From an uncultured Chlorobiaceae bacterium (lineage in GTDB: Bacteria; Bacteroidota; Chlorobiia; Chlorobiales; Chlorobiaceae), in the NCBI GenBank assembly GCA_903822595.1, contig CAIJPS010000024.1:1-64000 (forward strand): a DNA stretch of 64,000 nt, read 5' to 3'. Both the position numbers and the translations under genes were made by a program. Below the pieces are notes generated by a model. That model did not search any database. It saw only the letters and a program-made list of their open reading frames with translations, and was not told the origin of the DNA. How positions within the stretch are numbered: position 1 is the stretch's first letter; each line of letters begins with the position of its first letter. This document shows, piece by piece, positions 1 to 64,000 of the stretch.

Positions 1-963
1 GTAGATCTCTTCGTAGAGTGCTTTTGCCTTTGCTTCCAGCATCTCAGTGCTGATAAAACGGACGTTCAACTTTCCAATGTCGGTCATCTCTACCTTTGCA
101 ACAACTTTGCGTGGTGTGCTCCAGCTTTCGGCCTTGTACATAAAAGAGTGATAGCGTTTGTATCCCGCTGGCTGCTGCTTTACGTGTTTGATCAGGGTTT
201 CGACATTCTTGAGCAAAAGTGCGTTACCGGTCAGTCCGACAACGCTGTAGCAATCATTTTGTTGGTCAATGAACGCAAAGACTTCTGGCGCTGAATAATG
301 GCTGTCACCACGATAAACAATTATCGTATCTGGCCACTGTTGGCGGAGACGTTCCACAATCCGTTTCAGGTAGGAAACGATCTCCTTACCTCCAGGGCGC
401 TTGCCGGGCCGCAGTATTGCGGTGATCAGTTTGCCAGAAAACCCTTCATAAACATGCAGTGGTTGATAACAGGTTTCTTGATAATAACCGTTGAACAGAG
501 CCAGTTGCTGATGGCCGTGCACAACATCTTCCGTATCGTCAAAATCCAGGACAATGACCTCGGGAGGCTCGGTATACGAAGCGAGAAAATGATCGACAAA
601 ACCCCCTGCAATTTGATAGAGATCACGACGGGTAATCATGTTTTCCAGTCTGCTGAACGTCGGTTGACTGGCCAAATCAAGGCCGGTTTCAGGTAAACGA
701 CCAAGAGCCATTTTCATCGCAGGATCAATGCGTAAAGAGTTACTGTCATTGCCATCTTCGTAACCACAACCGATTTGAAGTACCCGCTGGGTGCTGAGTT
801 CATTAATGCTGTGCGTAATCGAAGAGGGACGTCTGGTATCATTGATGCACTTGGTCAGCATGCTGATGATGCCAAGTTGGGATTCGGTTTCACTCAAGAG
901 GAACACGCCAGCATCGCTTGTGATGTTGCCACCATCAAAATCCAAAGCAACTTTTTTGCCCAT
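1..963 (-). CDS. IS1380-family-like transposase, C-terminus cut by window edge
   Basis: The reverse strand is open from an ATG at 963 to base 1, giving 321 residues with no stop, so the C-terminus lies outside the window. The start MGKKVALDFDGG, an LDFDDTED segment near residue 140 and YRGDSHY near residue 220 fit the first two acidic positions of the DDE catalytic triad in IS1380-type transposases. The third acidic residue should lie off the edge. The protein would cut and join element ends. It reads intact as far as visible. It sits beside a decayed restriction locus, so it may have helped remodel it. The family call is from recognition, not a search. No RBS is obvious upstream. Confidence 0.8.
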   Translation of the reverse strand, partial: MGKKVALDFDGGNITSDAGVFLLSETESQLGIISMLTKCINDTRRPSSITHSINELSTQRVLQIGCGYEDGNDSNSLRIDPAMKMALGRLPETGLDLASQPTFSRLENMITRRDLYQIAGGFVDHFLASYTEPPEVIVLDFDDTEDVVHGHQQLALFNGYYQETCYQPLHVYEGFSGKLITAILRPGKRPGGKEIVSYLKRIVERLRQQWPDTIIVYRGDSHYSAPEVFAFIDQQNDCYSVVGLTGNALLLKNVETLIKHVKQQPAGYKRYHSFMYKAESWSTPRKVVAKVEMTDIGKLNVRFISTEMLEAKAKALYEEIY

Positions 964-1044
964 TACCGGGGCTATGGCTGATGCAGAATTGAATGAAAAT
1001 AATGTTTGTTGCGTACTCTCGGATGTGACTATATTCCGCTGAAG

Positions 1045-1120
1045 GGGTTGCATAAATATCGCGTCTTATTTGTTGACTTAAGCACCAATAATATAGGCAA
1101 TTACGATATTCTATGCACCC
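1045..1120. repeat. Imperfect inverted repeat beside the transposase gene
   Basis: GGGTTGCATAAATATCG at 1045-1061 is matched in inverted orientation by CGATATTCTATGCACCC at 1104-1120. Read on the same strand the second copy is GGGTGCATAGAATATCG, identical apart from two single-base indel-like differences. The arms are separated by about 42 bp. One arm may be the terminal inverted repeat of the insertion sequence, with the other a remnant of a second insertion or a hairpin upstream of the transposase. The far end of the element is not in the window, so the true terminal repeat cannot be matched. Confidence 0.5.
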
Positions 1121-1132
1121 TTTTTTTTGTTT

Positions 1133-1324
1133 ATGGTGAATAATTCAGGTTATGTCTCTAACTATCGAGCTAAAACTCTTGTGGCAGCCCATCCATTATG
1201 GGATCTTGAAGACCATGCAGATTATTTGATGGCGGTTGCCGAGGCTAAGGATAGATATGGTTTCCAAAACATCGTAGCGGTGAACCCATTTATGCTTTTG
1301 AGGCGTCCTGTAGATTTACTATAG
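1133..1324 (+). CDS. Unrecognised small ORF, possibly a gene remnant
   Basis: A 63-residue frame starts at ATG 1133, just after the inverted repeat. It has an ordinary soluble composition (HPLWDLEDHADY, RYGFQNIVAVNPF, ending RRPVDLL) and looks like real protein sequence rather than a random frame. I do not recognise the family. Its position right next to the insertion sequence suggests it could be the C-terminal tail of a gene whose front was lost. From 1325 to 1539 I see no gene, only AT-rich sequence. Confidence 0.3.
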   Translation: MVNNSGYVSNYRAKTLVAAHPLWDLEDHADYLMAVAEAKDRYGFQNIVAVNPFMLLRRPVDLL

Positions 1325-1539
1325 CCAACAACATCATCAGAATCAGTGGTATATTTTCACAGGGATACTCATCAACAGCATAGTTTTTATTGTATAAGGC
1401 TGTTGTCGATCGACTACAGAGTCCAAAGATGTGGGGTTCTAAATTCCCGAGGAATATATAGCCATGAAACGTATAAGTTTTTAATATAAAATATTTTAAT
1501 TGATTCTGCTACAAACAGAAAATCGTAAACGGGCTAAAA

Positions 1540-1803
1540 ATGCCATACAAGAGGATTTCAAAGGATATTCGCAACGAGTTACCTGAGATTAAGAGCTTTT
1601 CGGAACGGAACATCGGGTATATGATCTGTTTCGCGAAAGAATATGGTAGAACAATTTTGCAACAGGCTGTTGCAAAATTACCGGACCGGGCCTTGCCTTC
1701 AGCTATTCCTTGGGGTCATCATTGCTTGTTGATTGAAAAAATCAAGTATTTAATGGCTCAATTCAGGGAGATGAGTTTGTGTGAGGAGGTGGGAAATGAG
1801 TGA
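1540..1803 (+). pseudogene. Relic of a DUF1016/YhcG N-terminal domain
   Basis: This 87-codon frame resembles the N-terminal domain of YhcG (DUF1016) proteins. The order LSxDL..E.PE.K.FS..NI.YM followed by LPWGH-like sequence is shared with the intact gene downstream: compare ELPEIKSFSERNIGYM here with EFPEMKGFSLSNIKYV there. The N-terminal leader and the whole C-terminal nuclease domain are missing. There is also an apparent insertion between the QQAVAKLP block and the IPWGHH block. The frame ends in TGA at 1801-1803, eight bases into the next gene. It is best read as the remnant of a diverged paralogue; it could still serve to couple translation. Confidence 0.6.
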
Positions 1804-2869
1804 ACAATTTATCGTGGTCGGTGAAGACTATAATAACTGGCTGAAAGATCTGAAGCGTCGCATCTGCTATGTACAGCTCAAAGCTGCAATTTCTGTAAAC
1901 AGAGAGCTTTTACAGTTTTACTGGGAGCTTGGTGCCGACATTGTTCAAAAGCAGACGAATGCGCAGTGGGGCGATGGTTTACTCCGCCAACTCAGTATAG
2001 ATTTGATGGCCGAATTTCCAGAGATGAAGGGCTTTTCTTTGAGCAATATTAAATATGTCAAAAAGTGGTATCTCTTTTATAATAAAGCAGATATAAAAAG
2101 CCAACAGCTTGTTGGCCAATTACCCTGGGGACATAACATTGCTATCATGTCCAAATGCAAGGATTGCAATGAAGCCCTTTATTATGCCCAACAAACCCTG
2201 CAAAACAACTGGAGCCGGGCGGTTCTGGTGCATCAAATTGCCAGCGGATTATACCAGCGTGAAGGCAAGGCAATCAGCAATTTTGCCCTTACACTTCCCC
2301 AGCCGCAATCCGATCTTGCTTTGCAAACTCTAAAAGACCCATACATTTTTGATTTTCTGACCATGACAAAGGGCTACAATGAGCTCGACCTTGAAAAAGC
2401 ACTGGTTGACCATATTACCCATTTTCTTTTAGAGCTCGGAGCTGGTTTTGCTTATATGGGCCGTCAGGTTCCCTTGCATGTCGGTGAACGTGATTTTTTT
2501 ATTGATCTGCTTTTTTATCATAGTCGCCTGCATTGCCATGTCGTGATTGAGCTGAAAACGGTTGAGTTTGAGCCTGAGCATACTGGCAAACTGAATTTTT
2601 ACATAAAAGCAATAGATGAACAGCTTCGAAAAATTGGCGATGAACCTACCATAGGTATTCTGTTATGCAAAGGAAAAGATAAACTGGTTGCAGAATACGC
2701 GCTGAGCGATATCCATAAACCAATTGGTGTTTCGGAGTACGAGCTGACACGCTCGCTGCCGGAGAATCTGAAGGGGAGTTTGCCAAGTATTGAGGAGATT
2801 GAGTGGGAGATGAGTCGGGGTGAGGGTGGGGGAGATGAGCGTGTCTGTAAAAAGCCTCTCAACGATTGA
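1796..2869 (+). CDS. YhcG-family (DUF1016) PD-(D/E)XK nuclease-domain protein
   Basis: A 357-residue protein. The start is ATG 1796, preceded by a strong GAGGAGGTGGG Shine-Dalgarno; an in-frame GTG at 1781 is less likely. The N-terminal half is the DUF1016 helical region (LSIDLMAEFPEMKGFS, then LPWGHN). The C-terminal half has a PD-(D/E)XK-like core, with FFIDLLFYH supplying the Asp and VVIELKT the Glu-x-Lys, around residues 230-260. Proteins of this family are often found inside type I restriction-modification operons, and here a truncated hsdR follows. The exact role is unsettled; restriction accessory factor or repair nuclease are both possible. The gene appears complete. It ends in a Gly/Arg-rich tail. 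Confidence 0.85.
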   Translation: MSEQFIVVGEDYNNWLKDLKRRICYVQLKAAISVNRELLQFYWELGADIVQKQTNAQWGDGLLRQLSIDLMAEFPEMKGFSLSNIKYVKKWYLFYNKADIKSQQLVGQLPWGHNIAIMSKCKDCNEALYYAQQTLQNNWSRAVLVHQIASGLYQREGKAISNFALTLPQPQSDLALQTLKDPYIFDFLTMTKGYNELDLEKALVDHITHFLLELGAGFAYMGRQVPLHVGERDFFIDLLFYHSRLHCHVVIELKTVEFEPEHTGKLNFYIKAIDEQLRKIGDEPTIGILLCKGKDKLVAEYALSDIHKPIGVSEYELTRSLPENLKGSLPSIEEIEWEMSRGEGGGDERVCKKPLND

Positions 2870-2920
2870 ATACGGCGCAAGTCCTAAAGAAAATCGATCG
2901 AATGATTATTGGGGACAATT

Positions 2921-3148
2921 ATGCAGACTATACATGACCAAAAACCTGATTCGATCATCCGTGAAATCAGGTGCATAAAGGAAGACAATGCCGCAGAATA
3001 CGGCTTCGACATCAGATTTATCGGAGCCGCAGTTCAATTGCAGCAACGCCAGCACCCTGAACGAATGGTAACACGGATACTGACGGATGCAGAAAAGGCT
3101 GATGGAAAACAACCGTTAACTCGTCCCGTAACAGAGAGTGAATTGTAA
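2921..3148 (+). CDS. Small hypothetical protein in the restriction island
   Basis: A 75-residue frame from ATG 2921; a TTG at 2909 would add four residues. The sequence is hydrophilic, with IIREIRCIKEDNAAEYGFDI then QQRQHPERMVTR. It looks like a real coding sequence and resembles small uncharacterised proteins of green sulfur bacteria, though I cannot name a family. It overlaps the start of the hsdR remnant by 11 bases. After its stop the same frame stays open to the TAA at about 3226, suggesting that deletion or frame damage occurred here. Confidence 0.5.
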   Translation: MQTIHDQKPDSIIREIRCIKEDNAAEYGFDIRFIGAAVQLQQRQHPERMVTRILTDAEKADGKQPLTRPVTESEL

Positions 3149-5099
3149 TCATCACACAAGGCCACCGAGGTGCGGTTCGGCACTATTACCGGCGTGTTTG
3201 ACCGTTATCGGCTTTCCCAATGCCGTTAAAGTTGCCTTTACCGGCACACCGCTTTTGACTGAACGGCACAAGCAGACCACCTACGAACGCTTTGGTACTC
3301 CAATCGATACCTACAAGATGAATGAATCGGTTGCCGACCGGGCTACCGTTGATATCCTCTACATTGGTCGCACCAGTAAAGACCAGATTTTCAACAAAGA
3401 GCTCTTCAAGCAGGAATTTGAGGATATGTTCCGTGAACGTTCAGAAGAGGAACGGCAGGAAATTCAAAAGCGCTTTGGCACCATGACCGCCTATCTGGAA
3501 TCGAAAGATCGCATCAAAAAAATAGCCGACGATATTATTGAGCACTACACGCAGGAAGTCCTTCCCAACGGTTTGAAAGCACAAGTTGTCGCCACCTCGA
3601 TTGTGGCGGCATGTCGATACAAATATGAGCTTGAGGATGCAATCAAAGTGCGGATTGAAAAAGAACTGTCAAAACCGGCAAGCGAGCGTGATGAAGAGCT
3701 GCTCAAGCAAATGCAGTTCCTGAAAGTGTGCGCAGTGGTAACCATGTCAGACAACAACGAACTTGGCTACATCACCAAGGCGCGGAGAGAAGCCATCGAA
3801 ATGGATGCAATCGAGAGCTTCAAAAAAGACTTCAACTACGACAAACCGGAATCAGGCGTTGCTATTCTCTGCGTCTGCGACCGCCTGCTGACCGGTTTTG
3901 ATGCCCCGGTTGAGCAAGCGATGTATCTGGATAAAAACCTGCGCGAACATGACCTGATGCAGGCAATTGCGCGTGTCAATCGTACCAAGGTGATGAAAAG
4001 TGGCTATGTCAAGGAGCATGGCATTGTTGTTGATTATTTCGGCGTTGCCTCTCACTTGAAAGCGGCACTCGCTATCTACACAACAACTGACGAAAAAGAG
4101 TTTGAAGATTTAAGTGTCTACTTCAGGGGGTTAGACAAAGAGATCCCGGTTCTTGAGTCCCGTTTTCGTCGCCTGCTCCAGTTATTTCAGGACTATGGCG
4201 TCAAGCAGATAGAACAATTTGTAAACCAGAAAATGGTTGATGAACAAGAGGAGTGGGAGCTGGTTGAGAACTGCGTGGCGCTGGGTGCCGATGTAAAATT
4301 TCGTGCACAGTTCGACACCTGCATCAAGGCCTTCTTCGACAGTCTTGACCTACTCTTCAATGCTTCAATGGCAAAAGAGTACTATGTGGCGGCCAAACGG
4401 ATGGGATACCTCTTGATGCGTATGCGCGACCGGTACAAAGATGAAACCCTTGATCTGAAATGGGCCGGTGCAAAGGTGAGGAAACTGATTGACAAATATC
4501 TGGCATCAAAAGGAATAAACCCCAGGATTCCTCCGGTCATGCTCTTGTCGGATAATTTCCCCAAGACTCTTGAAGCACACAATAAATCCGGCAAAGCCAG
4601 GGCATCAGAGATGGAACATGCTATTCGCTGGCATATAAAAGTCAACATGGACAAAGACCCGGCGCTCTATACCCTGTTCAATGAGCGCCTGCAACGAATA
4701 CTTGACGCCCACAAAGAGCATTGGGATGTTATGGTATCAGAACTTTCCAATTTGCGAGTTGCAATCGGTGAGGGTCGAAAAGATGAAGCAAGTATCGTCC
4801 ATCAGCAAGCCATTCCATTTTTTGAGCGTATCGTCTTGGAAGCCGGGATTGACAAAAATAATCCTGATACTATAGACAGCATAGGTAAAATCGCAGAGCT
4901 GCTCTATGCCCGTATCAAAGAGTTTCTCATGACTCCAAATTGCTGGCAGAAATTTAATGAGCGACGACAACTTGAAAGTGATGTTCGCGACGAGCTTGAT
5001 TATTGCGGGATTGATTCCATAAAAGCAAAAGCAGCAAAACTTACCACTGAACTCATCAATCTTGCCGAAAAGCGGGAATCAGAGATTCGCAATTCATGA
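3138..5099 (+). pseudogene. hsdR: 5'-truncated type I restriction endonuclease subunit R (hsdR)
   Basis: From PNAVKVAFTGTPL (about 3217) onward this is clearly the C-terminal two-thirds of an HsdR motor subunit. It has helicase motif III (AFTGTPL), the motif V/VI region (CDRLLTGFDAP, then LMQAIARVNRT) and the long helical C-terminus that binds the methylase. The first ~25 residues after the GTG at 3138 do not resemble HsdR. The PD-(D/E)XK nuclease, the Walker A and the DEAH box are absent, so neither DNA cleavage nor ATP-driven translocation is expected. No hsdM or hsdS is present between 1 and 5.8 kb. The remaining frame is uninterrupted, suggesting a fairly recent deletion with a junction near 3210. 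It overlaps the next gene by 4 bases (ATGA). Confidence 0.85.
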
Positions 5100-5773
5100 C
5101 CGTTGCATACAAGATAGCTGTCAAGCACAGCAAGAGGAAGACCGCCAGCACATACCTGGAGCGCGACGGCTCGCTCTCTCTGCTTGTTCCTGAAAACACC
5201 ACTGAACAGACCATCAACGATATTCTCAAGGCGAATGAGTATAAAATCCACAAATTCCAGGCTAAGCGAGAGTTGCTGAACGAACATGCAACAAAGCGTG
5301 AGCCGGTAAACGGGCAATCGGTTCTCTATTTGGGCAGGAATTACTACCTGCAATTCAATGGAGAGACAAAAGAGATCGAATTCAAAGGCCGTTATTTTTA
5401 TGCGCCGGAAGGGTCAAGTGTAATGCTTGATGGTTTGTTCAAAGAGTTTTACCGCAAGCGCGGCTACAAGTTTATCCCCCCTCGCGCCAAAAAGTACGCC
5501 GACATGATGGGACTAACTATTGAAGAGATTTCAGTGCAGGAATTAAAGAGCAGATGGGCCTCCTGCTCTGATAAAAAGCGAAAAGTCAATTTCCACTGGA
5601 AAGTCATGATGGCGCCCGCAAGCGTCATCGATTACTTGATTGTCCATGAAATATGTCACTTCAAACATAAAAGACACAATGCTGAATTCTGGAATGAAGT
5701 TGACAAGTACTATCCCGAGTATCAAAAACAGGTATCCTGGCTGAAAGTCTATGGCTCAACACTTGAGATATGA
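5096..5773 (+). CDS. YgjP/SprT-like zinc metallopeptidase (DUF45)
   Basis: A 225-residue protein whose ATG overlaps the hsdR stop (ATGA, 5096-5099), indicating translational coupling. The C-terminal part carries the zinc motif HEICH followed by the downstream HNAEFW segment typical of YgjP-like M48-related peptidases. Upstream are the conserved LKSRWASCS stretch and a beta-rich N-terminal half. Genes of this family commonly end type I restriction operons, and the coupling here supports the view that it was part of that operon. It appears intact even though its partner is broken. Its substrate is unknown. Confidence 0.85.
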   Translation: MTVAYKIAVKHSKRKTASTYLERDGSLSLLVPENTTEQTINDILKANEYKIHKFQAKRELLNEHATKREPVNGQSVLYLGRNYYLQFNGETKEIEFKGRYFYAPEGSSVMLDGLFKEFYRKRGYKFIPPRAKKYADMMGLTIEEISVQELKSRWASCSDKKRKVNFHWKVMMAPASVIDYLIVHEICHFKHKRHNAEFWNEVDKYYPEYQKQVSWLKVYGSTLEI

Positions 5774-5882
5774 ATCATGCCTCAGCACATGATGTGCTAT
5801 GGAGGATGTGTGACATGAGAGAATATGAAGAATAGGAAATGCCTGCAACCAAGTCGTTATTTTTTATTGTTTTAATAATGAA

Positions 5883-6602
5883 ATGAAACGGAAAATAATC
5901 TTTTCTTTTTTGACTTTTTTGTTGACTGCGTGCGGTGGAAATGGGCAGCCTCTTGTATCCTATGAGGATATTGAAAAACGGGCTCCTGTTGATACTATGG
6001 TTGGGAGTACAGTAATTACTCATGAAATCGCCGGTTCAGCTTTCAGGAAACGAGCTCAACGTTATTTTATTGTTATCGATAAAGATACTTCTGATTTCAG
6101 TTGCATTTTTTACGAATCAAAAGAGCGTGGCAAAGTCGGGATTGATTTGAAGAGTTCCTGTTTTAAAAAAGGTATTCCCTACAGAAAACGGCTTGAAGAA
6201 TTGAGAGTCATCTTGCCACGGGCAGCCCGTGACTTTAATTTTGACTCACTGGAATCAGTTAGTCTGGGGCGGCTGGTTTCAACCGGAGACCTGGCAATAG
6301 CTGTTACCAATCAATACCGGCGCCAATTCGGATACCGTCACAAGATTGAACCTTACAGAACTGTTGCCGGGTTTATGAAGGAATCAGCGATAGGAACTGA
6401 CCTGAACAGGCTGTTCAAACCATATTTCCTGACGGTTGATCATGTTTCAATTGAAAAATTGTTTTTTGCAACGCAGAAAGAACTGTATGGAGCGAGCAGG
6501 ATTGAGACTGATTCAGCATATGTCCCTGAAAAAATACTTGATTGTATAACCTGGGTTACCATGAAGAAACAGCAAAAAACTCCCCGTAGCAGCCCATATT
6601 GA
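5883..6602 (+). CDS. Predicted lipoprotein of unknown function
   Basis: A 239-residue protein. The N-terminus MKRKIIFSFLTFLLTACGG is a classic lipoprotein signal: Lys/Arg, hydrophobic core, lipobox LTAC with Cys at residue 17. It should be lipid-anchored in the periplasm or on the outer membrane. The mature part is mixed alpha/beta and basic, with no motif I recognise. The C-terminal ILDCITWVTMKKQQ ending may be slightly shortened or altered. The 277 bases after it (6603-6879) hold no convincing gene. The product is not assignable to a family from sequence reading. Confidence 0.65.
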   Translation: MKRKIIFSFLTFLLTACGGNGQPLVSYEDIEKRAPVDTMVGSTVITHEIAGSAFRKRAQRYFIVIDKDTSDFSCIFYESKERGKVGIDLKSSCFKKGIPYRKRLEELRVILPRAARDFNFDSLESVSLGRLVSTGDLAIAVTNQYRRQFGYRHKIEPYRTVAGFMKESAIGTDLNRLFKPYFLTVDHVSIEKLFFATQKELYGASRIETDSAYVPEKILDCITWVTMKKQQKTPRSSPY

Positions 6603-6879
6603 TGATGGCCGGGTATCGCGGAACCCGTACAATACCTTTGCCGCAAAAACGTCTGCATGAAGAAGTGATTCTTGCTCTTAATGGTTATCTTGAAAAACGT
6701 TGATGTGGTTGCAGTGCCTGCATGGCAACTTGTTGCCGATAATGGCGTTGAACCTGGGTTGACGTGGTTCTGAAAGCTGGAAAAATTTAAGCGTGCGAAG
6801 GTTGTAACATTATGGAAAGTATTATGATATGGCAAAATAGTGTTGTTGGTTTTATCCCCGTTTTTCTGCTGGCTTATTC

Positions 6880-8148
6880 ATGCTGAAAACATTGTTCTCC
6901 ATAGCCGTCCGTCATCTGCTCGGGCGACGTCGGCAGACCCTGACCACTATTCTTGGTGTGGCGGTGAGCACGATGGTGTTGATTACGACCAACTCCCTGA
7001 CGAGGGGTTTGCTCGACTCCTTTGTTGAGACCATCGTGAATGTTGCGCCTCATATCACGCTGAAAGGTGAATCCATCCGCCCCATGCCGGTCAATCTTCT
7101 TGAAGAGGAGCGCTCCTTGTCTGTTGCATTTATTGAGGATAATATCAAGAAGTTCGAGCGGGAAGAGGTGCGAAATTATCGCCAGATTCTTACGGTGTTC
7201 AGCTCACCAGCCTATGAAAAAAAGGTTCTGGCGGCATCGCCCTATGTGCTCTCGCAGGTTATGGCTGTCAAAGGGAGCCGCAACCAACCCCTGGTGCTCA
7301 AGGGTGTTTTGATTGAGAGAGAGGACGCTATCAGCGGTATCGGGAAAAAACTGACAGAGGGCGACATTGCCTTGTTTGAAAAAATACCCAACGCGCTCCT
7401 TGTGGGACGAACGGTTGCGAGGGATATGAACCTTAAAATGAATGATCTTGTTGTGATTATTCCCTCATCCGGAAAGAGTCGGCAGTGCAAGGTGGCCGGG
7501 ATCTTTTTTTCCGGTGTCAATGCGGTTGATAACAGTGTTCTGGTCTCTCTCAAGCTTGCCCAGATCATTGAAGGGTTGCCAGCCAACAAGGTTACCGGTA
7601 TTGCGCTGAAAGTGGTCGATCCATTTGTTAATGCTTCTCTTGCAAACGAGCTGGAGCGGATTACCGGTTACCGTTGCCTCACCTGGCAGGAAGAAAATGC
7701 AAGTATTCTTGTCCTCTTCGCGCGTATTGGCTATATCGTCTTCTCTCTGGTGGCTTTTGTTGGTGTTGTGTCAGGGTTTGGCGTGGCAAATATTTTGGTG
7801 ACAACCGTCTTTGAAAAGAGCCGCGATATTGCCATCATGAAGTCGTTAGGATTTTCGGCACGTCAGTTGGTTGGTATGTTTGTTCTTGAAGGGTTTATGG
7901 TGGGATTGGCCGGCGCTCTTGTCGGGGGTGTTCTTGCTATTGGTTCAATTGATATTTTTGCCAGTATTCCCATTGAAAGTTCCCAGGGGCCGCTGACCAA
8001 GACAGGGTTCAGCATGTCCTATAATCCCCTCTATTTTTTGCTCATTATCGGTATAACGGTTCTGATCAGCACGGTTGCGGCCATTCTGCCCTCAGCGAGA
8101 GCGGCCAAACTTGAGCCGGTCAGTGTGCTTCGCGATAGCAGTCTGTAG
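6880..8148 (+). CDS. ABC transporter permease, FtsX/LolC-type
   Basis: A 422-residue membrane protein. The N-terminus MLKTLFSIAVRHLLGRRRQTLTTILGV is the usual start of LolC/MacB-type permeases, with TM1 at about 20-40. A large periplasmic domain spans about 45-265, and the C-terminal FtsX domain has three TM segments (about 280-310, 335-365 and 385-410). It contains the DIAIMKSLGFSARQL coupling segment and ends PVSVLRD. Such permeases work with a separate ATPase, for example in lipoprotein release or export of small molecules. No LolD/MacB-type ATPase gene adjoins it here; the neighbour on the other strand is a complete ABC exporter of a different type. Confidence 0.85.
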   Translation: MLKTLFSIAVRHLLGRRRQTLTTILGVAVSTMVLITTNSLTRGLLDSFVETIVNVAPHITLKGESIRPMPVNLLEEERSLSVAFIEDNIKKFEREEVRNYRQILTVFSSPAYEKKVLAASPYVLSQVMAVKGSRNQPLVLKGVLIEREDAISGIGKKLTEGDIALFEKIPNALLVGRTVARDMNLKMNDLVVIIPSSGKSRQCKVAGIFFSGVNAVDNSVLVSLKLAQIIEGLPANKVTGIALKVVDPFVNASLANELERITGYRCLTWQEENASILVLFARIGYIVFSLVAFVGVVSGFGVANILVTTVFEKSRDIAIMKSLGFSARQLVGMFVLEGFMVGLAGALVGGVLAIGSIDIFASIPIESSQGPLTKTGFSMSYNPLYFLLIIGITVLISTVAAILPSARAAKLEPVSVLRDSSL

Positions 8149-8161
8149 CGTTCACTCCGTT

Positions 8162-10000
8162 TCAGGTTGGAATGACTTCCTGCTCGATGTGGAGGGTTTG
8201 TTCAGGGTGCTGCAGTAGATAGAGCTTGTAGTAGAGTCCTCTTTTTGAGAGCAACTCCTGGTGATTACCGCTCTCCCTGATCACTCCTTTGTGCAGGACA
8301 AGAATCCTGTCGGCTTTCTGGACGGTGGAAAGCCGGTGGGCAATGATAATAGAGGTGCGTTCACTCATCAGGCGTGCAGTTGCGGCATCGATGAGGGATT
8401 CGGTTTCCGTGTCAACCGAACTGGTGGCCTCATCAAGCACAAGGATTTCGGGATTGTAGAGGAGTGCCCTCACAAAGGCGATCAACTGTTTCTGTCCGGA
8501 GGAGAGTCCGGTGCCGTTTTCAAGCACCCTGTACTGGTAACTGCCGGGGAGCTGATCAATAAAGCGGTCGGCTCCGACAATCCGGGCTGCTTCCCGTATC
8601 TCCCCATCGGAGACGTCGGGCTTGCCGAAGGCAAGGTTTTCGCGTATGGTGCCGGAAAAGAGAAAGACATCCTGCATCACCACACCGATCAGTTTTCTCA
8701 CCGAGTGTTCCGCAATCTCTTGCAGTTCGATACCGTCAATGGTTACCGACCCTTTTGCCAAGGGGTAGAGGCGGGAGAGAATATTGATGAGTGTGGTTTT
8801 GCCGCTTCCTGTTGCGCCGACAATCGCAATCTTTTCTCCACGGCGGATGGAAAAGGAGATATCTTTCAGTATCCAGTTTTCACTTTCATAGGCGAACCAG
8901 ACGTTCTTGAACTCAATGCTCTCCCTGAAGCTCTCAATCTGCCGCTTTCCCGCAGGCTCTTCTATTCCCTCATGCTCATCGAGCAGTCGGATAATGCGGT
9001 CTGAGCTGGCTATGGCGGTCTGAATAACGTTAAAACGGTCGGAAAGATGCTGCAGGGGGCGGAAAAAAAGCCAGATATACTGGACAAATGAGATGACCAC
9101 TCCTATGGTAAGATCAGCCTTGAGCAGACGGACTCCGCTGTACCAGATGACGAGGCCTGCGGCGACAGAGCTGAGTGTCTCGATCAGTGGATAATAGATT
9201 GAAAAGTAGAGGACAGTCCGGATGTTGGCATCCCGGTGATCCGCATTAATGGCTGCATATTTTCTCGATTCGCGCTCTTCACGGTTAAAGAGCTGGACAA
9301 TGCTCATACCGGTGAGATGCTCCTGGAAAAAGGTGTTGAGCCGGGCCAGATGGGTGAGCACATCCTGAAAGGCAATCCTTACCCTGTTTTTGAAGGCTAT
9401 GGTTGCCCAGATCATCAGGGGAAGAATACTGAGGACGATCAGGGTCAACTGCCAGTCGATCCATGCCATCAGTACCACAATGAAAAAGAGTTGCAAAAGG
9501 TCACCAAGAATGGTGATGATACCGCTGGAGAGCATCTCGTTCAGTGATTCGACATCACTGGTTGTCCTGGTGATCAGCCGTCCGATGGGGTTTCGGTCAT
9601 AAAACCTTGCAGGCAACTTCTGCAAGTGCCTGAAAATATCCATTCGGATGTCGAAAACAGCCTTCTGACCGATAATTTGGGTCATCCAGGTCGTGATAAA
9701 TTGCTTGATACCGTCAAGAAGAATGGCTCCCGCAAGAAAAATACTGATAACGGTGAGGCCCTTGAGATTGCCGTGGGCGATAGAGTCGTCAATGGCGATT
9801 TTTGTCAGCCAGGGACGCAGCGGACCAAGAAAAGAGCCCGCGATGGTGATGGCGATCGCCCAGACAACAAGAGTTTTGTAAGGCTTGAGATAGCCTAAGA
9901 GGCGCGAGATGATGTAGCGGTCAACCGACCGCTTTTTTTCTTTCTGCAGGGTGTCATCCCGCTGCGGCTGGAAGCTTTTTATTGTTGAATTGTTACTCAT
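8162..10000 (-). CDS. MsbA-like ABC exporter (permease-ATPase fusion)
   Basis: A half-size type IV exporter of 612 residues from ATG 10000; an upstream in-frame ATG at 10036 would sit deep inside glmM. A six-TM permease domain (about 30-320) precedes an ATPase domain with Walker [10 protein letters not shown], signature LSSGQKQ, Walker [11 protein letters not shown] and H-loop IIAHRLST. Homodimers of this kind flip lipids or export drugs and peptides. It closely resembles the MDR-type exporters annotated as multidrug or lipid A transporters; the substrate cannot be told. The start overlaps the end of the glmM-type gene by 8 bases, so the two are co-transcribed. Confidence 0.88.
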
Positions 10001-11429
10001 GCGCCTCAATGATCGAGACTCGTTTCTCAATTTCACGCTTCAGCTCCGAGGCCAGCTCTTCTGCCCGTGCTTTTGAGGGGGCTTCGGAGTAGATTCTTAT
10101 AATGGGTTCCGTATTGGAAGGGCGCAGATGTACCCAACTGTCTGCAAAATCAAGTTTCAACCCGTCAAGCCGGTTTGCTTCTGCGCTGTGGTAGTGGCTG
10201 GCAATATCGGTGAAGAGCTTTTCAAGCGAAGTACGGTCTGCTTTGCCAAGCTCAATTTTCTGTTTCGACATAAAGTAGTCAGGGAAGTGACGGCGGAACT
10301 GCGAGAGCGATCCGCCTTTGTTTTCGGCACGCCAGAGGGTGAACGCCTGAACGATGAGCGCTATTCCGACCAGCGCATCACGGCCGTAGTGCAGTTCGGG
10401 AAGGATCACCCCGCCATTGCCTTCACCGCCGATGACGGCCTCTACCTCTTTCATCATTTCACTGACGTTGGCTTCACCAACTTTTGCACTATAACAGGAA
10501 ACTCCGTGCTTTGTTGCAATATCGCGCAAGGCACGGCTGCTTGAAAGATTGTTTACCACAGCTCCGCTTTTGTGTGTCAGGTAAAAATCAGCGCAGGCGA
10601 CCAGTGTATACTCCTCTCCGAAGAGCGAGCCATCTTCACAGAGAAGGGCAAGACGGTCTACATCAGGGTCAACAATCAGGGCAAAATCGCATCCACTCTC
10701 CTTGAGCGCAGCGATAGTGCCGGAAAGATTTTCCTCTATGGGTTCGGGGTTGCGAGGAAAGAGGCCGCTGCCGCAACAGGCTTCCTCGACGATACTTTTA
10801 ATACCAAGCTCCCTGCAAAGCAGGGGAATAATTTTGGAGCCAGCTCCCTCTACACAGTCAACAAGCACCCGGAACTGCTCTTTTGCAATGGCGGCGGTAT
10901 CAATACAGGGAAGGTCAAGCACTTTTTTGATATGCAGGTTGTCATACTGCCCATTTTGGGAAAGCGTGCCGATAGCGTCCCAGTGTGCACTTACAAACAG
11001 CTCCTTGTCAGCAATCTGAAGCAGTTCATCAACAACATCGGCTGTCAGGAACTCGCCCTGGTGGTTAAGCATTTTCAGCGCATTCCATGCAACAGGATTG
11101 TGTGAGGCCGTAATGATCAGCCCACCGTCAGCACCCTCTTCTGTAACGGCAATTTCAACGGTTGGTGTTGTGGCAATACCAAGATCAATCACATCACATC
11201 CGCACAGCAGCAGTGTATTGCTGACAAGATCCCCAATAGCCTTGCCTGTAGGCCGGGTATCGCGACCAATGACAATTTTTGGCTTTTTTTCAGGATGGTT
11301 TCCCCCACGCGTCTCCTTCTGACGAAACATCAGGGAGGCAAAGGCCATAGCAAACGCCGTGAGATTTTTCGGGGTCAGGCTTTCGCCGACAACTCCCCGT
11401 ATCCCTGAAACGCTGATCATCAGACTCAT
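9993..11429 (-). CDS. glmM: Phosphoglucosamine mutase / phosphohexomutase (GlmM-type)
   Basis: A 478-residue alpha-D-phosphohexomutase. The catalytic phosphoserine loop TASHNP lies near residue 128, the Mg-binding loop DPDVDR near 255, and the C-terminal phosphate-binding loop RPSNTEP near 445. GlmM converts glucosamine-6-phosphate to glucosamine-1-phosphate for peptidoglycan and LPS. The RPSNTEP ending fits GlmM/ManB enzymes of Bacteroidota/Chlorobiota. Phosphomannomutase activity is an alternative. A second mutase of the superfamily is encoded at 29494-30876. The ATG at 11429 is followed by a second possible Met three codons later. Confidence 0.78.
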
Positions 11430-11534
11430 AACAAGCTTGGTAACGGTGATTAAAATTTTTCGGAATATACAGAAAAAAAAAGGGATGGGGATGAAAAGGC
11501 AGACTGTTCGTTCGGGAGTCTGCCCTCGGGAGAT

Positions 11535-11569
11535 GAAGAGGGAAGAGGGAAGAGTGCAGAGTGCAGCAG
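11535..11569. repeat. Intergenic heptanucleotide near-repeats
   Basis: Five consecutive 7-base units run GAAGAGG, GAAGAGG, GAAGAGT, GCAGAGT and GCAGCAG. They lie in the spacer between glmM and rpsT, where I see no gene. The period of seven recurs at 39755-39815. Confidence 0.7.
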
Positions 11570-11690
11570 AGAGTTGGAACGATGAGTCCCATACGAATGG
11601 GAGAGAAGAAAATTCTTTTGAATGTTTGCTTGTTTCTTCTATATTATATGCCTTTTGTTATTCAACAATATATTACTAACAGCACCTTAT

Positions 11691-11966
11691 ATGCCTTTAC
11701 ACAAATCGGCTGAAAAAAGATTGCGGCAGTCAGAAAGAAGAAATGCCAGGAACAGATCAAGGAAAAAAGAGCTGAAAGTTCTTGTCAAAACCATGCAGAA
11801 ACTCATTGATACCAGTGCTGACAAGACAGTCGTCGAAGTGGCCTACCGTTCTGCGGTTCAGAAGCTTGATCGTCTCGGGGTAAAGAATTACATTCACGCC
11901 AATAAAGCATCCCGTAAAAAGTCACAACTGACACGTCTTTTGAACAGTTACGTGAAGGCCGACTAA
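11691..11966 (+). CDS. rpsT: 30S ribosomal protein bS20
   Basis: A 91-residue basic protein. Start ATG 11691 gives [23 protein letters not shown], the typical bS20 N-terminus; longer upstream frames only add hydrophobic non-homologous residues. bS20 binds 16S rRNA at the foot of the small subunit and is made of three long helices. No Shine-Dalgarno is visible directly upstream, which is common in this phylum. It stands alone, with ruvA 118 bases downstream. Confidence 0.93.
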
Positions 11967-12083
11967 GCTTGGAGTATTTCCTGCGCGGCCAATATTGATC
12001 TTCATTGTCTGACATTCGGCCTGGAAAAGCCGCAGAGTGTTTTCTGTGGTGTTTATTCGGGCCGGGTTTCCATACCCTCATTC

Positions 12084-12686
12084 ATGTTTGCATATTTCCG
12101 GGGCAAGCTTGCTTCAGTCTTGCCAGAAGAGGTGGTTGTCGAGGTTTCCGGTATTGCTTACCAGTTTCTGATTTCCGCAACTACACATCGTCAGTTACCT
12201 GAACCGGGTTGTGAGGTACTCCTTTTTTCACATCTTGTTGTCAGGGAGGACCTTCTTCAGCTTTATGGCTTTTCAAAGGAGGAGGAGCGCCAATTGTTTC
12301 GCCTGCTTTTGCTGACGTCGGGTGTGGGGCCCAAACTGGCTCTTGCACTTCTTTCCGGACTTCAGGTTCAGGATATCCATGAAGCCATTCTGGCCAATTC
12401 CCCTGAACGCCTTTATGGTATCACCGGTGTGGGCAAAAAGACTGCAGCAAGGATTATTCTTGAACTGCGAGATAAAATTTTGAAACTATCTCCTTTTTCT
12501 GCTGTAGCCTCTCCAGAGCGTCTTACGTCAACCTTGTTGCGGGATGATGCAGTCAATGCCCTTGTAACTCTCGGGTTTTCCAGAATCATTGTTCAAAAAG
12601 CTGTTGTGGCTATTCTCGAACAAAACCACGAGCTAACGGTCGAAGAGGTTATAAAAGCAGCTCTTGTCTCCATTCATAACAGTTAG
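12084..12686 (+). CDS. ruvA: Holliday junction branch-migration protein RuvA
   Basis: A 200-residue RuvA: N-terminal OB-fold ([28 protein letters not shown]), central helix-hairpin-helix motifs ([14 protein letters not shown] and [19 protein letters not shown]), and a C-terminal three-helix domain that contacts RuvB. A RuvA tetramer binds the four-way junction and recruits RuvB. ruvB and ruvC are not in this window. folC starts 10 bases after its stop, so the two are probably co-transcribed. Confidence 0.95.
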
Positions 12687-12695
12687 CAGATAGCG

Positions 12696-13964
12696 GTGAC
12701 TTACCAGGAAGCTCTCGATTTTCTTTATCCTTTGCACCGTTTCGGTATAAAACCCGGCCTCGATCGTGTCCGCGTTTTGCTTGATCTGCATGGCTCACCA
12801 CAGACGCAGTTGGGGCTGGTTGTTCATATTGCTGGCACCAACGGAAAAGGGAGCGTTGCGGCTTCTCTGGCTTCGATATTTCAGTCTGCTGGCAAGAAGT
12901 GTGCACTCTATACCTCACCACATCTGGTTGATTTTACCGAAAGGATTCGTATTAACGGCAACCAGATTCCAAGGGAGAGAGTCGCCCACTACTGTTCACG
13001 ATTCAGGGATGCGGTCATTGACAACCAGGCCACATTTTTTGAAGCGACAACGGCCATTGCCTTTGCCTGGTTTGCTGATGAAGGTGTTGATGTCTCCATT
13101 CTCGAGACCGGTATGGGTGGACGGCTTGATGCAACCAATGTGGTCGATTCTGTTTATGCTGTGATTACAACGATTGGTCTGGATCATACGGATTGGCTGG
13201 GTGGGACGCTCTCCCTGATTGCTGCTGAAAAAGCGGCCATTATCAAAAAAGGAAGCAGGGTCTTTACTGCGGTATCCCAGTCTGAAGCTCTTCTTCCCAT
13301 TCAGCATAGAGCGGAATCGTGCCAGGCTCCACTCTTTGTTGTCGGGAAGGATTCCCGCTGCACGGTTGTTTCGGCTGATCCGGGAAAGCTTGTGCTTGAG
13401 GTTAAAACAGCTTCCCGTTACTATCCTGACCTGAAGGCTCCACTTACCGGATCGTTTCATGCTTCTGGTGTCTCCCTTGCTGTTATGGTTGCGGAAGATG
13501 CCGGGATTGTTTCCGAACATATCTATTCGGGACTTGAACGGATATTGCAGACCGGATACCGCGCAAGGCTTGAGCTGATCGGTACGTATCCCTCAATCTT
13601 TCTCGATGTGTCGCATAATCCCGACGGTATGCGTGAGACGGTCAACACTCTTCTTGCATTCCGGCATGAATACCGTCGAATGTACGTGATGTTCGGTCTT
13701 GCTTCAGACAAGGATGCCGGGGCGGTTATCCGGGAGCTGCTTCGTCTCGAATGCTTTTTTGTCGTTGTCAATATTCCCTCAGAACGAACGGTTTCAGCCG
13801 AAGCGCTTTGCTCACTGTGTCAAAAAGAGGGTGTTGCAGCAACCGTATTTGTTTCCGGCAGAGAGGGACTTGCTTTTTTGAGGGCCAAAGCTGGGGCTGA
13901 TGATTTAATTCTTGTGACCGGATCATTTTATCTTGCCGGTGATATTATTGCCGGTGGAATATGA
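12696..13964 (+). CDS. folC: Bifunctional dihydrofolate/folylpolyglutamate synthase
   Basis: A 422-residue Mur-ligase-type enzyme from a GTG start. The P-loop GTNGKGSVAASL lies near residue 50, followed by YTSPHLVDFTERIRI and LETGMGGRLDATN near 145, all characteristic of FolC. It adds glutamate to dihydropteroate and to folates with ATP. The C-terminal domain begins with the LDVSHNPDGM segment. It follows ruvA closely. Length and motifs are normal. Confidence 0.93.
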   Translation: MTYQEALDFLYPLHRFGIKPGLDRVRVLLDLHGSPQTQLGLVVHIAGTNGKGSVAASLASIFQSAGKKCALYTSPHLVDFTERIRINGNQIPRERVAHYCSRFRDAVIDNQATFFEATTAIAFAWFADEGVDVSILETGMGGRLDATNVVDSVYAVITTIGLDHTDWLGGTLSLIAAEKAAIIKKGSRVFTAVSQSEALLPIQHRAESCQAPLFVVGKDSRCTVVSADPGKLVLEVKTASRYYPDLKAPLTGSFHASGVSLAVMVAEDAGIVSEHIYSGLERILQTGYRARLELIGTYPSIFLDVSHNPDGMRETVNTLLAFRHEYRRMYVMFGLASDKDAGAVIRELLRLECFFVVVNIPSERTVSAEALCSLCQKEGVAATVFVSGREGLAFLRAKAGADDLILVTGSFYLAGDIIAGGI

Positions 13965-14286
13965 TCATGCGCCGTAATGAATGAGCGCTTTTTTATCGAA
14001 TTTTTTTTATATTTTACTAAAGCTACTGAAATTCTTCGTTTATGAATAGGGAACACCCGTTCCATAATTCCTTGCTGTGTTTATCCCGTTTTCAATTATA
14101 GATAGTCTTCCCCTGTCATATTCCTATGTCCTGCTCTCATGGTACATGATGAAGCGTTAACGATAATTTCCAGATAATGAATCGAGGTATTGACACATTA
14201 TGCCCGATACTCCATGCAGAAATGATGTGCCCTCTCTGCTTTTTTGCTCTTGCTTTTTTAACTAACAAGCGTTGAATACAATCAAA
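13965..14286. other. Spacer between folC and rho
   Basis: About 320 bases with no convincing ORF on either strand. A run of T residues follows a short GCGC-based hairpin near 13976-14010, which could end folC transcription weakly. A TTGACA hexamer near 14189 lacks a good -10 partner at the normal distance, so I do not call a promoter. Confidence 0.5.
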
Positions 14287-15576
14287 ATGTCGAACAATTC
14301 GGTTTTTAAAGGTCTGGACATCAACATGCTCCAGAAAAAGAAGGTTTCTGAACTGCATGTATTAGCCAAAGAGCTTGGAGTGATGGCCGCGGGTTTGCGC
14401 AAGGAAGAGCTCATTTTCAAGATTATTGAGGCGCAGTCCCAGAAGAATACCGATTCTGAAAGCGGCAATGTCATGGTTAACACGGGCGTTTTGCAGGTCA
14501 TACCGGAAGGTTACGGCTTTTTGCGGTCAGCCAATTACAACTATCTCTCCTCTCCTGACGATATTTATGTCTCACCATCTCAGATCAAGCGCTTCAACAT
14601 GCGTACCGGTGATACCGTCTCCGGACAGGTACGGGCGCCCAAAGAGGGCGAGCGCTTTTTTGCTCTGCTGAAGATTAATACGATTGACGGCAATGATCCG
14701 GAAATTACAAGAGAGAGGCCATATTTTGAAAATTTGACGCCTCTTTTTCCGCGTGAACGTCTCAAGCTTGAAACGAAACAGTCGGAAGCCTGTGGCCGTA
14801 TTATGGATATTTTTACCCCCATCGGCAAAGGGCAGAGGGGCTTGATTGTGGCGCAGCCGAAAACCGGTAAAACGATGCTGTTGCAGATGATTGCCAATGC
14901 AATTATCAAAAACCATCCCGAGGTCTACCTTATTGTACTGCTTATCGATGAACGCCCTGAAGAGGTGACCGATATGGCCCGGAGTGTGCCGGCAGAAGTG
15001 GTGAGCTCCACCTTTGATGAGGATCCGGAACGTCACGTCCTTGTGGCCGACATGGTGCTCGAAAAGGCAAAACGGCTTGTGGAGGTTGGCAGGGACGTCG
15101 TTGTGCTGCTTGATTCCATTACCCGGCTTGCCAGGGCACATAATACCATCATTCCCCATTCAGGAAAAATTCTGTCAGGCGGTATTGATGCCAATGCCCT
15201 CACTAAACCGAAACGGTTCTTTGGAGCAGCCCGTAATATTGAGGAAGGTGGTAGCCTGACTATTATTGCTACAGCACTTATCGATACCGGTTCACGGATG
15301 GATGATGTGATTTTTGAAGAGTTCAAGGGTACTGGCAACATGGAGCTTCTGCTCGATCGCCGTCTTTCCGAGCGTCGTATTTTCCCCTCCATCGATATTC
15401 TTCGCTCAAGCACCCGTAAGGAAGAGCTGCTTTTTACGCAGGAAGAGCTCTCCAGAACATGGTTGCTCAGAAAGTATCTTGCCGACAAGAATCCCATCGA
15501 GTGCATGGAGTTCATGCGTGAAAAAATGATGGATACCAAGGATAACAAGGATTTTTTCAAGTACATGAATGCCTGA
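14287..15576 (+). CDS. rho: Transcription termination factor Rho
   Basis: A 429-residue RecA-like hexameric helicase. ATG 14287 is chosen; an in-frame TTG at 14272 adds five residues. The N-terminal Rho domain ([19 protein letters not shown]) precedes the cold-shock-like RNA-binding domain (EGYGFLR, then [19 protein letters not shown]). The ATPase has Walker A AQPKTGKT, the conserved [13 protein letters not shown], and Walker [17 protein letters not shown]. The Q-loop and R-loop regions ([21 protein letters not shown]) are intact. It terminates untranslated transcripts. Confidence 0.96.
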
Positions 15577-15604
15577 TAAGCTCATTAAAGGGCGATATGT
15601 TCAG

Positions 15605-15627
15605 ACGCCTGGAGAAAATCCAGGTGT
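15605..15627 (+). terminator. Hairpin downstream of rho
   Basis: ACGCCTGGA and TCCAGGTGT form a 9-bp stem with one G-T wobble around a GAAAA loop, 28 bases after the rho stop. The nearest T-run (about 15654) is 25 bases further on, so this may be a weak terminator or an RNA-stability hairpin. Confidence 0.4.
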
Positions 15628-15767
15628 TGTTCCGCCGATGGCTTGTGTTGTTGTTTTTTTATCTCCTGCGACGACGTTTCTTGACAAGAGTATGAATAAT
15701 TGTTTGCAGTTCTGAAAAAACTTTCTATATTATCTGCCTTTAAAACAAGAGGAAAGACACTTACTAT

Positions 15768-15875
15768 ATGCCCTGCGGAAAAAAGAGAAAACGTCATAAA
15801 ATGGCGGTACACAAGCGCAAAAAGATGCGCCGTAAGAACCGGCACAAGAAGCGCCAGAGATACCAGAATAAGTAA
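15768..15875 (+). CDS. 35-residue basic protein, bS22/mS38 (AURKAIP1/COX24)-like
   Basis: ATG 15768 to TAA 15873-15875 encodes a 35-residue, Lys/Arg/His-rich peptide that begins MPCGKKRKRHKM and continues HKRKKMRRKNRHKKR. This pattern matches the AURKAIP1/COX24 domain family, which includes mitochondrial mS38 and the mycobacterial small-subunit protein bS22. It is therefore likely a ribosomal protein bound near the decoding region of the 30S subunit. It sits between rho and tRNA-Lys. The gene is below the usual ORF size cut-off and easily missed. GGAAAGAC at about 15751 is a possible but distant ribosome-binding site. Confidence 0.8.
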   Translation: MPCGKKRKRHKMAVHKRKKMRRKNRHKKRQRYQNK

Positions 15876-15907
15876 GTTCCGGTACTCCAGTACCATTGTT
15901 ACAGGTT

Positions 15908-15980
15908 GAGAATATAGCTCAGTCGGTAGAGCATCTGCCTTTTAAGCAGAGGGTCGAAGGTTCGAGTCCTTCTATTCTCA
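15908..15980 (+). tRNA. tRNA-Lys (anticodon TTT)
   Basis: A 73-base cloverleaf. The acceptor stem GAGAATA/TATTCTC has discriminator A. The D arm GCTC..GAGC, the anticodon stem TCTGC/GCAGA with loop CTTTTAA, and a T arm with GGTTCGAGTCC are present. No CCA is encoded. Confidence 0.97.
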
Positions 15981-16013
15981 CGGAATGTTTCCTGGCATTC
16001 AGCAGTTTGACAA

Positions 16014-16095
16014 GCCCGAGTGGTGAAATTGGTAGACACACTATCTTGAGGGGGTAGCGCCGAAAGGTGTAGGAGTTCGAATCTCCTCTCGGGCA
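16014..16095 (+). tRNA. tRNA-Leu (anticodon GAG)
   Basis: An 82-base class II tRNA. The acceptor stem GCCCGAG/CTCGGGC has discriminator A. The anticodon stem CTATC/GGTAG encloses loop TTGAGGG, giving GAG. A long variable arm (GCGCCGAAAGGTGT) and T arm GAGTTCGAATCTC complete it. No CCA is encoded. Confidence 0.96.
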
Positions 16096-16110
16096 CTTGT
16101 TATTTTCGGA

Positions 16111-16136
16111 AAAGCCGCTTTTTGAGCGGCTTTTTT
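16111..16136 (+). terminator. Rho-independent terminator after the tRNA pair
   Basis: AAAGCCGC and GCGGCTTT form an 8-bp GC-rich stem with a 7-base loop, followed by a T-run. It lies 16 bases after tRNA-Leu and before etfB, so it separates the tRNA transcript from etfBA. Confidence 0.88.
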
Positions 16137-16166
16137 GATTGGCACCCGATTCCAGGAGAAACTGCT

Positions 16167-16955
16167 ATGAATATTGCTGTATGCCTCTGTCAGGTACCCG
16201 ATACCGCATCGGTTATCGGCTTTGTTAATGGAACAAGAGACCTTTCAAGAGTTAATTGGGTTATGAATCCCTTCGATGAGTATGCCCTCGAAGAAGCGGT
16301 GCGTCTCAAAGAGCGTTTTGCGGGAAGCGTTGTGACTCTTTTCAGCATTGCGCCGGGAGCTGCAAAAGAGATGCTTCGCAAAGCCCTTGCCATGGGTGCA
16401 GACCAGGCTGTCCTGATAAGCGGCACCGAGGTATCAGATCCCTTTCAGACGGCTCGGGTTCTTTCTCGTGCTATTTTAGATTTTTACAGGGATGCACTCC
16501 CTGACCTTGTTTTTTGTGGCAAACACTCGACGGACTTTCAAAGCGCCCAGGTTCCTCTGATGCTTGCAGAGATGCTCGGTATTGAATCGGTCAGCTCCAT
16601 TGTCAAACTGAGTGCTACGGCAGAAGGCCTCCAGGTTGAGCGTGAAATTGAAGGAGGCATTGAATATCTCGATGTTCGCTATCCCGCCTTGTTCAGTGCT
16701 GAAAAAGGGTTGAATGTCCCGCGCAAAACCACGATTAAAGGGGTTATGGAAGCCCGGAAAAAACCAATCGATCTGTTGCAGGTCACTATTGACGACAGGG
16801 CGTTTGTCTCCATGACAAATGTGAAGCCCCTCGAAAGGAAAAAAGTATGCCGATTTGTGTCGGAGCCTGGTGAGTTGATTCGCCTCCTCATTGATGAGTG
16901 CGCTGTTTTCATGAGCAGTGGGGAAACAAACGGGGGTACAGGAGAGCCGCGATGA
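16167..16955 (+). CDS. etfB: Electron transfer flavoprotein, beta subunit
   Basis: A 262-residue EtfB from ATG 16167, with AGGAG eleven bases upstream. It has the adenine-nucleotide alpha-hydrolase fold (MNIAVCLCQVPDT). The conserved core includes NPFDEYALEEAVRLKE near 35, the GADQAV turn near 85, and DLVFCGKHSTDFQSAQVP near 115. The beta subunit normally binds AMP and, in bifurcating forms, FAD. It overlaps etfA by 4 bases (ATGA). No acyl-CoA dehydrogenase or ETF:quinone oxidoreductase gene is nearby, so the redox partners are unknown. Confidence 0.93.
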   Translation: MNIAVCLCQVPDTASVIGFVNGTRDLSRVNWVMNPFDEYALEEAVRLKERFAGSVVTLFSIAPGAAKEMLRKALAMGADQAVLISGTEVSDPFQTARVLSRAILDFYRDALPDLVFCGKHSTDFQSAQVPLMLAEMLGIESVSSIVKLSATAEGLQVEREIEGGIEYLDVRYPALFSAEKGLNVPRKTTIKGVMEARKKPIDLLQVTIDDRAFVSMTNVKPLERKKVCRFVSEPGELIRLLIDECAVFMSSGETNGGTGEPR

Positions 16956-17935
16956 ACAAATATCTGGTATTTCTGGAACAGCGGGAGGGTGTTGTAAAAA
17001 AAGCTTCCATAGAGATATGGAACAGGGTTCAGGAGCTTGCCGCCCGGCACCCTGATTCCGCAGTGTCGGGTATTCTTGCAGGCTCGCTGGACATTAGGCA
17101 ACTTGATGGCGTTCTTGGAGGAAAGGGAGTTATTTATCATGCCAATGAAGAGCGCTTCCTGTTGTACAATTCGAGGCATTACGCAAGGCTTGTTGCTGAT
17201 ACCCTGAAAAGGGATGGCGCTACCAGCCTCTTTTTTGCTGATACGGCACTCAGCCGTGATCTTGCGCCCCGACTCTCGGTGAATCTTGAGGCTTCATTGC
17301 TCTCGGGATGCGAGGTATTCGATGATGCCGGTGTGGATGTTGGCTGTGTGCGACCGGTCTATTCTGGTTCGGCGATTGCTTCGTTTGCTCCTGAACGTTC
17401 ACTGAGAATCTATACCATCTCCTCTCGCTCGACCCGCTCCATCATCTCTTTCGGATCTCATATTGAGTTTATTGCTCTTGAGCCATCCGGTTTCACCAGT
17501 GAGAATCTTTTTCCTTTTGTTCGCCGGATTGCGATGCGTAAAGATCGTCAGGATGTTGCAGAGGCAGCGATTATCGTTGCGGGAGGAAGAGGGGTGGGCG
17601 ATGCTGCGGGTTTTGAACAGCTTGAAGAACTTGCGTTGCTTCTTGGGGGTACTGTGGGAGCGAGTCGACCGGTAGTTGATGAAGGGTGGCGGCCTCATGC
17701 CGAACAGATCGGCCAGACCGGCAAAACAGTGGCACCAGCCATCTATTTTGCCTGTGGCATATCAGGCTCTGTCCAGCATCTTGCAGGAATAGGGTCAGCC
17801 TCTATTTTGGTTGCCATCAACAATGACCCTCATGCTCCGATTTTTGACGTTGCTGATTATGCTCTTGTTGGTGATCTACACATTGTTCTACCCAAACTGC
17901 TTGATGCCGTGAAGGAATTTTTGAAGAAGAGATGA
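16952..17935 (+). CDS. etfA: Electron transfer flavoprotein, alpha subunit
   Basis: A 327-residue EtfA starting at ATG 16952 inside the etfB stop. The N-terminal domain is variable. The C-terminal FAD domain shows GASRPVVDEGW, GQTGKTVAPAIYFACGISG and INNDPHAPIFDVADY, the hallmark ETF-alpha FAD-binding segments. Together with EtfB it shuttles electrons between dehydrogenases and a quinone or ferredoxin partner. The frame is complete, ending just before a short spacer to a bifunctional-nuclease gene. Confidence 0.94.
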   Translation: MNKYLVFLEQREGVVKKASIEIWNRVQELAARHPDSAVSGILAGSLDIRQLDGVLGGKGVIYHANEERFLLYNSRHYARLVADTLKRDGATSLFFADTALSRDLAPRLSVNLEASLLSGCEVFDDAGVDVGCVRPVYSGSAIASFAPERSLRIYTISSRSTRSIISFGSHIEFIALEPSGFTSENLFPFVRRIAMRKDRQDVAEAAIIVAGGRGVGDAAGFEQLEELALLLGGTVGASRPVVDEGWRPHAEQIGQTGKTVAPAIYFACGISGSVQHLAGIGSASILVAINNDPHAPIFDVADYALVGDLHIVLPKLLDAVKEFLKKR

Positions 17936-18013
17936 TTAACTGTACTTTAGTGTTAAGAGAGTCGGGGTTGTTGATTTATTCACCCCGCTGCAACGTAAAT
18001 TTTTATTGAGACA

Positions 18014-18604
18014 ATGCGTAAACTTCAGGTAGATATTCTCGGGCTTTCGACCAGCCCCCATACCAACGGAGCCTATGCCCTTATTCTGTATGAACTTGAG
18101 GGGAAGCGTAAACTTCCGATTATTATCGGTGGCTTTGAAGCTCAGGCAATAGCCCTTAAACTTGAAAATATAAAACCCCCGAGGCCCTTTACTCACGACC
18201 TTTTCAAAAATATTGCAGATGCATTTCATCTGCATGTGAATGAGATCATTATTGATGAACTGCACAATGAGACCTTTTATGCCAAGGTTGTCTGTGAGGT
18301 GAACGGTGAAGTGCATGAAATTGATGCGCGGCCAAGCGATGCCATTGCCATTGCCGTCCGTTTTAATGCGCCACTCTTTGTTACCGAAGAGATTATGAAC
18401 GAGGCAGGCATCAAAGAGGAGCAGAAAGAGGAGGGTGAGGAGGAAAGCACCGTTGAGCGTGAAGAGCAGGACTCTGGTCTGATCCGTTCTGATGTATTGC
18501 TTGAGGAGCTGCAATCGGAGCTTAATGATGCTATAACCAATGAAAACTATGAAGAGGCCGCCAGGCTGCGGGATGAAATATCGCGGTTGAAAAGCAGATC
18601 ATGA
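18014..18604 (+). CDS. Bifunctional nuclease (DUF151) with C-terminal UVR motif
   Basis: A 196-residue protein. The N-terminal ~140 residues are a bifunctional nuclease domain (DUF151), with LPIIIGGFEAQAIALKLE, RPFTHDLF and IDARPSDAIAIAVR. An acidic linker follows (about 137-160, many Glu). The C-terminal ~35 residues (ELQSELNDAITNENYEEAARLRDEI) form a UvrB/UvrC-type UVR helical hairpin. DUF151 proteins cut DNA and RNA in vitro; the UVR motif mediates contacts in excision repair and in McsA. The fusion suggests a partner-binding nuclease, but the role is inferred. Confidence 0.88.
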   Translation: MRKLQVDILGLSTSPHTNGAYALILYELEGKRKLPIIIGGFEAQAIALKLENIKPPRPFTHDLFKNIADAFHLHVNEIIIDELHNETFYAKVVCEVNGEVHEIDARPSDAIAIAVRFNAPLFVTEEIMNEAGIKEEQKEEGEEESTVEREEQDSGLIRSDVLLEELQSELNDAITNENYEEAARLRDEISRLKSRS

Positions 18605-18710
18605 GCTGCTAAAAGATTTTTTGCGCATCGTGCTGCCTGTGAACCTGGTCAGGGTCAATATCATCAGAGCGATTATTGCATGATATTGACCCGTGCGGGT
18701 ATGAGCAGAG

Positions 18711-21215
18711 TTATTCAGTCGTTGTGCCGAAGCTGAACATGAATTTCCATCCCTGCTTTGTCTTTTCCGGAATGCTGTTAACGGCATTGAAACCATAGCC
18801 GTAGTCAAGCCCGATCTGTCCAATAATGGGGAGGTAGAGTCGGACTCCAAGTCCGGTCGATTTTTTCAGATCTGAAAAATTGACAGCCTGCGCGTTTTCC
18901 CAGAGATTCCCTGCCTCAACGAAGGCAAGTCCATAAATGCTTACTGCCTGCGACATACTAAGCGGGTAGCGTAGTTCTGAGCTGAATTTCGAGTAGATGT
19001 TTCCGGCATAGAGGCTTGAATTGGTTGAGCCACCTCCGAGCTTTGAGCCGAGGCTCCGGTCGTCATACCCTCTTAGTGGCACGGTTGGCAGAGAGGACAT
19101 ACCACTGCCGCCCATGTAGAAGTACTCGGTGTACGGGATATAATCATTCTTGGTAAATGTCGACAGATATCCGTGTTGTGTCGAAATATTCCAGACAACC
19201 TTTTTTGTGATCGGGAAGTACCAGCTCGAACTTCCAGTAAATTTATAGAAGTCTACCGTACCAGGCAGAGGTCCGCCAGCGAGTTCTCCTGTAATCGAAT
19301 TTTTGCTGCCCTTTCGAGGATAGATCGGGCTGTCGATACTGTTGCGTGCAATAGTTTGTGTAATTGAAAACTCGTCCGCCTTGACGGGCGCGTTTGGATC
19401 GATAAAATCAATAAAGGTCAAGAATCCGCCCTTGCTTTGCAGGTATTTCAGTTTCCAGTTTACAGAGCTGTAGTCATCTGGCCAAGTCAGGCGTCTTCCG
19501 ATTGAAAGGGTTGTGCCGATCTGATCGATGGTATTCGGGTTATCTATACCGTCATTGGTATAGTCGTAGGCACGATGGGTTTTAAAGGCTGAAAAGCCAA
19601 CTGCCGTTGGACCACCGAATGCCCATGGTTCAGTAAAATTGAGGCTGAGCGTATTATAGTTGTAACTGCCAAATTGCCACTGTATACCAAGTTGCTGGCC
19701 ATCGCCGTGTGGCAGAGGCTTGTAGGCTTCAGAATCGAAAATATCCTGCAGCGAAAAGTTATTGAAGGTGACGCCCATTGCGCCGGTAAAGCCGCTGCCG
19801 CTATAGCCGACTGAAGCGTTGAAGGTATCACTCTGTTTTTCGCTTACACTGTAAGTCAGGTCAACGGTGTTGTTTTCAGGGTTCGGCTGAACATCGGGGG
19901 TAATCTGGTCAGGGTCGAAGTAGTTGAGCATGCTCAGTTCGCGGATGCTGCGGACTATGTTTTTGCGGCTGAACATGTCGCCTGGTACAGAATAAAGCTC
20001 ACGGCGGATTACATGGTCTTTTGTTTTGTTATTTCCTTTGATATTGATGGTATTGATTTGGAATTGTTCACCCTCGCGGAGAGAGATAACCAGATCGACC
20101 AGATCAGGTTTGATGATTTTCTCTTCAATCGTTGCCTTGAAAGAGAGGTAGCCTCGATCGAGATAGATTGAGCTGATGTCGGAGTTGTCCTGTGAAAAGT
20201 TCAGTCTTTCCTGGATCAGTTTCGGATTGTAAATATCACCCTGCTTGATATTGAAAGTCTTGTCAAGAATTGCCGTTGTTGCAAAATCCTTCGTATTGCC
20301 CGTCCAGGCGATATTTCTGATATGGTATTTTATGCCTTCTTCCAGATAAACGTCGAGAAAAAGCCCTTTTTTGTCATCGGTATAACTGATCGCGTCGCGT
20401 AAAATATGCGCGTCGCGGTAGCCATTGTTTCGATAAAACTCAACCAGCAGGTTTTTGTCTTCACCAAATTTATCGGTATCAAGTTTCGGTGTACCGAAAA
20501 TTTTTCGCCACCAGGAGTTTTGATTTGTCTCCTTTAAAACTCCTCTCAGCTTTTTCTGGCTGAAGGCACTGTTGCCGTGAAAGGTGATTTTCTCAATAGA
20601 GACCTTTGGCCCTTCTGTAATTGAAAACAGGGCGTTAACCTGATTTTTTTTGCTTTCCTGCAGGCGGAAGCTTGCTTCTGCTGTCAGGTACCCTTTTGAT
20701 GCGTAAAACTTTTCGATTTTATTGGCCGCAGTAAGCAATTCCTGCTCGCTGATTTTTTTGCCGGTCACAAGAGCGGCAGTCCGCTTCAGCTCATCATTTT
20801 CAAATTTGTTGTTGCCTTTAAACGTTATCTGCTCAAGCACCGGCAGTTCGTTAACACTGAATTTCAGTGCTATTTTTTTTTGGCCGAGGTCGGTTTTTTC
20901 AACCTTGATATCACTGAAAAGTTGCAGTTTCCAGAGATATTGCAGCGCTCCTGAGAGTTCTGTTCCGGGGATTGTGATTTTGTCTGTGATCTTGAGCGGA
21001 AGACTGGTCGTTAATTCCTGTTCGCTGAGCGATTGAAGGCCGTTGAAAGAGATGGCCGTTACGGTGTAGAGCTCTTTTTGTGGAGCAGTAATTTTCGTCT
21101 GTTCTGCCGCGCCGGGCTTTGAAGCAGGCAGATCTTTTGCTTCAACGTTTTTTCCTGCTGCACTGAGGGCAAGAGCAAGTAGAACTAAAGTTATCAGTTT
21201 TCGCGTTTGTTTCAT
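18711..21215 (-). CDS. bamA: Outer membrane protein assembly factor BamA
   Basis: An 834-residue Omp85 protein. A signal peptide (MKQTRKLITLVLLALALSAAGK) is followed by a series of POTRA domains (about 50-420) with repeated G-rich strands such as FKGNNKFENDELK, FHGNSAFSQKKLR and IKGNNKTKDHVI. A 16-strand barrel follows (about 440-834). The loop-6 motif reads LRGYDDRSLG, a variant of (V/I)RG(F/Y). It ends MFSFGTTTE. BamA folds and inserts outer-membrane proteins. It is downstream of uppS on the same strand with a 21-base gap. Confidence 0.95.
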   Translation of the reverse strand: MKQTRKLITLVLLALALSAAGKNVEAKDLPASKPGAAEQTKITAPQKELYTVTAISFNGLQSLSEQELTTSLPLKITDKITIPGTELSGALQYLWKLQLFSDIKVEKTDLGQKKIALKFSVNELPVLEQITFKGNNKFENDELKRTAALVTGKKISEQELLTAANKIEKFYASKGYLTAEASFRLQESKKNQVNALFSITEGPKVSIEKITFHGNSAFSQKKLRGVLKETNQNSWWRKIFGTPKLDTDKFGEDKNLLVEFYRNNGYRDAHILRDAISYTDDKKGLFLDVYLEEGIKYHIRNIAWTGNTKDFATTAILDKTFNIKQGDIYNPKLIQERLNFSQDNSDISSIYLDRGYLSFKATIEEKIIKPDLVDLVISLREGEQFQINTINIKGNNKTKDHVIRRELYSVPGDMFSRKNIVRSIRELSMLNYFDPDQITPDVQPNPENNTVDLTYSVSEKQSDTFNASVGYSGSGFTGAMGVTFNNFSLQDIFDSEAYKPLPHGDGQQLGIQWQFGSYNYNTLSLNFTEPWAFGGPTAVGFSAFKTHRAYDYTNDGIDNPNTIDQIGTTLSIGRRLTWPDDYSSVNWKLKYLQSKGGFLTFIDFIDPNAPVKADEFSITQTIARNSIDSPIYPRKGSKNSITGELAGGPLPGTVDFYKFTGSSSWYFPITKKVVWNISTQHGYLSTFTKNDYIPYTEYFYMGGSGMSSLPTVPLRGYDDRSLGSKLGGGSTNSSLYAGNIYSKFSSELRYPLSMSQAVSIYGLAFVEAGNLWENAQAVNFSDLKKSTGLGVRLYLPIIGQIGLDYGYGFNAVNSIPEKTKQGWKFMFSFGTTTE

Positions 21216-21236
21216 GAAATTTTCGGGATCAATCAG

Positions 21237-22085
21237 TTAAAGCTTGATGGTAGGTATGTTTTTTTTCTGAATTTGTTCGCTTGTTTGCCCAAACCTCCGC
21301 TCTCTTCTTTGAAATTCCCGTATGGCATCATAAAGCTGTGAACGGTGAAAGTCAGGCCAATAGGTGTTGGTGAAGTAGATTTCGGAATAGGCGGTTTGCC
21401 AAAGCATAAAGTTGCTTATTCTGAACTCTCCGCTTGTCCGGATCAGAAGATCGGGATCGGGTATGGAGCTGGTGGAGAGGTATGATCCAAACAGTTGTTC
21501 ATCGATAGATTCCGCATTGATTCGCCCAGTCTGAACATCAAAGGCAATTGCTCTACAAGCCTGTGTTATATCCCACTGACCGCTGTAGCTGAGCGCAATG
21601 TTCAACACGAGTTTGTTGTTGTTTTTGGTAAGCTTCATGGTTTTTTTCAAAATCGTCCGCACTTTTTCCGGCAGCAGATCCATCTCTCCGATAACATTGA
21701 GACAGATGTTATTGTCATGAAGTTTTCGGGTTTCTCTGCCAAGAACCTTCAGAAGAAGCTGCATCAGCGCTGAAACCTCTTTTTCTGGTCGTTTCCAGTT
21801 TTCTGTTGAGAAGGTGAACAGGGTAAGGTAGTTAATACCGAGTTGGGAGCAGGATTCCACAACATCCCTGACCGACTCTACGCCAGCGACATGGCCCTCG
21901 ATTCTTGTTTTGCCCTTTAATCTTGCCCATCTTCCATTTCCATCCATAATGACAGCAATATGGCGCGGGAGTTGACACGATGCTTTCAATTCAGCCTGTA
22001 TGCGCTGATCTTCAGCACCAGTATCCGTGGAAAACCAATTGGGTTTAGGCGTTGATGAAAAGTCCGTTATTTTTATGAGTGCCAT
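21237..22085 (-). CDS. uppS: Isoprenyl transferase (undecaprenyl diphosphate synthase)
   Basis: A cis-prenyltransferase with the catalytic HIAVIMDGNGRWA near residue 45 (Asp essential), then GHVAGVESVRDVVESC, YLTLFTFSTENWKRP and the C-terminal DLLIRTSGEFRISNFMLWQ and YSEIYFTNTYWPDF blocks. It makes the C55 lipid carrier for peptidoglycan and LPS precursors. The start is uncertain: ATG 22085 is chosen (282 residues), with an in-frame ATG at 22139 as alternative. It is the first gene of a uppS-bamA pair, an order common in bacteria. Confidence 0.94.
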   Translation of the reverse strand: MALIKITDFSSTPKPNWFSTDTGAEDQRIQAELKASCQLPRHIAVIMDGNGRWARLKGKTRIEGHVAGVESVRDVVESCSQLGINYLTLFTFSTENWKRPEKEVSALMQLLLKVLGRETRKLHDNNICLNVIGEMDLLPEKVRTILKKTMKLTKNNNKLVLNIALSYSGQWDITQACRAIAFDVQTGRINAESIDEQLFGSYLSTSSIPDPDLLIRTSGEFRISNFMLWQTAYSEIYFTNTYWPDFHRSQLYDAIREFQRRERRFGQTSEQIQKKNIPTIKL

Positions 22086-22310
22086 AAATCCTGGTTTCTT
22101 CTTGTCACTTGATGGGCTGCTGTCATGACGGAATGACATGAATTAATCTGCTGCCGACTAAATCACCCCAAATTGAATAATATGCAGTTATTTCTTATTA
22201 TACAAACTTTACACAGAATGGAGGCTTCGCATCCCGTCAGCCCGTTTTGTCTCAAGAAGTAAAAAATATGATTTCGAGAAGTCCTTCCCATAAAATAACT
22301 TATAAGAGAC

Positions 22311-23738
22311 GTGCAATTAAGTAGTTACGAAGATCTTCGCTCCAGGCTTTTCTCCCATGAGATAACCTGTGAAGAGGTCGTGCGTTTTTATTTGGAACGT
22401 ATAGAGAATCACCGCAATGATAATATTTACATAACTGTTTTTTCTGAGTCTGCAATTGAGAGGGCAAGAGAGCTTGACAGAAAACTCAGGGAGGGAGAGA
22501 GCGTTGGCAAACTTTTCGGTATGCCGATGGCAATCAAGGATAATATTGCCATAAAAGGGGGACGACTTACCTGTGCTTCAAAAATTCTTGAGAATTACGA
22601 AAGTGTCTACGATGCTACTGCGGTGCTCCGGCTTGCGGAGGAAGATGCTATCTTTCTGGGCAAGACCAACATGGATGAATTCGCTATGGGCAGTTCGAAT
22701 GAAAATTCGGCGTTTGGCAATGTTCCCAATCCCTTTGATAAAAAGAGGGTCCCCGGCGGCAGTTCAGGCGGTTCGGCTGCTGCTGTTGCCAGCGGTCTTG
22801 CCATGGTGGCTCTTGGATCCGATACCGGAGGATCTGTGCGGCAGCCAGCAGGTTTTTGTGACATTGTTGGCATGAAGCCGACCTATGGAAGGATTTCCCG
22901 TTACGGGCTTGTGGCGTTTGCCTCTTCATTCGATCAGATAGGGGTGCTTGCCCGAAATTGTGATGACGTTGCGCTGGTTCTTGGTGTTATGGCTGGCAAG
23001 GATAAGCACGATGCCACCTCCTCCTTGCATGAAGTGCCTGATTACTCTTCGGAAATGGCGACTGTTTCGGTTGAGGGTTTGAGGATCGGTATCCCAAAAG
23101 AGTATTTTCCCGAAACCCTTAACCCGGATGTTTCCCGTATCGTGAAGGGAAAGCTTGCTGAACTCCAGGATCAGGGTGCCGAACTTGTTGCGATTACGCT
23201 TCCTGACAGTGAATATGCCATAGCAGCCTACTACATCCTTGTTACTGCTGAGGCTTCATCCAATCTTGCCCGTTTTGATGGTGCAAGGTATGGCTATCGC
23301 TCCGAAAATTCGGAAGATCTTGCCGCCATGTATGTTAATTCGAGGACTGAAGGGTTCGGAAGGGAGGTCAAGCGTCGGATTATGCTTGGTACCTATGTGC
23401 TTTCCGCGGGCTATTACGATACGTACTATAAAAAGGCCCAGCAGGTACGTCGGGTATTTCAGGATCGCTATCGTGAGGCTTTGGAGAAGGTTGATGTTAT
23501 CGCCGGGCCGACATCGCCTTTTCCTCCTTTTGGTATCGGTGATAAAACTGAAAATCCTCTCGACATGTATCTCGCTGATGTGTTCACTGTTCCGGCAAGT
23601 ATTGTCGGTATGCCGGCTGTCAGTGTTCCGCTCGGGTTTGACAGCCAGAACCTTCCCGTCGGCATGCATCTTATCTGTAATTTTTTTGAGGAGGCAAAGC
23701 TGCTTGGTATAGCCAGACATATGCAGCGGTCTCTATGA
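22311..23738 (+). CDS. gatA: Aspartyl/glutamyl-tRNA amidotransferase subunit A
   Basis: A 475-residue amidase-signature enzyme from a GTG start. The catalytic triad is visible as Lys76 (MAIKDNI), cis-Ser151 ([13 protein letters not shown]) and Ser175 ([10 protein letters not shown]), at the spacing expected for GatA. It releases ammonia from glutamine to convert Glu-tRNA(Gln) or Asp-tRNA(Asn). The C-terminal [15 protein letters not shown] and [16 protein letters not shown] blocks are normal. gatB and gatC are elsewhere. sucD follows after 49 bases. Confidence 0.95.
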
Positions 23739-23787
23739 AGCTTTGGTGGGAGTATTGAGCAACCATTAATTTTAATAAAAGAGTAAT

Positions 23788-24687
23788 ATGAGTGTATTGG
23801 TAAACAAGAATACCCGTCTGCTTGTGCAGGGGATAACCGGCGCGGAAGGTACCTTTCATACTTCCCAGATTCTTGAATATGGAACCAATGTGGTTGCGGG
23901 AGTCACGCCGGGAAAAGGTGATCTCTTGTATCATGGCAACGAAAAAGACAAGTTTTGTCGGCCAGTGCCAGTTTTTAACACGGTACGGGAAGCCGTCGAG
24001 AAGGCGGAAGCAAATGCAACCGTTATTTTTGTTCCGGCAGCATTTGCTGCTGATGCAATTATGGAGGCTGCTGATGCCGGGCTGAAAGTTATTATCTGTA
24101 TTACTGAAGGCATTCCGGTTAACGATATGATGAAAGCTTATGCTTTTGTCAAACAAAAGGGAGCTACTCTCGTCGGGCCGAACTGCCCGGGTGTCATTAC
24201 TCCAGGTGAAGCCAAAGTGGGTATCATGCCTGGTTTTATTCATAAAAAAGGGACTATTGGTGTCGTTTCCCGGAGTGGTACACTGACCTACGAAGCGGTT
24301 CATCAACTGACACAGGTGGGTCTTGGTCAGTCAACCTGTATCGGTATCGGTGGTGATCCCATTATTGGTACACAATTTATTGATGCCATCAAGCTTTTTG
24401 CAAAGGATGATGAAACTGAAGGGCTTGTGATGATCGGTGAAATAGGCGGAAGTGCAGAGGAAGAGGCTGCAGCTTATATTCAGAAATATTTCAAAAAACC
24501 GGTTATCGGATTTATTGCCGGTAGAACAGCGCCTCCCGGGCGCAGAATGGGCCATGCCGGTGCGATTGTATCCGGAGGAAAAGGAACTGCTGAAGACAAG
24601 ATAGCCGCGATGGAAGCTGCGGGAATTCATGTCGTCCAGAGCCCCGCAGATATCGGTGAAGCGATGCTTAAGGCCTTGGGCCGGTAA
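23788..24687 (+). CDS. sucD: Succinyl-CoA ligase, alpha subunit
   Basis: A 299-residue protein. The N-terminal CoA-binding Rossmann domain ([12 protein letters not shown]) is followed by the [12 protein letters not shown] segment near 130, the SRSGTLTYE phosphate loop near 160, and the phosphohistidine region [16 protein letters not shown] with His256. The enzyme interconverts succinate and succinyl-CoA. In a green sulfur bacterium it would act in the reductive TCA cycle, making succinyl-CoA for 2-oxoglutarate synthase. The beta subunit is not adjacent. The next gene is convergent. Confidence 0.95.
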
Positions 24688-24702
24688 GAAAAGGAGAGTA
24701 GA

Positions 24703-24751
24703 ATGGGATTTATGGGACCAATAGGACTTACATAAGTCCCATAAGTCCCAT
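24703..24751. terminator. Inverted repeat between convergent genes, with 9-bp tandem units
   Basis: ATGGGATTTATGGGA (24703-24717) and TCCCATAAGTCCCAT (24737-24751) can form a 15-bp imperfect stem with a 19-base loop. The right arm is built from two tandem CATAAGTCC units. It lies between the ends of sucD and the KdsD-type gene, a natural position for a bidirectional terminator, although no long T-run follows. Confidence 0.5.
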
Positions 24752-24775
24752 AGCTTCCCCCCCTCCAAAAAACTC

Positions 24776-25756
24776 TTACAGTCCAAGCGTAATCAGGTCA
24801 TGAATATGCACCATCCCGACCGGGTGCTGTTCATCGTCGCAAACCAGCAGTTGCGTGATGCGCCAGGTTTCAAGAATATCAAGACACTCTTTGGCCATAG
24901 TGCTGGTTGAGACAGTTTTTGGATTTGCTGTCATCACGGAACCAGCACTGAGGCTGAGGAACTCTCTGCCACTCTGTACAAGGCGGCGAAGGTCACCATC
25001 AGTAAATATGCCGCACAGAACGCCGTTACTCTTGACAACGGCGCTCACTCCATATCGTTTCGAGGTCATTTCAAGGATAAGGTCGGTTACTGAAGCACTT
25101 TCTGCCACGAGAGGTACCGCGTTGCCTTTTGCCATAATGTCACTGACTTTTACGGTCAGCCGTCGTCCAAGCGACCCTTTGGGATGGGTCAATGCAAAAT
25201 CTCTTTGTGTGAAATTTTTCTGCTGCATCAAAGAAATCGCAAGCGCGTCCCCCATGGCAAGCATAGCCGTTGTTGAGGTTGTGGGTGCCAGATCGTAAGG
25301 GCAAGCCTCTTTTTCTATACCGGTATCAAGGGTGATATCGGCGTTCTGGGCAAGAAAAGAGCGTTTGTTGCCTGTCATGGCAATGATACTTGCCCCAATC
25401 TGGCGGAGAGCCGGGATGATAAAGTTCAACTCTTCCGTAGTACCGCTTTTTGACAGACAGATGACAACGTCATCAGGGTCAACAATGCCAAGATCACCAT
25501 GAGCGGCATCTGCCGGATGAAGAAAAAGTGCGGTCGATCCTGTTGATGACATGGTTGCAGCTATTTTTTGTGCAATGATGCCGGATTTGCCCATGCCGGA
25601 GATAATAATTTTTCCCTGGCACAAAGCCAACAGCTCCACTGCACTCGAAAAATTTTCATCAAGTCGTTCGGCGATCAGGTGAATGGCACGAGCTTCCTGA
25701 TCAAGAATCAGTTTTCCGTTCTCTCTAATATGCTGGTTTCGGGATGGCGAACTCAT
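24776..25756 (-). CDS. kdsD: Arabinose-5-phosphate isomerase (KpsF/GutQ/KdsD family)
   Basis: A 326-residue protein from ATG 25756 (an ATG at 25783 would add nine residues). The N-terminal SIS sugar-isomerase domain has IISGMGKSGIIAQKIAATMSS, PADAAHGDLG and CLSKSGTTEE. Two C-terminal CBS domains follow from about residue 200 to the end (GVLCGIFTDGDLRR and HPVGMVHIHDL). It converts ribulose-5-phosphate to arabinose-5-phosphate, the first step to KDO for LPS. It is convergent with sucD. Motifs and length are typical. Confidence 0.92.
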   Translation of the reverse strand: MSSPSRNQHIRENGKLILDQEARAIHLIAERLDENFSSAVELLALCQGKIIISGMGKSGIIAQKIAATMSSTGSTALFLHPADAAHGDLGIVDPDDVVICLSKSGTTEELNFIIPALRQIGASIIAMTGNKRSFLAQNADITLDTGIEKEACPYDLAPTTSTTAMLAMGDALAISLMQQKNFTQRDFALTHPKGSLGRRLTVKVSDIMAKGNAVPLVAESASVTDLILEMTSKRYGVSAVVKSNGVLCGIFTDGDLRRLVQSGREFLSLSAGSVMTANPKTVSTSTMAKECLDILETWRITQLLVCDDEQHPVGMVHIHDLITLGL

Positions 25757-25878
25757 AGTCTTCTGGCAGAATAGATGCTTCAATGAAGAAAAGATGGTTG
25801 GTTCCTATTTTGATAAACAGTAATATCGTCTAAATTGATCAAATACCTTTTCCTTTACTAACACATAAACCTTTTCCC

Positions 25879-26226
25879 ATGAGCTGGCTTGTTCTTCTGG
25901 GTATTTCCCTCTTATTGTTTTTCTTTCTGGTGTTTTTGTTTAAAAAGTTTGTGGGATATATGAAAAAAGAGCAGAACCTGCAGATAGAGTCATTGAGAGA
26001 TACGCTTATCGACAAAGATAATCCTGTGGGCCTCCGTGGTGAAGAGCTCGAAAAGATCAAGCAGCAACAGCAGGAGGCACAGCGCCATCTTAATGATGTG
26101 ATCTCAAGAATTCCTGTTATTCAAAAGGATGGCAGGTTTCAGATTGATGAGGAGGCTATACGGCAGAGACGGGCGGCATCTCGTGGTGACGAGACGTCAG
26201 GGACGGTTAACAATGGCACAGTTTAA
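25879..26226 (+). CDS. Small single-pass membrane protein of unknown function
   Basis: A 115-residue protein. One strong N-terminal membrane helix (residues 3-24, [19 protein letters not shown]) is followed by a charged, coiled-coil-like region ([19 protein letters not shown], about 53-75) and a disordered hydrophilic tail. The C-terminal part should be cytoplasmic if the Lys-rich stretch after the helix stays inside. It ends 23 bases before a flippase gene on the same strand, suggesting co-expression. I do not recognise a family. Confidence 0.6.
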
Positions 26227-26249
26227 GTATTTCTGATTTTTCTTGCTGC

Positions 26250-27764
26250 ATGTTTTCAAAGTTAAAGCTTCTTTTTAAAGATACCGTTATCTACGGTTCA
26301 AGTACGATCCTTGCCCGCAGCCTCAATTATCTGCTGGTTCCCCTTTATGCCAACAAACTTTCTACGTTTGATAATGGTGTGCAGACCATCATTTATGCCA
26401 ATATTGCCTTGGCAAATGTCCTCTTTTCCTATGGACTTGAGACCTCCTATCTCAAGGTCGCTTCAGATTCTGCTGATCGGGAGAGGGACGAGACGCAGCT
26501 TTTTTCAACTGCTTTTCTCACTCTCTTCGTCACCTCAACACTGTTTGCCCTTTTCATTGCCCTTTTTGCTCCGCTGATTACCCAGCTTATCGGACTCTCT
26601 CCGGGAGATTATCTTTTTGTCAGATATGCTGCACTCATTTTATGGATTGACACCTTGCTGGTAATTCCATTCGCTGAACTTCGCCTGAAAAGAAAAGCAG
26701 TACAGTTTGCCATTGCCAGAGTGGTCGGGGTGATAGCGGTTGTTGCAAGCGCAGTGATTCTTATTGTTCCACTCAATGCCGGTTTATCAGGCGTTTTTAT
26801 TGCAGAGGCATTCGGTTCTCTGGTCAGCCTTTTGCTGGTTATTCCGGTTTTTCGTCAGTTCAGGATTTTTTTTTCAACCACTCAGTTACGTGAAATGCTT
26901 CGCATAGGGTTACCCTATGTGCCGACAGGGATTGCCGGGCTTTTGATTCATCTGATTGATCGGAACATTTTAATCCGTATACCCTCTTCGGAGATTGAAC
27001 GGATCTATGGAAAAGGCTACCTGGCGTCTGATATTGTCGGTATTTATGGAAGGATTGCCGCATTCGGTGTTGTGCTCCAGCTTTTTATCCAGGTCTTCCG
27101 TTTTGCCTGGCAGCCTTTTTTTCTTCAGCATGCCAAAGATCCTGATGCGAAAAGATTGTTTCAGCATGTGCTCAGCATTTCTACCCTCTTTACCATGTTT
27201 CTGGCGCTTGCAGCCACCTTTTTTGTTCCTGACCTTGTCCGCTATCATTACGGCGGCAGATTTTACCTGCTTCCACCCCGCTACTGGATCGGGCTTTCCG
27301 TTTTACCATGGATTTTTTTGAGTTATGTTTTTGACATGATCTCAACCAATCTCTCTGCAGGACTTCTTATTACCGGTAATACCCGCTATTTGCCTGTTGT
27401 CACCTTTGCCGGTGCAGTCGTGACGGCACTCTTTTGCTGGTGGCTTATCCCGCAGAGTGGTATGGATGGTGCTGCTTATGCCATCGTTGCCGGCACTGCG
27501 GTCATGTGCCTTGTAATGGCATGGTACTCCCTGAAAGTATTTCCTCTACGATATGACTGGCTTAAACTATTTCTGCTGCTGGCCACGGCTGTCTCGATGG
27601 CGTTCTTTCAGTTCCTTATCGGGTCGGAGCTGTCTGATGCAGGGGCTGTTATTGCCTCAAAAACCGCACTTCTGATACTCTATCTTGCGATTGCTGTAGC
27701 ACTTTTTTATCAGGAGGCTCTGCTTGTTGCAGCTAAAGTGGGTGATAAATTCAGTCGGAGGTGA
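26250..27764 (+). CDS. Polysaccharide/oligosaccharide flippase (MOP/Wzx-like)
   Basis: A 504-residue integral membrane protein with about 12-14 hydrophobic helices and few charges outside the loops. The start [29 protein letters not shown] is typical of polysaccharide biosynthesis flippases, with the conserved early Arg. Such proteins move undecaprenyl-linked saccharides across the inner membrane. No glycosyltransferase cluster surrounds it, so the substrate is not evident. Only the small membrane protein upstream looks co-transcribed. A MurJ-type function cannot be excluded but the sequence looks more Wzx-like. Confidence 0.82.
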
Positions 27765-27884
27765 TTGCGCAGAAAAGTGCCAGGCGCCCAGCACTTCTTT
27801 CTCAATTCCTGCCATGATAAAAGGCAATACCGGGCGTAAAAAAAACAAACCGGGTTCAGCGTCAAGGAATATCCGATTGCTCCC

Positions 27885-28394
27885 TTACCTTGCTGGATGC
27901 GTGCCCTCCCCCCATCGTTCACCTCTGTCGGGGCGTTTGCGTGTAGCGATACGTTCCAGTATTATTTTCAGCGAACTGCGCTGTTCGGGAGTGCATACTC
28001 CGGCCAGTTCATGAAAATGAAGCGCAAGCTGCCGCTCAATTGCTGCCTGATGGGAGCCGATGTTACCTGCAATACCCGCTATTTTTATGGTATCGGGTCG
28101 CTCTTGAAGCGACACTTCAACCAGTTGTTTTTTCAGCAGGGCAATCGCCTCCATTTCAGCTCCGACTTTTCGAAAATGTTCCTTTCGCAGTCTCTCAAAA
28201 CTGAGCGCTTGTGACTCACTGAGACCAAGTTCCCTGGTAAAAGAGTGCTGCCTTTGATGATGGTTCGCAGCTTCGCTCCCGGGTATCACCCTGTTGGTTT
28301 CCTGCCACCACAGTGTGCCAAGCAGTGATACGTTGAGTAAAGCAAGAAGCACGAGCGCAGTTGTAACAAGTCGTTTTGAATTCAGAACATTCAT
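27885..28394 (-). CDS. Periplasmic heavy-metal-sensor-like protein (CnrX/ZraP/Spy-type)
   Basis: A 169-residue protein. An N-terminal signal/anchor helix (about 9-30) precedes a helical periplasmic domain rich in His, Glu and Gln. The pattern ELGLSESQALSFERLRKEHF, then repeated helices ending HFHELAGVCTPEQRSSLKIIL, is that of metal-resistance sensors such as CnrX, ZraP and CpxP/Spy proteins. It is the last gene of a set with an ECF sigma factor and a one-helix membrane protein. By analogy it would sense metal or envelope stress. The inducing signal is not visible in the sequence. Confidence 0.75.
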   Translation of the reverse strand: MNVLNSKRLVTTALVLLALLNVSLLGTLWWQETNRVIPGSEAANHHQRQHSFTRELGLSESQALSFERLRKEHFRKVGAEMEAIALLKKQLVEVSLQERPDTIKIAGIAGNIGSHQAAIERQLALHFHELAGVCTPEQRSSLKIILERIATRKRPDRGERWGEGTHPAR

Positions 28395-28478
28395 GAGATC
28401 ATTAAATCAGGTTCTCTCTGCATCAGGCAGGAATTTTGTATCATCTTCGGCATCGGTTCTTTTTTCCAATCTCTTGTT

Positions 28479-28868
28479 TCAAGGTGTCTGGTTGCTCTCT
28501 GTTCCCGCTACCGCAGGGTACGTGGCGCTTGTCTGGTCATAGTATGCAAATTCTTGACTGGTATACTCATCACCTTGATTGTCAAGCAGTTCGCTGACAC
28601 TCCCTGTCGCTTGTTGGTTACCATCAAATACCGTGACAAGTGCCGAGCCAAGATTGACAACAAGAAGCATGGCCATGAATGCCAGCCGGAAATCCAAACG
28701 TGTGCTCATTTTCCCATTTGCCTGCACCGATCCTGCTCCGAACTCCCGTTCCACTCTTTGCATCAGCTTGACCCTGAAAAGATGGTGCACCTCAAGAGGA
28801 GCCACCTCATCAAGCAACGCCATGGTCTCGACAACCCTCGCGTCTATATTTTCGTTACGCTTTTTCAT
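28479..28868 (-). CDS. Single-pass membrane protein, candidate anti-sigma factor
   Basis: A 129-residue protein. A charged N-terminal cytoplasmic part (1-57; MKKRNENIDARVVETMALLDEVAPLE.. in style) precedes one membrane helix (about 58-80, FRLAFMAMLLVVNLGSALVTV) and a short acidic C-terminal tail outside. The layout fits an anti-sigma factor holding the sigma protein encoded just upstream; size and topology resemble CnrY-like proteins, though sequence identity cannot be claimed. No zinc-binding HxxxCxxC motif is seen. Confidence 0.6.
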   Translation of the reverse strand: MKKRNENIDARVVETMALLDEVAPLEVHHLFRVKLMQRVEREFGAGSVQANGKMSTRLDFRLAFMAMLLVVNLGSALVTVFDGNQQATGSVSELLDNQGDEYTSQEFAYYDQTSATYPAVAGTESNQTP

Positions 28869-28933
28869 TTTTACACTCCTGTTTCATTACATAGGACGAC
28901 AGGTTGGTCAAAAACTTGTGGTTTACGAAAAAA

Positions 28934-29476
28934 TTAATGTTCGCTGTAGTATGCATAGAGCTTGTTGTGAAGATTTTTTTTTGCCCGGTGCACCAGAGAT
29001 TCGACCGCAGATACCGATGTTTTCAGAATATCGGCAATTTCCTGCTGACTATATCCCTCCTGCTTGCTGAGAAGAAAAGCTGTTCTCTGACTCTCGGGGA
29101 GCGAATTCAGTGCCTCCAGTAATATTTCAGCACGTTCGTTTCCGGCCAGGGCATCGGCTGGATTTTCATTGCTGGGCGCTGCAATCTCCTCTGTTGGATC
29201 AGTAATGCCGATAATCCTTTTTAATGAGCTGAACCGCTTTTTCCTCTTCAAACGGCGCAGGTGGTCGAGAGATTTCGTGACGGCAATTCTGTAAATCCAG
29301 GTTGAGAGTTTTGCCTCTTCACGAAACTGCTCAAGAGAGCGGAAAACCTCCACAAAGACATCTTGTGCAAGATCTTCCGCATCTTCACGGTTAAAGACAA
29401 AACGGTAACAGGTATTGATCACCATCTCCTGGTGTTCGGCAACAAGGCTATTGTAGAGCTTTTCACGGGATGTCAT
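28934..29476 (-). CDS. ECF RNA polymerase sigma factor
   Basis: A 180-residue sigma-70 family protein of extracytoplasmic-function type. Region 2 carries [16 protein letters not shown] and [18 protein letters not shown] (about 32-75). A Pro/Glu/Asn-rich linker follows, then region 4 ([26 protein letters not shown], then [14 protein letters not shown], about 120-172). No region 1 or 3. It lies 17 bases downstream of a phosphohexomutase gene and upstream of the candidate anti-sigma gene. It probably directs a stress or metal-response regulon and its own cassette. Confidence 0.92.
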
Positions 29477-29493
29477 ACCTGTCTTTTGCCTGT

Positions 29494-30876
29494 TCAGGCG
29501 AGTTTTGCGGCAAAGGCAAGAACCTTGTCAACTTTCTCCTGTGAGTCTGCTTCACAATAAAGGCGAAGTACCGGTTCAGTTCCAGATGGCCGGATAAGCA
29601 TCCATCCTCCTTCAAAGTGATATTTATAGCCGTCGAGATTGCTGAATTTCAAAACTTTGTATCCGGCGATGGTTGTAAGTTCGCCCTTTGATGCGCGGTC
29701 AATAATAGCCTGTTTTTTTGCATCACTGACATGCAGGTCGTGGCGGTTGTAGCAGAAAAAACCATACTCATCATAGAGTTCCTGAACCAGTTCTGAAAGG
29801 GTTTTCTCCCGGCGCGTCATCATCTCAAGAATCAGCAGCCCGGTATAGACACCGTCCCGTTCCGGCAAAAATGCAGTAATCCCTATGCCGCCCGACTCTT
29901 CACCACCCATAAGGATATCGTTGGTGGTCATGAGTTTGCTTACATGCTTGAAGCCGACTTGCAACTCATGCATCGTGAGATGATGTTTCTGGCATATTTT
30001 ATCGATGATGTCAGTCAGGGCAAATGTTTTTGCAACTTCGCCTCTCTGGTGCTTTTCCTCGACCAGATCCTTGAGAATAATAGCGAAGAGTTTATGGGAG
30101 TCCACAAAGGCGCCATGTTCGTCGAGCATGCCTATCCGGTCAGCATCTCCGTCATTGATAATGGCGACATCAAGTTCAACCTCCTTGAAGAATTCGATGA
30201 ATTCTCCGATATATTGAGGCATCGGTTCAGGATTAATTCCTCCGAAACCAGGGTTGATGCTGCAGTGATAGCAACTCAGCATTGATTCATCGAACAGGCT
30301 GGTTAGAAGATCCTGTCCGGCACCGAACATGGCATTGTGCGCTATTTTTATTCTTGATTCGCGGATCAGCGGGAGGTTAACGCTGCTCTTCAGGTAGTTG
30401 AGATAAAATCCCTTCATGTCGACCAGCTCAATCAGTTTCCTGTCGGCCACAATTGGTGTTTGCGGATCTATCCTGGTCAGATTGGTTTCGATTTCTGTGA
30501 TGACTTCCGGGTGCGCCGGGCCGCCATAGGAGGCCTTGACCTTGAATCCGTTATAGATGGCCGGATTGTGGGATGCGGTGATCACAATGCCACCGGCGAG
30601 CTGCTTTGCTTTCGTATAGAGCGAGACGGAGGGAGTTGAGGCAAAACTATCCGACAGAAATACCTTCAGCCCTTGTGAAGAAAAAACTTCGGCGGTATAT
30701 TCCGCAAACTCTTTCGACATGAAGCGGGTATCGTAGCCGACGCACACCCCTTTCGCCCTGTTGGGATGGTCAAGAAAGTAGAGGGAGGAGGCCAGAGCGG
30801 CAAGTTTAAGGTTGTCAAAGGTATAATCTTTTGCGATGACCGCGCGCCACCCGTCAGTACCGAATTTAACTTGCAT
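29494..30876 (-). CDS. Phosphoglucomutase/phosphomannomutase family protein
   Basis: A 460-residue alpha-D-phosphohexomutase. It starts [15 protein letters not shown]; the catalytic serine loop is TASHNP near 103, the metal loop DGDADR near 242, the sugar loop GGEESGG near 325, and the phosphate loop RPSGTEP near 430. It moves phosphate between C1 and C6 of hexoses, for glycogen or polysaccharide synthesis; glucose is the likely substrate. It is distinct from the GlmM-type gene at 9993-11429. It appears to head a transcript with the sigma-factor cassette. Confidence 0.88.
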
Positions 30877-30995
30877 TCTTTATTGATTTTGATATAATTG
30901 AAACTTTGGTGCTCAGCGTATTATGTCCAAAAATAAAATTTCCTATAGCTTAAAATACAGATTCCCGGTCGTTCATCCAATTATCTCCGTTTTTG

Positions 30996-32138
30996 ATGTC
31001 AAAAAAGCTGTTTGTTTTAGCCGGTGAGGTATCAGGAGATATGCATGCTGCCGAAGTTATTGCTGAGCTGCTGAAAGCGAGACCTGAACTCAAGGTTTTC
31101 GGTATTGGCGGTCAAAAACTTCAGGCTCTTGGAGCAGAGTTGCTCTATGACACGGCACAGATGAGCATTATGGGTTTTGTTGATGTGCTCAAGCATTCAC
31201 TCTTTCTCCGACGGGTTTTTCGTGACCTCAAGGAGGCGGTACGCCGTGAGACACCCCAGGCAGCTTTTCTGGTCGATTATCCGGGAATGAACCTTGTCAT
31301 GGCTCGCTTTTTTCATGAACTTGGCATTCCGGTCATCTTCTATGTTTCACCACAGGTATGGGCATGGAAAGAGGGCAGGGTAAAGGCGATCAAACGTTAT
31401 ATCGACCGACTGCTTGTCATTTTCGATTTCGAAGTGGATTTTTTTCACAATCATGGTATCACTGCGGAATTTGTCGGTCATCCGGTTATTGAACAGCTTG
31501 CGGAGCTTACTTTTCCTTCCAAAGAGCTTTTTTTCAAGAGCCATAACCTTGCGCCCGAGACCCGCCTTATTGGCCTTCTTCCGGGAAGCCGCAAGCAGGA
31601 GATCTCCCACATATTGCCCGAATTGCTTCAAGCCGCGCGCCTGCTCAATCGGAAGTATCAGACCGTTTTTCTTCTTGGCCGCTCCCCGCACCTCAATCAA
31701 GGAGTCTACCACTTGCTTTCGGACTACAGCGATCTCACTGTTGTAAGCTGTGACGCCTATGAGGTAATGCAGTACAGCGATCTTGCGCTGGTCACTTCTG
31801 GCACTGCAACCCTTGAAGCCCTTTGTTTCGGTTGTCCTATGGTGGTTGTTTACAAAACCGGAGCACTTAACTACCTGATCGCCAGGAGGCTGGTCAAACT
31901 GAAAAACATCTCACTCGTCAATATTGTGGCCAAAGGGCTCGGAAGCAGCGAACGGGCAGTGCCGGAGCTTATCCAGCATGAGGCCAATGGCGTGGAGATC
32001 TTCCGGCAGGCAGAGATGATTCTTGACAATCCTGCACTCGCTCTCTCCATACGCAAGGAACTTCTTGCCGCCCGCGATCGGCTTGCCGGAGCCTCTCCGT
32101 CACATAAAATAGCTGCTATATTGCAGGAATATCTTTAA
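30996..32138 (+). CDS. lpxB: Lipid-A-disaccharide synthase
   Basis: A 380-residue GT19 enzyme from ATG 30996. Characteristic blocks are LAGEVSGDMHAAEVI at the N-terminus, FGIGGQKLQALGAELL, MGFVDVLKH, YVSPQVWAWKEGRVK near 115, LLPGSRKQEI near 190, and LVTSGTATLEALCFGCPMVVVYKT near 260. It joins UDP-diacylglucosamine and lipid X to give the lipid A disaccharide at the inner membrane. It is divergent from the phosphohexomutase gene; the 119-base spacer should hold promoters for both. Confidence 0.95.
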   Translation: MSKKLFVLAGEVSGDMHAAEVIAELLKARPELKVFGIGGQKLQALGAELLYDTAQMSIMGFVDVLKHSLFLRRVFRDLKEAVRRETPQAAFLVDYPGMNLVMARFFHELGIPVIFYVSPQVWAWKEGRVKAIKRYIDRLLVIFDFEVDFFHNHGITAEFVGHPVIEQLAELTFPSKELFFKSHNLAPETRLIGLLPGSRKQEISHILPELLQAARLLNRKYQTVFLLGRSPHLNQGVYHLLSDYSDLTVVSCDAYEVMQYSDLALVTSGTATLEALCFGCPMVVVYKTGALNYLIARRLVKLKNISLVNIVAKGLGSSERAVPELIQHEANGVEIFRQAEMILDNPALALSIRKELLAARDRLAGASPSHKIAAILQEYL

Positions 32139-32250
32139 CATGACGGTCACCTGTAAATCGGTTTACCCGACAAGTCGGGACTTTTTCAGCCTCGCATTCC
32201 GTTATCGGGGCTCACGACTATTAGTGTAGTGGTCACTTAAAGCGAATACT

Positions 32251-32538
32251 ATGGAAAAAGCAGTTGCTTATCTCGTCAGTCATCCGGTCATATTTGTTCT
32301 TGCAGTCATCGTTTCGATCATGATTCTCTTCTCTTTTCTCAGAAGGGTCATGCGGTTATTTTTTGTTATAGCCGCCATCCTGGTACTCTATGCCGCATAT
32401 CTGCAGCTCACTGGTGGCCACACGATGGAGGCCTTTCAGCATATCGGCCTCTGGTTCAACAATGTATTTCATGTTATAATAACTATTTTCGGCCATCTCT
32501 TTGACTTTCTGAAATTCCCGAAGAAGGGGGGAGTGTAA
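32251..32538 (+). CDS. Small membrane protein of unknown function
   Basis: A 95-residue protein with two or three hydrophobic segments (about 11-30, 33-53 and 66-85), separated by an RRVMR basic patch. No catalytic motif is visible. It follows lpxB on the same strand after 112 bases and ends 3 bases from a convergent small gene. I do not recognise the family. Confidence 0.55.
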   Translation: MEKAVAYLVSHPVIFVLAVIVSIMILFSFLRRVMRLFFVIAAILVLYAAYLQLTGGHTMEAFQHIGLWFNNVFHVIITIFGHLFDFLKFPKKGGV

Positions 32539-32541
32539 CGT

Positions 32542-32907
32542 TCAGTATCCACCAATAGCAACCTGATTTTGGGGTACTTTGATTTGCAGCAACCTGTCGC
32601 AATAACCGTTTTGCTCCATTTTGTCAGATGCGGTCTGTGCTGAAGTCAGGTTCTCGGATTCTGATATATCCGCTTTGGAGGCAATCATGAACTGTTCTGC
32701 CAAGTCGGAGTAACCCTGATCACCTGGTTTAAGGATAACAGCGATTTTACCTCCACCATACTCGTCCCCGATTTTGAGCGGGGCTCCCGATGAGCATACT
32801 GTTACAGAAATCGTGCCAAAAGTGGTGAGCAACAATGCTTTTAGAGAAAAGAAGGGGCGTCTTGAATTGTTGACAAGAAAGCCAGTATTCCTTTTTTTGA
32901 ATTTCAT
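32542..32907 (-). CDS. Secreted DUF1566-like fragment
   Basis: A 121-residue protein with a probable signal region (SLKALLLTTFGTISVTVCSSGAP, about 21-44) preceded by an unusually long basic N-terminus. The mature part, LKIGDEYGGGKIAVIL then ASKADISESENLTSAQ and KMEQNGYCDRLL, resembles the first half of DUF1566 domains (IGDxYGGG..., IAAKADM, ...LNGYSDWFLP). The Trp/Pro landmark is altered and the second half of the domain is missing. It may be a truncated or decaying gene. Its function is unknown. Confidence 0.45.
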   Translation of the reverse strand: MKFKKRNTGFLVNNSRRPFFSLKALLLTTFGTISVTVCSSGAPLKIGDEYGGGKIAVILKPGDQGYSDLAEQFMIASKADISESENLTSAQTASDKMEQNGYCDRLLQIKVPQNQVAIGGY

Positions 32908-32985
32908 GATGATATCGCTTGACGGTTATCGCACTCTTCATGTATTTTTACTCATCTTCACTTCTCCGTTTCAACTTCAGGAGTA

Positions 32986-35640
32986 TTATCGCTCTTTTTT
33001 CATGATCAGCATCGCACGTTTTTCCAGCCGTTTTGATGCGCTCATTTTTCCTGTTTTCTGGTAGAGGTGGGCCAGATTTTCAAGAATTCGCGCAACAGTG
33101 GGGTGATCGGGGCCAAGTGTGTTCTCAACGATTGCAAGAGAACGCCGGAATAGTGGTTCAGCCTCGGCATTGCGTCCTCCGTCGAAGTAAATCACGGCAA
33201 GGTTATTAAGGCATGTCGCAACACCGGGGTGAAGAGTACCGAGATCCTTTTCCCGGATTGCAAGTGAACGTTTGATAAGATGTTCTGCCTCACTATGCTG
33301 GTCGTTGGTGAGGTAAACTTCTGCAAGGTTGTTAAGGATGACAAGATGGCCGATGTAACCCGTTTTATTGATACCCTCGATTATGCTCATCGCATGCCGG
33401 TAGAGTGGCGCGGCATCAGCGTAGCGACCTTCGGCAGAGTAAAGCGCCGCAAGGTTGTTCATGCTCATTGCTGCATCAAGGCTTTCCGGGCCAAAGAGCT
33501 TTTCCATGATATCGAGAGCGTGCTTGCAGAGCGGCTCGGCTTCAGCGTAGTTTCCCTGATCGCTGTACAAAAGGGCAAAATTATTAAGGGTAAGGGCAAT
33601 ATCGGGATGAAGGGGAGCAAAGAGTTTTTCCCTGATGTCGAGAGCGCGACGGTAAAGAGGAACAGCTTTGTTGTATCTGCCCTGAATGCGAAATAACTCT
33701 GCCATGTTGTTCAGACTTGTTGCAACATCGGGGTGAAGAGTACCAAAGAGCTTCTCCCGTATGGTCAGAGAACGGGTCAAGAGCGCCTCGGCCTCTGCAT
33801 ACTTGCCCAGGATAGTGTACAGTACCCCAAGGTTATTCAGGCTTGTTGCCAGATCAGGGTGTTCAGGAGTCAGTACTTTTTCCCTTATGGCGAGCGCACG
33901 GCGGGAGAGAGGCAACGCTTCTGCATATCTTCCCTCACTTTTGTAGAGCGCTGCGAGGTTACTCAGACTCGTTGCTACATCAGGGTGTACCAAACCAAAG
34001 AGCTTCTCCCGGATTTTCAGCGCACGCATGGAGAGAGGTTCGGCTTCAGCGTATTTCCCCTGATTTTTTTTCATGGCGCCCATGTTGCAGAGGCTCAGGG
34101 CAACATCGGGGTGTTCCGGGCCAAAGAGCTTCTCCCTTATGGCCAGAGCACGACGGTTGTAAGAGTCGGCCTCTTCATATCGGCCCTGAATGCGCATCAA
34201 TTCTGCAAGGTTATTCAGTGTTGTTGCGACTTCAGGATGATCAAGGTGAAGAGGGCCAAACAGCTTTTCGTGTATGGCAAGTGCCTGGCGGTAGAGCGGC
34301 TCAGCCTTTTGATATTGCCCGAGGGTAAAGTAAAGTCCCGCAAGGTTGTTCATGCTCGATCCCGTATCTCGATGCCCGGGACCGAGGAGCTTTGTCCTGG
34401 TGGCCAGCGCACGCTCGTGGAGAGGAAGAGCTTCTGCCAGACGACCCAAGCAGATATAGAGCTCTGCAAGATTGTGCATACTTTTTGCAACATCAGGGTG
34501 TTGCATGCCAAAGATTTTTTCTCTGATGGCCAGCGCACGCATCGATAGTGGCAATGCTTCAGCGTATTTCCCCTCACTTTTACAAATTAATGCAAGGTTG
34601 CTCAGACTTGTGGCCACATCAGGGTGAAGAGGGCCAAGCAGCGTCTCCCTGATGGCCAGCGCCCGGCGGCAGAGCAGTTCGGCTTTGGCGTATCTGCCCT
34701 GATTTTTATAGAGGAGTGCAAGGTTGTTCAGGGTTGTTGCCACCAAAGGGTGTTCAAGGCCAAAAGCGTGCTCCCTGATAGCAAGAGATCGCAGAGAGAG
34801 AGGTTCAGCTTCAGCATACCGGTTTTCAGAGCGGTAGAGTTCCGACAAGTTGTTGAGCGCTCTTGCTGCATCTGGCGGGTTACTGCCAGGGTTGTTCTCC
34901 CAGATATCCAGAGCGCGGAGGTAGAGTGGCTCGGCTTCGGCATACCTTCCCTGGTCATAGAACACTCTTGCAAGATTGTTCAGACTTTGGGCAATATCGG
35001 GGTGATTCTGTCCAAGAAGTTTCTCCCTGATTGCAAGTGAGCGTTTATTGAGAGACTCGGCCTCTGCATATCGACCAAGAATACGATACAACTCGCTTAT
35101 ATTGTTCAGGCTCAGGGCAACCCCGGCATTGAGAGAACCGAAAAGGCCCTCCTGGAGAGCAAGCGCACGGGTGAAAAGAGGCTCAGCTTCAGCATATCTT
35201 CCTTCAGTTTTGTATAACTCGGCCAGGTTGTTGAGACTCAGGGCCACATCAGCGTGACGGGGGCCAAGGAGCTTCATGCGAATATCGAGAGCGCGGAGGT
35301 AGAGCGGTTCGGCCTTTGCATATCGTCCCTGGACAAAGTAAAGAGCCGCAAGGTTGTTCAGGCAGAGCGGCAAATCGGGATGAGCAAGGCTGGCATCCGA
35401 TACTTCAAGCCTGTTCTTGGCTTCGATGATCTCTTGCTCGTAGCTTTTTGCGCGATAAAGCTCCTCAGCATCACTATTGATCGCCGCCCGGGCCATGCTG
35501 CCATGGAGCATGAAAGCAGTGAGAACGAGAGAAACAAGCCATACCACTCTTCCATGAGTGACGAGTGGTGAAGGTCTCTGTTGATAGCTATCCCCATGCG
35601 GCCTGCCAGGAGTCAGACCATTGCGGCCAGAACTGCACAT
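32986..35640 (-). CDS. Secreted/anchored TPR protein with 19 kinesin-light-chain-type repeats
   Basis: An 884-residue protein. An N-terminal hydrophobic signal or anchor (about 29-50, ending ARA) is followed from about residue 75 by 19 tandem units of mostly 42 residues. Each reads roughly SLNNLAELYxxxGRYAEAEPLYxRALAIREKLFGPxHPDVA, split here for brevity. One unit has three extra residues (PLHLDHPEVA near residue 470). TPR arrays of this type form a superhelical scaffold for protein binding. The high similarity between units suggests recent expansion by duplication. It has no linked enzyme gene; the only close neighbour is the DUF1566-like fragment. The exact start codon is uncertain. Confidence 0.85.
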   Translation of the reverse strand: MCSSGRNGLTPGRPHGDSYQQRPSPLVTHGRVVWLVSLVLTAFMLHGSMARAAINSDAEELYRAKSYEQEIIEAKNRLEVSDASLAHPDLPLCLNNLAALYFVQGRYAKAEPLYLRALDIRMKLLGPRHADVALSLNNLAELYKTEGRYAEAEPLFTRALALQEGLFGSLNAGVALSLNNISELYRILGRYAEAESLNKRSLAIREKLLGQNHPDIAQSLNNLARVFYDQGRYAEAEPLYLRALDIWENNPGSNPPDAARALNNLSELYRSENRYAEAEPLSLRSLAIREHAFGLEHPLVATTLNNLALLYKNQGRYAKAELLCRRALAIRETLLGPLHPDVATSLSNLALICKSEGKYAEALPLSMRALAIREKIFGMQHPDVAKSMHNLAELYICLGRLAEALPLHERALATRTKLLGPGHRDTGSSMNNLAGLYFTLGQYQKAEPLYRQALAIHEKLFGPLHLDHPEVATTLNNLAELMRIQGRYEEADSYNRRALAIREKLFGPEHPDVALSLCNMGAMKKNQGKYAEAEPLSMRALKIREKLFGLVHPDVATSLSNLAALYKSEGRYAEALPLSRRALAIREKVLTPEHPDLATSLNNLGVLYTILGKYAEAEALLTRSLTIREKLFGTLHPDVATSLNNMAELFRIQGRYNKAVPLYRRALDIREKLFAPLHPDIALTLNNFALLYSDQGNYAEAEPLCKHALDIMEKLFGPESLDAAMSMNNLAALYSAEGRYADAAPLYRHAMSIIEGINKTGYIGHLVILNNLAEVYLTNDQHSEAEHLIKRSLAIREKDLGTLHPGVATCLNNLAVIYFDGGRNAEAEPLFRRSLAIVENTLGPDHPTVARILENLAHLYQKTGKMSASKRLEKRAMLIMKKER

Positions 35641-35880
35641 ATTTCAGAAAAGAGAGTGTTGCCTGCCAGAGTTTATCTCGCAATAATGTATTAAAATCCA
35701 TTGAAAATACGTTAATTTTTAACCAAAACACAATTTTAATACACAAGACTGTTGTGAGAAAAAAATGGACAATATTTTTAGTTGAACTCTTTCCAGAGGG
35801 GCAAAAAAAGTTGACCTGTGTGGGCAATTCAGTGTCCTCGTTTTATTGCTGCCAACCAAAAACGTGGGGACAGTGTAGAG

Positions 35881-37851
35881 TCAGAAAACGGTTTCCGGGT
35901 GCGACAATGCCCCTGTCGGGCAGCTTTCAGCCATGACGGCAATGTCGATACCACCGTCAAGCTCTTCAAGCAGGCGCACACAGATGCCGCAGTCGACGCA
36001 CTTTTCCCGTTCCATGCTGATCGTGCTATTTTCTGCGCGGTAAAAACCCCGGTGGTCATGCTTTTCCTGGGCATGAAAAGGAAGGTATCGGGAGGCTAAT
36101 TCCCGTAATCGGCAGTCGTTGATGGCGTTGCAGCGGCATTGCAGGCATCGCAGTGCTTCGGTATGGGCCTGTTCGGTGGTATATCCTGTCACCACTTCAT
36201 TGAAACTTTTTGTGCGATTCTCCAACGGCAGCTCAGGCACTGCAACCCTTGCCGCGGGTGCAGCTTTCGCGTAAAATGCCTTCGGAGCCTCATCACGTGC
36301 TCCATAGGATGAGTTGAAAGTGGCTTTCGGAGCGGTAATGGATTCACCACGTAAAAAAAGGTTGATGCCGTGAGCGGCCCATTTTCCCTGCTCAACGGCG
36401 CGGATGGCCGTATCGGTTCCGGTAACACAATCTCCTCCGGCAAAAAGCCATGGGGTTACTGATTGCAGTGTCTCCGCATTGACCAGCAGTTCGCTGTACT
36501 TTCCGGTTCCTGTACCTGCACTATTTGCCACAGTGTGATCAATCTGCTGTCCGATAGCCGAAATGATGGTATCTGCCATGATGGTAAACTCTGAACCCTC
36601 AACCGGTATTGGACTTCTCCGCCCGGATTGGTCGGGTTCACCCGGCTGCATGGTTATGGCAGTTATTTCGAGTGCTCCGTTGAGCCTCCTGATTGCTGTC
36701 GGGGCAGCCCACTCGATGAGCAAGATCCCTTCAGCCAGCGCTTCCTCGATTTCAGAGGCGTTGGCTGGCATCTCGTTTCTTGAGCGGCGGTAGAGGATGG
36801 TAACGGTTGATGCAGCAAGACGCATTGCGCTTCTTGCTGCATCGATGGCGGTGTTGCCTCCGCCGGTTACAATGACCCGCTCCCCTGGATGGGGCTGCTC
36901 GCCTGTAGTCGTTTTGCGAAGAAAGTCGATACCGCTGATTACTCCAGCTTCATTTTCACCCGTAATGTGCATCTTTGATGCCTTTTGTGCGCCGATCGCC
37001 AGAAAAACGGCATCGAATTGTTTCTGAAGCGTTTCAAGGGTGACCTCTTTGCCGAAGGTGGTGTTGAAACGGAACTCCAGACCCATGTCGATCAGGGGAG
37101 CGATGTCACTGTCGATAACGGCTTCGGGTAACCGGAAGCGGGGGATACCATAACGCATCATGCCTCCGGCTTGAGCTGCGGATTCAAAAATGGTTACGGC
37201 ATGTCCTTTGCAGAGCAGGAACCAGGAGGCGGCAAGACCGGCTGGGCCAGCGCCGATAATAGCAACTTTTTTTCCTGTTTTTGGTGCGATTTCAGGGATG
37301 AAGCGGTCGGGTTGCTCTCTCTCCCTGTCGGCAGCATAGCGTTTCAGTGCACAGATTGAAACCGGCTTGTCAATACCATGTCGTCGGCACTCATCCTCGC
37401 AGGGAGCCGGGCAGATACGACCGAGAATTCCGGGAAGGGGAATGGTTCGTTTGATGATATCAATAGCCTCGCTCTCATCATGGCGGGCAATTGCAGCGAT
37501 AAAGTCCGGTATGTTGCAACCGGCAGGGCAGGAGAGTTCACAGGGCCCCATGCAGTCTCCCCCATGCTCTTCAATGATGCGCTCAAGGTTCTGGTGCCTC
37601 ATTGCGCTGATTACGGCATTGTCGGTTTCTATAGCCATTCCTTCCGATACCGGCGTATCACATGCGGGAACAAAGCGGTTTTTCCCCTTGATCTCAACAA
37701 TGCACATCCAGCATGATCCCGTCTCATGAAGGGATTTGTGAAAGCAGAGGGTTGGAATAGCGATACCTGCAGCAGTTGCCGCTTCAAGAATTGACGTTCC
37801 GGGTTCTGCCGTAACCGCTTGCTGATTGATGGTAAGTGAAAGCTGATTCAT
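35881..37851 (-). CDS. Fe-S/FAD NAD(P)-dependent oxidoreductase (GltD/SfrB-like)
   Basis: A 656-residue multi-domain redox protein from ATG 37851 (an upstream ATG at 37920 would lie inside ispH). It has an N-terminal 2Fe-2S ferredoxin domain (CFHKSLHETGSCWMC) and a GltD-type Fe-S helical domain with several Cys (CMGPCELSCPAGC, CPAPCEDEC). An FAD domain (IIGAGPAGLAA), an NAD(P) domain (VTGGGNTAIDAAR), and a C-terminal Cys cluster (CLQCRC and CVDCGIC) follow. The layout matches SfrB-type or glutamate-synthase-small-subunit-like electron-transfer proteins. It starts 19 bases after ispH, so it may supply electrons to IspH or another acceptor; that link is inference. Confidence 0.82.
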   Translation of the reverse strand: MNQLSLTINQQAVTAEPGTSILEAATAAGIAIPTLCFHKSLHETGSCWMCIVEIKGKNRFVPACDTPVSEGMAIETDNAVISAMRHQNLERIIEEHGGDCMGPCELSCPAGCNIPDFIAAIARHDESEAIDIIKRTIPLPGILGRICPAPCEDECRRHGIDKPVSICALKRYAADREREQPDRFIPEIAPKTGKKVAIIGAGPAGLAASWFLLCKGHAVTIFESAAQAGGMMRYGIPRFRLPEAVIDSDIAPLIDMGLEFRFNTTFGKEVTLETLQKQFDAVFLAIGAQKASKMHITGENEAGVISGIDFLRKTTTGEQPHPGERVIVTGGGNTAIDAARSAMRLAASTVTILYRRSRNEMPANASEIEEALAEGILLIEWAAPTAIRRLNGALEITAITMQPGEPDQSGRRSPIPVEGSEFTIMADTIISAIGQQIDHTVANSAGTGTGKYSELLVNAETLQSVTPWLFAGGDCVTGTDTAIRAVEQGKWAAHGINLFLRGESITAPKATFNSSYGARDEAPKAFYAKAAPAARVAVPELPLENRTKSFNEVVTGYTTEQAHTEALRCLQCRCNAINDCRLRELASRYLPFHAQEKHDHRGFYRAENSTISMEREKCVDCGICVRLLEELDGGIDIAVMAESCPTGALSHPETVF

Positions 37852-37870
37852 GGGTATATAACAAAAAACG

Positions 37871-38863
37871 TTACGGTTCACTGTGTTGTGATGTCTCTTC
37901 TTGTGCAAAGTATTTTTCAAGATAGAGAGCTACTTTTTCAAGATGCCACATTGGCGTCGAGGTCGCACCGCATACGCCTGCTGTCGCAACAGTTTTGCCG
38001 TCACTGTTGCTCAGCCATTCATTTTGGATCTCACCGGTATCTTCAATGAAGTAGCTACGGGGATTTGCTGCCTTGCAGATATTGTAAAGCACCTGGCCAT
38101 TGGAACTTTTTTTCCCTGCCACAAAGATGATAACGTCATTGGCAAGCGAGAAGTCATGCAGTTTCTGGTTTCGGCTCGATACCTGGCGGCAAATGGTGTC
38201 TTTGAACACCTCTGATGGCATAGGGCGTACTCCGGTCATGGCTGCGGTAATGTCAATATCGCGGATTGCCATCCATTCAGCAGCCTCTCTGCAAAGCGCC
38301 TGAGCGAAATGTGCTTCAAGATTTGCTTTCAGCTCATAAAACCCAGGCACATCCATGGTGGTCTGGGAGATGAGTGCGCTTTTCTTTGCCGTGTCAAGCG
38401 TTTTTATCTCGTCGGGATCACTGAGGTCGGCATGTTTGATGATGACCCCCTGGTTATTGCACTGCCCGTTGATGCCGATAACTTCCGGATGGGTATGTTT
38501 TCCGTAGATAATGATCTGGTAGCCCAGTTCATGGAGCAATCTTGTTGTCCGTTGCAGTCGGGCGACGACAGGGCAGGTTGTGTCGGTGAGGGTCAGATTA
38601 TTTGCCTTTGCAATCCTGTAGGTTGAGGGGGGTTCTCCGTGTGCCCTGATGAGTACCTTGGCATTTTTGAGCTTCTTGAAGGCGGCCTCGTCAACGGTGA
38701 CCAGTCCGAGCGCTTCGAGCCGCTTTACTTCGACCTCATTATGGACGACATCACCAAAAGAGTATAATCCACCCTCTTTCTGGAGCTTTTCTTCGGCGGC
38801 ATAGATGGTTCCCTGAACTCCAATGCAGAAGCCTGATGAAGTTCTGTCGAGGTTTACTTTCAC
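37871..38863 (-). CDS. ispH: 4-hydroxy-3-methylbut-2-enyl diphosphate reductase
   Basis: A roughly 330-residue Fe-S enzyme; the last step of the MEP pathway making IPP and DMAPP. The three cluster cysteines are visible in [10 protein letters not shown] (near 12), [10 protein letters not shown] (near 97) and [12 protein letters not shown] (near 220). Conserved HGEPPS and [10 protein letters not shown] segments are present. The GTG at 38863 matches the usual N-terminus ([13 protein letters not shown]); a GTG at 38872 would add three residues. It lies between murI upstream and an Fe-S/FAD oxidoreductase downstream on the same strand. Confidence 0.94.
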
Positions 38864-38938
38864 GCTGTGCACATTAGAATGGTCAAGAGGAAGAAGTCAA
38901 AGGTAACAAGTATGACGGCAAAAGACAACAGCGATTCG

Positions 38939-39739
38939 TTATACTTCTACCAGTTCGACGTCCGGCATTTCGGAGCCCATGAAAAGCTGATAGAGCATAC
39001 TGAATTTCTGGGGCAGATCGCTCACGAGCAGGTGCGGGGCCGATGCTTTCCGGCTGGACGTGAGCAGACCTGACTCCGTCAGGAGTTCTCTGGTTCTGAG
39101 GGCAACGGCTTCAGCCGAGTCGATGATGCTGATTTCAGTTCCAATCGTCTCTTCAATCACCTTGCGAAGAATCGGATAGTGTGTACAGCCGAGAACCAGC
39201 GTATCGATTCCCTCTTTGGTGATCTCAGCCAGGTACTCCGCAGCGATAAGTTTTGTTGCTGGATGGTCGATAAAACCCTCCTCCGCTAAAGGGACAAAAA
39301 GAGGACATGCCCTGGAGATAACTTCTATCTCCTTATTCAAATGGTTGATAGCCAAACCGTAGGCATTTGAAGAGACTGTCGCCTGGGTTCCGATAACGCC
39401 GATGTGGTTGTTTTTTGTTCTCTCAGCCGCCAATTTCGCGCCAGCCATCAGCACTCCAGTGACGGGGATATTGCCGCATGATTTCTCAACGACATCAAGG
39501 GCCAGTGCAGAGACGGTATTGCAGGCTACAATGATGATTTTCGGCTGATAGCGCATAAGCATGGCGGTATCGTCGGCGGCATATTTTCTGATGGTAACCT
39601 GTGACTTTGGTCCGTAGGGTACCCGTGCTGTATCGCCGAAGTAGATAATCCGCTCAAATGGAAGCGCAGCTTGTATCGCCTTGACAACGGTGAGTCCGCC
39701 AATACCGGAGTCAAAAATACCAATAGGGCTCTGGGTCAA
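38939..39739 (-). CDS. murI: Glutamate racemase
   Basis: A 266-residue cofactor-independent racemase. [15 protein letters not shown] is the N-terminus, with the first catalytic Cys in VACNTVSAL (near 73) and the second in LGCTHYPIL (near 183). It makes D-glutamate for peptidoglycan. The only start that keeps this N-terminus is TTG at 39739; an in-frame stop lies five codons upstream. Directly upstream is a pair of heptanucleotide repeat arrays, which would form its 5' leader. ispH follows on the same strand. Confidence 0.93.
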
Positions 39740-39754
39740 TGCAACACTTGATCA

Positions 39755-39815
39755 TTGACACTTGACACTTGACACTTGACAATATTTCATTGTCCACTGT
39801 CCATTGTCCATTGTC
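39755..39815. repeat. Two four-unit heptanucleotide arrays upstream of murI
   Basis: The first array at 39755-39782 is TTGACAC three times then TTGACAA. After a 5-base gap, 39788-39815 is CATTGTC, CACTGTC, CATTGTC, CATTGTC. The two share period seven and are partly complementary (TTGACA versus TGTC-rich), so they could fold on each other. They sit between the end of ychF and the murI start, about 15 bases from the TTG start codon. Change in copy number would alter the murI leader. Confidence 0.85.
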
Positions 39816-39827
39816 ACATTGTTGAAA

Positions 39828-40919
39828 TTATACATTAAAACGAAAAACAATTACATCACCATCTTTTACGATGTACTCCCTGCCTTCCGAGCGGAGCTTG
39901 CCTGCCACTTTGACCTTCTGTTCTGAACCGAGTTCGACAAGGTCGCGGTAGCACATCACTTCAGCGCGGATAAACCCTTTTTCAAAATCAGAATGGATTG
40001 CTCCTGCAGCTTCCGGAGCTGCGGCGCCCTTGCGGATGGTCCATGCATGAACCTCTTTTTCACCCGCAGTAAAATAGGTTTGCAGGCCGAGCAGGTCGTA
40101 GGCCGTTTTGATGAGTCGGTCGAGGCCGGATGTATGCAGCCCGAGGCTTTCAAGAAATTCCGGACGCTCCTCTTCGGGCAACTCGGCTATTTCTGCTTCA
40201 GTTTGTGCGCTGATGATCAGCATTTTTGAGCCGGATGCCGCTGCGATTTCTGCAACCCTTTCGGTATAGCTGTTTCCGTCAGGGAGGTCGGTTTCGGCAA
40301 CATTGGCTGCGAAGAGAATTGGTTTTGACGTAAGGAGAAAGAATTGCCGTGTAATTGCCTGCTCCTCGGCGGTTTCAATAATTTTGCGGACAGGAATGCC
40401 TTCACTGAGGCCGCTGATTATTTTTTCCGCCACTTCGAGTTGCAAAAGAAGCTCTTTCTCTTTTCTGGCATTTTTTCTCAGTCTTTCAATCCGTTTTTCC
40501 ATACTGTCAAGATCGGCCAGCATCAGCTCCGTTTCAATGGTAATGATGTCGTCAGCAGGATCAATTCTTCCTTCGACATGGATGATATTGTCGTCATCAA
40601 AACAGCGGACAACGTGAACAATGGCATCAACTTCCCTGATATGGGAGAGGAACTGGTTTCCAAGTCCTTCACCCTTGCTTGCCCCTTTGACCAGTCCGGC
40701 GATATCAACAATTTCAAGGGTAGCCGGTACAAGTGTCGGAGTTTTTACGACATCAGCAATTTGCTGCATCCGTTCGTCCGGCACAAGGACCGTCCCGACA
40801 TTGGGTTCTATGGTACAGAAAGGGTAATTGGCTGCTTCAGCCTGTTTTGCCGTAATGGCATTGAAAAGCGTGGACTTTCCGACATTTGGCAATCCGACAA
40901 TGCCGCAGCGAAGTGACAT
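39828..40919 (-). CDS. ychF: Ribosome-binding ATPase YchF
   Basis: A 363-residue Obg-family P-loop protein. G1 [15 protein letters not shown]3 [20 protein letters not shown], a coiled-coil insertion (about 130-180), and the C-terminal TGS domain ([20 protein letters not shown], then [10 protein letters not shown]) are all visible. YchF prefers ATP because its G4 motif is altered. It acts on ribosomes and in oxidative-stress control. Length and ending (FRFNV) are typical. It is upstream of murI on the same strand with 88 bases of repeats between. Confidence 0.96.
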
Positions 40920-41038
40920 AAAAAAAATGTTTGTTGAATGAGTGGCCGTGATAAAAACAAGGGTTTTAACATGTAACCAATATGTTTGGAAAAAGCAAAT
41001 ATTTTTTATAAAATAGCAGGCTAAATCAAAATGCTCAC

Positions 41039-41746
41039 GTGAAACAGGAAATCGGAAAAAAACGTATCATTATTGCTATTGACGGGCCGGCTGCATCCGG
41101 AAAAAGTACCACAGCACGGAAGGTGGCCGAGCGGCTTGGTTATACCTATATCGACACCGGCGCCATGTACCGGAGCGTTGCCCTCAAGGCTCTTGACCAA
41201 GGTGTTCTCGGTGGGTTACGCAATTCCCCCGAAGGCGTTTCCGCTTTACTCCAGGACATTTCCATACGTTTTGACGGAGACCGTATTTTTCTTGATGGCA
41301 GTGACGTTACTGCCGGTATCAGGGAGAACCGTGTCAGCCGTGAGGTCAGCTTCATCAGTTCACTCAAGCCCGTGCGTGACCGGCTTAGAGTGATGCAGCA
41401 GGATCTTGGACGGCAGCGTGGCGTTGTTATGGATGGACGGGATATCGGTACTGTTGTTTTTCCTGATGCTGAACTGAAAATTTTTCTCGTTGCCGATGCT
41501 CGCAAAAGGGCCGAACGGCGTTATGCTGAACTGGTGGCAAAGTCTCCGGAAGGTGTCGATTTACCGGATCTTGACCTGCTTGAAGAGGAGATCATGAGAA
41601 GGGATCGGGATGATGCTGAACGCGAGCACGCTCCCTTGAAAAAACATGCTGAAGCATACGAAATTGATACATCTGATTTGACGATTGAGCGTCAGGTGGA
41701 TATTGTCTATCATCTTGCTCTGGAAAAAGAGGTTAAAGGCCAGTAA
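41039..41746 (+). CDS. cmk: Cytidylate kinase
   Basis: A 235-residue NMP kinase. P-loop [21 protein letters not shown] near residue 15, then [26 protein letters not shown] near 135 and [14 protein letters not shown] near 185, typical of Cmk. It phosphorylates CMP and dCMP. The start is GTG 41039; an ATG at 41031 runs into a stop. It precedes rpsA, the classic cmk-rpsA arrangement, with a 124-base spacer. Confidence 0.94.
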
Positions 41747-41765
41747 CAGACTCTGGCATCAATAC

Positions 41766-41798
41766 AGTTTCATTAAGTACAATATATAGTTTCATTAA
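41766..41798 (+). promoter_or_regulatory. Direct repeat in the rpsA leader
   Basis: The 11-mer AGTTTCATTAA occurs at 41766-41776 and again at 41788-41798, exactly 22 bases apart (about two helical turns). It lies 20 bases after cmk and about 70 before rpsA. This spacing fits a pair of protein-binding sites or duplicated promoter elements; no regulator is known from the sequence. Confidence 0.4.
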
Positions 41799-41870
41799 CC
41801 AATAAAACCGCCAGGCCGATATCTCTCACGGCAGGCAGGCTAACTTATCAAGAGAGGAAGGAAAAAATTA

Positions 41871-43649
41871 ATGGCAGAAGCATTCACACAGGAAAAAAAG
41901 GTCAAGGAAAGACCAGCAAGAAAAAAACTCAAATTTTTTGCGCACTACGAGCCCGCCGAACTTGCCTTGATGGAGCAGCTTTATTCAAGCACGCTCAATG
42001 AAATCACAGAAGATGAGATTATCAAGGGCAGAATCGTTTCGATATCCAACAAGGATGTCACCATTGATGTCGGCTTCAAGTCGGAAGGTATTGTTTCGCT
42101 GCTTGAATTCAGGGCCGAAGATGAGGTCAAGGTAGGCGATGATGTTGAAGTCTATCTTGAGAACATCGAAGACAAGATGGGACAGCTCATTCTTTCAAAG
42201 AAGAAAGCTGACGTTCTGAGAATCTGGGACAGGATCTATGATTCAATCGAAAACGATACCATCATCAATGGCAAGATCATCAATCGTGTCAAGGGTGGTA
42301 TGACGGTCTCCCTTTCCGGTGTCGAAGCCTTCCTTCCCGGCTCGCAGATCGATGTCAAACCGGTTCGTGATTTCGACGCTCTTGTCGGTCAGACCATGGA
42401 CTTCAGGGTTGTCAAAATCAATCCCGTTACACAGAATATTGTTGTCAGCCATAAAGTTATTCTCGAAGAGGCTTATGCCGCCCGTCGTGAAGAGATGCTT
42501 GCCAATATCAAGGTGGGTATGGTTCTTGAGGGTACAGTCAAGAACATTACCGACTTCGGTATCTTCGTTGATCTTGGCGGTCTTGATGGTCTGGTGCACA
42601 TCACCGACATCACCTGGGGAAGAATCAACCATCCTTCCGAGGTTGTTGATCTTGACCAGCCGATCAAGGTGGTTGTTGTCGGCTTTGACGAGAATACCAA
42701 GCGCGTTTCACTGGGCATGAAGCAGCTTGAGTCCCACCCTTGGGAAAATATCGAGGTCAAGTATCCTGTCAGCTCGAAAGCACAGGGTCGTGTTGTTTCC
42801 ATCACCGATTACGGCGCTTTTGTTGAAATCGAGAAGGGCATTGAAGGACTTGTCCATATTTCAGAGATGAGCTGGACACAGCACATCAAGCATCCGGGCC
42901 AGTTTGTTACCCTGGGGCAGGAGGTCGAATGTGTGATCCTCAATATCGACAAGGATCATACCAAGCTTTCTCTCTCCATGAAACGGGTGAATGAGGACCC
43001 ATGGATTGCGCTTTCCGAAAAGTATATCGAGAATTCCCTGCATAAAGGTACGGTCAGCAATATTACCGATTTCGGTGTCTTTGTTGAACTCGAACCCGGT
43101 GTAGATGGTCTGGTTCATATTTCAGACCTTTCCTGGACCAAGAAAATTCGCCATCCAAGTGAACTGGTCAAAAAGAACCAGGATCTGGAAGTCAAGGTTC
43201 TCAAGTTTGACGTCCATGCCCGCCGCATCGCTCTTGGCCACAAGCAGATCAACCAGGACCCCTGGGACGAGTTTGAACAGAAGTATGCCGTAGGCGCGGA
43301 GACTCCGGGAGAGATCTCACAGATCATCGAGAAGGGCGTTATTGTCATTCTGCCTGGTGATGTTGACGGTTTTGTTCCGGTATCACATTTGCTTCAGGGC
43401 GGGGTAAAAGACATCCATTCATCGTTCAGCATTGGCGATGCCCTGCCTCTTCGTGTCATTGAATTCGACAAGGAGAACAAGCGCATCATTCTCTCGGCCC
43501 TTGAATATTTCAAGGACAAGAACAAGGAAGAGATCGAAGCCTATCTGGCTGCTCATCCCAATGAGAAAAAGGAGATTGAGGCGGCGACTGCTGAGCTCGA
43601 ACCTCCGGTTAAATCCTCCGAGAAAAAAGTCAGCGAGAGCGTGAAATAA
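41871..43649 (+). CDS. rpsA: 30S ribosomal protein bS1
   Basis: A 592-residue protein with six S1 (OB-fold) domains starting near residues 48, 134, 217, 302, 390 and 475. Repeated landmarks are [15 protein letters not shown] and DGLVHITDI-type segments, strongest in domains 3 to 5. It has an acidic, lysine-rich C-terminal tail. It helps mRNAs with weak Shine-Dalgarno sequences bind the 30S subunit, which suits this genome. GAGAGGAAGG lies upstream of ATG 41871. A terminator follows at 43679-43713. Confidence 0.95.
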
Positions 43650-43678
43650 GTCACTCCTCGTTTTTGTACGTTGTCATG

Positions 43679-43713
43679 AAAAAAGCCTTCTCTTAATCAG
43701 GGAAGGCTTTTTT
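43679..43713. terminator. Bidirectional terminator between rpsA and era
   Basis: AAAAAAGCCTTC and GAAGGCTTTTTT form a perfect 12-bp stem with an 11-base loop. The A-run on one side and T-run on the other let it act on both strands; rpsA and era converge here. Confidence 0.92.
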
Positions 43714-43715
43714 CG

Positions 43716-44633
43716 TTAGTAACCGTAACTTTTCAGGAAGTTCTGATTCTTTCGCCAGTCCGGCCTGACCTTGATGAAGAGTTCAAGGAAGACCGGGCGG
43801 CCAAGCATCTCCTCAATATCTTTTCTTGCCGTCTGGCCAAGTTTTTTCAGGGCAGCTCCCTTGCTTCCGATCAGGATCTGTTTCTGGGTTTCACGCTCAA
43901 CAATCACAGAGCAGCGGATAAGATCCTTTCTTGTTGGATCATCTTCATACTGTTCCTTGAACTCGTCAATGACCACTTCGGTAGAGTAGGGAACCTCTCG
44001 ACCGTAGAGCAGAAAGATCTTTTCGCGGATAATTTCACTCACGAAAAACCGTTCCGGAGCAGTGCTGAGCGTATCTTCCGGATAGAGGGGGTAGTTGAGT
44101 GGAAGAAAAGGCTGGATTGCTTCGATAAGCTGCGGGAGGTTACTCCCTTTCAGAGCCGAAACCGAGAGCACTGCTGCCGGATTCCAGGTATTTCTGACAA
44201 ACGCTTCAGCCTCGTGTTGACGTTCTGCACTGACAAGGTCGCATTTGTTAAGAACGGCAATGATCGGTTTTCCCGCTGGTTTCAGCCAGCCACTGAAGAG
44301 CTCTTCAGCGAACTCGCGATCGAAATAATCTTTCTTTCCCGAAAAAGGGAGCAGAGCGATAACGATGTCGGCATCCTTGAGGGTATCGCGGATAATTCCA
44401 AGCATCGACTCATGCAGTTTTTGCTGCGGCTTCATGATGCCCGGCGTATCAAGAAAAATAATCTGGCACTTGTCGTTGTGGTATATGCCGGTAATTTTTT
44501 TTCTCGTGGTTTGCGGTTTCGGTGTTACAATCGAGAGCTTGTAGTCGAGAATCTCGTTCAGCAGGGTTGACTTGCCTGCATTGGGTGCCCCGATGATAAT
44601 GGCGAAACCGCAGGAAAAAGGGGATGATGTCAT
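43716..44633 (-). CDS. era: GTPase Era
   Basis: A 305-residue GTPase. G1 [16 protein letters not shown]2/G3 [14 protein letters not shown], and G4 LNKCDLV are clear, followed by a C-terminal KH domain (about 215-295; [23 protein letters not shown], split for length). Era binds the 3' end of 16S rRNA and helps 30S maturation. The ending is [15 protein letters not shown].. as usual. The gene converges with rpsA and is divergent from rodA. Confidence 0.95.
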
Positions 44634-44738
44634 GTACTTTTTTTATGAAAGGTTCACTCTTTTTGCACAATTACAATACTAACTATACTAAATTAAGGTC
44701 TCTGATGATAATGAAAAAGGGGTGACTCAAAGAGTTGT

Positions 44739-45977
44739 ATGGAAAAACAATCCAAACACGATCCATGGCTTCTGGTTCCGATGGCGGGGCTTATTGTTTT
44801 CGGACTGATGGCCATCTATAGTGCAACCAATGGAACCGGTGACCCGTCGCTTTTCTACCGGCAGTTGGCCTGGGCTCTTTTTGGTATTATTGTTTTGGCA
44901 TTTGTCTACTATCACGATGTTCGTGTTATCAAGGATAAATCCTATATTTTTTACGCTGTCGGAATTTTTCTGCTTGTGGCAGTACTGATTTTCGGTAAAA
45001 AAATAGCCGGACAGACAAGCTGGATGAAAATTGGCTTTTTAAGTTTTCAGCCTTCCGAAATAGCCAAGATGGCCACCATTCTTGCGTTGGCAAGATTTCT
45101 TGCCGATGACGAAACTGATATTCGCTCAATACGCCATCTGTTTGTTGCCCTGGCGATTTCATTCACTCCCGTTCTGCTCATCATGCTGCAACCGGATATG
45201 GGTACCATGCTGACATTTCTGCCATTGATTGCCACCATGCTTCTCGTGGCGGGTTTTGATATTTATATTCTTATGCTGATTGTTTTCCCTGTTTTTCTCA
45301 TCATTTCCGGCTTTTTCAATATTTATTTTATTTTCGGTTTGGCACTGTTTTTGATGACGGTGTTGTTTGTCCAGCATAAGAAATTCATGCCTCATCAGTT
45401 GTTTATTGTCGGTTCAGGTCTTGCGGCCAGTCTTTTTACCCACCGTTTTGCCAGTGAAATTCTCAAGCCTCATCAAATAAAAAGAATCCAGACGTTTATT
45501 GATCCCATGTCGGATCCCCGTGGAGCAGGGTATAACGCACTCCAGGCAAAAATAGCGATAAGTTCCGGAGGTTTTTTTGGAAAAGGTTTTCTTGAAGGAA
45601 CACAGACCCAACTGCGTTTTATTCCTGCACAATGGACGGATTTTATTTTTTGTGTCATTGCTGAAGAGCTCGGTTTTATTGGTGCATCCCTTTTGATTGC
45701 GCTCTATCTTACGTTGATTCTTAGAATAATCTGGGCAATTTACTCTATAAACAACAAGTTTGTGGAGCTGACACTTTCCGGTTTCGTCTCCCTGCTTTTT
45801 ATCCATGTTTTTGTCAATATTGGTATGACACTTGGTATTATGCCGGTTATTGGTGTTCCACTGCCATTTGTCTCTTATGGGGGCTCTTCTCTGGTTGGAA
45901 ACATGATTATGGTTGGATTGGCGATGAATTTCTTTCGGAATAAAAGAAGTCTTGGTTATTCCGGAAGGGTGGGATAA
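44739..45977 (+). CDS. rodA: Rod-shape peptidoglycan polymerase RodA (SEDS family)
   Basis: A 412-residue protein with about ten membrane helices. SEDS landmarks are [11 protein letters not shown] in the first helix, [19 protein letters not shown] near 105, [14 protein letters not shown] near 150, [34 protein letters not shown] around 250-280, [15 protein letters not shown] near 300 and [19 protein letters not shown] near 375. RodA polymerises glycan strands with a class B PBP. mreB, mreC and pbp2 are not in the window. A strong hairpin terminator follows. Confidence 0.95.
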
Positions 45978-45981
45978 AAGG

Positions 45982-46010
45982 AAATAAGCGCATTGTGATG
46001 CGCTTATTTT
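45982..46010 (+). terminator. Terminator after rodA
   Basis: AAATAAGCGCA and TGCGCTTATTT form a perfect 11-bp stem with a 6-base loop, ending in a short T-run, five bases after the rodA stop. Confidence 0.85.
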
Positions 46011-46130
46011 CAAACAGCACGGTATGCAAAAAGCTATTTTATTTTGTAATGTTTTTTTTGTCGTTTCGCTGGTTTTTATATATCGGGACAAGTGGTATCG
46101 GGGGATCGACCATGTTGGGAAAATAGGGAT

Positions 46131-47492
46131 ATGAACGATCATACAAATAAAAAAGTTGCGGCAGTAACCCTTGGATGTAAATTGAACTATGCTGAAACAT
46201 CCACTATTCTTGATGATTTATGCAAACAAGGATGGCAGTTATCATCGATTGAGCATTCCGCGGATCTTATTATTATTCATACCTGTGCAGTGACAAAGCA
46301 GGCTGAAAAAAAATGTCGGCAGAAAATAAGGGGAATTATAAGAAAAAATCCCGATAGCCGGATAGCTGTTATCGGGTGTTATTCCCAATTTAATCCAGAG
46401 GCACTTTCCGAAATAGATGGAATAGATGCAATCCTTGGCAGCAACGATAAATTTGACATACAATCGTATAACGACATCATTCCCGGAACGATATCCACAC
46501 CTCTTGTCAAGGTTGCACCAGCCTCTGCATTTGAAGAGATCTATCAGGGGTATTCCCTATGTGCGTCAGTGAGTCATGATAGAACCCGTGCATTTTTGAA
46601 AATACAGGATGGTTGTGATTACGGATGTTCGTATTGCGCCATTCCACTGGTCAGAGGAAAGTCGCGTTCGATACCTGCCAGCCGTATTGTTGAGCGCGCC
46701 CATCTTTTGGCTTCATCCGGCTATCGCGAGATTGTGCTGACCGGGGTCAATATAGGCGATTACCGCTATGAAGGTTTTAACTTGTGTGACCTCTTGCGCA
46801 TGCTTGAAGAGGTCCGTGTCAATCGTATCCGTATCAGCTCTCTTGAGCCTGATATCGTCAATAGTGAGCTGATTTCGTTAGTGGCCAGCTCGAAAAAAAT
46901 TGTGCCTCATTTTCATATTCCTCTTCAAAGTGGCTCGGATACCATTCTAAGGGCTATGCGTCGCCGTTACGATACGGCACTCTACCGCGACAGGATTTTG
47001 CAGTCGGTTGAACACATTGCCGATTGTGCCATCGGAGCTGATGTGATGGTTGGCTTTCCTGATGAAACAGAGGAAGATTTTCTTCAGATGTGCCGTTTTA
47101 TTGAAGCACTTCCTCTTGCCTATCTGCATGTGTTCAGTTGTTCAATTCGGCCCGGGACATCGCTTGCCCGCCAGATAGCAAACAGGGAGAGAAAGCTTGT
47201 TGCATCAGTGGAGATTGAGCGCCGCTACAGAGAACTGGTGCAGCTTGGCATCCAGCATGAAGCCCGTTTTAAGAGACGCTCTATCGGAACAAAGTGTATG
47301 GTCCTTTTTGAGCATTCAAAGCCTGCAGGAGAGGGTATGCAGCAATGCAGCGGCTATACAAGGAACTATCTCAGAGTTGTTGTTGATCGTGCTGAGAGCA
47401 GTATGCAACAAACCCTTGACGGAAATGAATTGCCGGTTTTGATTGACTCTCTGGACGAGGATTTGAATTTACATGGGAGAGTGCTATCTTGA
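46131..47492 (+). CDS. mtaB: tRNA t6A37 methylthiotransferase MtaB
   Basis: A 453-residue radical-SAM methylthiotransferase from ATG 46131. The N-terminal UPF0004 domain (VTLGCKLNYAETSTI, HTCAVTKQAEKKCRQKI, VIGCYSQF) carries its three cysteines. The radical-SAM motif is CDYGCSYCAIP near 165, then IVLTGVNIGDYR and HIPLQSGSDTILRAMRR. A TRAM-like end (CMVLFEH...) is present. The N-terminal TLGCKLN pattern points to MtaB, which makes ms2t6A, rather than MiaB. The apt gene overlaps or follows closely. Confidence 0.9.
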   Translation: MNDHTNKKVAAVTLGCKLNYAETSTILDDLCKQGWQLSSIEHSADLIIIHTCAVTKQAEKKCRQKIRGIIRKNPDSRIAVIGCYSQFNPEALSEIDGIDAILGSNDKFDIQSYNDIIPGTISTPLVKVAPASAFEEIYQGYSLCASVSHDRTRAFLKIQDGCDYGCSYCAIPLVRGKSRSIPASRIVERAHLLASSGYREIVLTGVNIGDYRYEGFNLCDLLRMLEEVRVNRIRISSLEPDIVNSELISLVASSKKIVPHFHIPLQSGSDTILRAMRRRYDTALYRDRILQSVEHIADCAIGADVMVGFPDETEEDFLQMCRFIEALPLAYLHVFSCSIRPGTSLARQIANRERKLVASVEIERRYRELVQLGIQHEARFKRRSIGTKCMVLFEHSKPAGEGMQQCSGYTRNYLRVVVDRAESSMQQTLDGNELPVLIDSLDEDLNLHGRVLS

Positions 47493-47541
47493 GTTTCGCG
47501 GGTTCTCTTCTCATTCTTATCAACGAAATCATTGTATATCC

Positions 47542-48075
47542 ATGCCTATTAAATCCCGTATCCGTTCTATTCCTGACTATCCGAAAAAAGGGATCCTTTT
47601 TCGTGACATTACGACGCTTATCAAGGATCCGGTAGGCTTCAGGCTGGTTATTGACAGTCTGACACAACACTACCTGCAGGAGGAGATGGATTTTGATGTT
47701 ATTGTTGGTATTGAGGCAAGGGGATTTATTATCGGAGGCGCCCTGTCCTACGCGCTTGGCAAAGGGTTTATTCCCGTCAGAAAACCTGGAAAATTGCCTG
47801 CTGACGTTGTATCGCAGGAATACCAGCTTGAGTACGGAAGTGACAAGATCGAGATCCATGTTGATGCTCTTGTTCCTGGTCAAAAGGTATTGCTGGTCGA
47901 TGATCTTCTTGCCACCGGCGGTACGGCTCTCGCTGCCGCAGCATTGGTTGAAAAGGTCGGAGGAATTGTTTCCGAGATGGCCTTTATTGTTAACCTTCCT
48001 GATATTGGAGGGGAGAGAAAACTCCTCGAAAAAGGATACAGCGTTTACTCTCTTACCGATTTTGAAGGAGAATAA
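47542..48075 (+). CDS. apt: Adenine phosphoribosyltransferase
   Basis: A 177-residue type I PRTase from ATG 47542. MPIKSRIRSIPDYPKKGILFRDITTLIKDP is the family N-terminus (broken across two lines in reading), followed by GIEARGFIIGGAL, PVRKPGKLP, and the PRPP-binding loop VLLVDDLLATGGTALAA near 120. It salvages adenine to AMP. It lies 49 bases after mtaB and 9 bases before an antiporter gene, all on the same strand. Confidence 0.95.
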   Translation: MPIKSRIRSIPDYPKKGILFRDITTLIKDPVGFRLVIDSLTQHYLQEEMDFDVIVGIEARGFIIGGALSYALGKGFIPVRKPGKLPADVVSQEYQLEYGSDKIEIHVDALVPGQKVLLVDDLLATGGTALAAAALVEKVGGIVSEMAFIVNLPDIGGERKLLEKGYSVYSLTDFEGE

Positions 48076-48084
48076 CGAAGCGGT

Positions 48085-49494
48085 ATGAATGCAGCACCGT
48101 TTTCGGCGGAACATTATGAATCGGCAGCTCTGGCTGCCGTTCATTTTTTGCAGCCTCTTCACCAGCTTCCACCGCTCTGGCTTTTGCTCCCTTTTCTGCT
48201 GCTTCTTTTGATGATCGCTACAGGACCTCTCTTTTATCACCGTATTTGGGAGCTTCATTATGCAAAGCTCTCCATCATGCTTGGAGGAGTTGTGGCTCTT
48301 TATTACGGATATTTCATGGAGCGTGGCATGCACATCCTGTTGAATGCGCTTGAAGAGTACATTTCATTTATTGCGTTGATTGCTGCGCTTTTTGTCACAA
48401 CCGGCGGGATTCTTGTCAGAATTCAGAGAAGGGGAGGCCCGTTGGTCAATTTGCTGCTCCTCTTTTCTGGTGCATTGCTCTCCAATCTCATCGGCACGAC
48501 AGGATCCTCCATGCTTCTTGTCAGGCCCTATATTCGGATCAATAAAGGGAGGATCAAGCCATTTCATCTTGTCTTCTTTATTTTTATTGTCAGCAATATC
48601 GGAGGAGCTCTTACTCCTGTCGGTGATCCACCTCTTTTTTTGGGTTTTTTGAGAGGTGTTCCGTTTTTCTGGGTCATGTCAAAAGTATGGCTGCCCTGGC
48701 TCATTACCATTGTCAGTCTTCTTCTTATTTTTATGGTTTTTGACACAATGGCCGGAAAGGGAGATCTGAGTGAACGGGAAACAAAGGGTGGAGTGAGTGT
48801 TGTGGGGGCGAAACATTTTCTCTACCTCGCTGTTGTCATTGGAGCAGTTTTTCTTGATTCTTCCGTGATTTCCGGTTTTCCCAGCCTTCAGGATCTTTTC
48901 CACTTCCCCTTTGGCGTTCGTGAAGTCCTTATGTTTGCTGTGGCGATTGCTGCCTATAAAACTGCTGACAAGGAGGCTCTTGAAGGTAATGAGTTCAACT
49001 TTTCTCCGATTCGGGAGGTCGCATTCATTTTCATAGGGATATTTTTCACCATGATTCCGGCACTTGAGCTTATCGGCTCCTATGCGGCATCTCATGCGGG
49101 AGAGTTTTCCGTTACAAGGTTTTACTGGATGACCGGAGCTCTTTCGGGAGTGCTCGACAATGCACCGACCTACCTGAACTTTTTGTCGGGGGCACTTGGT
49201 AAGTTCGGGATGGATATCAGCTCGGTTTCCGATGTCAGGGAATTTTCTCGTGGGCTCCCTTCAACGGTTTCGGGCGATGTAACTTCCGATATCTATTTGA
49301 TGGCGATCTCACTGGCGGCAGTATTTTTTGGTGCAATGACCTATATTGGCAACGCCCCGAACTTTATGATCAAAAACATTGCCACCCAGGCAAAGGTTGA
49401 GATGCCGGAATTTTTCCAGTACATCTACAGATACTCTATGCCGGTGCTTCTTCCGGTCTTTGTTTTGTTATGGTGGTGTTTCTTCAAATTTTAA
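48085..49494 (+). CDS. Na+/H+ antiporter of the NhaD / ion-transporter superfamily
   Basis: A 469-residue membrane protein with about 12 helices. The conserved core has LLSNLIGTTGSSMLLVRPYI, IFIVSNIGGALTPVGDPPLFLGFLRGVPF near 175-200, and a C-terminal second half with LDNAPTYLNFL near 355 and the GNAPNFMIKNIA signature near 430. The two inverted halves with N-A-P and D-P-P motifs are typical of NhaD/ArsB-type transporters. Substrate could be Na+/H+ or a carboxylate; the DPPLFLGF motif favours NhaD-like sodium antiport. Probably co-transcribed with apt. Confidence 0.82.
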   Translation: MNAAPFSAEHYESAALAAVHFLQPLHQLPPLWLLLPFLLLLLMIATGPLFYHRIWELHYAKLSIMLGGVVALYYGYFMERGMHILLNALEEYISFIALIAALFVTTGGILVRIQRRGGPLVNLLLLFSGALLSNLIGTTGSSMLLVRPYIRINKGRIKPFHLVFFIFIVSNIGGALTPVGDPPLFLGFLRGVPFFWVMSKVWLPWLITIVSLLLIFMVFDTMAGKGDLSERETKGGVSVVGAKHFLYLAVVIGAVFLDSSVISGFPSLQDLFHFPFGVREVLMFAVAIAAYKTADKEALEGNEFNFSPIREVAFIFIGIFFTMIPALELIGSYAASHAGEFSVTRFYWMTGALSGVLDNAPTYLNFLSGALGKFGMDISSVSDVREFSRGLPSTVSGDVTSDIYLMAISLAAVFFGAMTYIGNAPNFMIKNIATQAKVEMPEFFQYIYRYSMPVLLPVFVLLWWCFFKF

Positions 49495-49542
49495 CAGGCC
49501 ATCCCAAGCGCAGAAAATCCCTCTCAACAGACGCGACAAAAC

Positions 49543-49565
49543 AGCTCCGTTCACACGAAGGAGCT
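49543..49565 (-). terminator. Hairpin between convergent antiporter and HU genes
   Basis: AGCTCC..TTC pairs with GAA..GGAGCT (9 bp with one bulged G) around an ACAC loop. On the minus strand it is followed by a short T-run (GTTTTG), so it may end the HU transcript. It is a modest structure. Confidence 0.4.
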
Positions 49566-49608
49566 TGCTCCAGCAGTTATTCCCGCAAAACGGTAACCAG
49601 AAAGAGAG

Positions 49609-49917
49609 CTATTCGCCATTGTTTTTCAGGCTTTCACTTACCGCGTGCTTGAACTCCTTCGAGATTTTGAAAGTCGGAACATTTTTCGGCTCCACCGTCA
49701 CTTTCTCGCCTGTTCTCGGATTTCGCGCCTGGCGAAAATTTTTATGCCTGATATTGAATGAGCCAAATCCTCTGATCTCAATTCGTTTTCCGGTTTTCAG
49801 TGAATCAATGATGCTTTCGAACAGGCTGTCAACCACGGATTCCGTTTCGTTTTTTGTCAGACCGGTTCTGTGAGCAATAACATTGACAAGGTCAGCTTTT
49901 GTGGTCGTTTTTCCCAT
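49609..49917 (-). CDS. HU/IHF-family DNA-binding protein
   Basis: A 102-residue histone-like protein. MGKTTTKADLVNVIAHRTGL, then the VESLFESIIDSLKTGKRIEIRGFGSFNIRHK core and the RQARNPRTGEKVTVEPKNVPTFK arm region (each read in pieces). The Pro in ARNPRTGE inserts in the DNA minor groove and bends DNA. The protein may be a homodimer (HU) or IHF-like; the sequence looks closer to IHF-alpha style with GFGSF. It is a single gene converging with the antiporter gene. Confidence 0.92.
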   Translation of the reverse strand: MGKTTTKADLVNVIAHRTGLTKNETESVVDSLFESIIDSLKTGKRIEIRGFGSFNIRHKNFRQARNPRTGEKVTVEPKNVPTFKISKEFKHAVSESLKNNGE

Positions 49918-49953
49918 GGTGATATATGGTTTAGGTTATTATGATATACGGAT

Positions 49954-50319
49954 TTATTTAAACCAAAGATGAAGGGCAACAATTCCCATAAAAACAGCAA
50001 ATGCTTTTCGGAGTACATCACTTGAAAGATGTGTCGCTATTTTCGCTCCAAAATAGGCCCCGGCAAAGAGTCCGGCGGCAATGAGAAGGCCAATCCAGAT
50101 GTTCTCCCCGGAAATTTTTCCGGCACGATAATACTCCATTACTCCAAGCAAGCCAACAGGCAGAAGAAGTGCGATAAGCGATGTCGCATTGGCGCTCTGC
50201 TGCGTCATTCCGTATAGCAACGCAAGAGCCGGAACAATAATGATGCCGCCTCCAACACCGAACATGCCTGACAGAAGTCCGGCAGCAAGACCGACAACAA
50301 GCAATCCAATGAGTTGCAT
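49954..50319 (-). CDS. Half-size TauE/SafE-family membrane protein
   Basis: A 121-residue protein with four hydrophobic helices. LAAGLLSGMFGVGGGIIIVPAL near the N-terminus is the diagnostic glycine-rich motif of TauE/SafE (DUF81) sulfite or organosulfonate exporters. The usual family length is about 240-270 residues with two repeats. Only one repeat is encoded here, and it ends cleanly in KAFAVFMGIVALHLWFK. It could form a dimer that mimics the full-length fold. The gene starts 27 bases downstream of ftsH and is likely on the same transcript. Confidence 0.82.
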   Translation of the reverse strand: MQLIGLLVVGLAAGLLSGMFGVGGGIIIVPALALLYGMTQQSANATSLIALLLPVGLLGVMEYYRAGKISGENIWIGLLIAAGLFAGAYFGAKIATHLSSDVLRKAFAVFMGIVALHLWFK

Positions 50320-50346
50320 GGGTATTTTCAGTTCAACTGCCTCCGG

Positions 50347-52332
50347 TTATGCTGTTACAGGGTTGAAAACGGCTTGGTCAATGCCAGTAATCTCTTTTAT
50401 CTCTAAAGCGTTGAGTGACTCCTTTTCGATAAGAATTTTAGCAAGCCTGTGCAGAACAACTCTTTTTTCGATGAGAATATTTTTTGCATTCTCCATACAG
50501 GAAAGAATAATATTTCGAACCTCGACATCAATTTGAAGGGCGGTTTCTTCACTGTATTCACGAATATGGGAGTAATCCTTTCCAAGAAAAACCTCCTTGT
50601 GACTGTCGCCATAATTGATCGGACCAAGTTTTTCACTCATCCCCCATTGTCGCACCATTCTGCGGGCAATATCAGTAGCTTTTTCAATATCGTTGGCCGC
50701 TCCTGTGCTGGTTTCATGAAATACCAGCTCCTCGGCAACCCGGCCTCCCAACGCATAGGTAATCATGGCAAGCAGGTACTCCCTGTTATGGGTATAGCGA
50801 TCTTCAAGTGGAAGATAAGCAGTAAGTCCGAGGCTTCTTCCTCTTGGAATGATGGTCACCTTATGGATAGGGTCAGAGCCCTTGGTATAGGTTGAAACAA
50901 GCACATGGCCAGCTTCATGATAGGCTGTCAGCTTCTTTTGCTCATCGGAAATAAACATGCTTTTTCTCTCCGGGCCCATCAATATTTTGTCGCGTGCCTG
51001 CTCGAAATTATTGGCTGAAATCAGATCCTGCTCATTGCGTGCAGCCAGAAGTGCAGCCTCATTGACAAGATTTGCCAGATCAGCGCCAGAGAAACCAGGA
51101 GAGCTTTTTGCGAGCACGTTGATGTCAACGCTACCGTCAAGCGGAGTATTTCTGGTATGGATTTTTAGAATAGCTTCACGCCCGCGGATATCGGGTTTGT
51201 CGATGGTGATCTGGCGGTCGAAGCGTCCCGGTCGAAGCAGTGCGGTATCGAGCACATCAGGGCGGTTTGTGGCAGCAATAAGGATAACATTTTCGTTCGT
51301 TGTAAAACCATCCATCTCCACAAGAAGCTGGTTCAATGTCTGTTCCCTTTCATCATGACCGCCGCCCAATCCAGCTCCCCGGCTTCGTCCGACCGCATCA
51401 ATTTCATCGATAAAGACAATACAGGGCGAATTTTTCTTGGCCTGTTCAAAAAGATCCCTAACCCTTGCAGCACCGACACCGACAAACATTTCAACGAAAT
51501 CCGCACCTGAAATGGAGAAAAAGGGAACCTTTGCCTCTCCGGCAATGGCTTTGGCAAGCAAGGTTTTTCCCGTACCGGGAGGGCCGAGAAGCAGCACCCC
51601 TTTCGGTATTTTTCCACCGATTTTCTGGAACTTTTCGGGATTTGTGAGGAACTCTACGGTTTCCTGCAACTCTTCAACCGCCTCATCAACACCAGCAACA
51701 TCCTTAAAGGTGGTTTTAACCTCAAACTCGCTCACCATTTTTGCGCGGCTTTTACTGAAGCTGAAAATATTTTTTGCCTGGGTACCATTTTGTCCACCCA
51801 TTCGTCTGAACAGAAAAAAATAAAGGGCTCCGAAAATAATCCATGGGGCGAACAGGACAAAAAAGGTATTCATGTTGCTTGATCCCTCCTCAACCTTGAG
51901 CCGTATTCCCTTGTCTGCCAGGATGTCTGCCTGCTCAAGAGTGAATGACGGAATTCTCACAGCAAAGCGGTCGGTCTGCAGGCTTGTTCTGTCGATCAGT
52001 TGCAGTTGGGTTGGTGTGTTCAGTTTTCCATTCAGGATTGCCGATTTATCCTCAAAAGTTTTTACAGTCACCTCAGCCACGAGAGCTTTCGACAGTATTG
52101 ATTTGTACTCGTTATAGGTGATTTCGGGAGCATTACTGCTTGCAAAAAATCGTTGAAACATAAAAAGCATCATGAGCCCAACCATCAGAAAAAGAAGAAA
52201 GCGGGGGAACTTTCCCTGTGGGCTTTCGCCTTTTCCCTGAAACCATCCAGGGCGATGTTCTCCATCATTCACGGGTTTAAATTTATTTCGGGAAGCATCT
52301 TTTCCTGACTTCTTTACGGGATTTTCAGGCAT
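50347..52332 (-). CDS. ftsH: ATP-dependent zinc metalloprotease FtsH
   Basis: A 661-residue membrane AAA+ protease from ATG 52332; an upstream in-frame start at 52410 would add a hydrophobic extension not expected. TM1 near 50-68 ([15 protein letters not shown]), a periplasmic domain, TM2 near 155-175, Walker A GPPGTGKT, Walker [31 protein letters not shown], and the zinc site HEAGH near 455 are visible. It degrades membrane and short-lived proteins. It is divergent from gltX. Confidence 0.96.
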
Positions 52333-52578
52333 AAAATAGGTGTCGTGATGAGATAAAATGTAACTTACTACATTTAAAGTAATTAAAAGTAAATGTACAA
52401 CCGAAAACAAAAAGTTTTTTTTAAATGTTTCCTGGACTGAAAATTTGCTCCCATTCCCGCCACAGATTCAAGACTTTCGGGTTAATCTTTTATCTTGTGA
52501 CTGAAAACAGAGAGTTTTTCTTAAATTCACAGCTCTTGTGAAAGTTCACTGTCAACAATTAACAGTACGACGCTCATT

Positions 52579-54087
52579 ATGGTTGGTCAAAGGGTTAGAA
52601 CCAGGTTTGCACCTTCTCCAACAGGCTATTTACATGTAGGCGGACTGAGAACCGCTCTCTATAACTACCTGTTTGCAAAAAAAATGCATGGAGACTTCAT
52701 TATCAGAATTGAAGATACCGATCAAAGCAGAAAAGTTGAGGGAGCGCAGAGAGATCTTATCAAGACCCTTGAATGGGCAGGAATTGTCGCTGATGAAAGT
52801 CCTTTACATGGCGGTAATTTCGGACCCTATGTTCAGTCTGAAAGACTTGATATTTATGCGGGCTATTGTCAGCAACTGCTGGATGACCAGCATGCCTACT
52901 ACTGTTTTGCAACGCATGAAGAGCTTGAGGAAAACCGCCAGCTTCAAATAAAACAGGGCCTGCAGCCGAAATACAACAGAAAATGGCTTTCTGAAGAGAT
53001 GGGTGGTTCCATGCCGCCGAGTGCCATAAGAAAAAAACTTGATGAGGGTGCTCCTTATGTCATCCGCATGAAAGTGCCCGATTACGTTTCAGTCTGGTTT
53101 GAGGATATTATCAGAGGTCCCGTTGAATTTGATTCAGCGACCATTGATGATCAGGTATTGATGAAATCCGATGGATTTCCGACCTATCACTTTGCCAGTG
53201 TCATTGATGACCACCTGATGGAATTTACCCATATCATTCGGGGCGAGGAGTGGCTCTCCTCAATGCCCAAACACCTTCTCCTCTACGAATTTTTCGGCTG
53301 GGAGCCTCCCAAGGTTGCCCATCTGCCGCTTCTACTTAACGCTGATCGCTCAAAACTCAGCAAAAGGCAGGGTGATGTTGCCGTCGAAGATTACATTCGC
53401 AAGGGGTACAGCAGTGATGCAATCATCAATTTTGTCGCCATGCTTGGCTGGAACGAAGGAGAGGGGAGTCAGCAGGAGGTCTACAGTATGCAGCAACTGA
53501 TCGACAAATTTTCGCTGGAACGGGTGGGGAAAGCTGGCGCAGTATTCAACGTCGATAAACTCAACTGGCTTGAAAAACAGTATATCAAGAATCGCCCGAC
53601 AGAGCAACTTGTCGAGGTCATCAGGCCGATTCTTCTGGACGAACTTGAGTGTAAAAAGTCGCTGATGCCTCTGGAGATCATTACCAGTGACGCTTATCTC
53701 GCAAACGTCATAGAACTGATGCGCGAGCGCGTTGGTTTTGAGCATGAATTTGTGACCTTCGCCTCTTACTTCTTTTTTGAGCCTGACTCCTACGATGAGG
53801 AGGCTGTCAAGAAACGCTGGATGGCCGACACCAACACTCTGCTTCGTGAGTTTACCGACATTCTCTACTCTCTTGAGGAGTTCACTGCCGGGAATATTGA
53901 GGCAAACCTCAAGGAGTTTGTTGCTCCAAAAGCACTTAAAGCGGCGGTTCTCATTCACCCTTTGAGGATTGTTACTTCCGGTGTGAGTTTCGGCCCAAGC
54001 CTCTATCACATGCTCGAAGTACTCGGAAAAGAGACGGTACTCCGCCGCATTCTGAAAGGGATTGAGAATATTGATGTTCCAGCTTAG
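52579..54087 (+). CDS. gltX: Glutamyl-tRNA synthetase
   Basis: A 502-residue class I synthetase. HIGH-type motif [18 protein letters not shown] near residue 12 and KMSKS-type motif [15 protein letters not shown] near 257; the helical anticodon-binding domain runs from about 330 to the end. It charges tRNA-Glu, also feeding tetrapyrrole synthesis in phototrophs. A single gltX with GatA suggests non-discriminating Glu-tRNA(Gln) formation, but that is inference. The start is ATG 52579; the terminator is at 54103-54144. Confidence 0.96.
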
Positions 54088-54102
54088 CAAGGCAACAGAC
54101 GT

Positions 54103-54144
54103 ATGGAGTGCATATTTGTGTGTGCTCCATGTGCTCTTTTTTTT
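54103..54144 (+). terminator. Terminator after gltX
   Basis: ATGGAGTGCA and TGTGCTCCAT pair over 10 bp (two G-T wobbles) with an 8-base loop, followed after six bases by a run of eight T residues. It ends gltX transcription before tRNA-Phe. Confidence 0.75.
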
Positions 54145-54186
54145 CTTTTGAAGTGAAAGAATTATTCCTATATTTTGCCTCTTGAT

Positions 54187-54259
54187 GGACAGATAGCTCA
54201 GTTGGTAGAGCAAAGGACTGAAAATCCTTGTGTCGTGGGTTCGATTCCCTCTCTGTCCA
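54187..54259 (+). tRNA. tRNA-Phe (anticodon GAA)
   Basis: A 73-base cloverleaf. The acceptor stem GGACAGA/TCTGTCC has discriminator A. The D arm GCTC..GAGC, anticodon stem AAGGA/TCCTT with loop CTGAAAA, and T arm GTGGGTTCGATTCCC are present. No CCA is encoded. Confidence 0.96.
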
Positions 54260-54408
54260 CGTCGGTTAACCGGGGCTATCCTCGTGATGTCAAGGTTGCG
54301 AAATATGTTTCCGCTCCTTCTTTCCTGCATTTCACATTACCTGAGTCTTCCATGTCGTGCAAGGCATCTTGTAATGCTTCTCTTCTTTGAATATTACCAG
54401 CCGACCGC

Positions 54409-55539
54409 ATGAATATTACCACGCAGCTCGATCAGGAACTCTGGCACAAGATGCAGGATCCGGGAGCGTACGAGTGGTGGTATTTTGACGCAGAAGACAA
54501 GGAAAGTGGCTTTTCTTTTGTCGTTATCTGGTTTTCCGGTTTTCCTTTTTCCCCTTACTATACCAACCATTATGAGAAGTGGAAAAACCGGATCCTTTTC
54601 GATATCCCTTTTCCTTCAGACTACTCAGGCTTCAGTTTTCAGTTATATGAAAACGGCCGGGAGATAGTCAATTTTATCAAGGAGGGTCGTGGAGAGCTTT
54701 TCGAAAGCAGCAGTTTCGAACTTGGAGTACGGTTTGAAAAAAACCGCTTTACCCATGACCCACTCAGGGATGAGTATACTCTTGATCTTGATTTTTCCTT
54801 TCCGTCCCGTCACAAAGAGGTAAAAGCAACTCTTGTGTTCAAGACATGCCGAAGGATCATCTACGAGAAAAAAGATACAAACAATGATGGTAAAGTTCCT
54901 CTTCACCAATGGCTTTTGAGTGTTCCAAAGGCCGATGTCGAAGGAACAATTACCATTATTGAACAGCCAGGTGGTGCGGTTCGCACAATTCCTGTCAGTG
55001 CGATTGGATATCATGACCACAACCTTGGTGCAGTTCCCATGCAGGAGTATATTTCCCGCTGGTATTGGGGTCGCGCATTTTCCGGGCATTTCGATCTTGT
55101 CTATTATGTTGTGTTTTTTAAAAACAACAACTATCAGCCTCTCGCTTTGCTGGTTCTTCATGACAACATGAGCGAAACAGTCACCGTCCATGATACCTTG
55201 CGGTTTCATGAACACAATTTCAGGAGAGGTCTTTTTTCGCCCCATCACAGCCGCAATCTTGACTTGCACTATGAGGATGTTGGCCTGAAGATTCATCACG
55301 ATACGGTGCTTGACGCAGGGCCATTTTATCTTCGCTTTGCATCAGCTATCACCTTGCAGATAGAGGGCAGGACTTTTGAGGGAATCAGGGGCATATCGGA
55401 ATTTCTCAATCCGCTCCGTCTGCAATCAAGGTTTATGCGCCTTTTTACTTGCAGTCGGGTCTGGCGGGATGGAAAGCACTCGATCATGTACAAGAGCTAT
55501 AATAGTTTTAAGCGCTCTTTGGATTGGAATAATCGATGA
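54409..55539 (+). CDS. crtC: Carotenoid 1,2-hydratase (hydroxyneurosporene synthase type)
   Basis: A 376-residue CrtC-like protein. DPGAYEWWYFDAEDKES near residue 17 is the family signature; other landmarks are HQWLLSVPKADVEG near 165, GYHDHNLGAVPM near 203 and WYWGRAFSGHFDLVYYV near 220. CrtC adds water across the 1,2 double bond of acyclic carotenoid ends; in green sulfur bacteria it hydroxylates the open end of chlorobactene or gamma-carotene derivatives. No other carotenoid gene adjoins it. petCB follow after 170 bases. Confidence 0.9.
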   Translation: MNITTQLDQELWHKMQDPGAYEWWYFDAEDKESGFSFVVIWFSGFPFSPYYTNHYEKWKNRILFDIPFPSDYSGFSFQLYENGREIVNFIKEGRGELFESSSFELGVRFEKNRFTHDPLRDEYTLDLDFSFPSRHKEVKATLVFKTCRRIIYEKKDTNNDGKVPLHQWLLSVPKADVEGTITIIEQPGGAVRTIPVSAIGYHDHNLGAVPMQEYISRWYWGRAFSGHFDLVYYVVFFKNNNYQPLALLVLHDNMSETVTVHDTLRFHEHNFRRGLFSPHHSRNLDLHYEDVGLKIHHDTVLDAGPFYLRFASAITLQIEGRTFEGIRGISEFLNPLRLQSRFMRLFTCSRVWRDGKHSIMYKSYNSFKRSLDWNNR

Positions 55540-55709
55540 AAAAATTATAAATTCCCTCTCCGTTTGGGTAAGCCTGAATTTCTTGCACGAAATTGTTGCT
55601 GATGAAAGAAAAAAACAAAGCACGAAGTGAGAGCGGCTATTGTTTAACCCATGTTAGGCATGTACCTTTTGATTTTATAACAATAGATTTAAAAAGGAGA
55701 TAGGTTGTA

Positions 55710-56255
55710 ATGGCACAACAAGGTAATTTCAAGAGCCCGTCAAGAATGGGTGGACTTGGAGATGGTGCTCCACTCTCTTCGGCCGCAATGGTTTCCGGCG
55801 GCAAGCCCCGGGATCAGGGTTTCAAAGAGGTCGATTTTGAGCGCCGCAGTTTTCTTGGAAAAGTTGTGGGGGGGGTCGGCGCAGCAGTCGCCATATCTAC
55901 CCTCTATCCCGTGATCAAGTTCATTATTCCTCCCGTCAAAAAGTTTTCAAATCTCACCGAGCTGGTTGTTGGGAAAGCTTCTGAAGTGCCTGAAAACACC
56001 GGAAAGATATTCCAGTTCAACAAAGACAAGGTTATCGTCATCAATGATAACGGCAAGCTTACCGCATGCAGCGCAGTCTGTACCCACCTCGGCTGCCTTG
56101 TACACTGGGATAATGCCCTGAACCTTATCTCCTGCCCCTGTCATGGAGCAAAATACAAGCAGACAGGAGAGATTATCTCCGGTCCGCAACCGTTGCCCTT
56201 ATCCGCTTTTAAAGCAAGGGTTGACGGGGAAAATCTCATTATTGCAAAAGCTTAA
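55710..56255 (+). CDS. petC: Rieske iron-sulfur protein of the cytochrome bc complex
   Basis: A 181-residue protein. AAAAGGAGATAGG lies upstream of ATG 55710. A twin-arginine-like ERRSFLGKVVGGVGAAVAIST anchor spans about 48-70. The Rieske 2Fe-2S site is CTHLGC and CPCHGAKY (around 127 and 147), each with Cys and His ligands. It takes electrons from menaquinol in the cytochrome bc complex feeding the reaction centre. petB is 35 bases downstream. The N-terminal ~45 residues before the anchor are unusually long and Gly/Ser-rich. Confidence 0.95.
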   Translation: MAQQGNFKSPSRMGGLGDGAPLSSAAMVSGGKPRDQGFKEVDFERRSFLGKVVGGVGAAVAISTLYPVIKFIIPPVKKFSNLTELVVGKASEVPENTGKIFQFNKDKVIVINDNGKLTACSAVCTHLGCLVHWDNALNLISCPCHGAKYKQTGEIISGPQPLPLSAFKARVDGENLIIAKA

Positions 56256-56290
56256 CCTTTAATTCTTGAAAACCAAGGGAGTCAGGAAAG

Positions 56291-57538
56291 ATGGCTGAAA
56301 ACAATCAGAACGCTATGGCAGGAAAAGCTCCGGCCAAGCCTAAACCCGCCGCTCCAGTTGCCGCCAAGCCGGCTGCTCCGGGCACGGCTAAACCCGCCGC
56401 CAAACCAGAGGCACCTCAAAGCGGTGTCTATAAACCACCGGTAGAACGTGCAGATACAAATCCCTACAAGGATTCCCGCGTCAGTGCTTTAGGGACATGG
56501 TTCCAGGAGCGCTTCTCGGTCATGATACCGGTAATCGATTACCTGAAGAAAAAGGAAGTTCCCCAGCACCGTCATTCCGTCTGGTATTATTTTGGTGGCC
56601 TTACCCTATTCTTCTTCATTGTCCAGGTTTTAACCGGTTTACTCCTTCTGCAGTACTATAAACCTACTGAAGCTGCAGCGTTTGCGTCATTTGTCTTCAT
56701 TCAGCAGGAAGTTCCTTTTGGATGGCTTATCCGTCAGATTCATGCCTGGTCGGCCAACGCGATGATTCTGATGGCCTTCATTCACATGTTCAGTACGTTC
56801 TTCATGAAGGCTTATCGTAAACCCCGTGAACTGATGTGGGTAAGCGGTTTCGTCCTTTTTGTACTCAGCCTTGGATTTGGTTTTACCGGATATCTCCTTC
56901 CCTGGAATGAGCTGGCATTTTTTGCTACCCAGGTTGGCACTGAAGTCCCAAAAGTTGCTCCAGGCGGCGCATTTATCGTCAACATTCTTCGTGGCGGTGA
57001 AGAGGTTTCCGGTGAAACGCTGACAAGAATGTTCTCCATGCATATTGTCCTGCTTCCAGGTATTCTCCTGATTATCCTTGCCGTTCACTTGCTTCTTGTT
57101 CAGGTTCTGGGCACTTCAGCGCCTATCGGTTACAAAGAGTCCGGTCGTATCAAGGGATATGAGAAGTTTTTCCCGACGTTCCTTGCGAAGGATGCTATCG
57201 GCTGGCTGATTGGTTTTGCGGTGATTATCTATTTGTCAATCATATCCCCATGGGAAATAGGGGTTCAGGCCAATCCACTTGCACCAGCCCCTCTTGGCAT
57301 CAAGCCGGAGTGGTATTTCTGGGGCCAGTTCCTGCTGCTGAAAGATTTCAGTTTCCCCGGTGGTGAACTTCTTGCAATTGCCCTGTTTACTACTGCCGCA
57401 CTGCTTTGGGTTCTTGTGCCGTTCATCGATCGTCGAGCTTCAAGAGAAGAGAGAAGCCCTTATTTTACGCTTTTCGGTCTCTTTCTTTTTGTTGCCTTTA
57501 TTGTTTACACCTTCCGTGTTTTTCTGATGTATTACTAA
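56291..57538 (+). CDS. petB: Cytochrome b of the Rieske/cytochrome b complex
   Basis: A 415-residue membrane protein. The first ~60 residues are a Pro/Ala/Lys-rich, probably disordered extension. The haem-binding four-helix core has [21 protein letters not shown] (His pair 14 apart) and [21 protein letters not shown]. The quinol-site motif PEWYFWGQF is near 333, in the C-terminal (subunit IV-like) part. It is the quinol oxidase core with PetC. No cytochrome c1 or f gene follows; a strong terminator is next, as expected for Chlorobi. Confidence 0.95.
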
Positions 57539-57556
57539 GCGAACGATTTTTGAAAC

Positions 57557-57589
57557 AAAAAAAGCCCGGTTTACTCCCGGGCTTTTTTT
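57557..57589. terminator. Bidirectional terminator between petB and the GH13 gene
   Basis: AAAAAAAGCCCGG and CCGGGCTTTTTTT form a 13-bp stem with a 7-base loop. The A-run and T-run make it usable on both strands; petB and the GH13 gene converge here. Confidence 0.92.
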
Positions 57590-57634
57590 GTGTATCGTAT
57601 AATCTACCGAAAATTGAAATTGGCACTTTCTCCA

Positions 57635-60600
57635 CTACCCCGTGCAGAGTGATGCTCTCTTCCGCGTCAACTCTTCCATCTCATATCCCGAAAGGAAGGC
57701 CAGCAGGTCTATTTTTTCCGTAGCGTCCACCCATTCGGCGATTGATACTTCTGGTTGTTCCTGTTCCGTTGGGGTTACCGGTTCTGGCTCGTTCAGCAAC
57801 TTCTGCATGGTGAGCCAAGCCATGAGGACACTGAAGCGGTGTTCGCGGAACCAGCTCTTCTGGTGCCGATTATCAAATTGCAGCAGGCGGCCAAGATGTG
57901 ACTTGCTGGTTGCATAGAGTGTTTTAACCTCCGCGAGCAGACATGCTTCCGCATCGTTTGCAGGGTTAACAACCGGTTTTGGGGTGAGCATGCAGACAAG
58001 CAGGTCGGGCAGGTGTTCGCCCGGAATACCAATTGCTCCCTTTTCGGGGTAAATTTTCCGAAGTGCATCGCTCATCAGCCAGTCGTCAATAAGGTTCGAT
58101 TGCAACTCTCCGGCTGCAGCAACCATCTGTTGGAGTGCGTCGAGCACAATCCACTGTTTTGCAATTGTTGTGTATTCTTTTCCCTCTTTGCTTCCCAGGC
58201 CGAGAGCTGTCTGAAGTTTTTTTGAATTCGGCTCTCTTTTCAACATATCCGGAAAGAGAAGAGACTGGCTGTATCGTTCAGCCGTCAGTGAAGCAAGGTT
58301 AACCGGGACGGCAAGCGGTTTTTCCATGAGTTCACTGAACTGTCGGGCAACCATGCCGAGCAGCTCACTCATTGTCGTTTCAAAAGCCGGCTTCACACCT
58401 TTGCCCTCTTCATTCCCTTCAACAGTTGGAAGCAGTTCTGTACCAAGGGCGGCAGTGATAATCCCGTGCAGTTTCGAGAGGCTCATGGTGAGAGCGGCCA
58501 GTTCGACAGACGATGTTCCCCGACCGTCAAGTTCAGCAGCAAGCCGGTCGTATGGCTTGAGTTTTGAGGGTCTAACCTCCCTGAAGTCAAGGAAAACGTT
58601 ATACTTGTAGCCGTCGAGTGCAATCAGGAGTCCATTCTCGGCAATTTCGCGGCAGGAGCGGATAAATTCCATTCCACTTGCATGATCCCTGAAAATAACG
58701 AAGCTGTTCTCCTCGTGGCTTATGTTGAGCCCCTGAGAGAGAGAACTTTGCCTGATTTCATCATTCTGTCGGTAGCCGACTGATGTTTTGATCCAACCCG
58801 TAGCCTGTTCAAAGCAGTTGTTGAAAACGACAAGGGCAGTTTCGCCGCCAAGCCGATTGGAATAGGCAAAAATATTCTCATTGACTGCCCCTTCCGGTGA
58901 ATAGACATCATAAAGAAAAAAGTTGCGCACCTCGGCAAAGAGCGGTCGCTTCTTCATGATGGGAAAGATCTCACGGTAATGACGCCCGACAAGGTTTTCG
59001 TCCGGCTGTTCATCATAATAGGCTTTGGCATACTCCATGCCGTATTTTTCAGTAAAGCCTTCCACCTGTCCGTGACCGAACATCGGCAGTCCCGGCATGG
59101 TGAGCATCATCATGCAGACACCGAAATATTTATCTCCCCGTCCAAACTGCGCAATGGCGGTATCCTCGTCCGGGTTGTTCATGAAGTTGACATAGCGCTT
59201 GAGAATTTCTGCATCAAATTCAAGCGTGTTTTTGATCAGGTAGCGGTAATTGGCATTATCCTCTTTTTTAAGCATGTGCATGAAGGCACTGTTATAGACC
59301 CGGTGCATGCCAAGGGTGCGGACAAAGTAGCCTTCAAGCATCCAGAATGCTTCGGCAAGCAGCAGGGTGTCGGGTACTTCAAGGTGAATACGGTCAACAA
59401 CCTCGCGCCAGAACTCTTCAGGTATGGCAGCATCGAATTCCGACATACTCATGGCATTGGCTGAGCGTGATGGAACGCCGGCGCTATGGCCGTGAAGCGG
59501 AAACCAGAGACGCTGGATGTGCCGTTTTGCCAGTACCATGGCCGCGTCAAAACGGATGATGGGAAACATTCTGGCGACCTGCAGAATCTGCTGAATAACC
59601 CCTTCGCGTACCTCTGCACTGAGAAAGTTCAACTGGGCGGTATCGTTCCATGGCATGATAGTACCGTCGTTGCCATGATAGATGTAGCGAGTATCTCCGG
59701 TCAGGTAATCAACCCGCTTGAAGGTTACTGCTGCGTCGGAACGGTTCCAGTAGCCATCTTCAAGGTAGACGCCGAAGCGGGAGTCACTGCTGAGGTTCGG
59801 CCCGTTATAGGAATAGTTATAATAAGGTGCGCTCGGGGAGGAAAGAAACCAGTCAGGATGGTTTCGAACAAGTTCGGAATCCATTCCGGTATGATTGGGT
59901 ACCATGTCACTTGCAAGACGGATGCCGCGCTGCTTCGCTCTCTGCTGCAGGTTAAGATATCCTTCATAGCCGCCGATGTCGTCGGAAACGGTATAATTTT
60001 CAAGAGCGTATGCCGAGGCCTTTGCTTCAGGATTTCCCTGGAGCTGCTTGATTTTCTGAGAGGCATAGCTTCGCTGCCAGAGCCCGATCAGCCACAATGC
60101 CGTAAAGCCGCGTTCGGCGATGAGATCAAGCTCCGTATCGGGAATATCCTGCAGACGATTAATCGTGCGTCGGTAAAGTTTACTGAGCTGGTCGAGCCAG
60201 ACATAGGTGCTTTTGGCCAGCATGACCACTTCAGGCATCCACGATGAATCGACAGAATAGTTTGCCGGAGCATTGGCATCATCCGGAGAGTTGTACTCCG
60301 GAACATGAACCTCTTTTTCAAACTCGTGACCATCTTTGCGGAGAGCACGTTCCTGGGCAATTTGCTCAAAGAAGAGGTACTTGTCCTCATCCTCAATAAA
60401 ATCAATAGCACCAGCAAGCAACCCCCAGAAGGGTGACTCTTCAAGCAGCTCTCCCCAGTTCAGACGAATGTAGCGAAGCTGTTCAAGAATTGAGGTTGGA
60501 GCATGTTTTATTGGTCGGGTGAGCAGTTCGGCAAGGTCGATATTGTCCGGCCCGACCGCTCCCATAGCCTGCATGGAGCTCCGCATGGTCATGATCAGCT

Positions 60601-61162
60601 TTCGGTACGCACTCTCCCGGGTCAGCTTCTCATCGGTCAAAAGATCGGAAAACTGTTCGAGAGCAGGATTTTGGTTATTCAGCCAGACAAGGAAAGACTC
60701 TTCAAGCAGATGCTTCTTGTTCTCCTGCTGCTTCAGCCAGTCGGAGGGTGTTTCAGCTCCGGTATAGATTTTCTGCGTGGGAAACGTCGTGATAAATCTC
60801 TCCAGGTACTGTTCCGATTGTTCCCGGGAAAGCTCTTCGTTTAGTGTTCCGAAAACCTTCTCCAGAAAGTCTGGCTGTCGTGATGCTATTGCTTTCGTCA
60901 TGATCGAGTGAAAAAGCGCATGGAGCAGTTTCATACCAAGGAACTGTGCAGGAAGAACCGGTTTTGCATCAGCACCCTTCAGCTTTTTCAAAAAATCATT
61001 GATAACAGCACTCTGTTTTTCGGATGTTTTTACACCTTCCTGACTGGAAGAGGGCAAAGAGAGAAATTCCGGATCAATAAGGTGGAAGAGCTCGCGGGCA
61101 TTTCTGTTGACATAAAAGTGCTCCTTGTTCTCCAACGCTGGCGGATTTTGCTTGATTGTCAT
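57635..61162 (-). CDS. Very large GH13 (alpha-amylase-family) protein
   Basis: About 1,175 residues from ATG 61162 (an ATG at 61186 adds eight); numbers below count from 61186. A long helical N-terminal region (1 to ~320) precedes the GH13 barrel (about 330-760). Region I is SDMVPNHTG (Asp427), region II IIRFDAAM (nucleophile Asp547), region III LLLAEAFW (acid Glu612), and region IV FMNNPDED (Asp673 as stabiliser), where the usual N-H-D has Pro instead of His, as in GlgE-type maltosyltransferases. A C-terminal ~330-residue helical region follows. It likely acts on alpha-glucans or maltosyl donors, possibly in glycogen metabolism. No signal peptide is evident, so cytoplasmic. Confidence 0.85.
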   Translation of the reverse strand: MTIKQNPPALENKEHFYVNRNARELFHLIDPEFLSLPSSSQEGVKTSEKQSAVINDFLKKLKGADAKPVLPAQFLGMKLLHALFHSIMTKAIASRQPDFLEKVFGTLNEELSREQSEQYLERFITTFPTQKIYTGAETPSDWLKQQENKKHLLEESFLVWLNNQNPALEQFSDLLTDEKLTRESAYRKLIMTMRSSMQAMGAVGPDNIDLAELLTRPIKHAPTSILEQLRYIRLNWGELLEESPFWGLLAGAIDFIEDEDKYLFFEQIAQERALRKDGHEFEKEVHVPEYNSPDDANAPANYSVDSSWMPEVVMLAKSTYVWLDQLSKLYRRTINRLQDIPDTELDLIAERGFTALWLIGLWQRSYASQKIKQLQGNPEAKASAYALENYTVSDDIGGYEGYLNLQQRAKQRGIRLASDMVPNHTGMDSELVRNHPDWFLSSPSAPYYNYSYNGPNLSSDSRFGVYLEDGYWNRSDAAVTFKRVDYLTGDTRYIYHGNDGTIMPWNDTAQLNFLSAEVREGVIQQILQVARMFPIIRFDAAMVLAKRHIQRLWFPLHGHSAGVPSRSANAMSMSEFDAAIPEEFWREVVDRIHLEVPDTLLLAEAFWMLEGYFVRTLGMHRVYNSAFMHMLKKEDNANYRYLIKNTLEFDAEILKRYVNFMNNPDEDTAIAQFGRGDKYFGVCMMMLTMPGLPMFGHGQVEGFTEKYGMEYAKAYYDEQPDENLVGRHYREIFPIMKKRPLFAEVRNFFLYDVYSPEGAVNENIFAYSNRLGGETALVVFNNCFEQATGWIKTSVGYRQNDEIRQSSLSQGLNISHEENSFVIFRDHASGMEFIRSCREIAENGLLIALDGYKYNVFLDFREVRPSKLKPYDRLAAELDGRGTSSVELAALTMSLSKLHGIITAALGTELLPTVEGNEEGKGVKPAFETTMSELLGMVARQFSELMEKPLAVPVNLASLTAERYSQSLLFPDMLKREPNSKKLQTALGLGSKEGKEYTTIAKQWIVLDALQQMVAAAGELQSNLIDDWLMSDALRKIYPEKGAIGIPGEHLPDLLVCMLTPKPVVNPANDAEACLLAEVKTLYATSKSHLGRLLQFDNRHQKSWFREHRFSVLMAWLTMQKLLNEPEPVTPTEQEQPEVSIAEWVDATEKIDLLAFLSGYEMEELTRKRASLCTG

Positions 61163-61325
61163 AATAGGAACGTAATACCGAAGCATTACACTGATTGAAA
61201 TTTTAGCGCAGACCTGTGGTTTTGTCGGGCATGTTCACCTGTAGAGGGGTAAAGTACGGAATTTCAGCAAAAAACGCCTGACTGTTGCATGGCGGTTTTG
61301 AATGGAGCAAAGTATAAATGACCTG

Positions 61326-61715
61326 TTAAGTGATTTTTTTTTCTATATATCGTTGAAGATAGGCAAACCCCATATCCTTTGCTGAGCGGAGCACTTCAAG
61401 CCCGATGGTCGACAAGGCACTTTTCTGGTTTGATGGAGCGCGCTCCACCGCGGCGCAGGCTGTTTGCCCTGCCCGGGCAGGAGAGCTTCCGAGTCCCCTT
61501 AAAGCTTTCCCAAGCAGTAAACCGGTAACAATCAGTATCCCCGTGGCAGGAAAGGGGTGTTTTCTGACAAGCTTCACCGGTGAAAGTTCCCCCTCGATCT
61601 CCTCTTTCAGCTTTCGGGTTCTTGCTTTGATTTGCGCCTCTTTCTCTGCAATCGTGTTTTGTAACTCTTCGATGCGTGCCTGAATGCCAGCCAAAGGCTC
61701 ATTTGTTGTACTCAT
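61326..61715 (-). CDS. Small membrane-associated protein, YqjK/DUF883-like context
   Basis: A 129-residue protein. The N-terminal coiled coil (about 8-45; EELQNTIAEKEAQIKARTRKL) is followed by a short hydrophobic segment (about 56-72, ATGILIVTGLLLGKAL) and a helical tail. It overlaps the upstream gene by 17 bases and forms the last gene of a three-gene set with a YqjE-like and a DUF883-like protein. Family membership is not certain. It may help anchor ribosomes or shape the inner membrane as proposed for YqjD-type proteins, but that is inference. Confidence 0.6.
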   Translation of the reverse strand: MSTTNEPLAGIQARIEELQNTIAEKEAQIKARTRKLKEEIEGELSPVKLVRKHPFPATGILIVTGLLLGKALRGLGSSPARAGQTACAAVERAPSNQKSALSTIGLEVLRSAKDMGFAYLQRYIEKKIT

Positions 61716-62100
61716 GAAGCGATAAAAGAATTTTCTGAATTATTTTTTTCAGGAGCAACGGCCTGAATTTGGTGAAAAACAAAAAGCAAAAAAGAAAAAG
61801 AAGGCTTACCACCAGATAACCAAGAAAAGGATGACCAAGAAGTTCACCAGTCAGCAATGCAAGGGTTGCGATAAGGTAGGTGATGCCTGCAACAAGAATA
61901 ACGCCGAGAAGAGCAGCGGCAGCGACAACCGAAATTTTTTCTGTCAGTTCAATCTTGAGCAGCTCGAATTTCGCATCCACAATAGCCCTTACGTCATCAT
62001 AGATCGATGCTGCCGTGTCATCAAGGAGCTCAGGAATTCCAGCAAGCTTGGGTTTCGAAGACGCCGAACCCTGTTCCTTTTCCGATTGACGGTTCATCAT
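61699..62100 (-). CDS. YqjE-like / phage-holin-superfamily membrane protein
   Basis: A 133-residue protein. An amphipathic N-terminal part (about 22-55; SIYDDVRAIVDAKFELLKIELTEKI) precedes two membrane helices (about 57-80 and 88-110), and a basic C-terminal tail. This arrangement matches the YqjE / Phage_holin_3_6 family, which despite the name are usually chromosomal inner-membrane proteins. The start could be either of two adjacent ATG codons. It lies between a DUF883-like gene and a coiled-coil gene. Confidence 0.75.
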   Translation of the reverse strand: MMNRQSEKEQGSASSKPKLAGIPELLDDTAASIYDDVRAIVDAKFELLKIELTEKISVVAAAALLGVILVAGITYLIATLALLTGELLGHPFLGYLVVSLLFLFCFLFFTKFRPLLLKKIIQKILLSLHEYNK

Positions 62101-62113
62101 GTTATTGTGCTTG

Positions 62114-62389
62114 TTATCGCCTCTTTTTTATGAAAAGTCCGAACAAGAGACCAGTGCCCAGTGAAACAAGTATCGACTGTTCCGGATTATTTCTGATATA
62201 CATCCTCACTTTTTCAGTGCTTTTCTGGAGCCATTCATACGACTCACTCTCCCTGAAACAGGAGAGCGTTTCGGAAATGGTTTCACTGAGCTCTTTAAGC
62301 TGATCCGGAATCGTGGTGTTTACCTGCGGCTCCTCTACCGGATCTGTCGGTTCAGTGCGGTGAATGGTAACCTTGACTTCCTGTTCCAT
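62114..62389 (-). CDS. DUF883 (ElaB/YqjD)-like tail-anchored protein
   Basis: A 91-residue protein from ATG 62389. A helical hydrophilic part (about 28-70) leads to a C-terminal membrane segment (SILVSLGTGLLFGLFIKKRR) preceded by YIRNNPEQ. The pattern VRxxPxxSxxxxxGxGxLxG..xxRR is diagnostic of DUF883, whose members ElaB and YqjD tether stationary-phase ribosomes to the membrane in E. coli. Followed within 13 bases by the YqjE-like gene, giving the yqjD-yqjE order. Confidence 0.8.
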   Translation of the reverse strand: MEQEVKVTIHRTEPTDPVEEPQVNTTIPDQLKELSETISETLSCFRESESYEWLQKSTEKVRMYIRNNPEQSILVSLGTGLLFGLFIKKRR

Positions 62390-62488
62390 AAGAGAGTGAA
62401 AACCGGTTATTCGTTGCCATTGTAAGAGTCTGAATTCAAAAGAGTATGGAGGCAATATAAAAAACAATATGGTCTTTGTATGGCACTC

Positions 62489-63271
62489 TTACTGCAGAAG
62501 TCTGCCTCCCTCAACATTAATAATCTGACCGGTGATATAGTCGCTTTCAAGAAGAAAGATTATGGTTCTGACAATATCAAGCGGATCACCAAGCCGCTGG
62601 AGTGCTATTTTTTTGACCATCTCTGCCTCAGATTCCATCTCTTTGTCCGCATTCAGCGTGACCGTTCCCGGAGCGATAGAGTTGACGAGGATAACAGGAG
62701 CAAACTCTTTGGCAAAGATTCTTGTCAGGTGTTGTATTCCGGCTTTGGAGACGGTATAGGGTGCAAAGTTTCGCCATACGAGGTCGGCAGAAATATCGGT
62801 CATGGTAATGATGCGCGAAACAAAGAGCTGTTTTCGCATAATTCTTGCCGCTTCCTGCATCGTAAAAAATGTCCCCTTCAGATTGGTATCGACCAGACTG
62901 TCCCACTCCTCTTCAGTAACGTCAGGCAGGGGAGTGCGGAAAAAATTCGAAGCGCTCGTGACAAGCAGGTCAAGACGGTCAAACTCTTTACGGAATGCCG
63001 TAAAAGCGTTTACGATATCCTGGTTTTTCGACATATCACACCGAACCATCTGTGATTCAGGACTTATCCAGCGAATTTTCTCAAGCGTCTCAGCCGCTCT
63101 CTTTTCCGACGCGTGCCAGGTAAAAAAAACCGTATACCCCTGCCCGGCCACAGAAAGCGCAATTTCACTTCCAAGCATACCCGAAGCACCAGTCATGAAG
63201 CATACTTTTTTGCCTGAAGGAGTCATCTCATACAACGTTTTAATTTCCCTGTCCACTCTGTTTTTCAACAT
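62489..63271 (-). CDS. Short-chain dehydrogenase/reductase
   Basis: A 260-residue classical SDR. The nucleotide-binding motif is TGASGMLGSEIALS (near 27), with the NxAG-type position replaced by TSASNFF near 111, and the catalytic Tyr-Lys in YTVSKAG near 172 with a preceding Asp/Ser region ITMTDISAD. The C-terminal IAPGTVTLN and YITGQIINVEGG are usual. The substrate is unknown; FolM/pteridine-reductase-like or acyl-carrier reductase roles are possible. The ATG at 63226 is an alternative start closer to the Rossmann fold. It faces away from, and lies near, the modC fragment. Confidence 0.85.
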   Translation of the reverse strand: MLKNRVDREIKTLYEMTPSGKKVCFMTGASGMLGSEIALSVAGQGYTVFFTWHASEKRAAETLEKIRWISPESQMVRCDMSKNQDIVNAFTAFRKEFDRLDLLVTSASNFFRTPLPDVTEEEWDSLVDTNLKGTFFTMQEAARIMRKQLFVSRIITMTDISADLVWRNFAPYTVSKAGIQHLTRIFAKEFAPVILVNSIAPGTVTLNADKEMESEAEMVKKIALQRLGDPLDIVRTIIFLLESDYITGQIINVEGGRLLQ

Positions 63272-63306
63272 GAATGGTGGATAAAAAGTTGACTGGTCAG
63301 GCCCGA

Positions 63307-64000
63307 TTATGCAAGCCTTCTGAATGACGAAGCCTTGATTGCTGCAAAAAGGGTTGAATGGATCGTAATATTCAGCTCCTCTGCGGCTGAACGGACAATT
63401 TCAGCAATAAGTTGTTCGCCATTGGCCGAAAGCACAATGCCTATTCTGCCGTCAGACTCAAAAATTTCTGTAACGGTGCAATCCAGAAGGTTTCGTGCGC
63501 TGATTGCTTCGGGATGCTTTTTGAAAAGAATGATTTCTCGTGACGAGAGCTCAAAAAGGGATTGTCTGGTTGGCTCTCCGTCTGAGATCAAGAGGGTATT
63601 GCAGCCCCAGGGATAGGCATATAATCCGTTGTTCTGAACCGGGTCGGCAAGATGAAGAAGATTGAGATAGCCTTTCTGGCTTTGTGCCATGCTGTTTCGT
63701 GCAAGCTGGTCGGGAGTGGTCGTTTCAGCCATGCGGCCGTTCTTGATCACAAGAATCCGGTCAACCATCAGTTGCATCTCAAGGATCGAGTGCGAAATAA
63801 ACAGGTAGGGTATTCCGAACTCTTCACTCACGCTTTTCAGGTAGGGAATGATCTGAAATCGCAGTGTGTCATCAAGAGCGGATAGCGGTTCATCCATCAA
63901 GAGCAGCCGGGGATTTGCAAGCACCGCACGGCCAAGAGCGACACGCTGTTTTTCACCGCCTGAAAGATTGTGCACTCCGCGCTGCAGGAGCGGTTGCAGT
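63307..64000 (-). CDS. modC: Molybdate ABC transporter ATPase ModC, N-terminus cut by window edge
   Basis: The reverse frame is open to the window edge, about 231 residues visible. It begins within the ABC domain just before the signature LSGGEKQRVALGRA, followed by Walker B RLLLMDEPLSALD and H-loop LFISHSILEM. The C-terminal part (about 160-230; ARNLLDCTVTEIFESDG, then LIAEIVRSAAEELNI) is a single TOBE/Mop domain as in ModC. The Walker A is outside. It should energise molybdate or tungstate import. The assignment rests on the Mop domain; other oxyanion importers are possible. Confidence 0.82.
   Translation of the reverse strand, partial: LQPLLQRGVHNLSGGEKQRVALGRAVLANPRLLLMDEPLSALDDTLRFQIIPYLKSVSEEFGIPYLFISHSILEMQLMVDRILVIKNGRMAETTTPDQLARNSMAQSQKGYLNLLHLADPVQNNGLYAYPWGCNTLLISDGEPTRQSLFELSSREIILFKKHPEAISARNLLDCTVTEIFESDGRIGIVLSANGEQLIAEIVRSAAEELNITIHSTLFAAIKASSFRRLA

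Follow-up and report, generated by a model that had tools for sequence, protein, structure and literature searches.

How might three small genes, lying together on one strand in a green sulfur bacterium, relay a signal from the cell envelope to a sigma factor? The window (the whole 64,000-nucleotide stretch of DNA analysed here, from an uncultured Chlorobiaceae bacterium) holds such a set, which the first-pass annotation had described as an ECF sigma factor, a 129-residue single-pass protein and a CnrX/ZraP/Spy-like periplasmic protein, in an arrangement mirroring CnrYXH-type signalling. The open reading frames do lie at 29476-28934, 28868-28479 and 28394-27885, all on the minus strand, and the middle one indeed encodes 129 residues with one transmembrane helix. 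We refer to the three genes as sig, asg and mr; with their upstream neighbour and the residues discussed below, they are placed as follows.

28934..29476, minus strand: sig, ECF sigma factor of 180 aa (Pfam Sigma70_r2 and Sigma70_r4_2, NCBIfam TIGR02937)
28479..28868, minus strand: asg, 129-aa single-pass protein, putative anti-sigma factor (open reading frame, transmembrane prediction, profile evidence)
27885..28394, minus strand: mr, 169-aa N-anchored protein of Spy/CnrX fold, putative periplasmic sensor (PF13801, predicted structure, Foldseek)
28653..28655, minus strand: codon of asg Asn72, a residue buried in the transmembrane helix (sole invariant column of the first asg alignment)
28332..28334, minus strand: codon of mr Asn21, a residue buried in the transmembrane helix (present in all 117 distinct anchored mr)
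28176..28178, minus strand: codon of mr His73, conserved, candidate ligand (98 of 118 alignment rows)
28017..28019, minus strand: codon of mr His126, aligned with CnrX His119 (104 of 118 rows; profile alignment)
27993..27995, minus strand: codon of mr Cys134, just before the second TPEQ turn (108 of 118 rows; CnrX has Leu127)
29494..30876, minus strand: phosphohexomutase (PGM/PMM; Pfam PGM_PMM I-IV), 17 bp upstream of sig

The first gene is an ECF sigma factor, as annotated: it matches Pfam Sigma70_r2 (E 3.7e-19), Sigma70_r4_2 (E 2.1e-18) and NCBIfam TIGR02937 (E 2.2e-32), and has the ECF make-up of sigma-70 regions 2 and 4 without region 3. Its aligned relatives share 46-89 % identity, and its own genome holds four matches to it, counting sig itself. 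The absence of adjoining metal efflux genes is likewise confirmed among the neighbours scanned by Pfam, which are the phosphohexomutase, a flippase-like Polysacc_synt protein and LpxB.

Is the trio more than a chance neighbourhood? Searching named genomes with the sigma factor gave 141 loci, the best 80 of which comprise 65 from Chlorobiaceae/Chlorobiales (L035-L099) and 15 from outside (Neomarinimicrobiota, KSB1, Ignavibacteria, Bacteroidota and single records with other labels). Among these best 80, asg follows sig at 65 of the 65 Chlorobiaceae loci and mr comes next at 62, the other three all ending at a contig end; at 15 of the 15 outside loci, sig is followed by a single-helix protein of ~102-130 residues and then by an mr-like protein, one of which is cut by a contig end. 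A single asg sequence used as query found relatives inside the genus only (45 of 81 genomes searched), whereas an asg profile matched in 129 of 394 genomes of the phylum. We fetched all 50 profile matches from outside the family: 49 have a sigma gene immediately upstream and 42 an mr-like open reading frame downstream, one of these 42 being not anchored. An mr profile led to at least six further loci (L271-L276), each with a sigma gene and a small transmembrane protein upstream. The order sig-asg-mr thus recurs in records of Chlorobiaceae, Ignavibacteria, Neomarinimicrobiota, KSB1 and Bacteroidota, and because asg and mr follow sig so regularly, with contig ends at the three loci that deviate, the trio is a real, conserved module and not a chance association. 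The synteny comparison that the annotation had called for therefore leaves its grouping of the three genes intact.

What might the middle protein do? Its predicted layout is that of a single-pass N-in protein, with cytoplasmic helices at residues 4-20 and 31-43, a transmembrane helix at ~61-82 and a short, conserved periplasmic tail; the structure model itself is weak (pLDDT 68). The annotation had found no recognisable anti-sigma motif in it, and this holds at the level of Pfam, which gave no match to the 129 residues; nor did Pfam match the HxxxCxxC zinc motif of zf-HC2 in the window asg or report it among 68 aligned asg. The NCBIfam model NF052375 ('antisigma') reached E 0.0011 with the window asg, far under its cut-off, and sub-threshold NCBIfam anti-sigma matches occur in nine of the 68 alignment members. 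By profile, however, the cytoplasmic part weakly matches longer, ECF-linked anti-sigma proteins, so the claim does not hold at that level. Eight of the 50 matches from outside the family lack mr; one has 129 residues and the other seven have 221-473, and all eight lie directly behind an ECF sigma gene. The profile (weakly) covers the last stretch of their cytoplasmic domain together with the membrane helix. At L192, the profile aligns with the end of a zinc-finger domain and the following transmembrane helix of a protein that is nearly at the Pfam zf-HC2 cut-off, and in one complete trio (L274) the asg slot holds a zf-HC2 protein over that cut-off. Because the profile reaches longer proteins directly behind other ECF sigma genes, and because a zf-HC2 protein occupies the same slot, we infer that asg is an anti-sigma factor in a pared-down form, which differs from the zinc-finger (class I) anti-sigma factors in having neither the zinc motif nor the first half of the domain. 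Profile-profile comparison with CnrY gave a probability of 8.9 % and P 0.0037, with the two helices in register. The possibility that asg is a protein without relatives was considered and rejected on the strength of the longer ECF-linked proteins and of L274.

The third protein has the domain of known envelope sensors and chaperones. It matches Pfam PF13801 (Metal_resist) with E 7.4e-12 and 46.0 bits, against a gathering score of 29.2; of the aligned mr, 65/65 match Metal_resist (E 0.01), 19/65 match LTXXQ, and 16 and 7 match the NCBIfam models of CpxP and Spy, respectively. In its predicted structure (pLDDT 82.5), mr is similar to ZraP, CnrX, Spy and CpxP, with Foldseek probabilities of 1.00 for chains of ZraP and of CnrX, 0.95-1.00 for those of Spy and 0.99-1.00 for CpxP at E-values of only 0.02-0.3, and with Z scores of 9-12, which are not high for helical bundles; the fold search does not discriminate among the four. 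Sequence searches of the PDB with mr and asg were uninformative. Spy, CpxP and ZraP are soluble and act with two-component systems or as chaperones, whereas mr has an N-terminal transmembrane anchor and is encoded beside a sigma factor and a putative anti-sigma factor. The CnrX/ZraP/Spy likeness of the annotation is thus borne out, but the protein is not free in the periplasm.

Judged by profile-profile comparison with 12 CnrX sequences (probability 96.7 %, E 3e-10), mr is homologous to CnrX. Does it, then, sense metal? A strict CnrX-type sensor would bind copper or zinc (rather than nickel or cobalt) through His73, His126 and Cys134 of mr and would control a regulon of metal homeostasis. Besides the homology, the conservation of certain residues speaks for this. 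The metal ligands of CnrX (His42, His46, Glu63, His119 and Met123) include one that is kept in mr, His119 corresponding to His126, and mr has its own conserved Cys134 (108/118 rows) and His73 (98/118 rows); the other four positions (42, 46, 63 and 123), however, align with variable or different residues. The gene neighbourhood is similarly divided. Among 61 distant trios (L107/L143 entered twice), 45 have a downstream open reading frame to scan, and these include genes for MbnP (3/45), MauG-type peroxidase (2/45) and YHYH proteins (2/45); against this, the window has no metal-efflux gene, and only one CusB/HlyD-type gene appears among the 45. Overall, we consider strict metal sensing unlikely.

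The comparison with the metal-responsive systems themselves is instructive. CnrYXH is described as the classical case of a sigma factor held by a membrane anti-sigma factor, with an anchored sensor (PMC4598750, PMC4803752), and loss of either CnrY or CnrX is reported to raise cnr expression (PMC4803752). Like CnrYXH and NccYXH of Cupriavidus metallidurans, the trio combines an ECF sigma factor, a short single-pass (putative) anti-sigma factor with a two-helix cytoplasmic part and an N-anchored sensor of the same fold. The gene order differs: all 12 CnrYXH-type operons that we inspected (11 of 79 plasmid records with CnrX relatives, plus pMOL28) read Y-X-H and lie beside metal-resistance genes, whereas the window trio reads H-Y-X and adjoins none. 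What the annotation described therefore stands as a CnrYXH-like sigma/anti-sigma/sensor module with conserved synteny and no metal-efflux neighbours, but in another gene order. Eleven of these operons are from sphingomonad plasmids (L260-L270; hypothetical protein, periplasmic heavy metal sensor, sigma factor), and copper genes adjoin 11/11, which again lends something to the metal-sensor alternative; mr itself gave no tblastn match to plasmids. The accessible part of one report (PMC12826043) mentions an Azospirillum operon in which a sigma factor is encoded with a hypothetical protein and a periplasmic heavy metal sensor; no heavy-metal sensor gene was seen in the Azospirillum rpoE6 stretch.

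The most surprising part of the module is a pair of asparagines. Asn72, which sits midway along the membrane helix, forms the only invariant column of the first asg alignment, and Asn21 in the helix of mr is one of four invariant columns there. With the distant set included, the residue is found in 120/120 distinct asg and 117/117 distinct anchored mr, and in 39/39 asg and 33/33 mr at <40 % mutual identity. Since the proteins have a common origin, these counts do not represent independent events; the asg profile is also biased towards sequences with Asn. The distinct counts take L107 and L143 as the one locus that they are, and leave out L271-L276 as well as the two exceptions in the wider count, L181 (which has no mr) and L189 (whose mr is secreted). 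Both asparagines lie at a similar depth, with 10 (asg) and 12 (mr) uncharged residues separating them from the last charge on the cytoplasmic side; further asparagines within nine residues are rare (asg 16/2178, all at +6 to +9; mr 0/2124). At the six loci found through mr, the residue is present in 6/6 mr and in 4/6 asg; L274 and L276 do not have it at that place, so it is not strictly required in asg. It is absent in 11/11 anti-sigma-like proteins that have no anchored Spy-like partner, among them those of two Bacteroides finegoldii operons (sigma factor, small transmembrane protein, secreted protein), and, by eye, a buried Asn occurs in 0/12 CnrX helices and in 1/12 CnrY, near the periplasmic end. 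On the simplest reading, the helices of sensor and anti-sigma factor would meet through a buried Asn pair. We found no report of it in the titles and abstract openings of the open-licence PubMed Central papers listed. One residue in each partner, nearly invariant across phyla, would mark a possible sensor/anti-sigma contact.

How might the three proteins work together? We consider it probable that the trio is an envelope-stress switch, in which mr controls asg by way of Asn-paired helices and asg restrains the ECF sigma factor. We envision that asg tethers the sigma factor at the inner membrane by its two short cytoplasmic helices, and that mr pairs with asg within the membrane, one buried Asn per helix, keeping it in the holding state. 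The periplasmic domain of mr might then be occupied or altered, most likely by an unfolded envelope protein, with a metal or thiol ligand at His73, His126 and Cys134 as a possible alternative, whereupon the helix pair would shift and asg release the sigma factor. The freed sigma factor would transcribe its own operon, in some relatives including the operon's soluble Spy-like gene, and probably lepB in one subclade. In the corresponding step of the Cnr system, the release signal from CnrX to the anti-sigma factor is described only as a conformational switch in the accessible part of the source (PMC4598750). Much more tentatively, the trio might represent an unnamed sensor class, widespread in the Fibrobacteres-Chlorobi-Bacteroidetes group, whose receptor is a tethered Spy-type chaperone; an Asn-Asn hydrogen-bonded helix pair would relay the signal, and client load would directly set sigma activity. 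If the switch mechanism is true, Chlorobi, Ignavibacteria and many Bacteroidota would gain a concrete counterpart to the Cpx and sigma-E envelope stress responses.

Alternatively, the sigma factor might be freed by regulated proteolysis, with site-1 and site-2 proteases cutting asg and mr merely shielding it in the manner of RseB. Single-pass N-in proteins with a short periplasmic tail are substrates of such proteases in other systems, asg has just this topology and a conserved tail, and a buried Asn could equally serve a site-2 protease. No protease gene, however, was seen in the conserved neighbourhood inspected, and the buried Asn in both helices, along with the CnrYX precedent, points to a stable complex; we regard proteolysis as quite unlikely.

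A sigma/anti-sigma/Spy operon has already been published: in the 2026 report on Phocaeicola vulgatus, deletion of cirZ switches on the sigma factor and spy, the latter being co-transcribed with the sigma gene and itself one of the sigma factor's targets (PMC13114119). Going by that description, CirY/CirZ-Spy has the order of our trio (sigma factor, anti-sigma factor, Spy-like protein), so the kind of operon is known and the Chlorobiaceae trio is a variant of it. The anti-sigma role was established there by deletion (PMC13114119) and is deduced here from sequence. Among open-licence PubMed Central papers, we found no report of this operon in green sulfur bacteria. The two B. finegoldii operons also share the order; they have a non-anchored third protein and no buried Asn. 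That asg senses alone, with mr a mere product of the regulon in the form of an anchored chaperone, is an improbable reading, for which the P. vulgatus spy gene and the two B. finegoldii operons (whose third protein begins like a signal peptide and matches the mr profile weakly at most) offer parallels, but which leaves the anchor and the invariant buried Asn of mr, needless in a mere output, without a role.

For the envelope-stress switch that we favour, candidate outputs can be sought in the DNA. Between the phosphohexomutase gene (pgm) and sig, a bipartite motif resembling GCAnGAAT-N11-(T/C)GACGTC, which we take to have the general make of ECF promoters, is present at 30 of the 51 Chlorobiaceae loci with a gap of >=60 bp (~1.1 expected; L035-L099 only, from the best 80 of 141 sigma loci). 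It is missing at the other 21, at 14 short-gap loci and in the window, where 14 matches with <=3 mismatches compare with 16.65 expected and give no support; the whole genome of this organism has five loose matches, against 16 for a reversed control. Across 61 genomes of the genus, 38 matches to the exact motif compare with 6 to its reversed control. Of 11 of these loci inspected, three are sites 57-61 bp ahead of lepB (the gene of signal peptidase I, named from reading of the sequence), one is the sigma site, and the other seven have the appearance of coding DNA or unrelated genes. Among 30 lepB upstream regions, the motif is exact in four, present as variants in a few more and absent in most, including that of the window's lepB; with G029 and G008 added, the exact lepB sites amount to six genomes from one part of the genus. 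The element upstream of lepB was noted at L199, L200, L203 and L229-L231.

Accessory genes add to the candidate outputs. By eye, 26 of the 62 Chlorobiaceae loci (from the best 80 of 141) carry a secreted Spy-like gene between asg and mr, e.g., L040, L050, L060 and L072, and all four of these named ones match Metal_resist in a Pfam scan, one just below the cut-off. Five more of the 62 have only a short secreted DUF1104-like protein there, likewise by eye, the Pfam match at L086 being below the cut-off. The window has neither the promoter element nor a Spy-like gene between asg and mr; the genome encodes a soluble Spy-like relative on a different contig (L277). The candidate outputs, chaperone-like genes and a signal peptidase, point to envelope protein quality. 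In 11 relatives (L146, L147, L149, L151-L154, L163, L164, L272 and L273), a second mr-like gene lies directly upstream of the sigma gene, giving two Spy-like genes per operon.

The phosphohexomutase was thought by the annotation to hint at an envelope-stress link. Since the 17-bp gap is short and has no promoter motif, the gene probably shares a transcript with the trio in this strain. By tblastn over the best 80 of 141 loci, however, pgm stands beside sig at 65/65 Chlorobiaceae loci and at 0/15 outside, so that the link survives as a lineage-specific association, while a general functional tie between trio and phosphohexomutase is rejected. Other neighbours vary. MscS-type mechanosensitive channels account for 8 of the 45 downstream genes scanned, our guess at the loci being L167-L169, L172, L173 and relatives of similar lengths. 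Downstream of mr at L104, L276 and L271 there are an MbnP-like gene (L104; Pfam PF20243) and MauG-type or YHYH genes that seem to be related to it, a possible copper link. Elsewhere in the window, at 32986-35640 on the minus strand, an 884-residue open reading frame consists of many similar repeats that look tetratricopeptide-like by eye.
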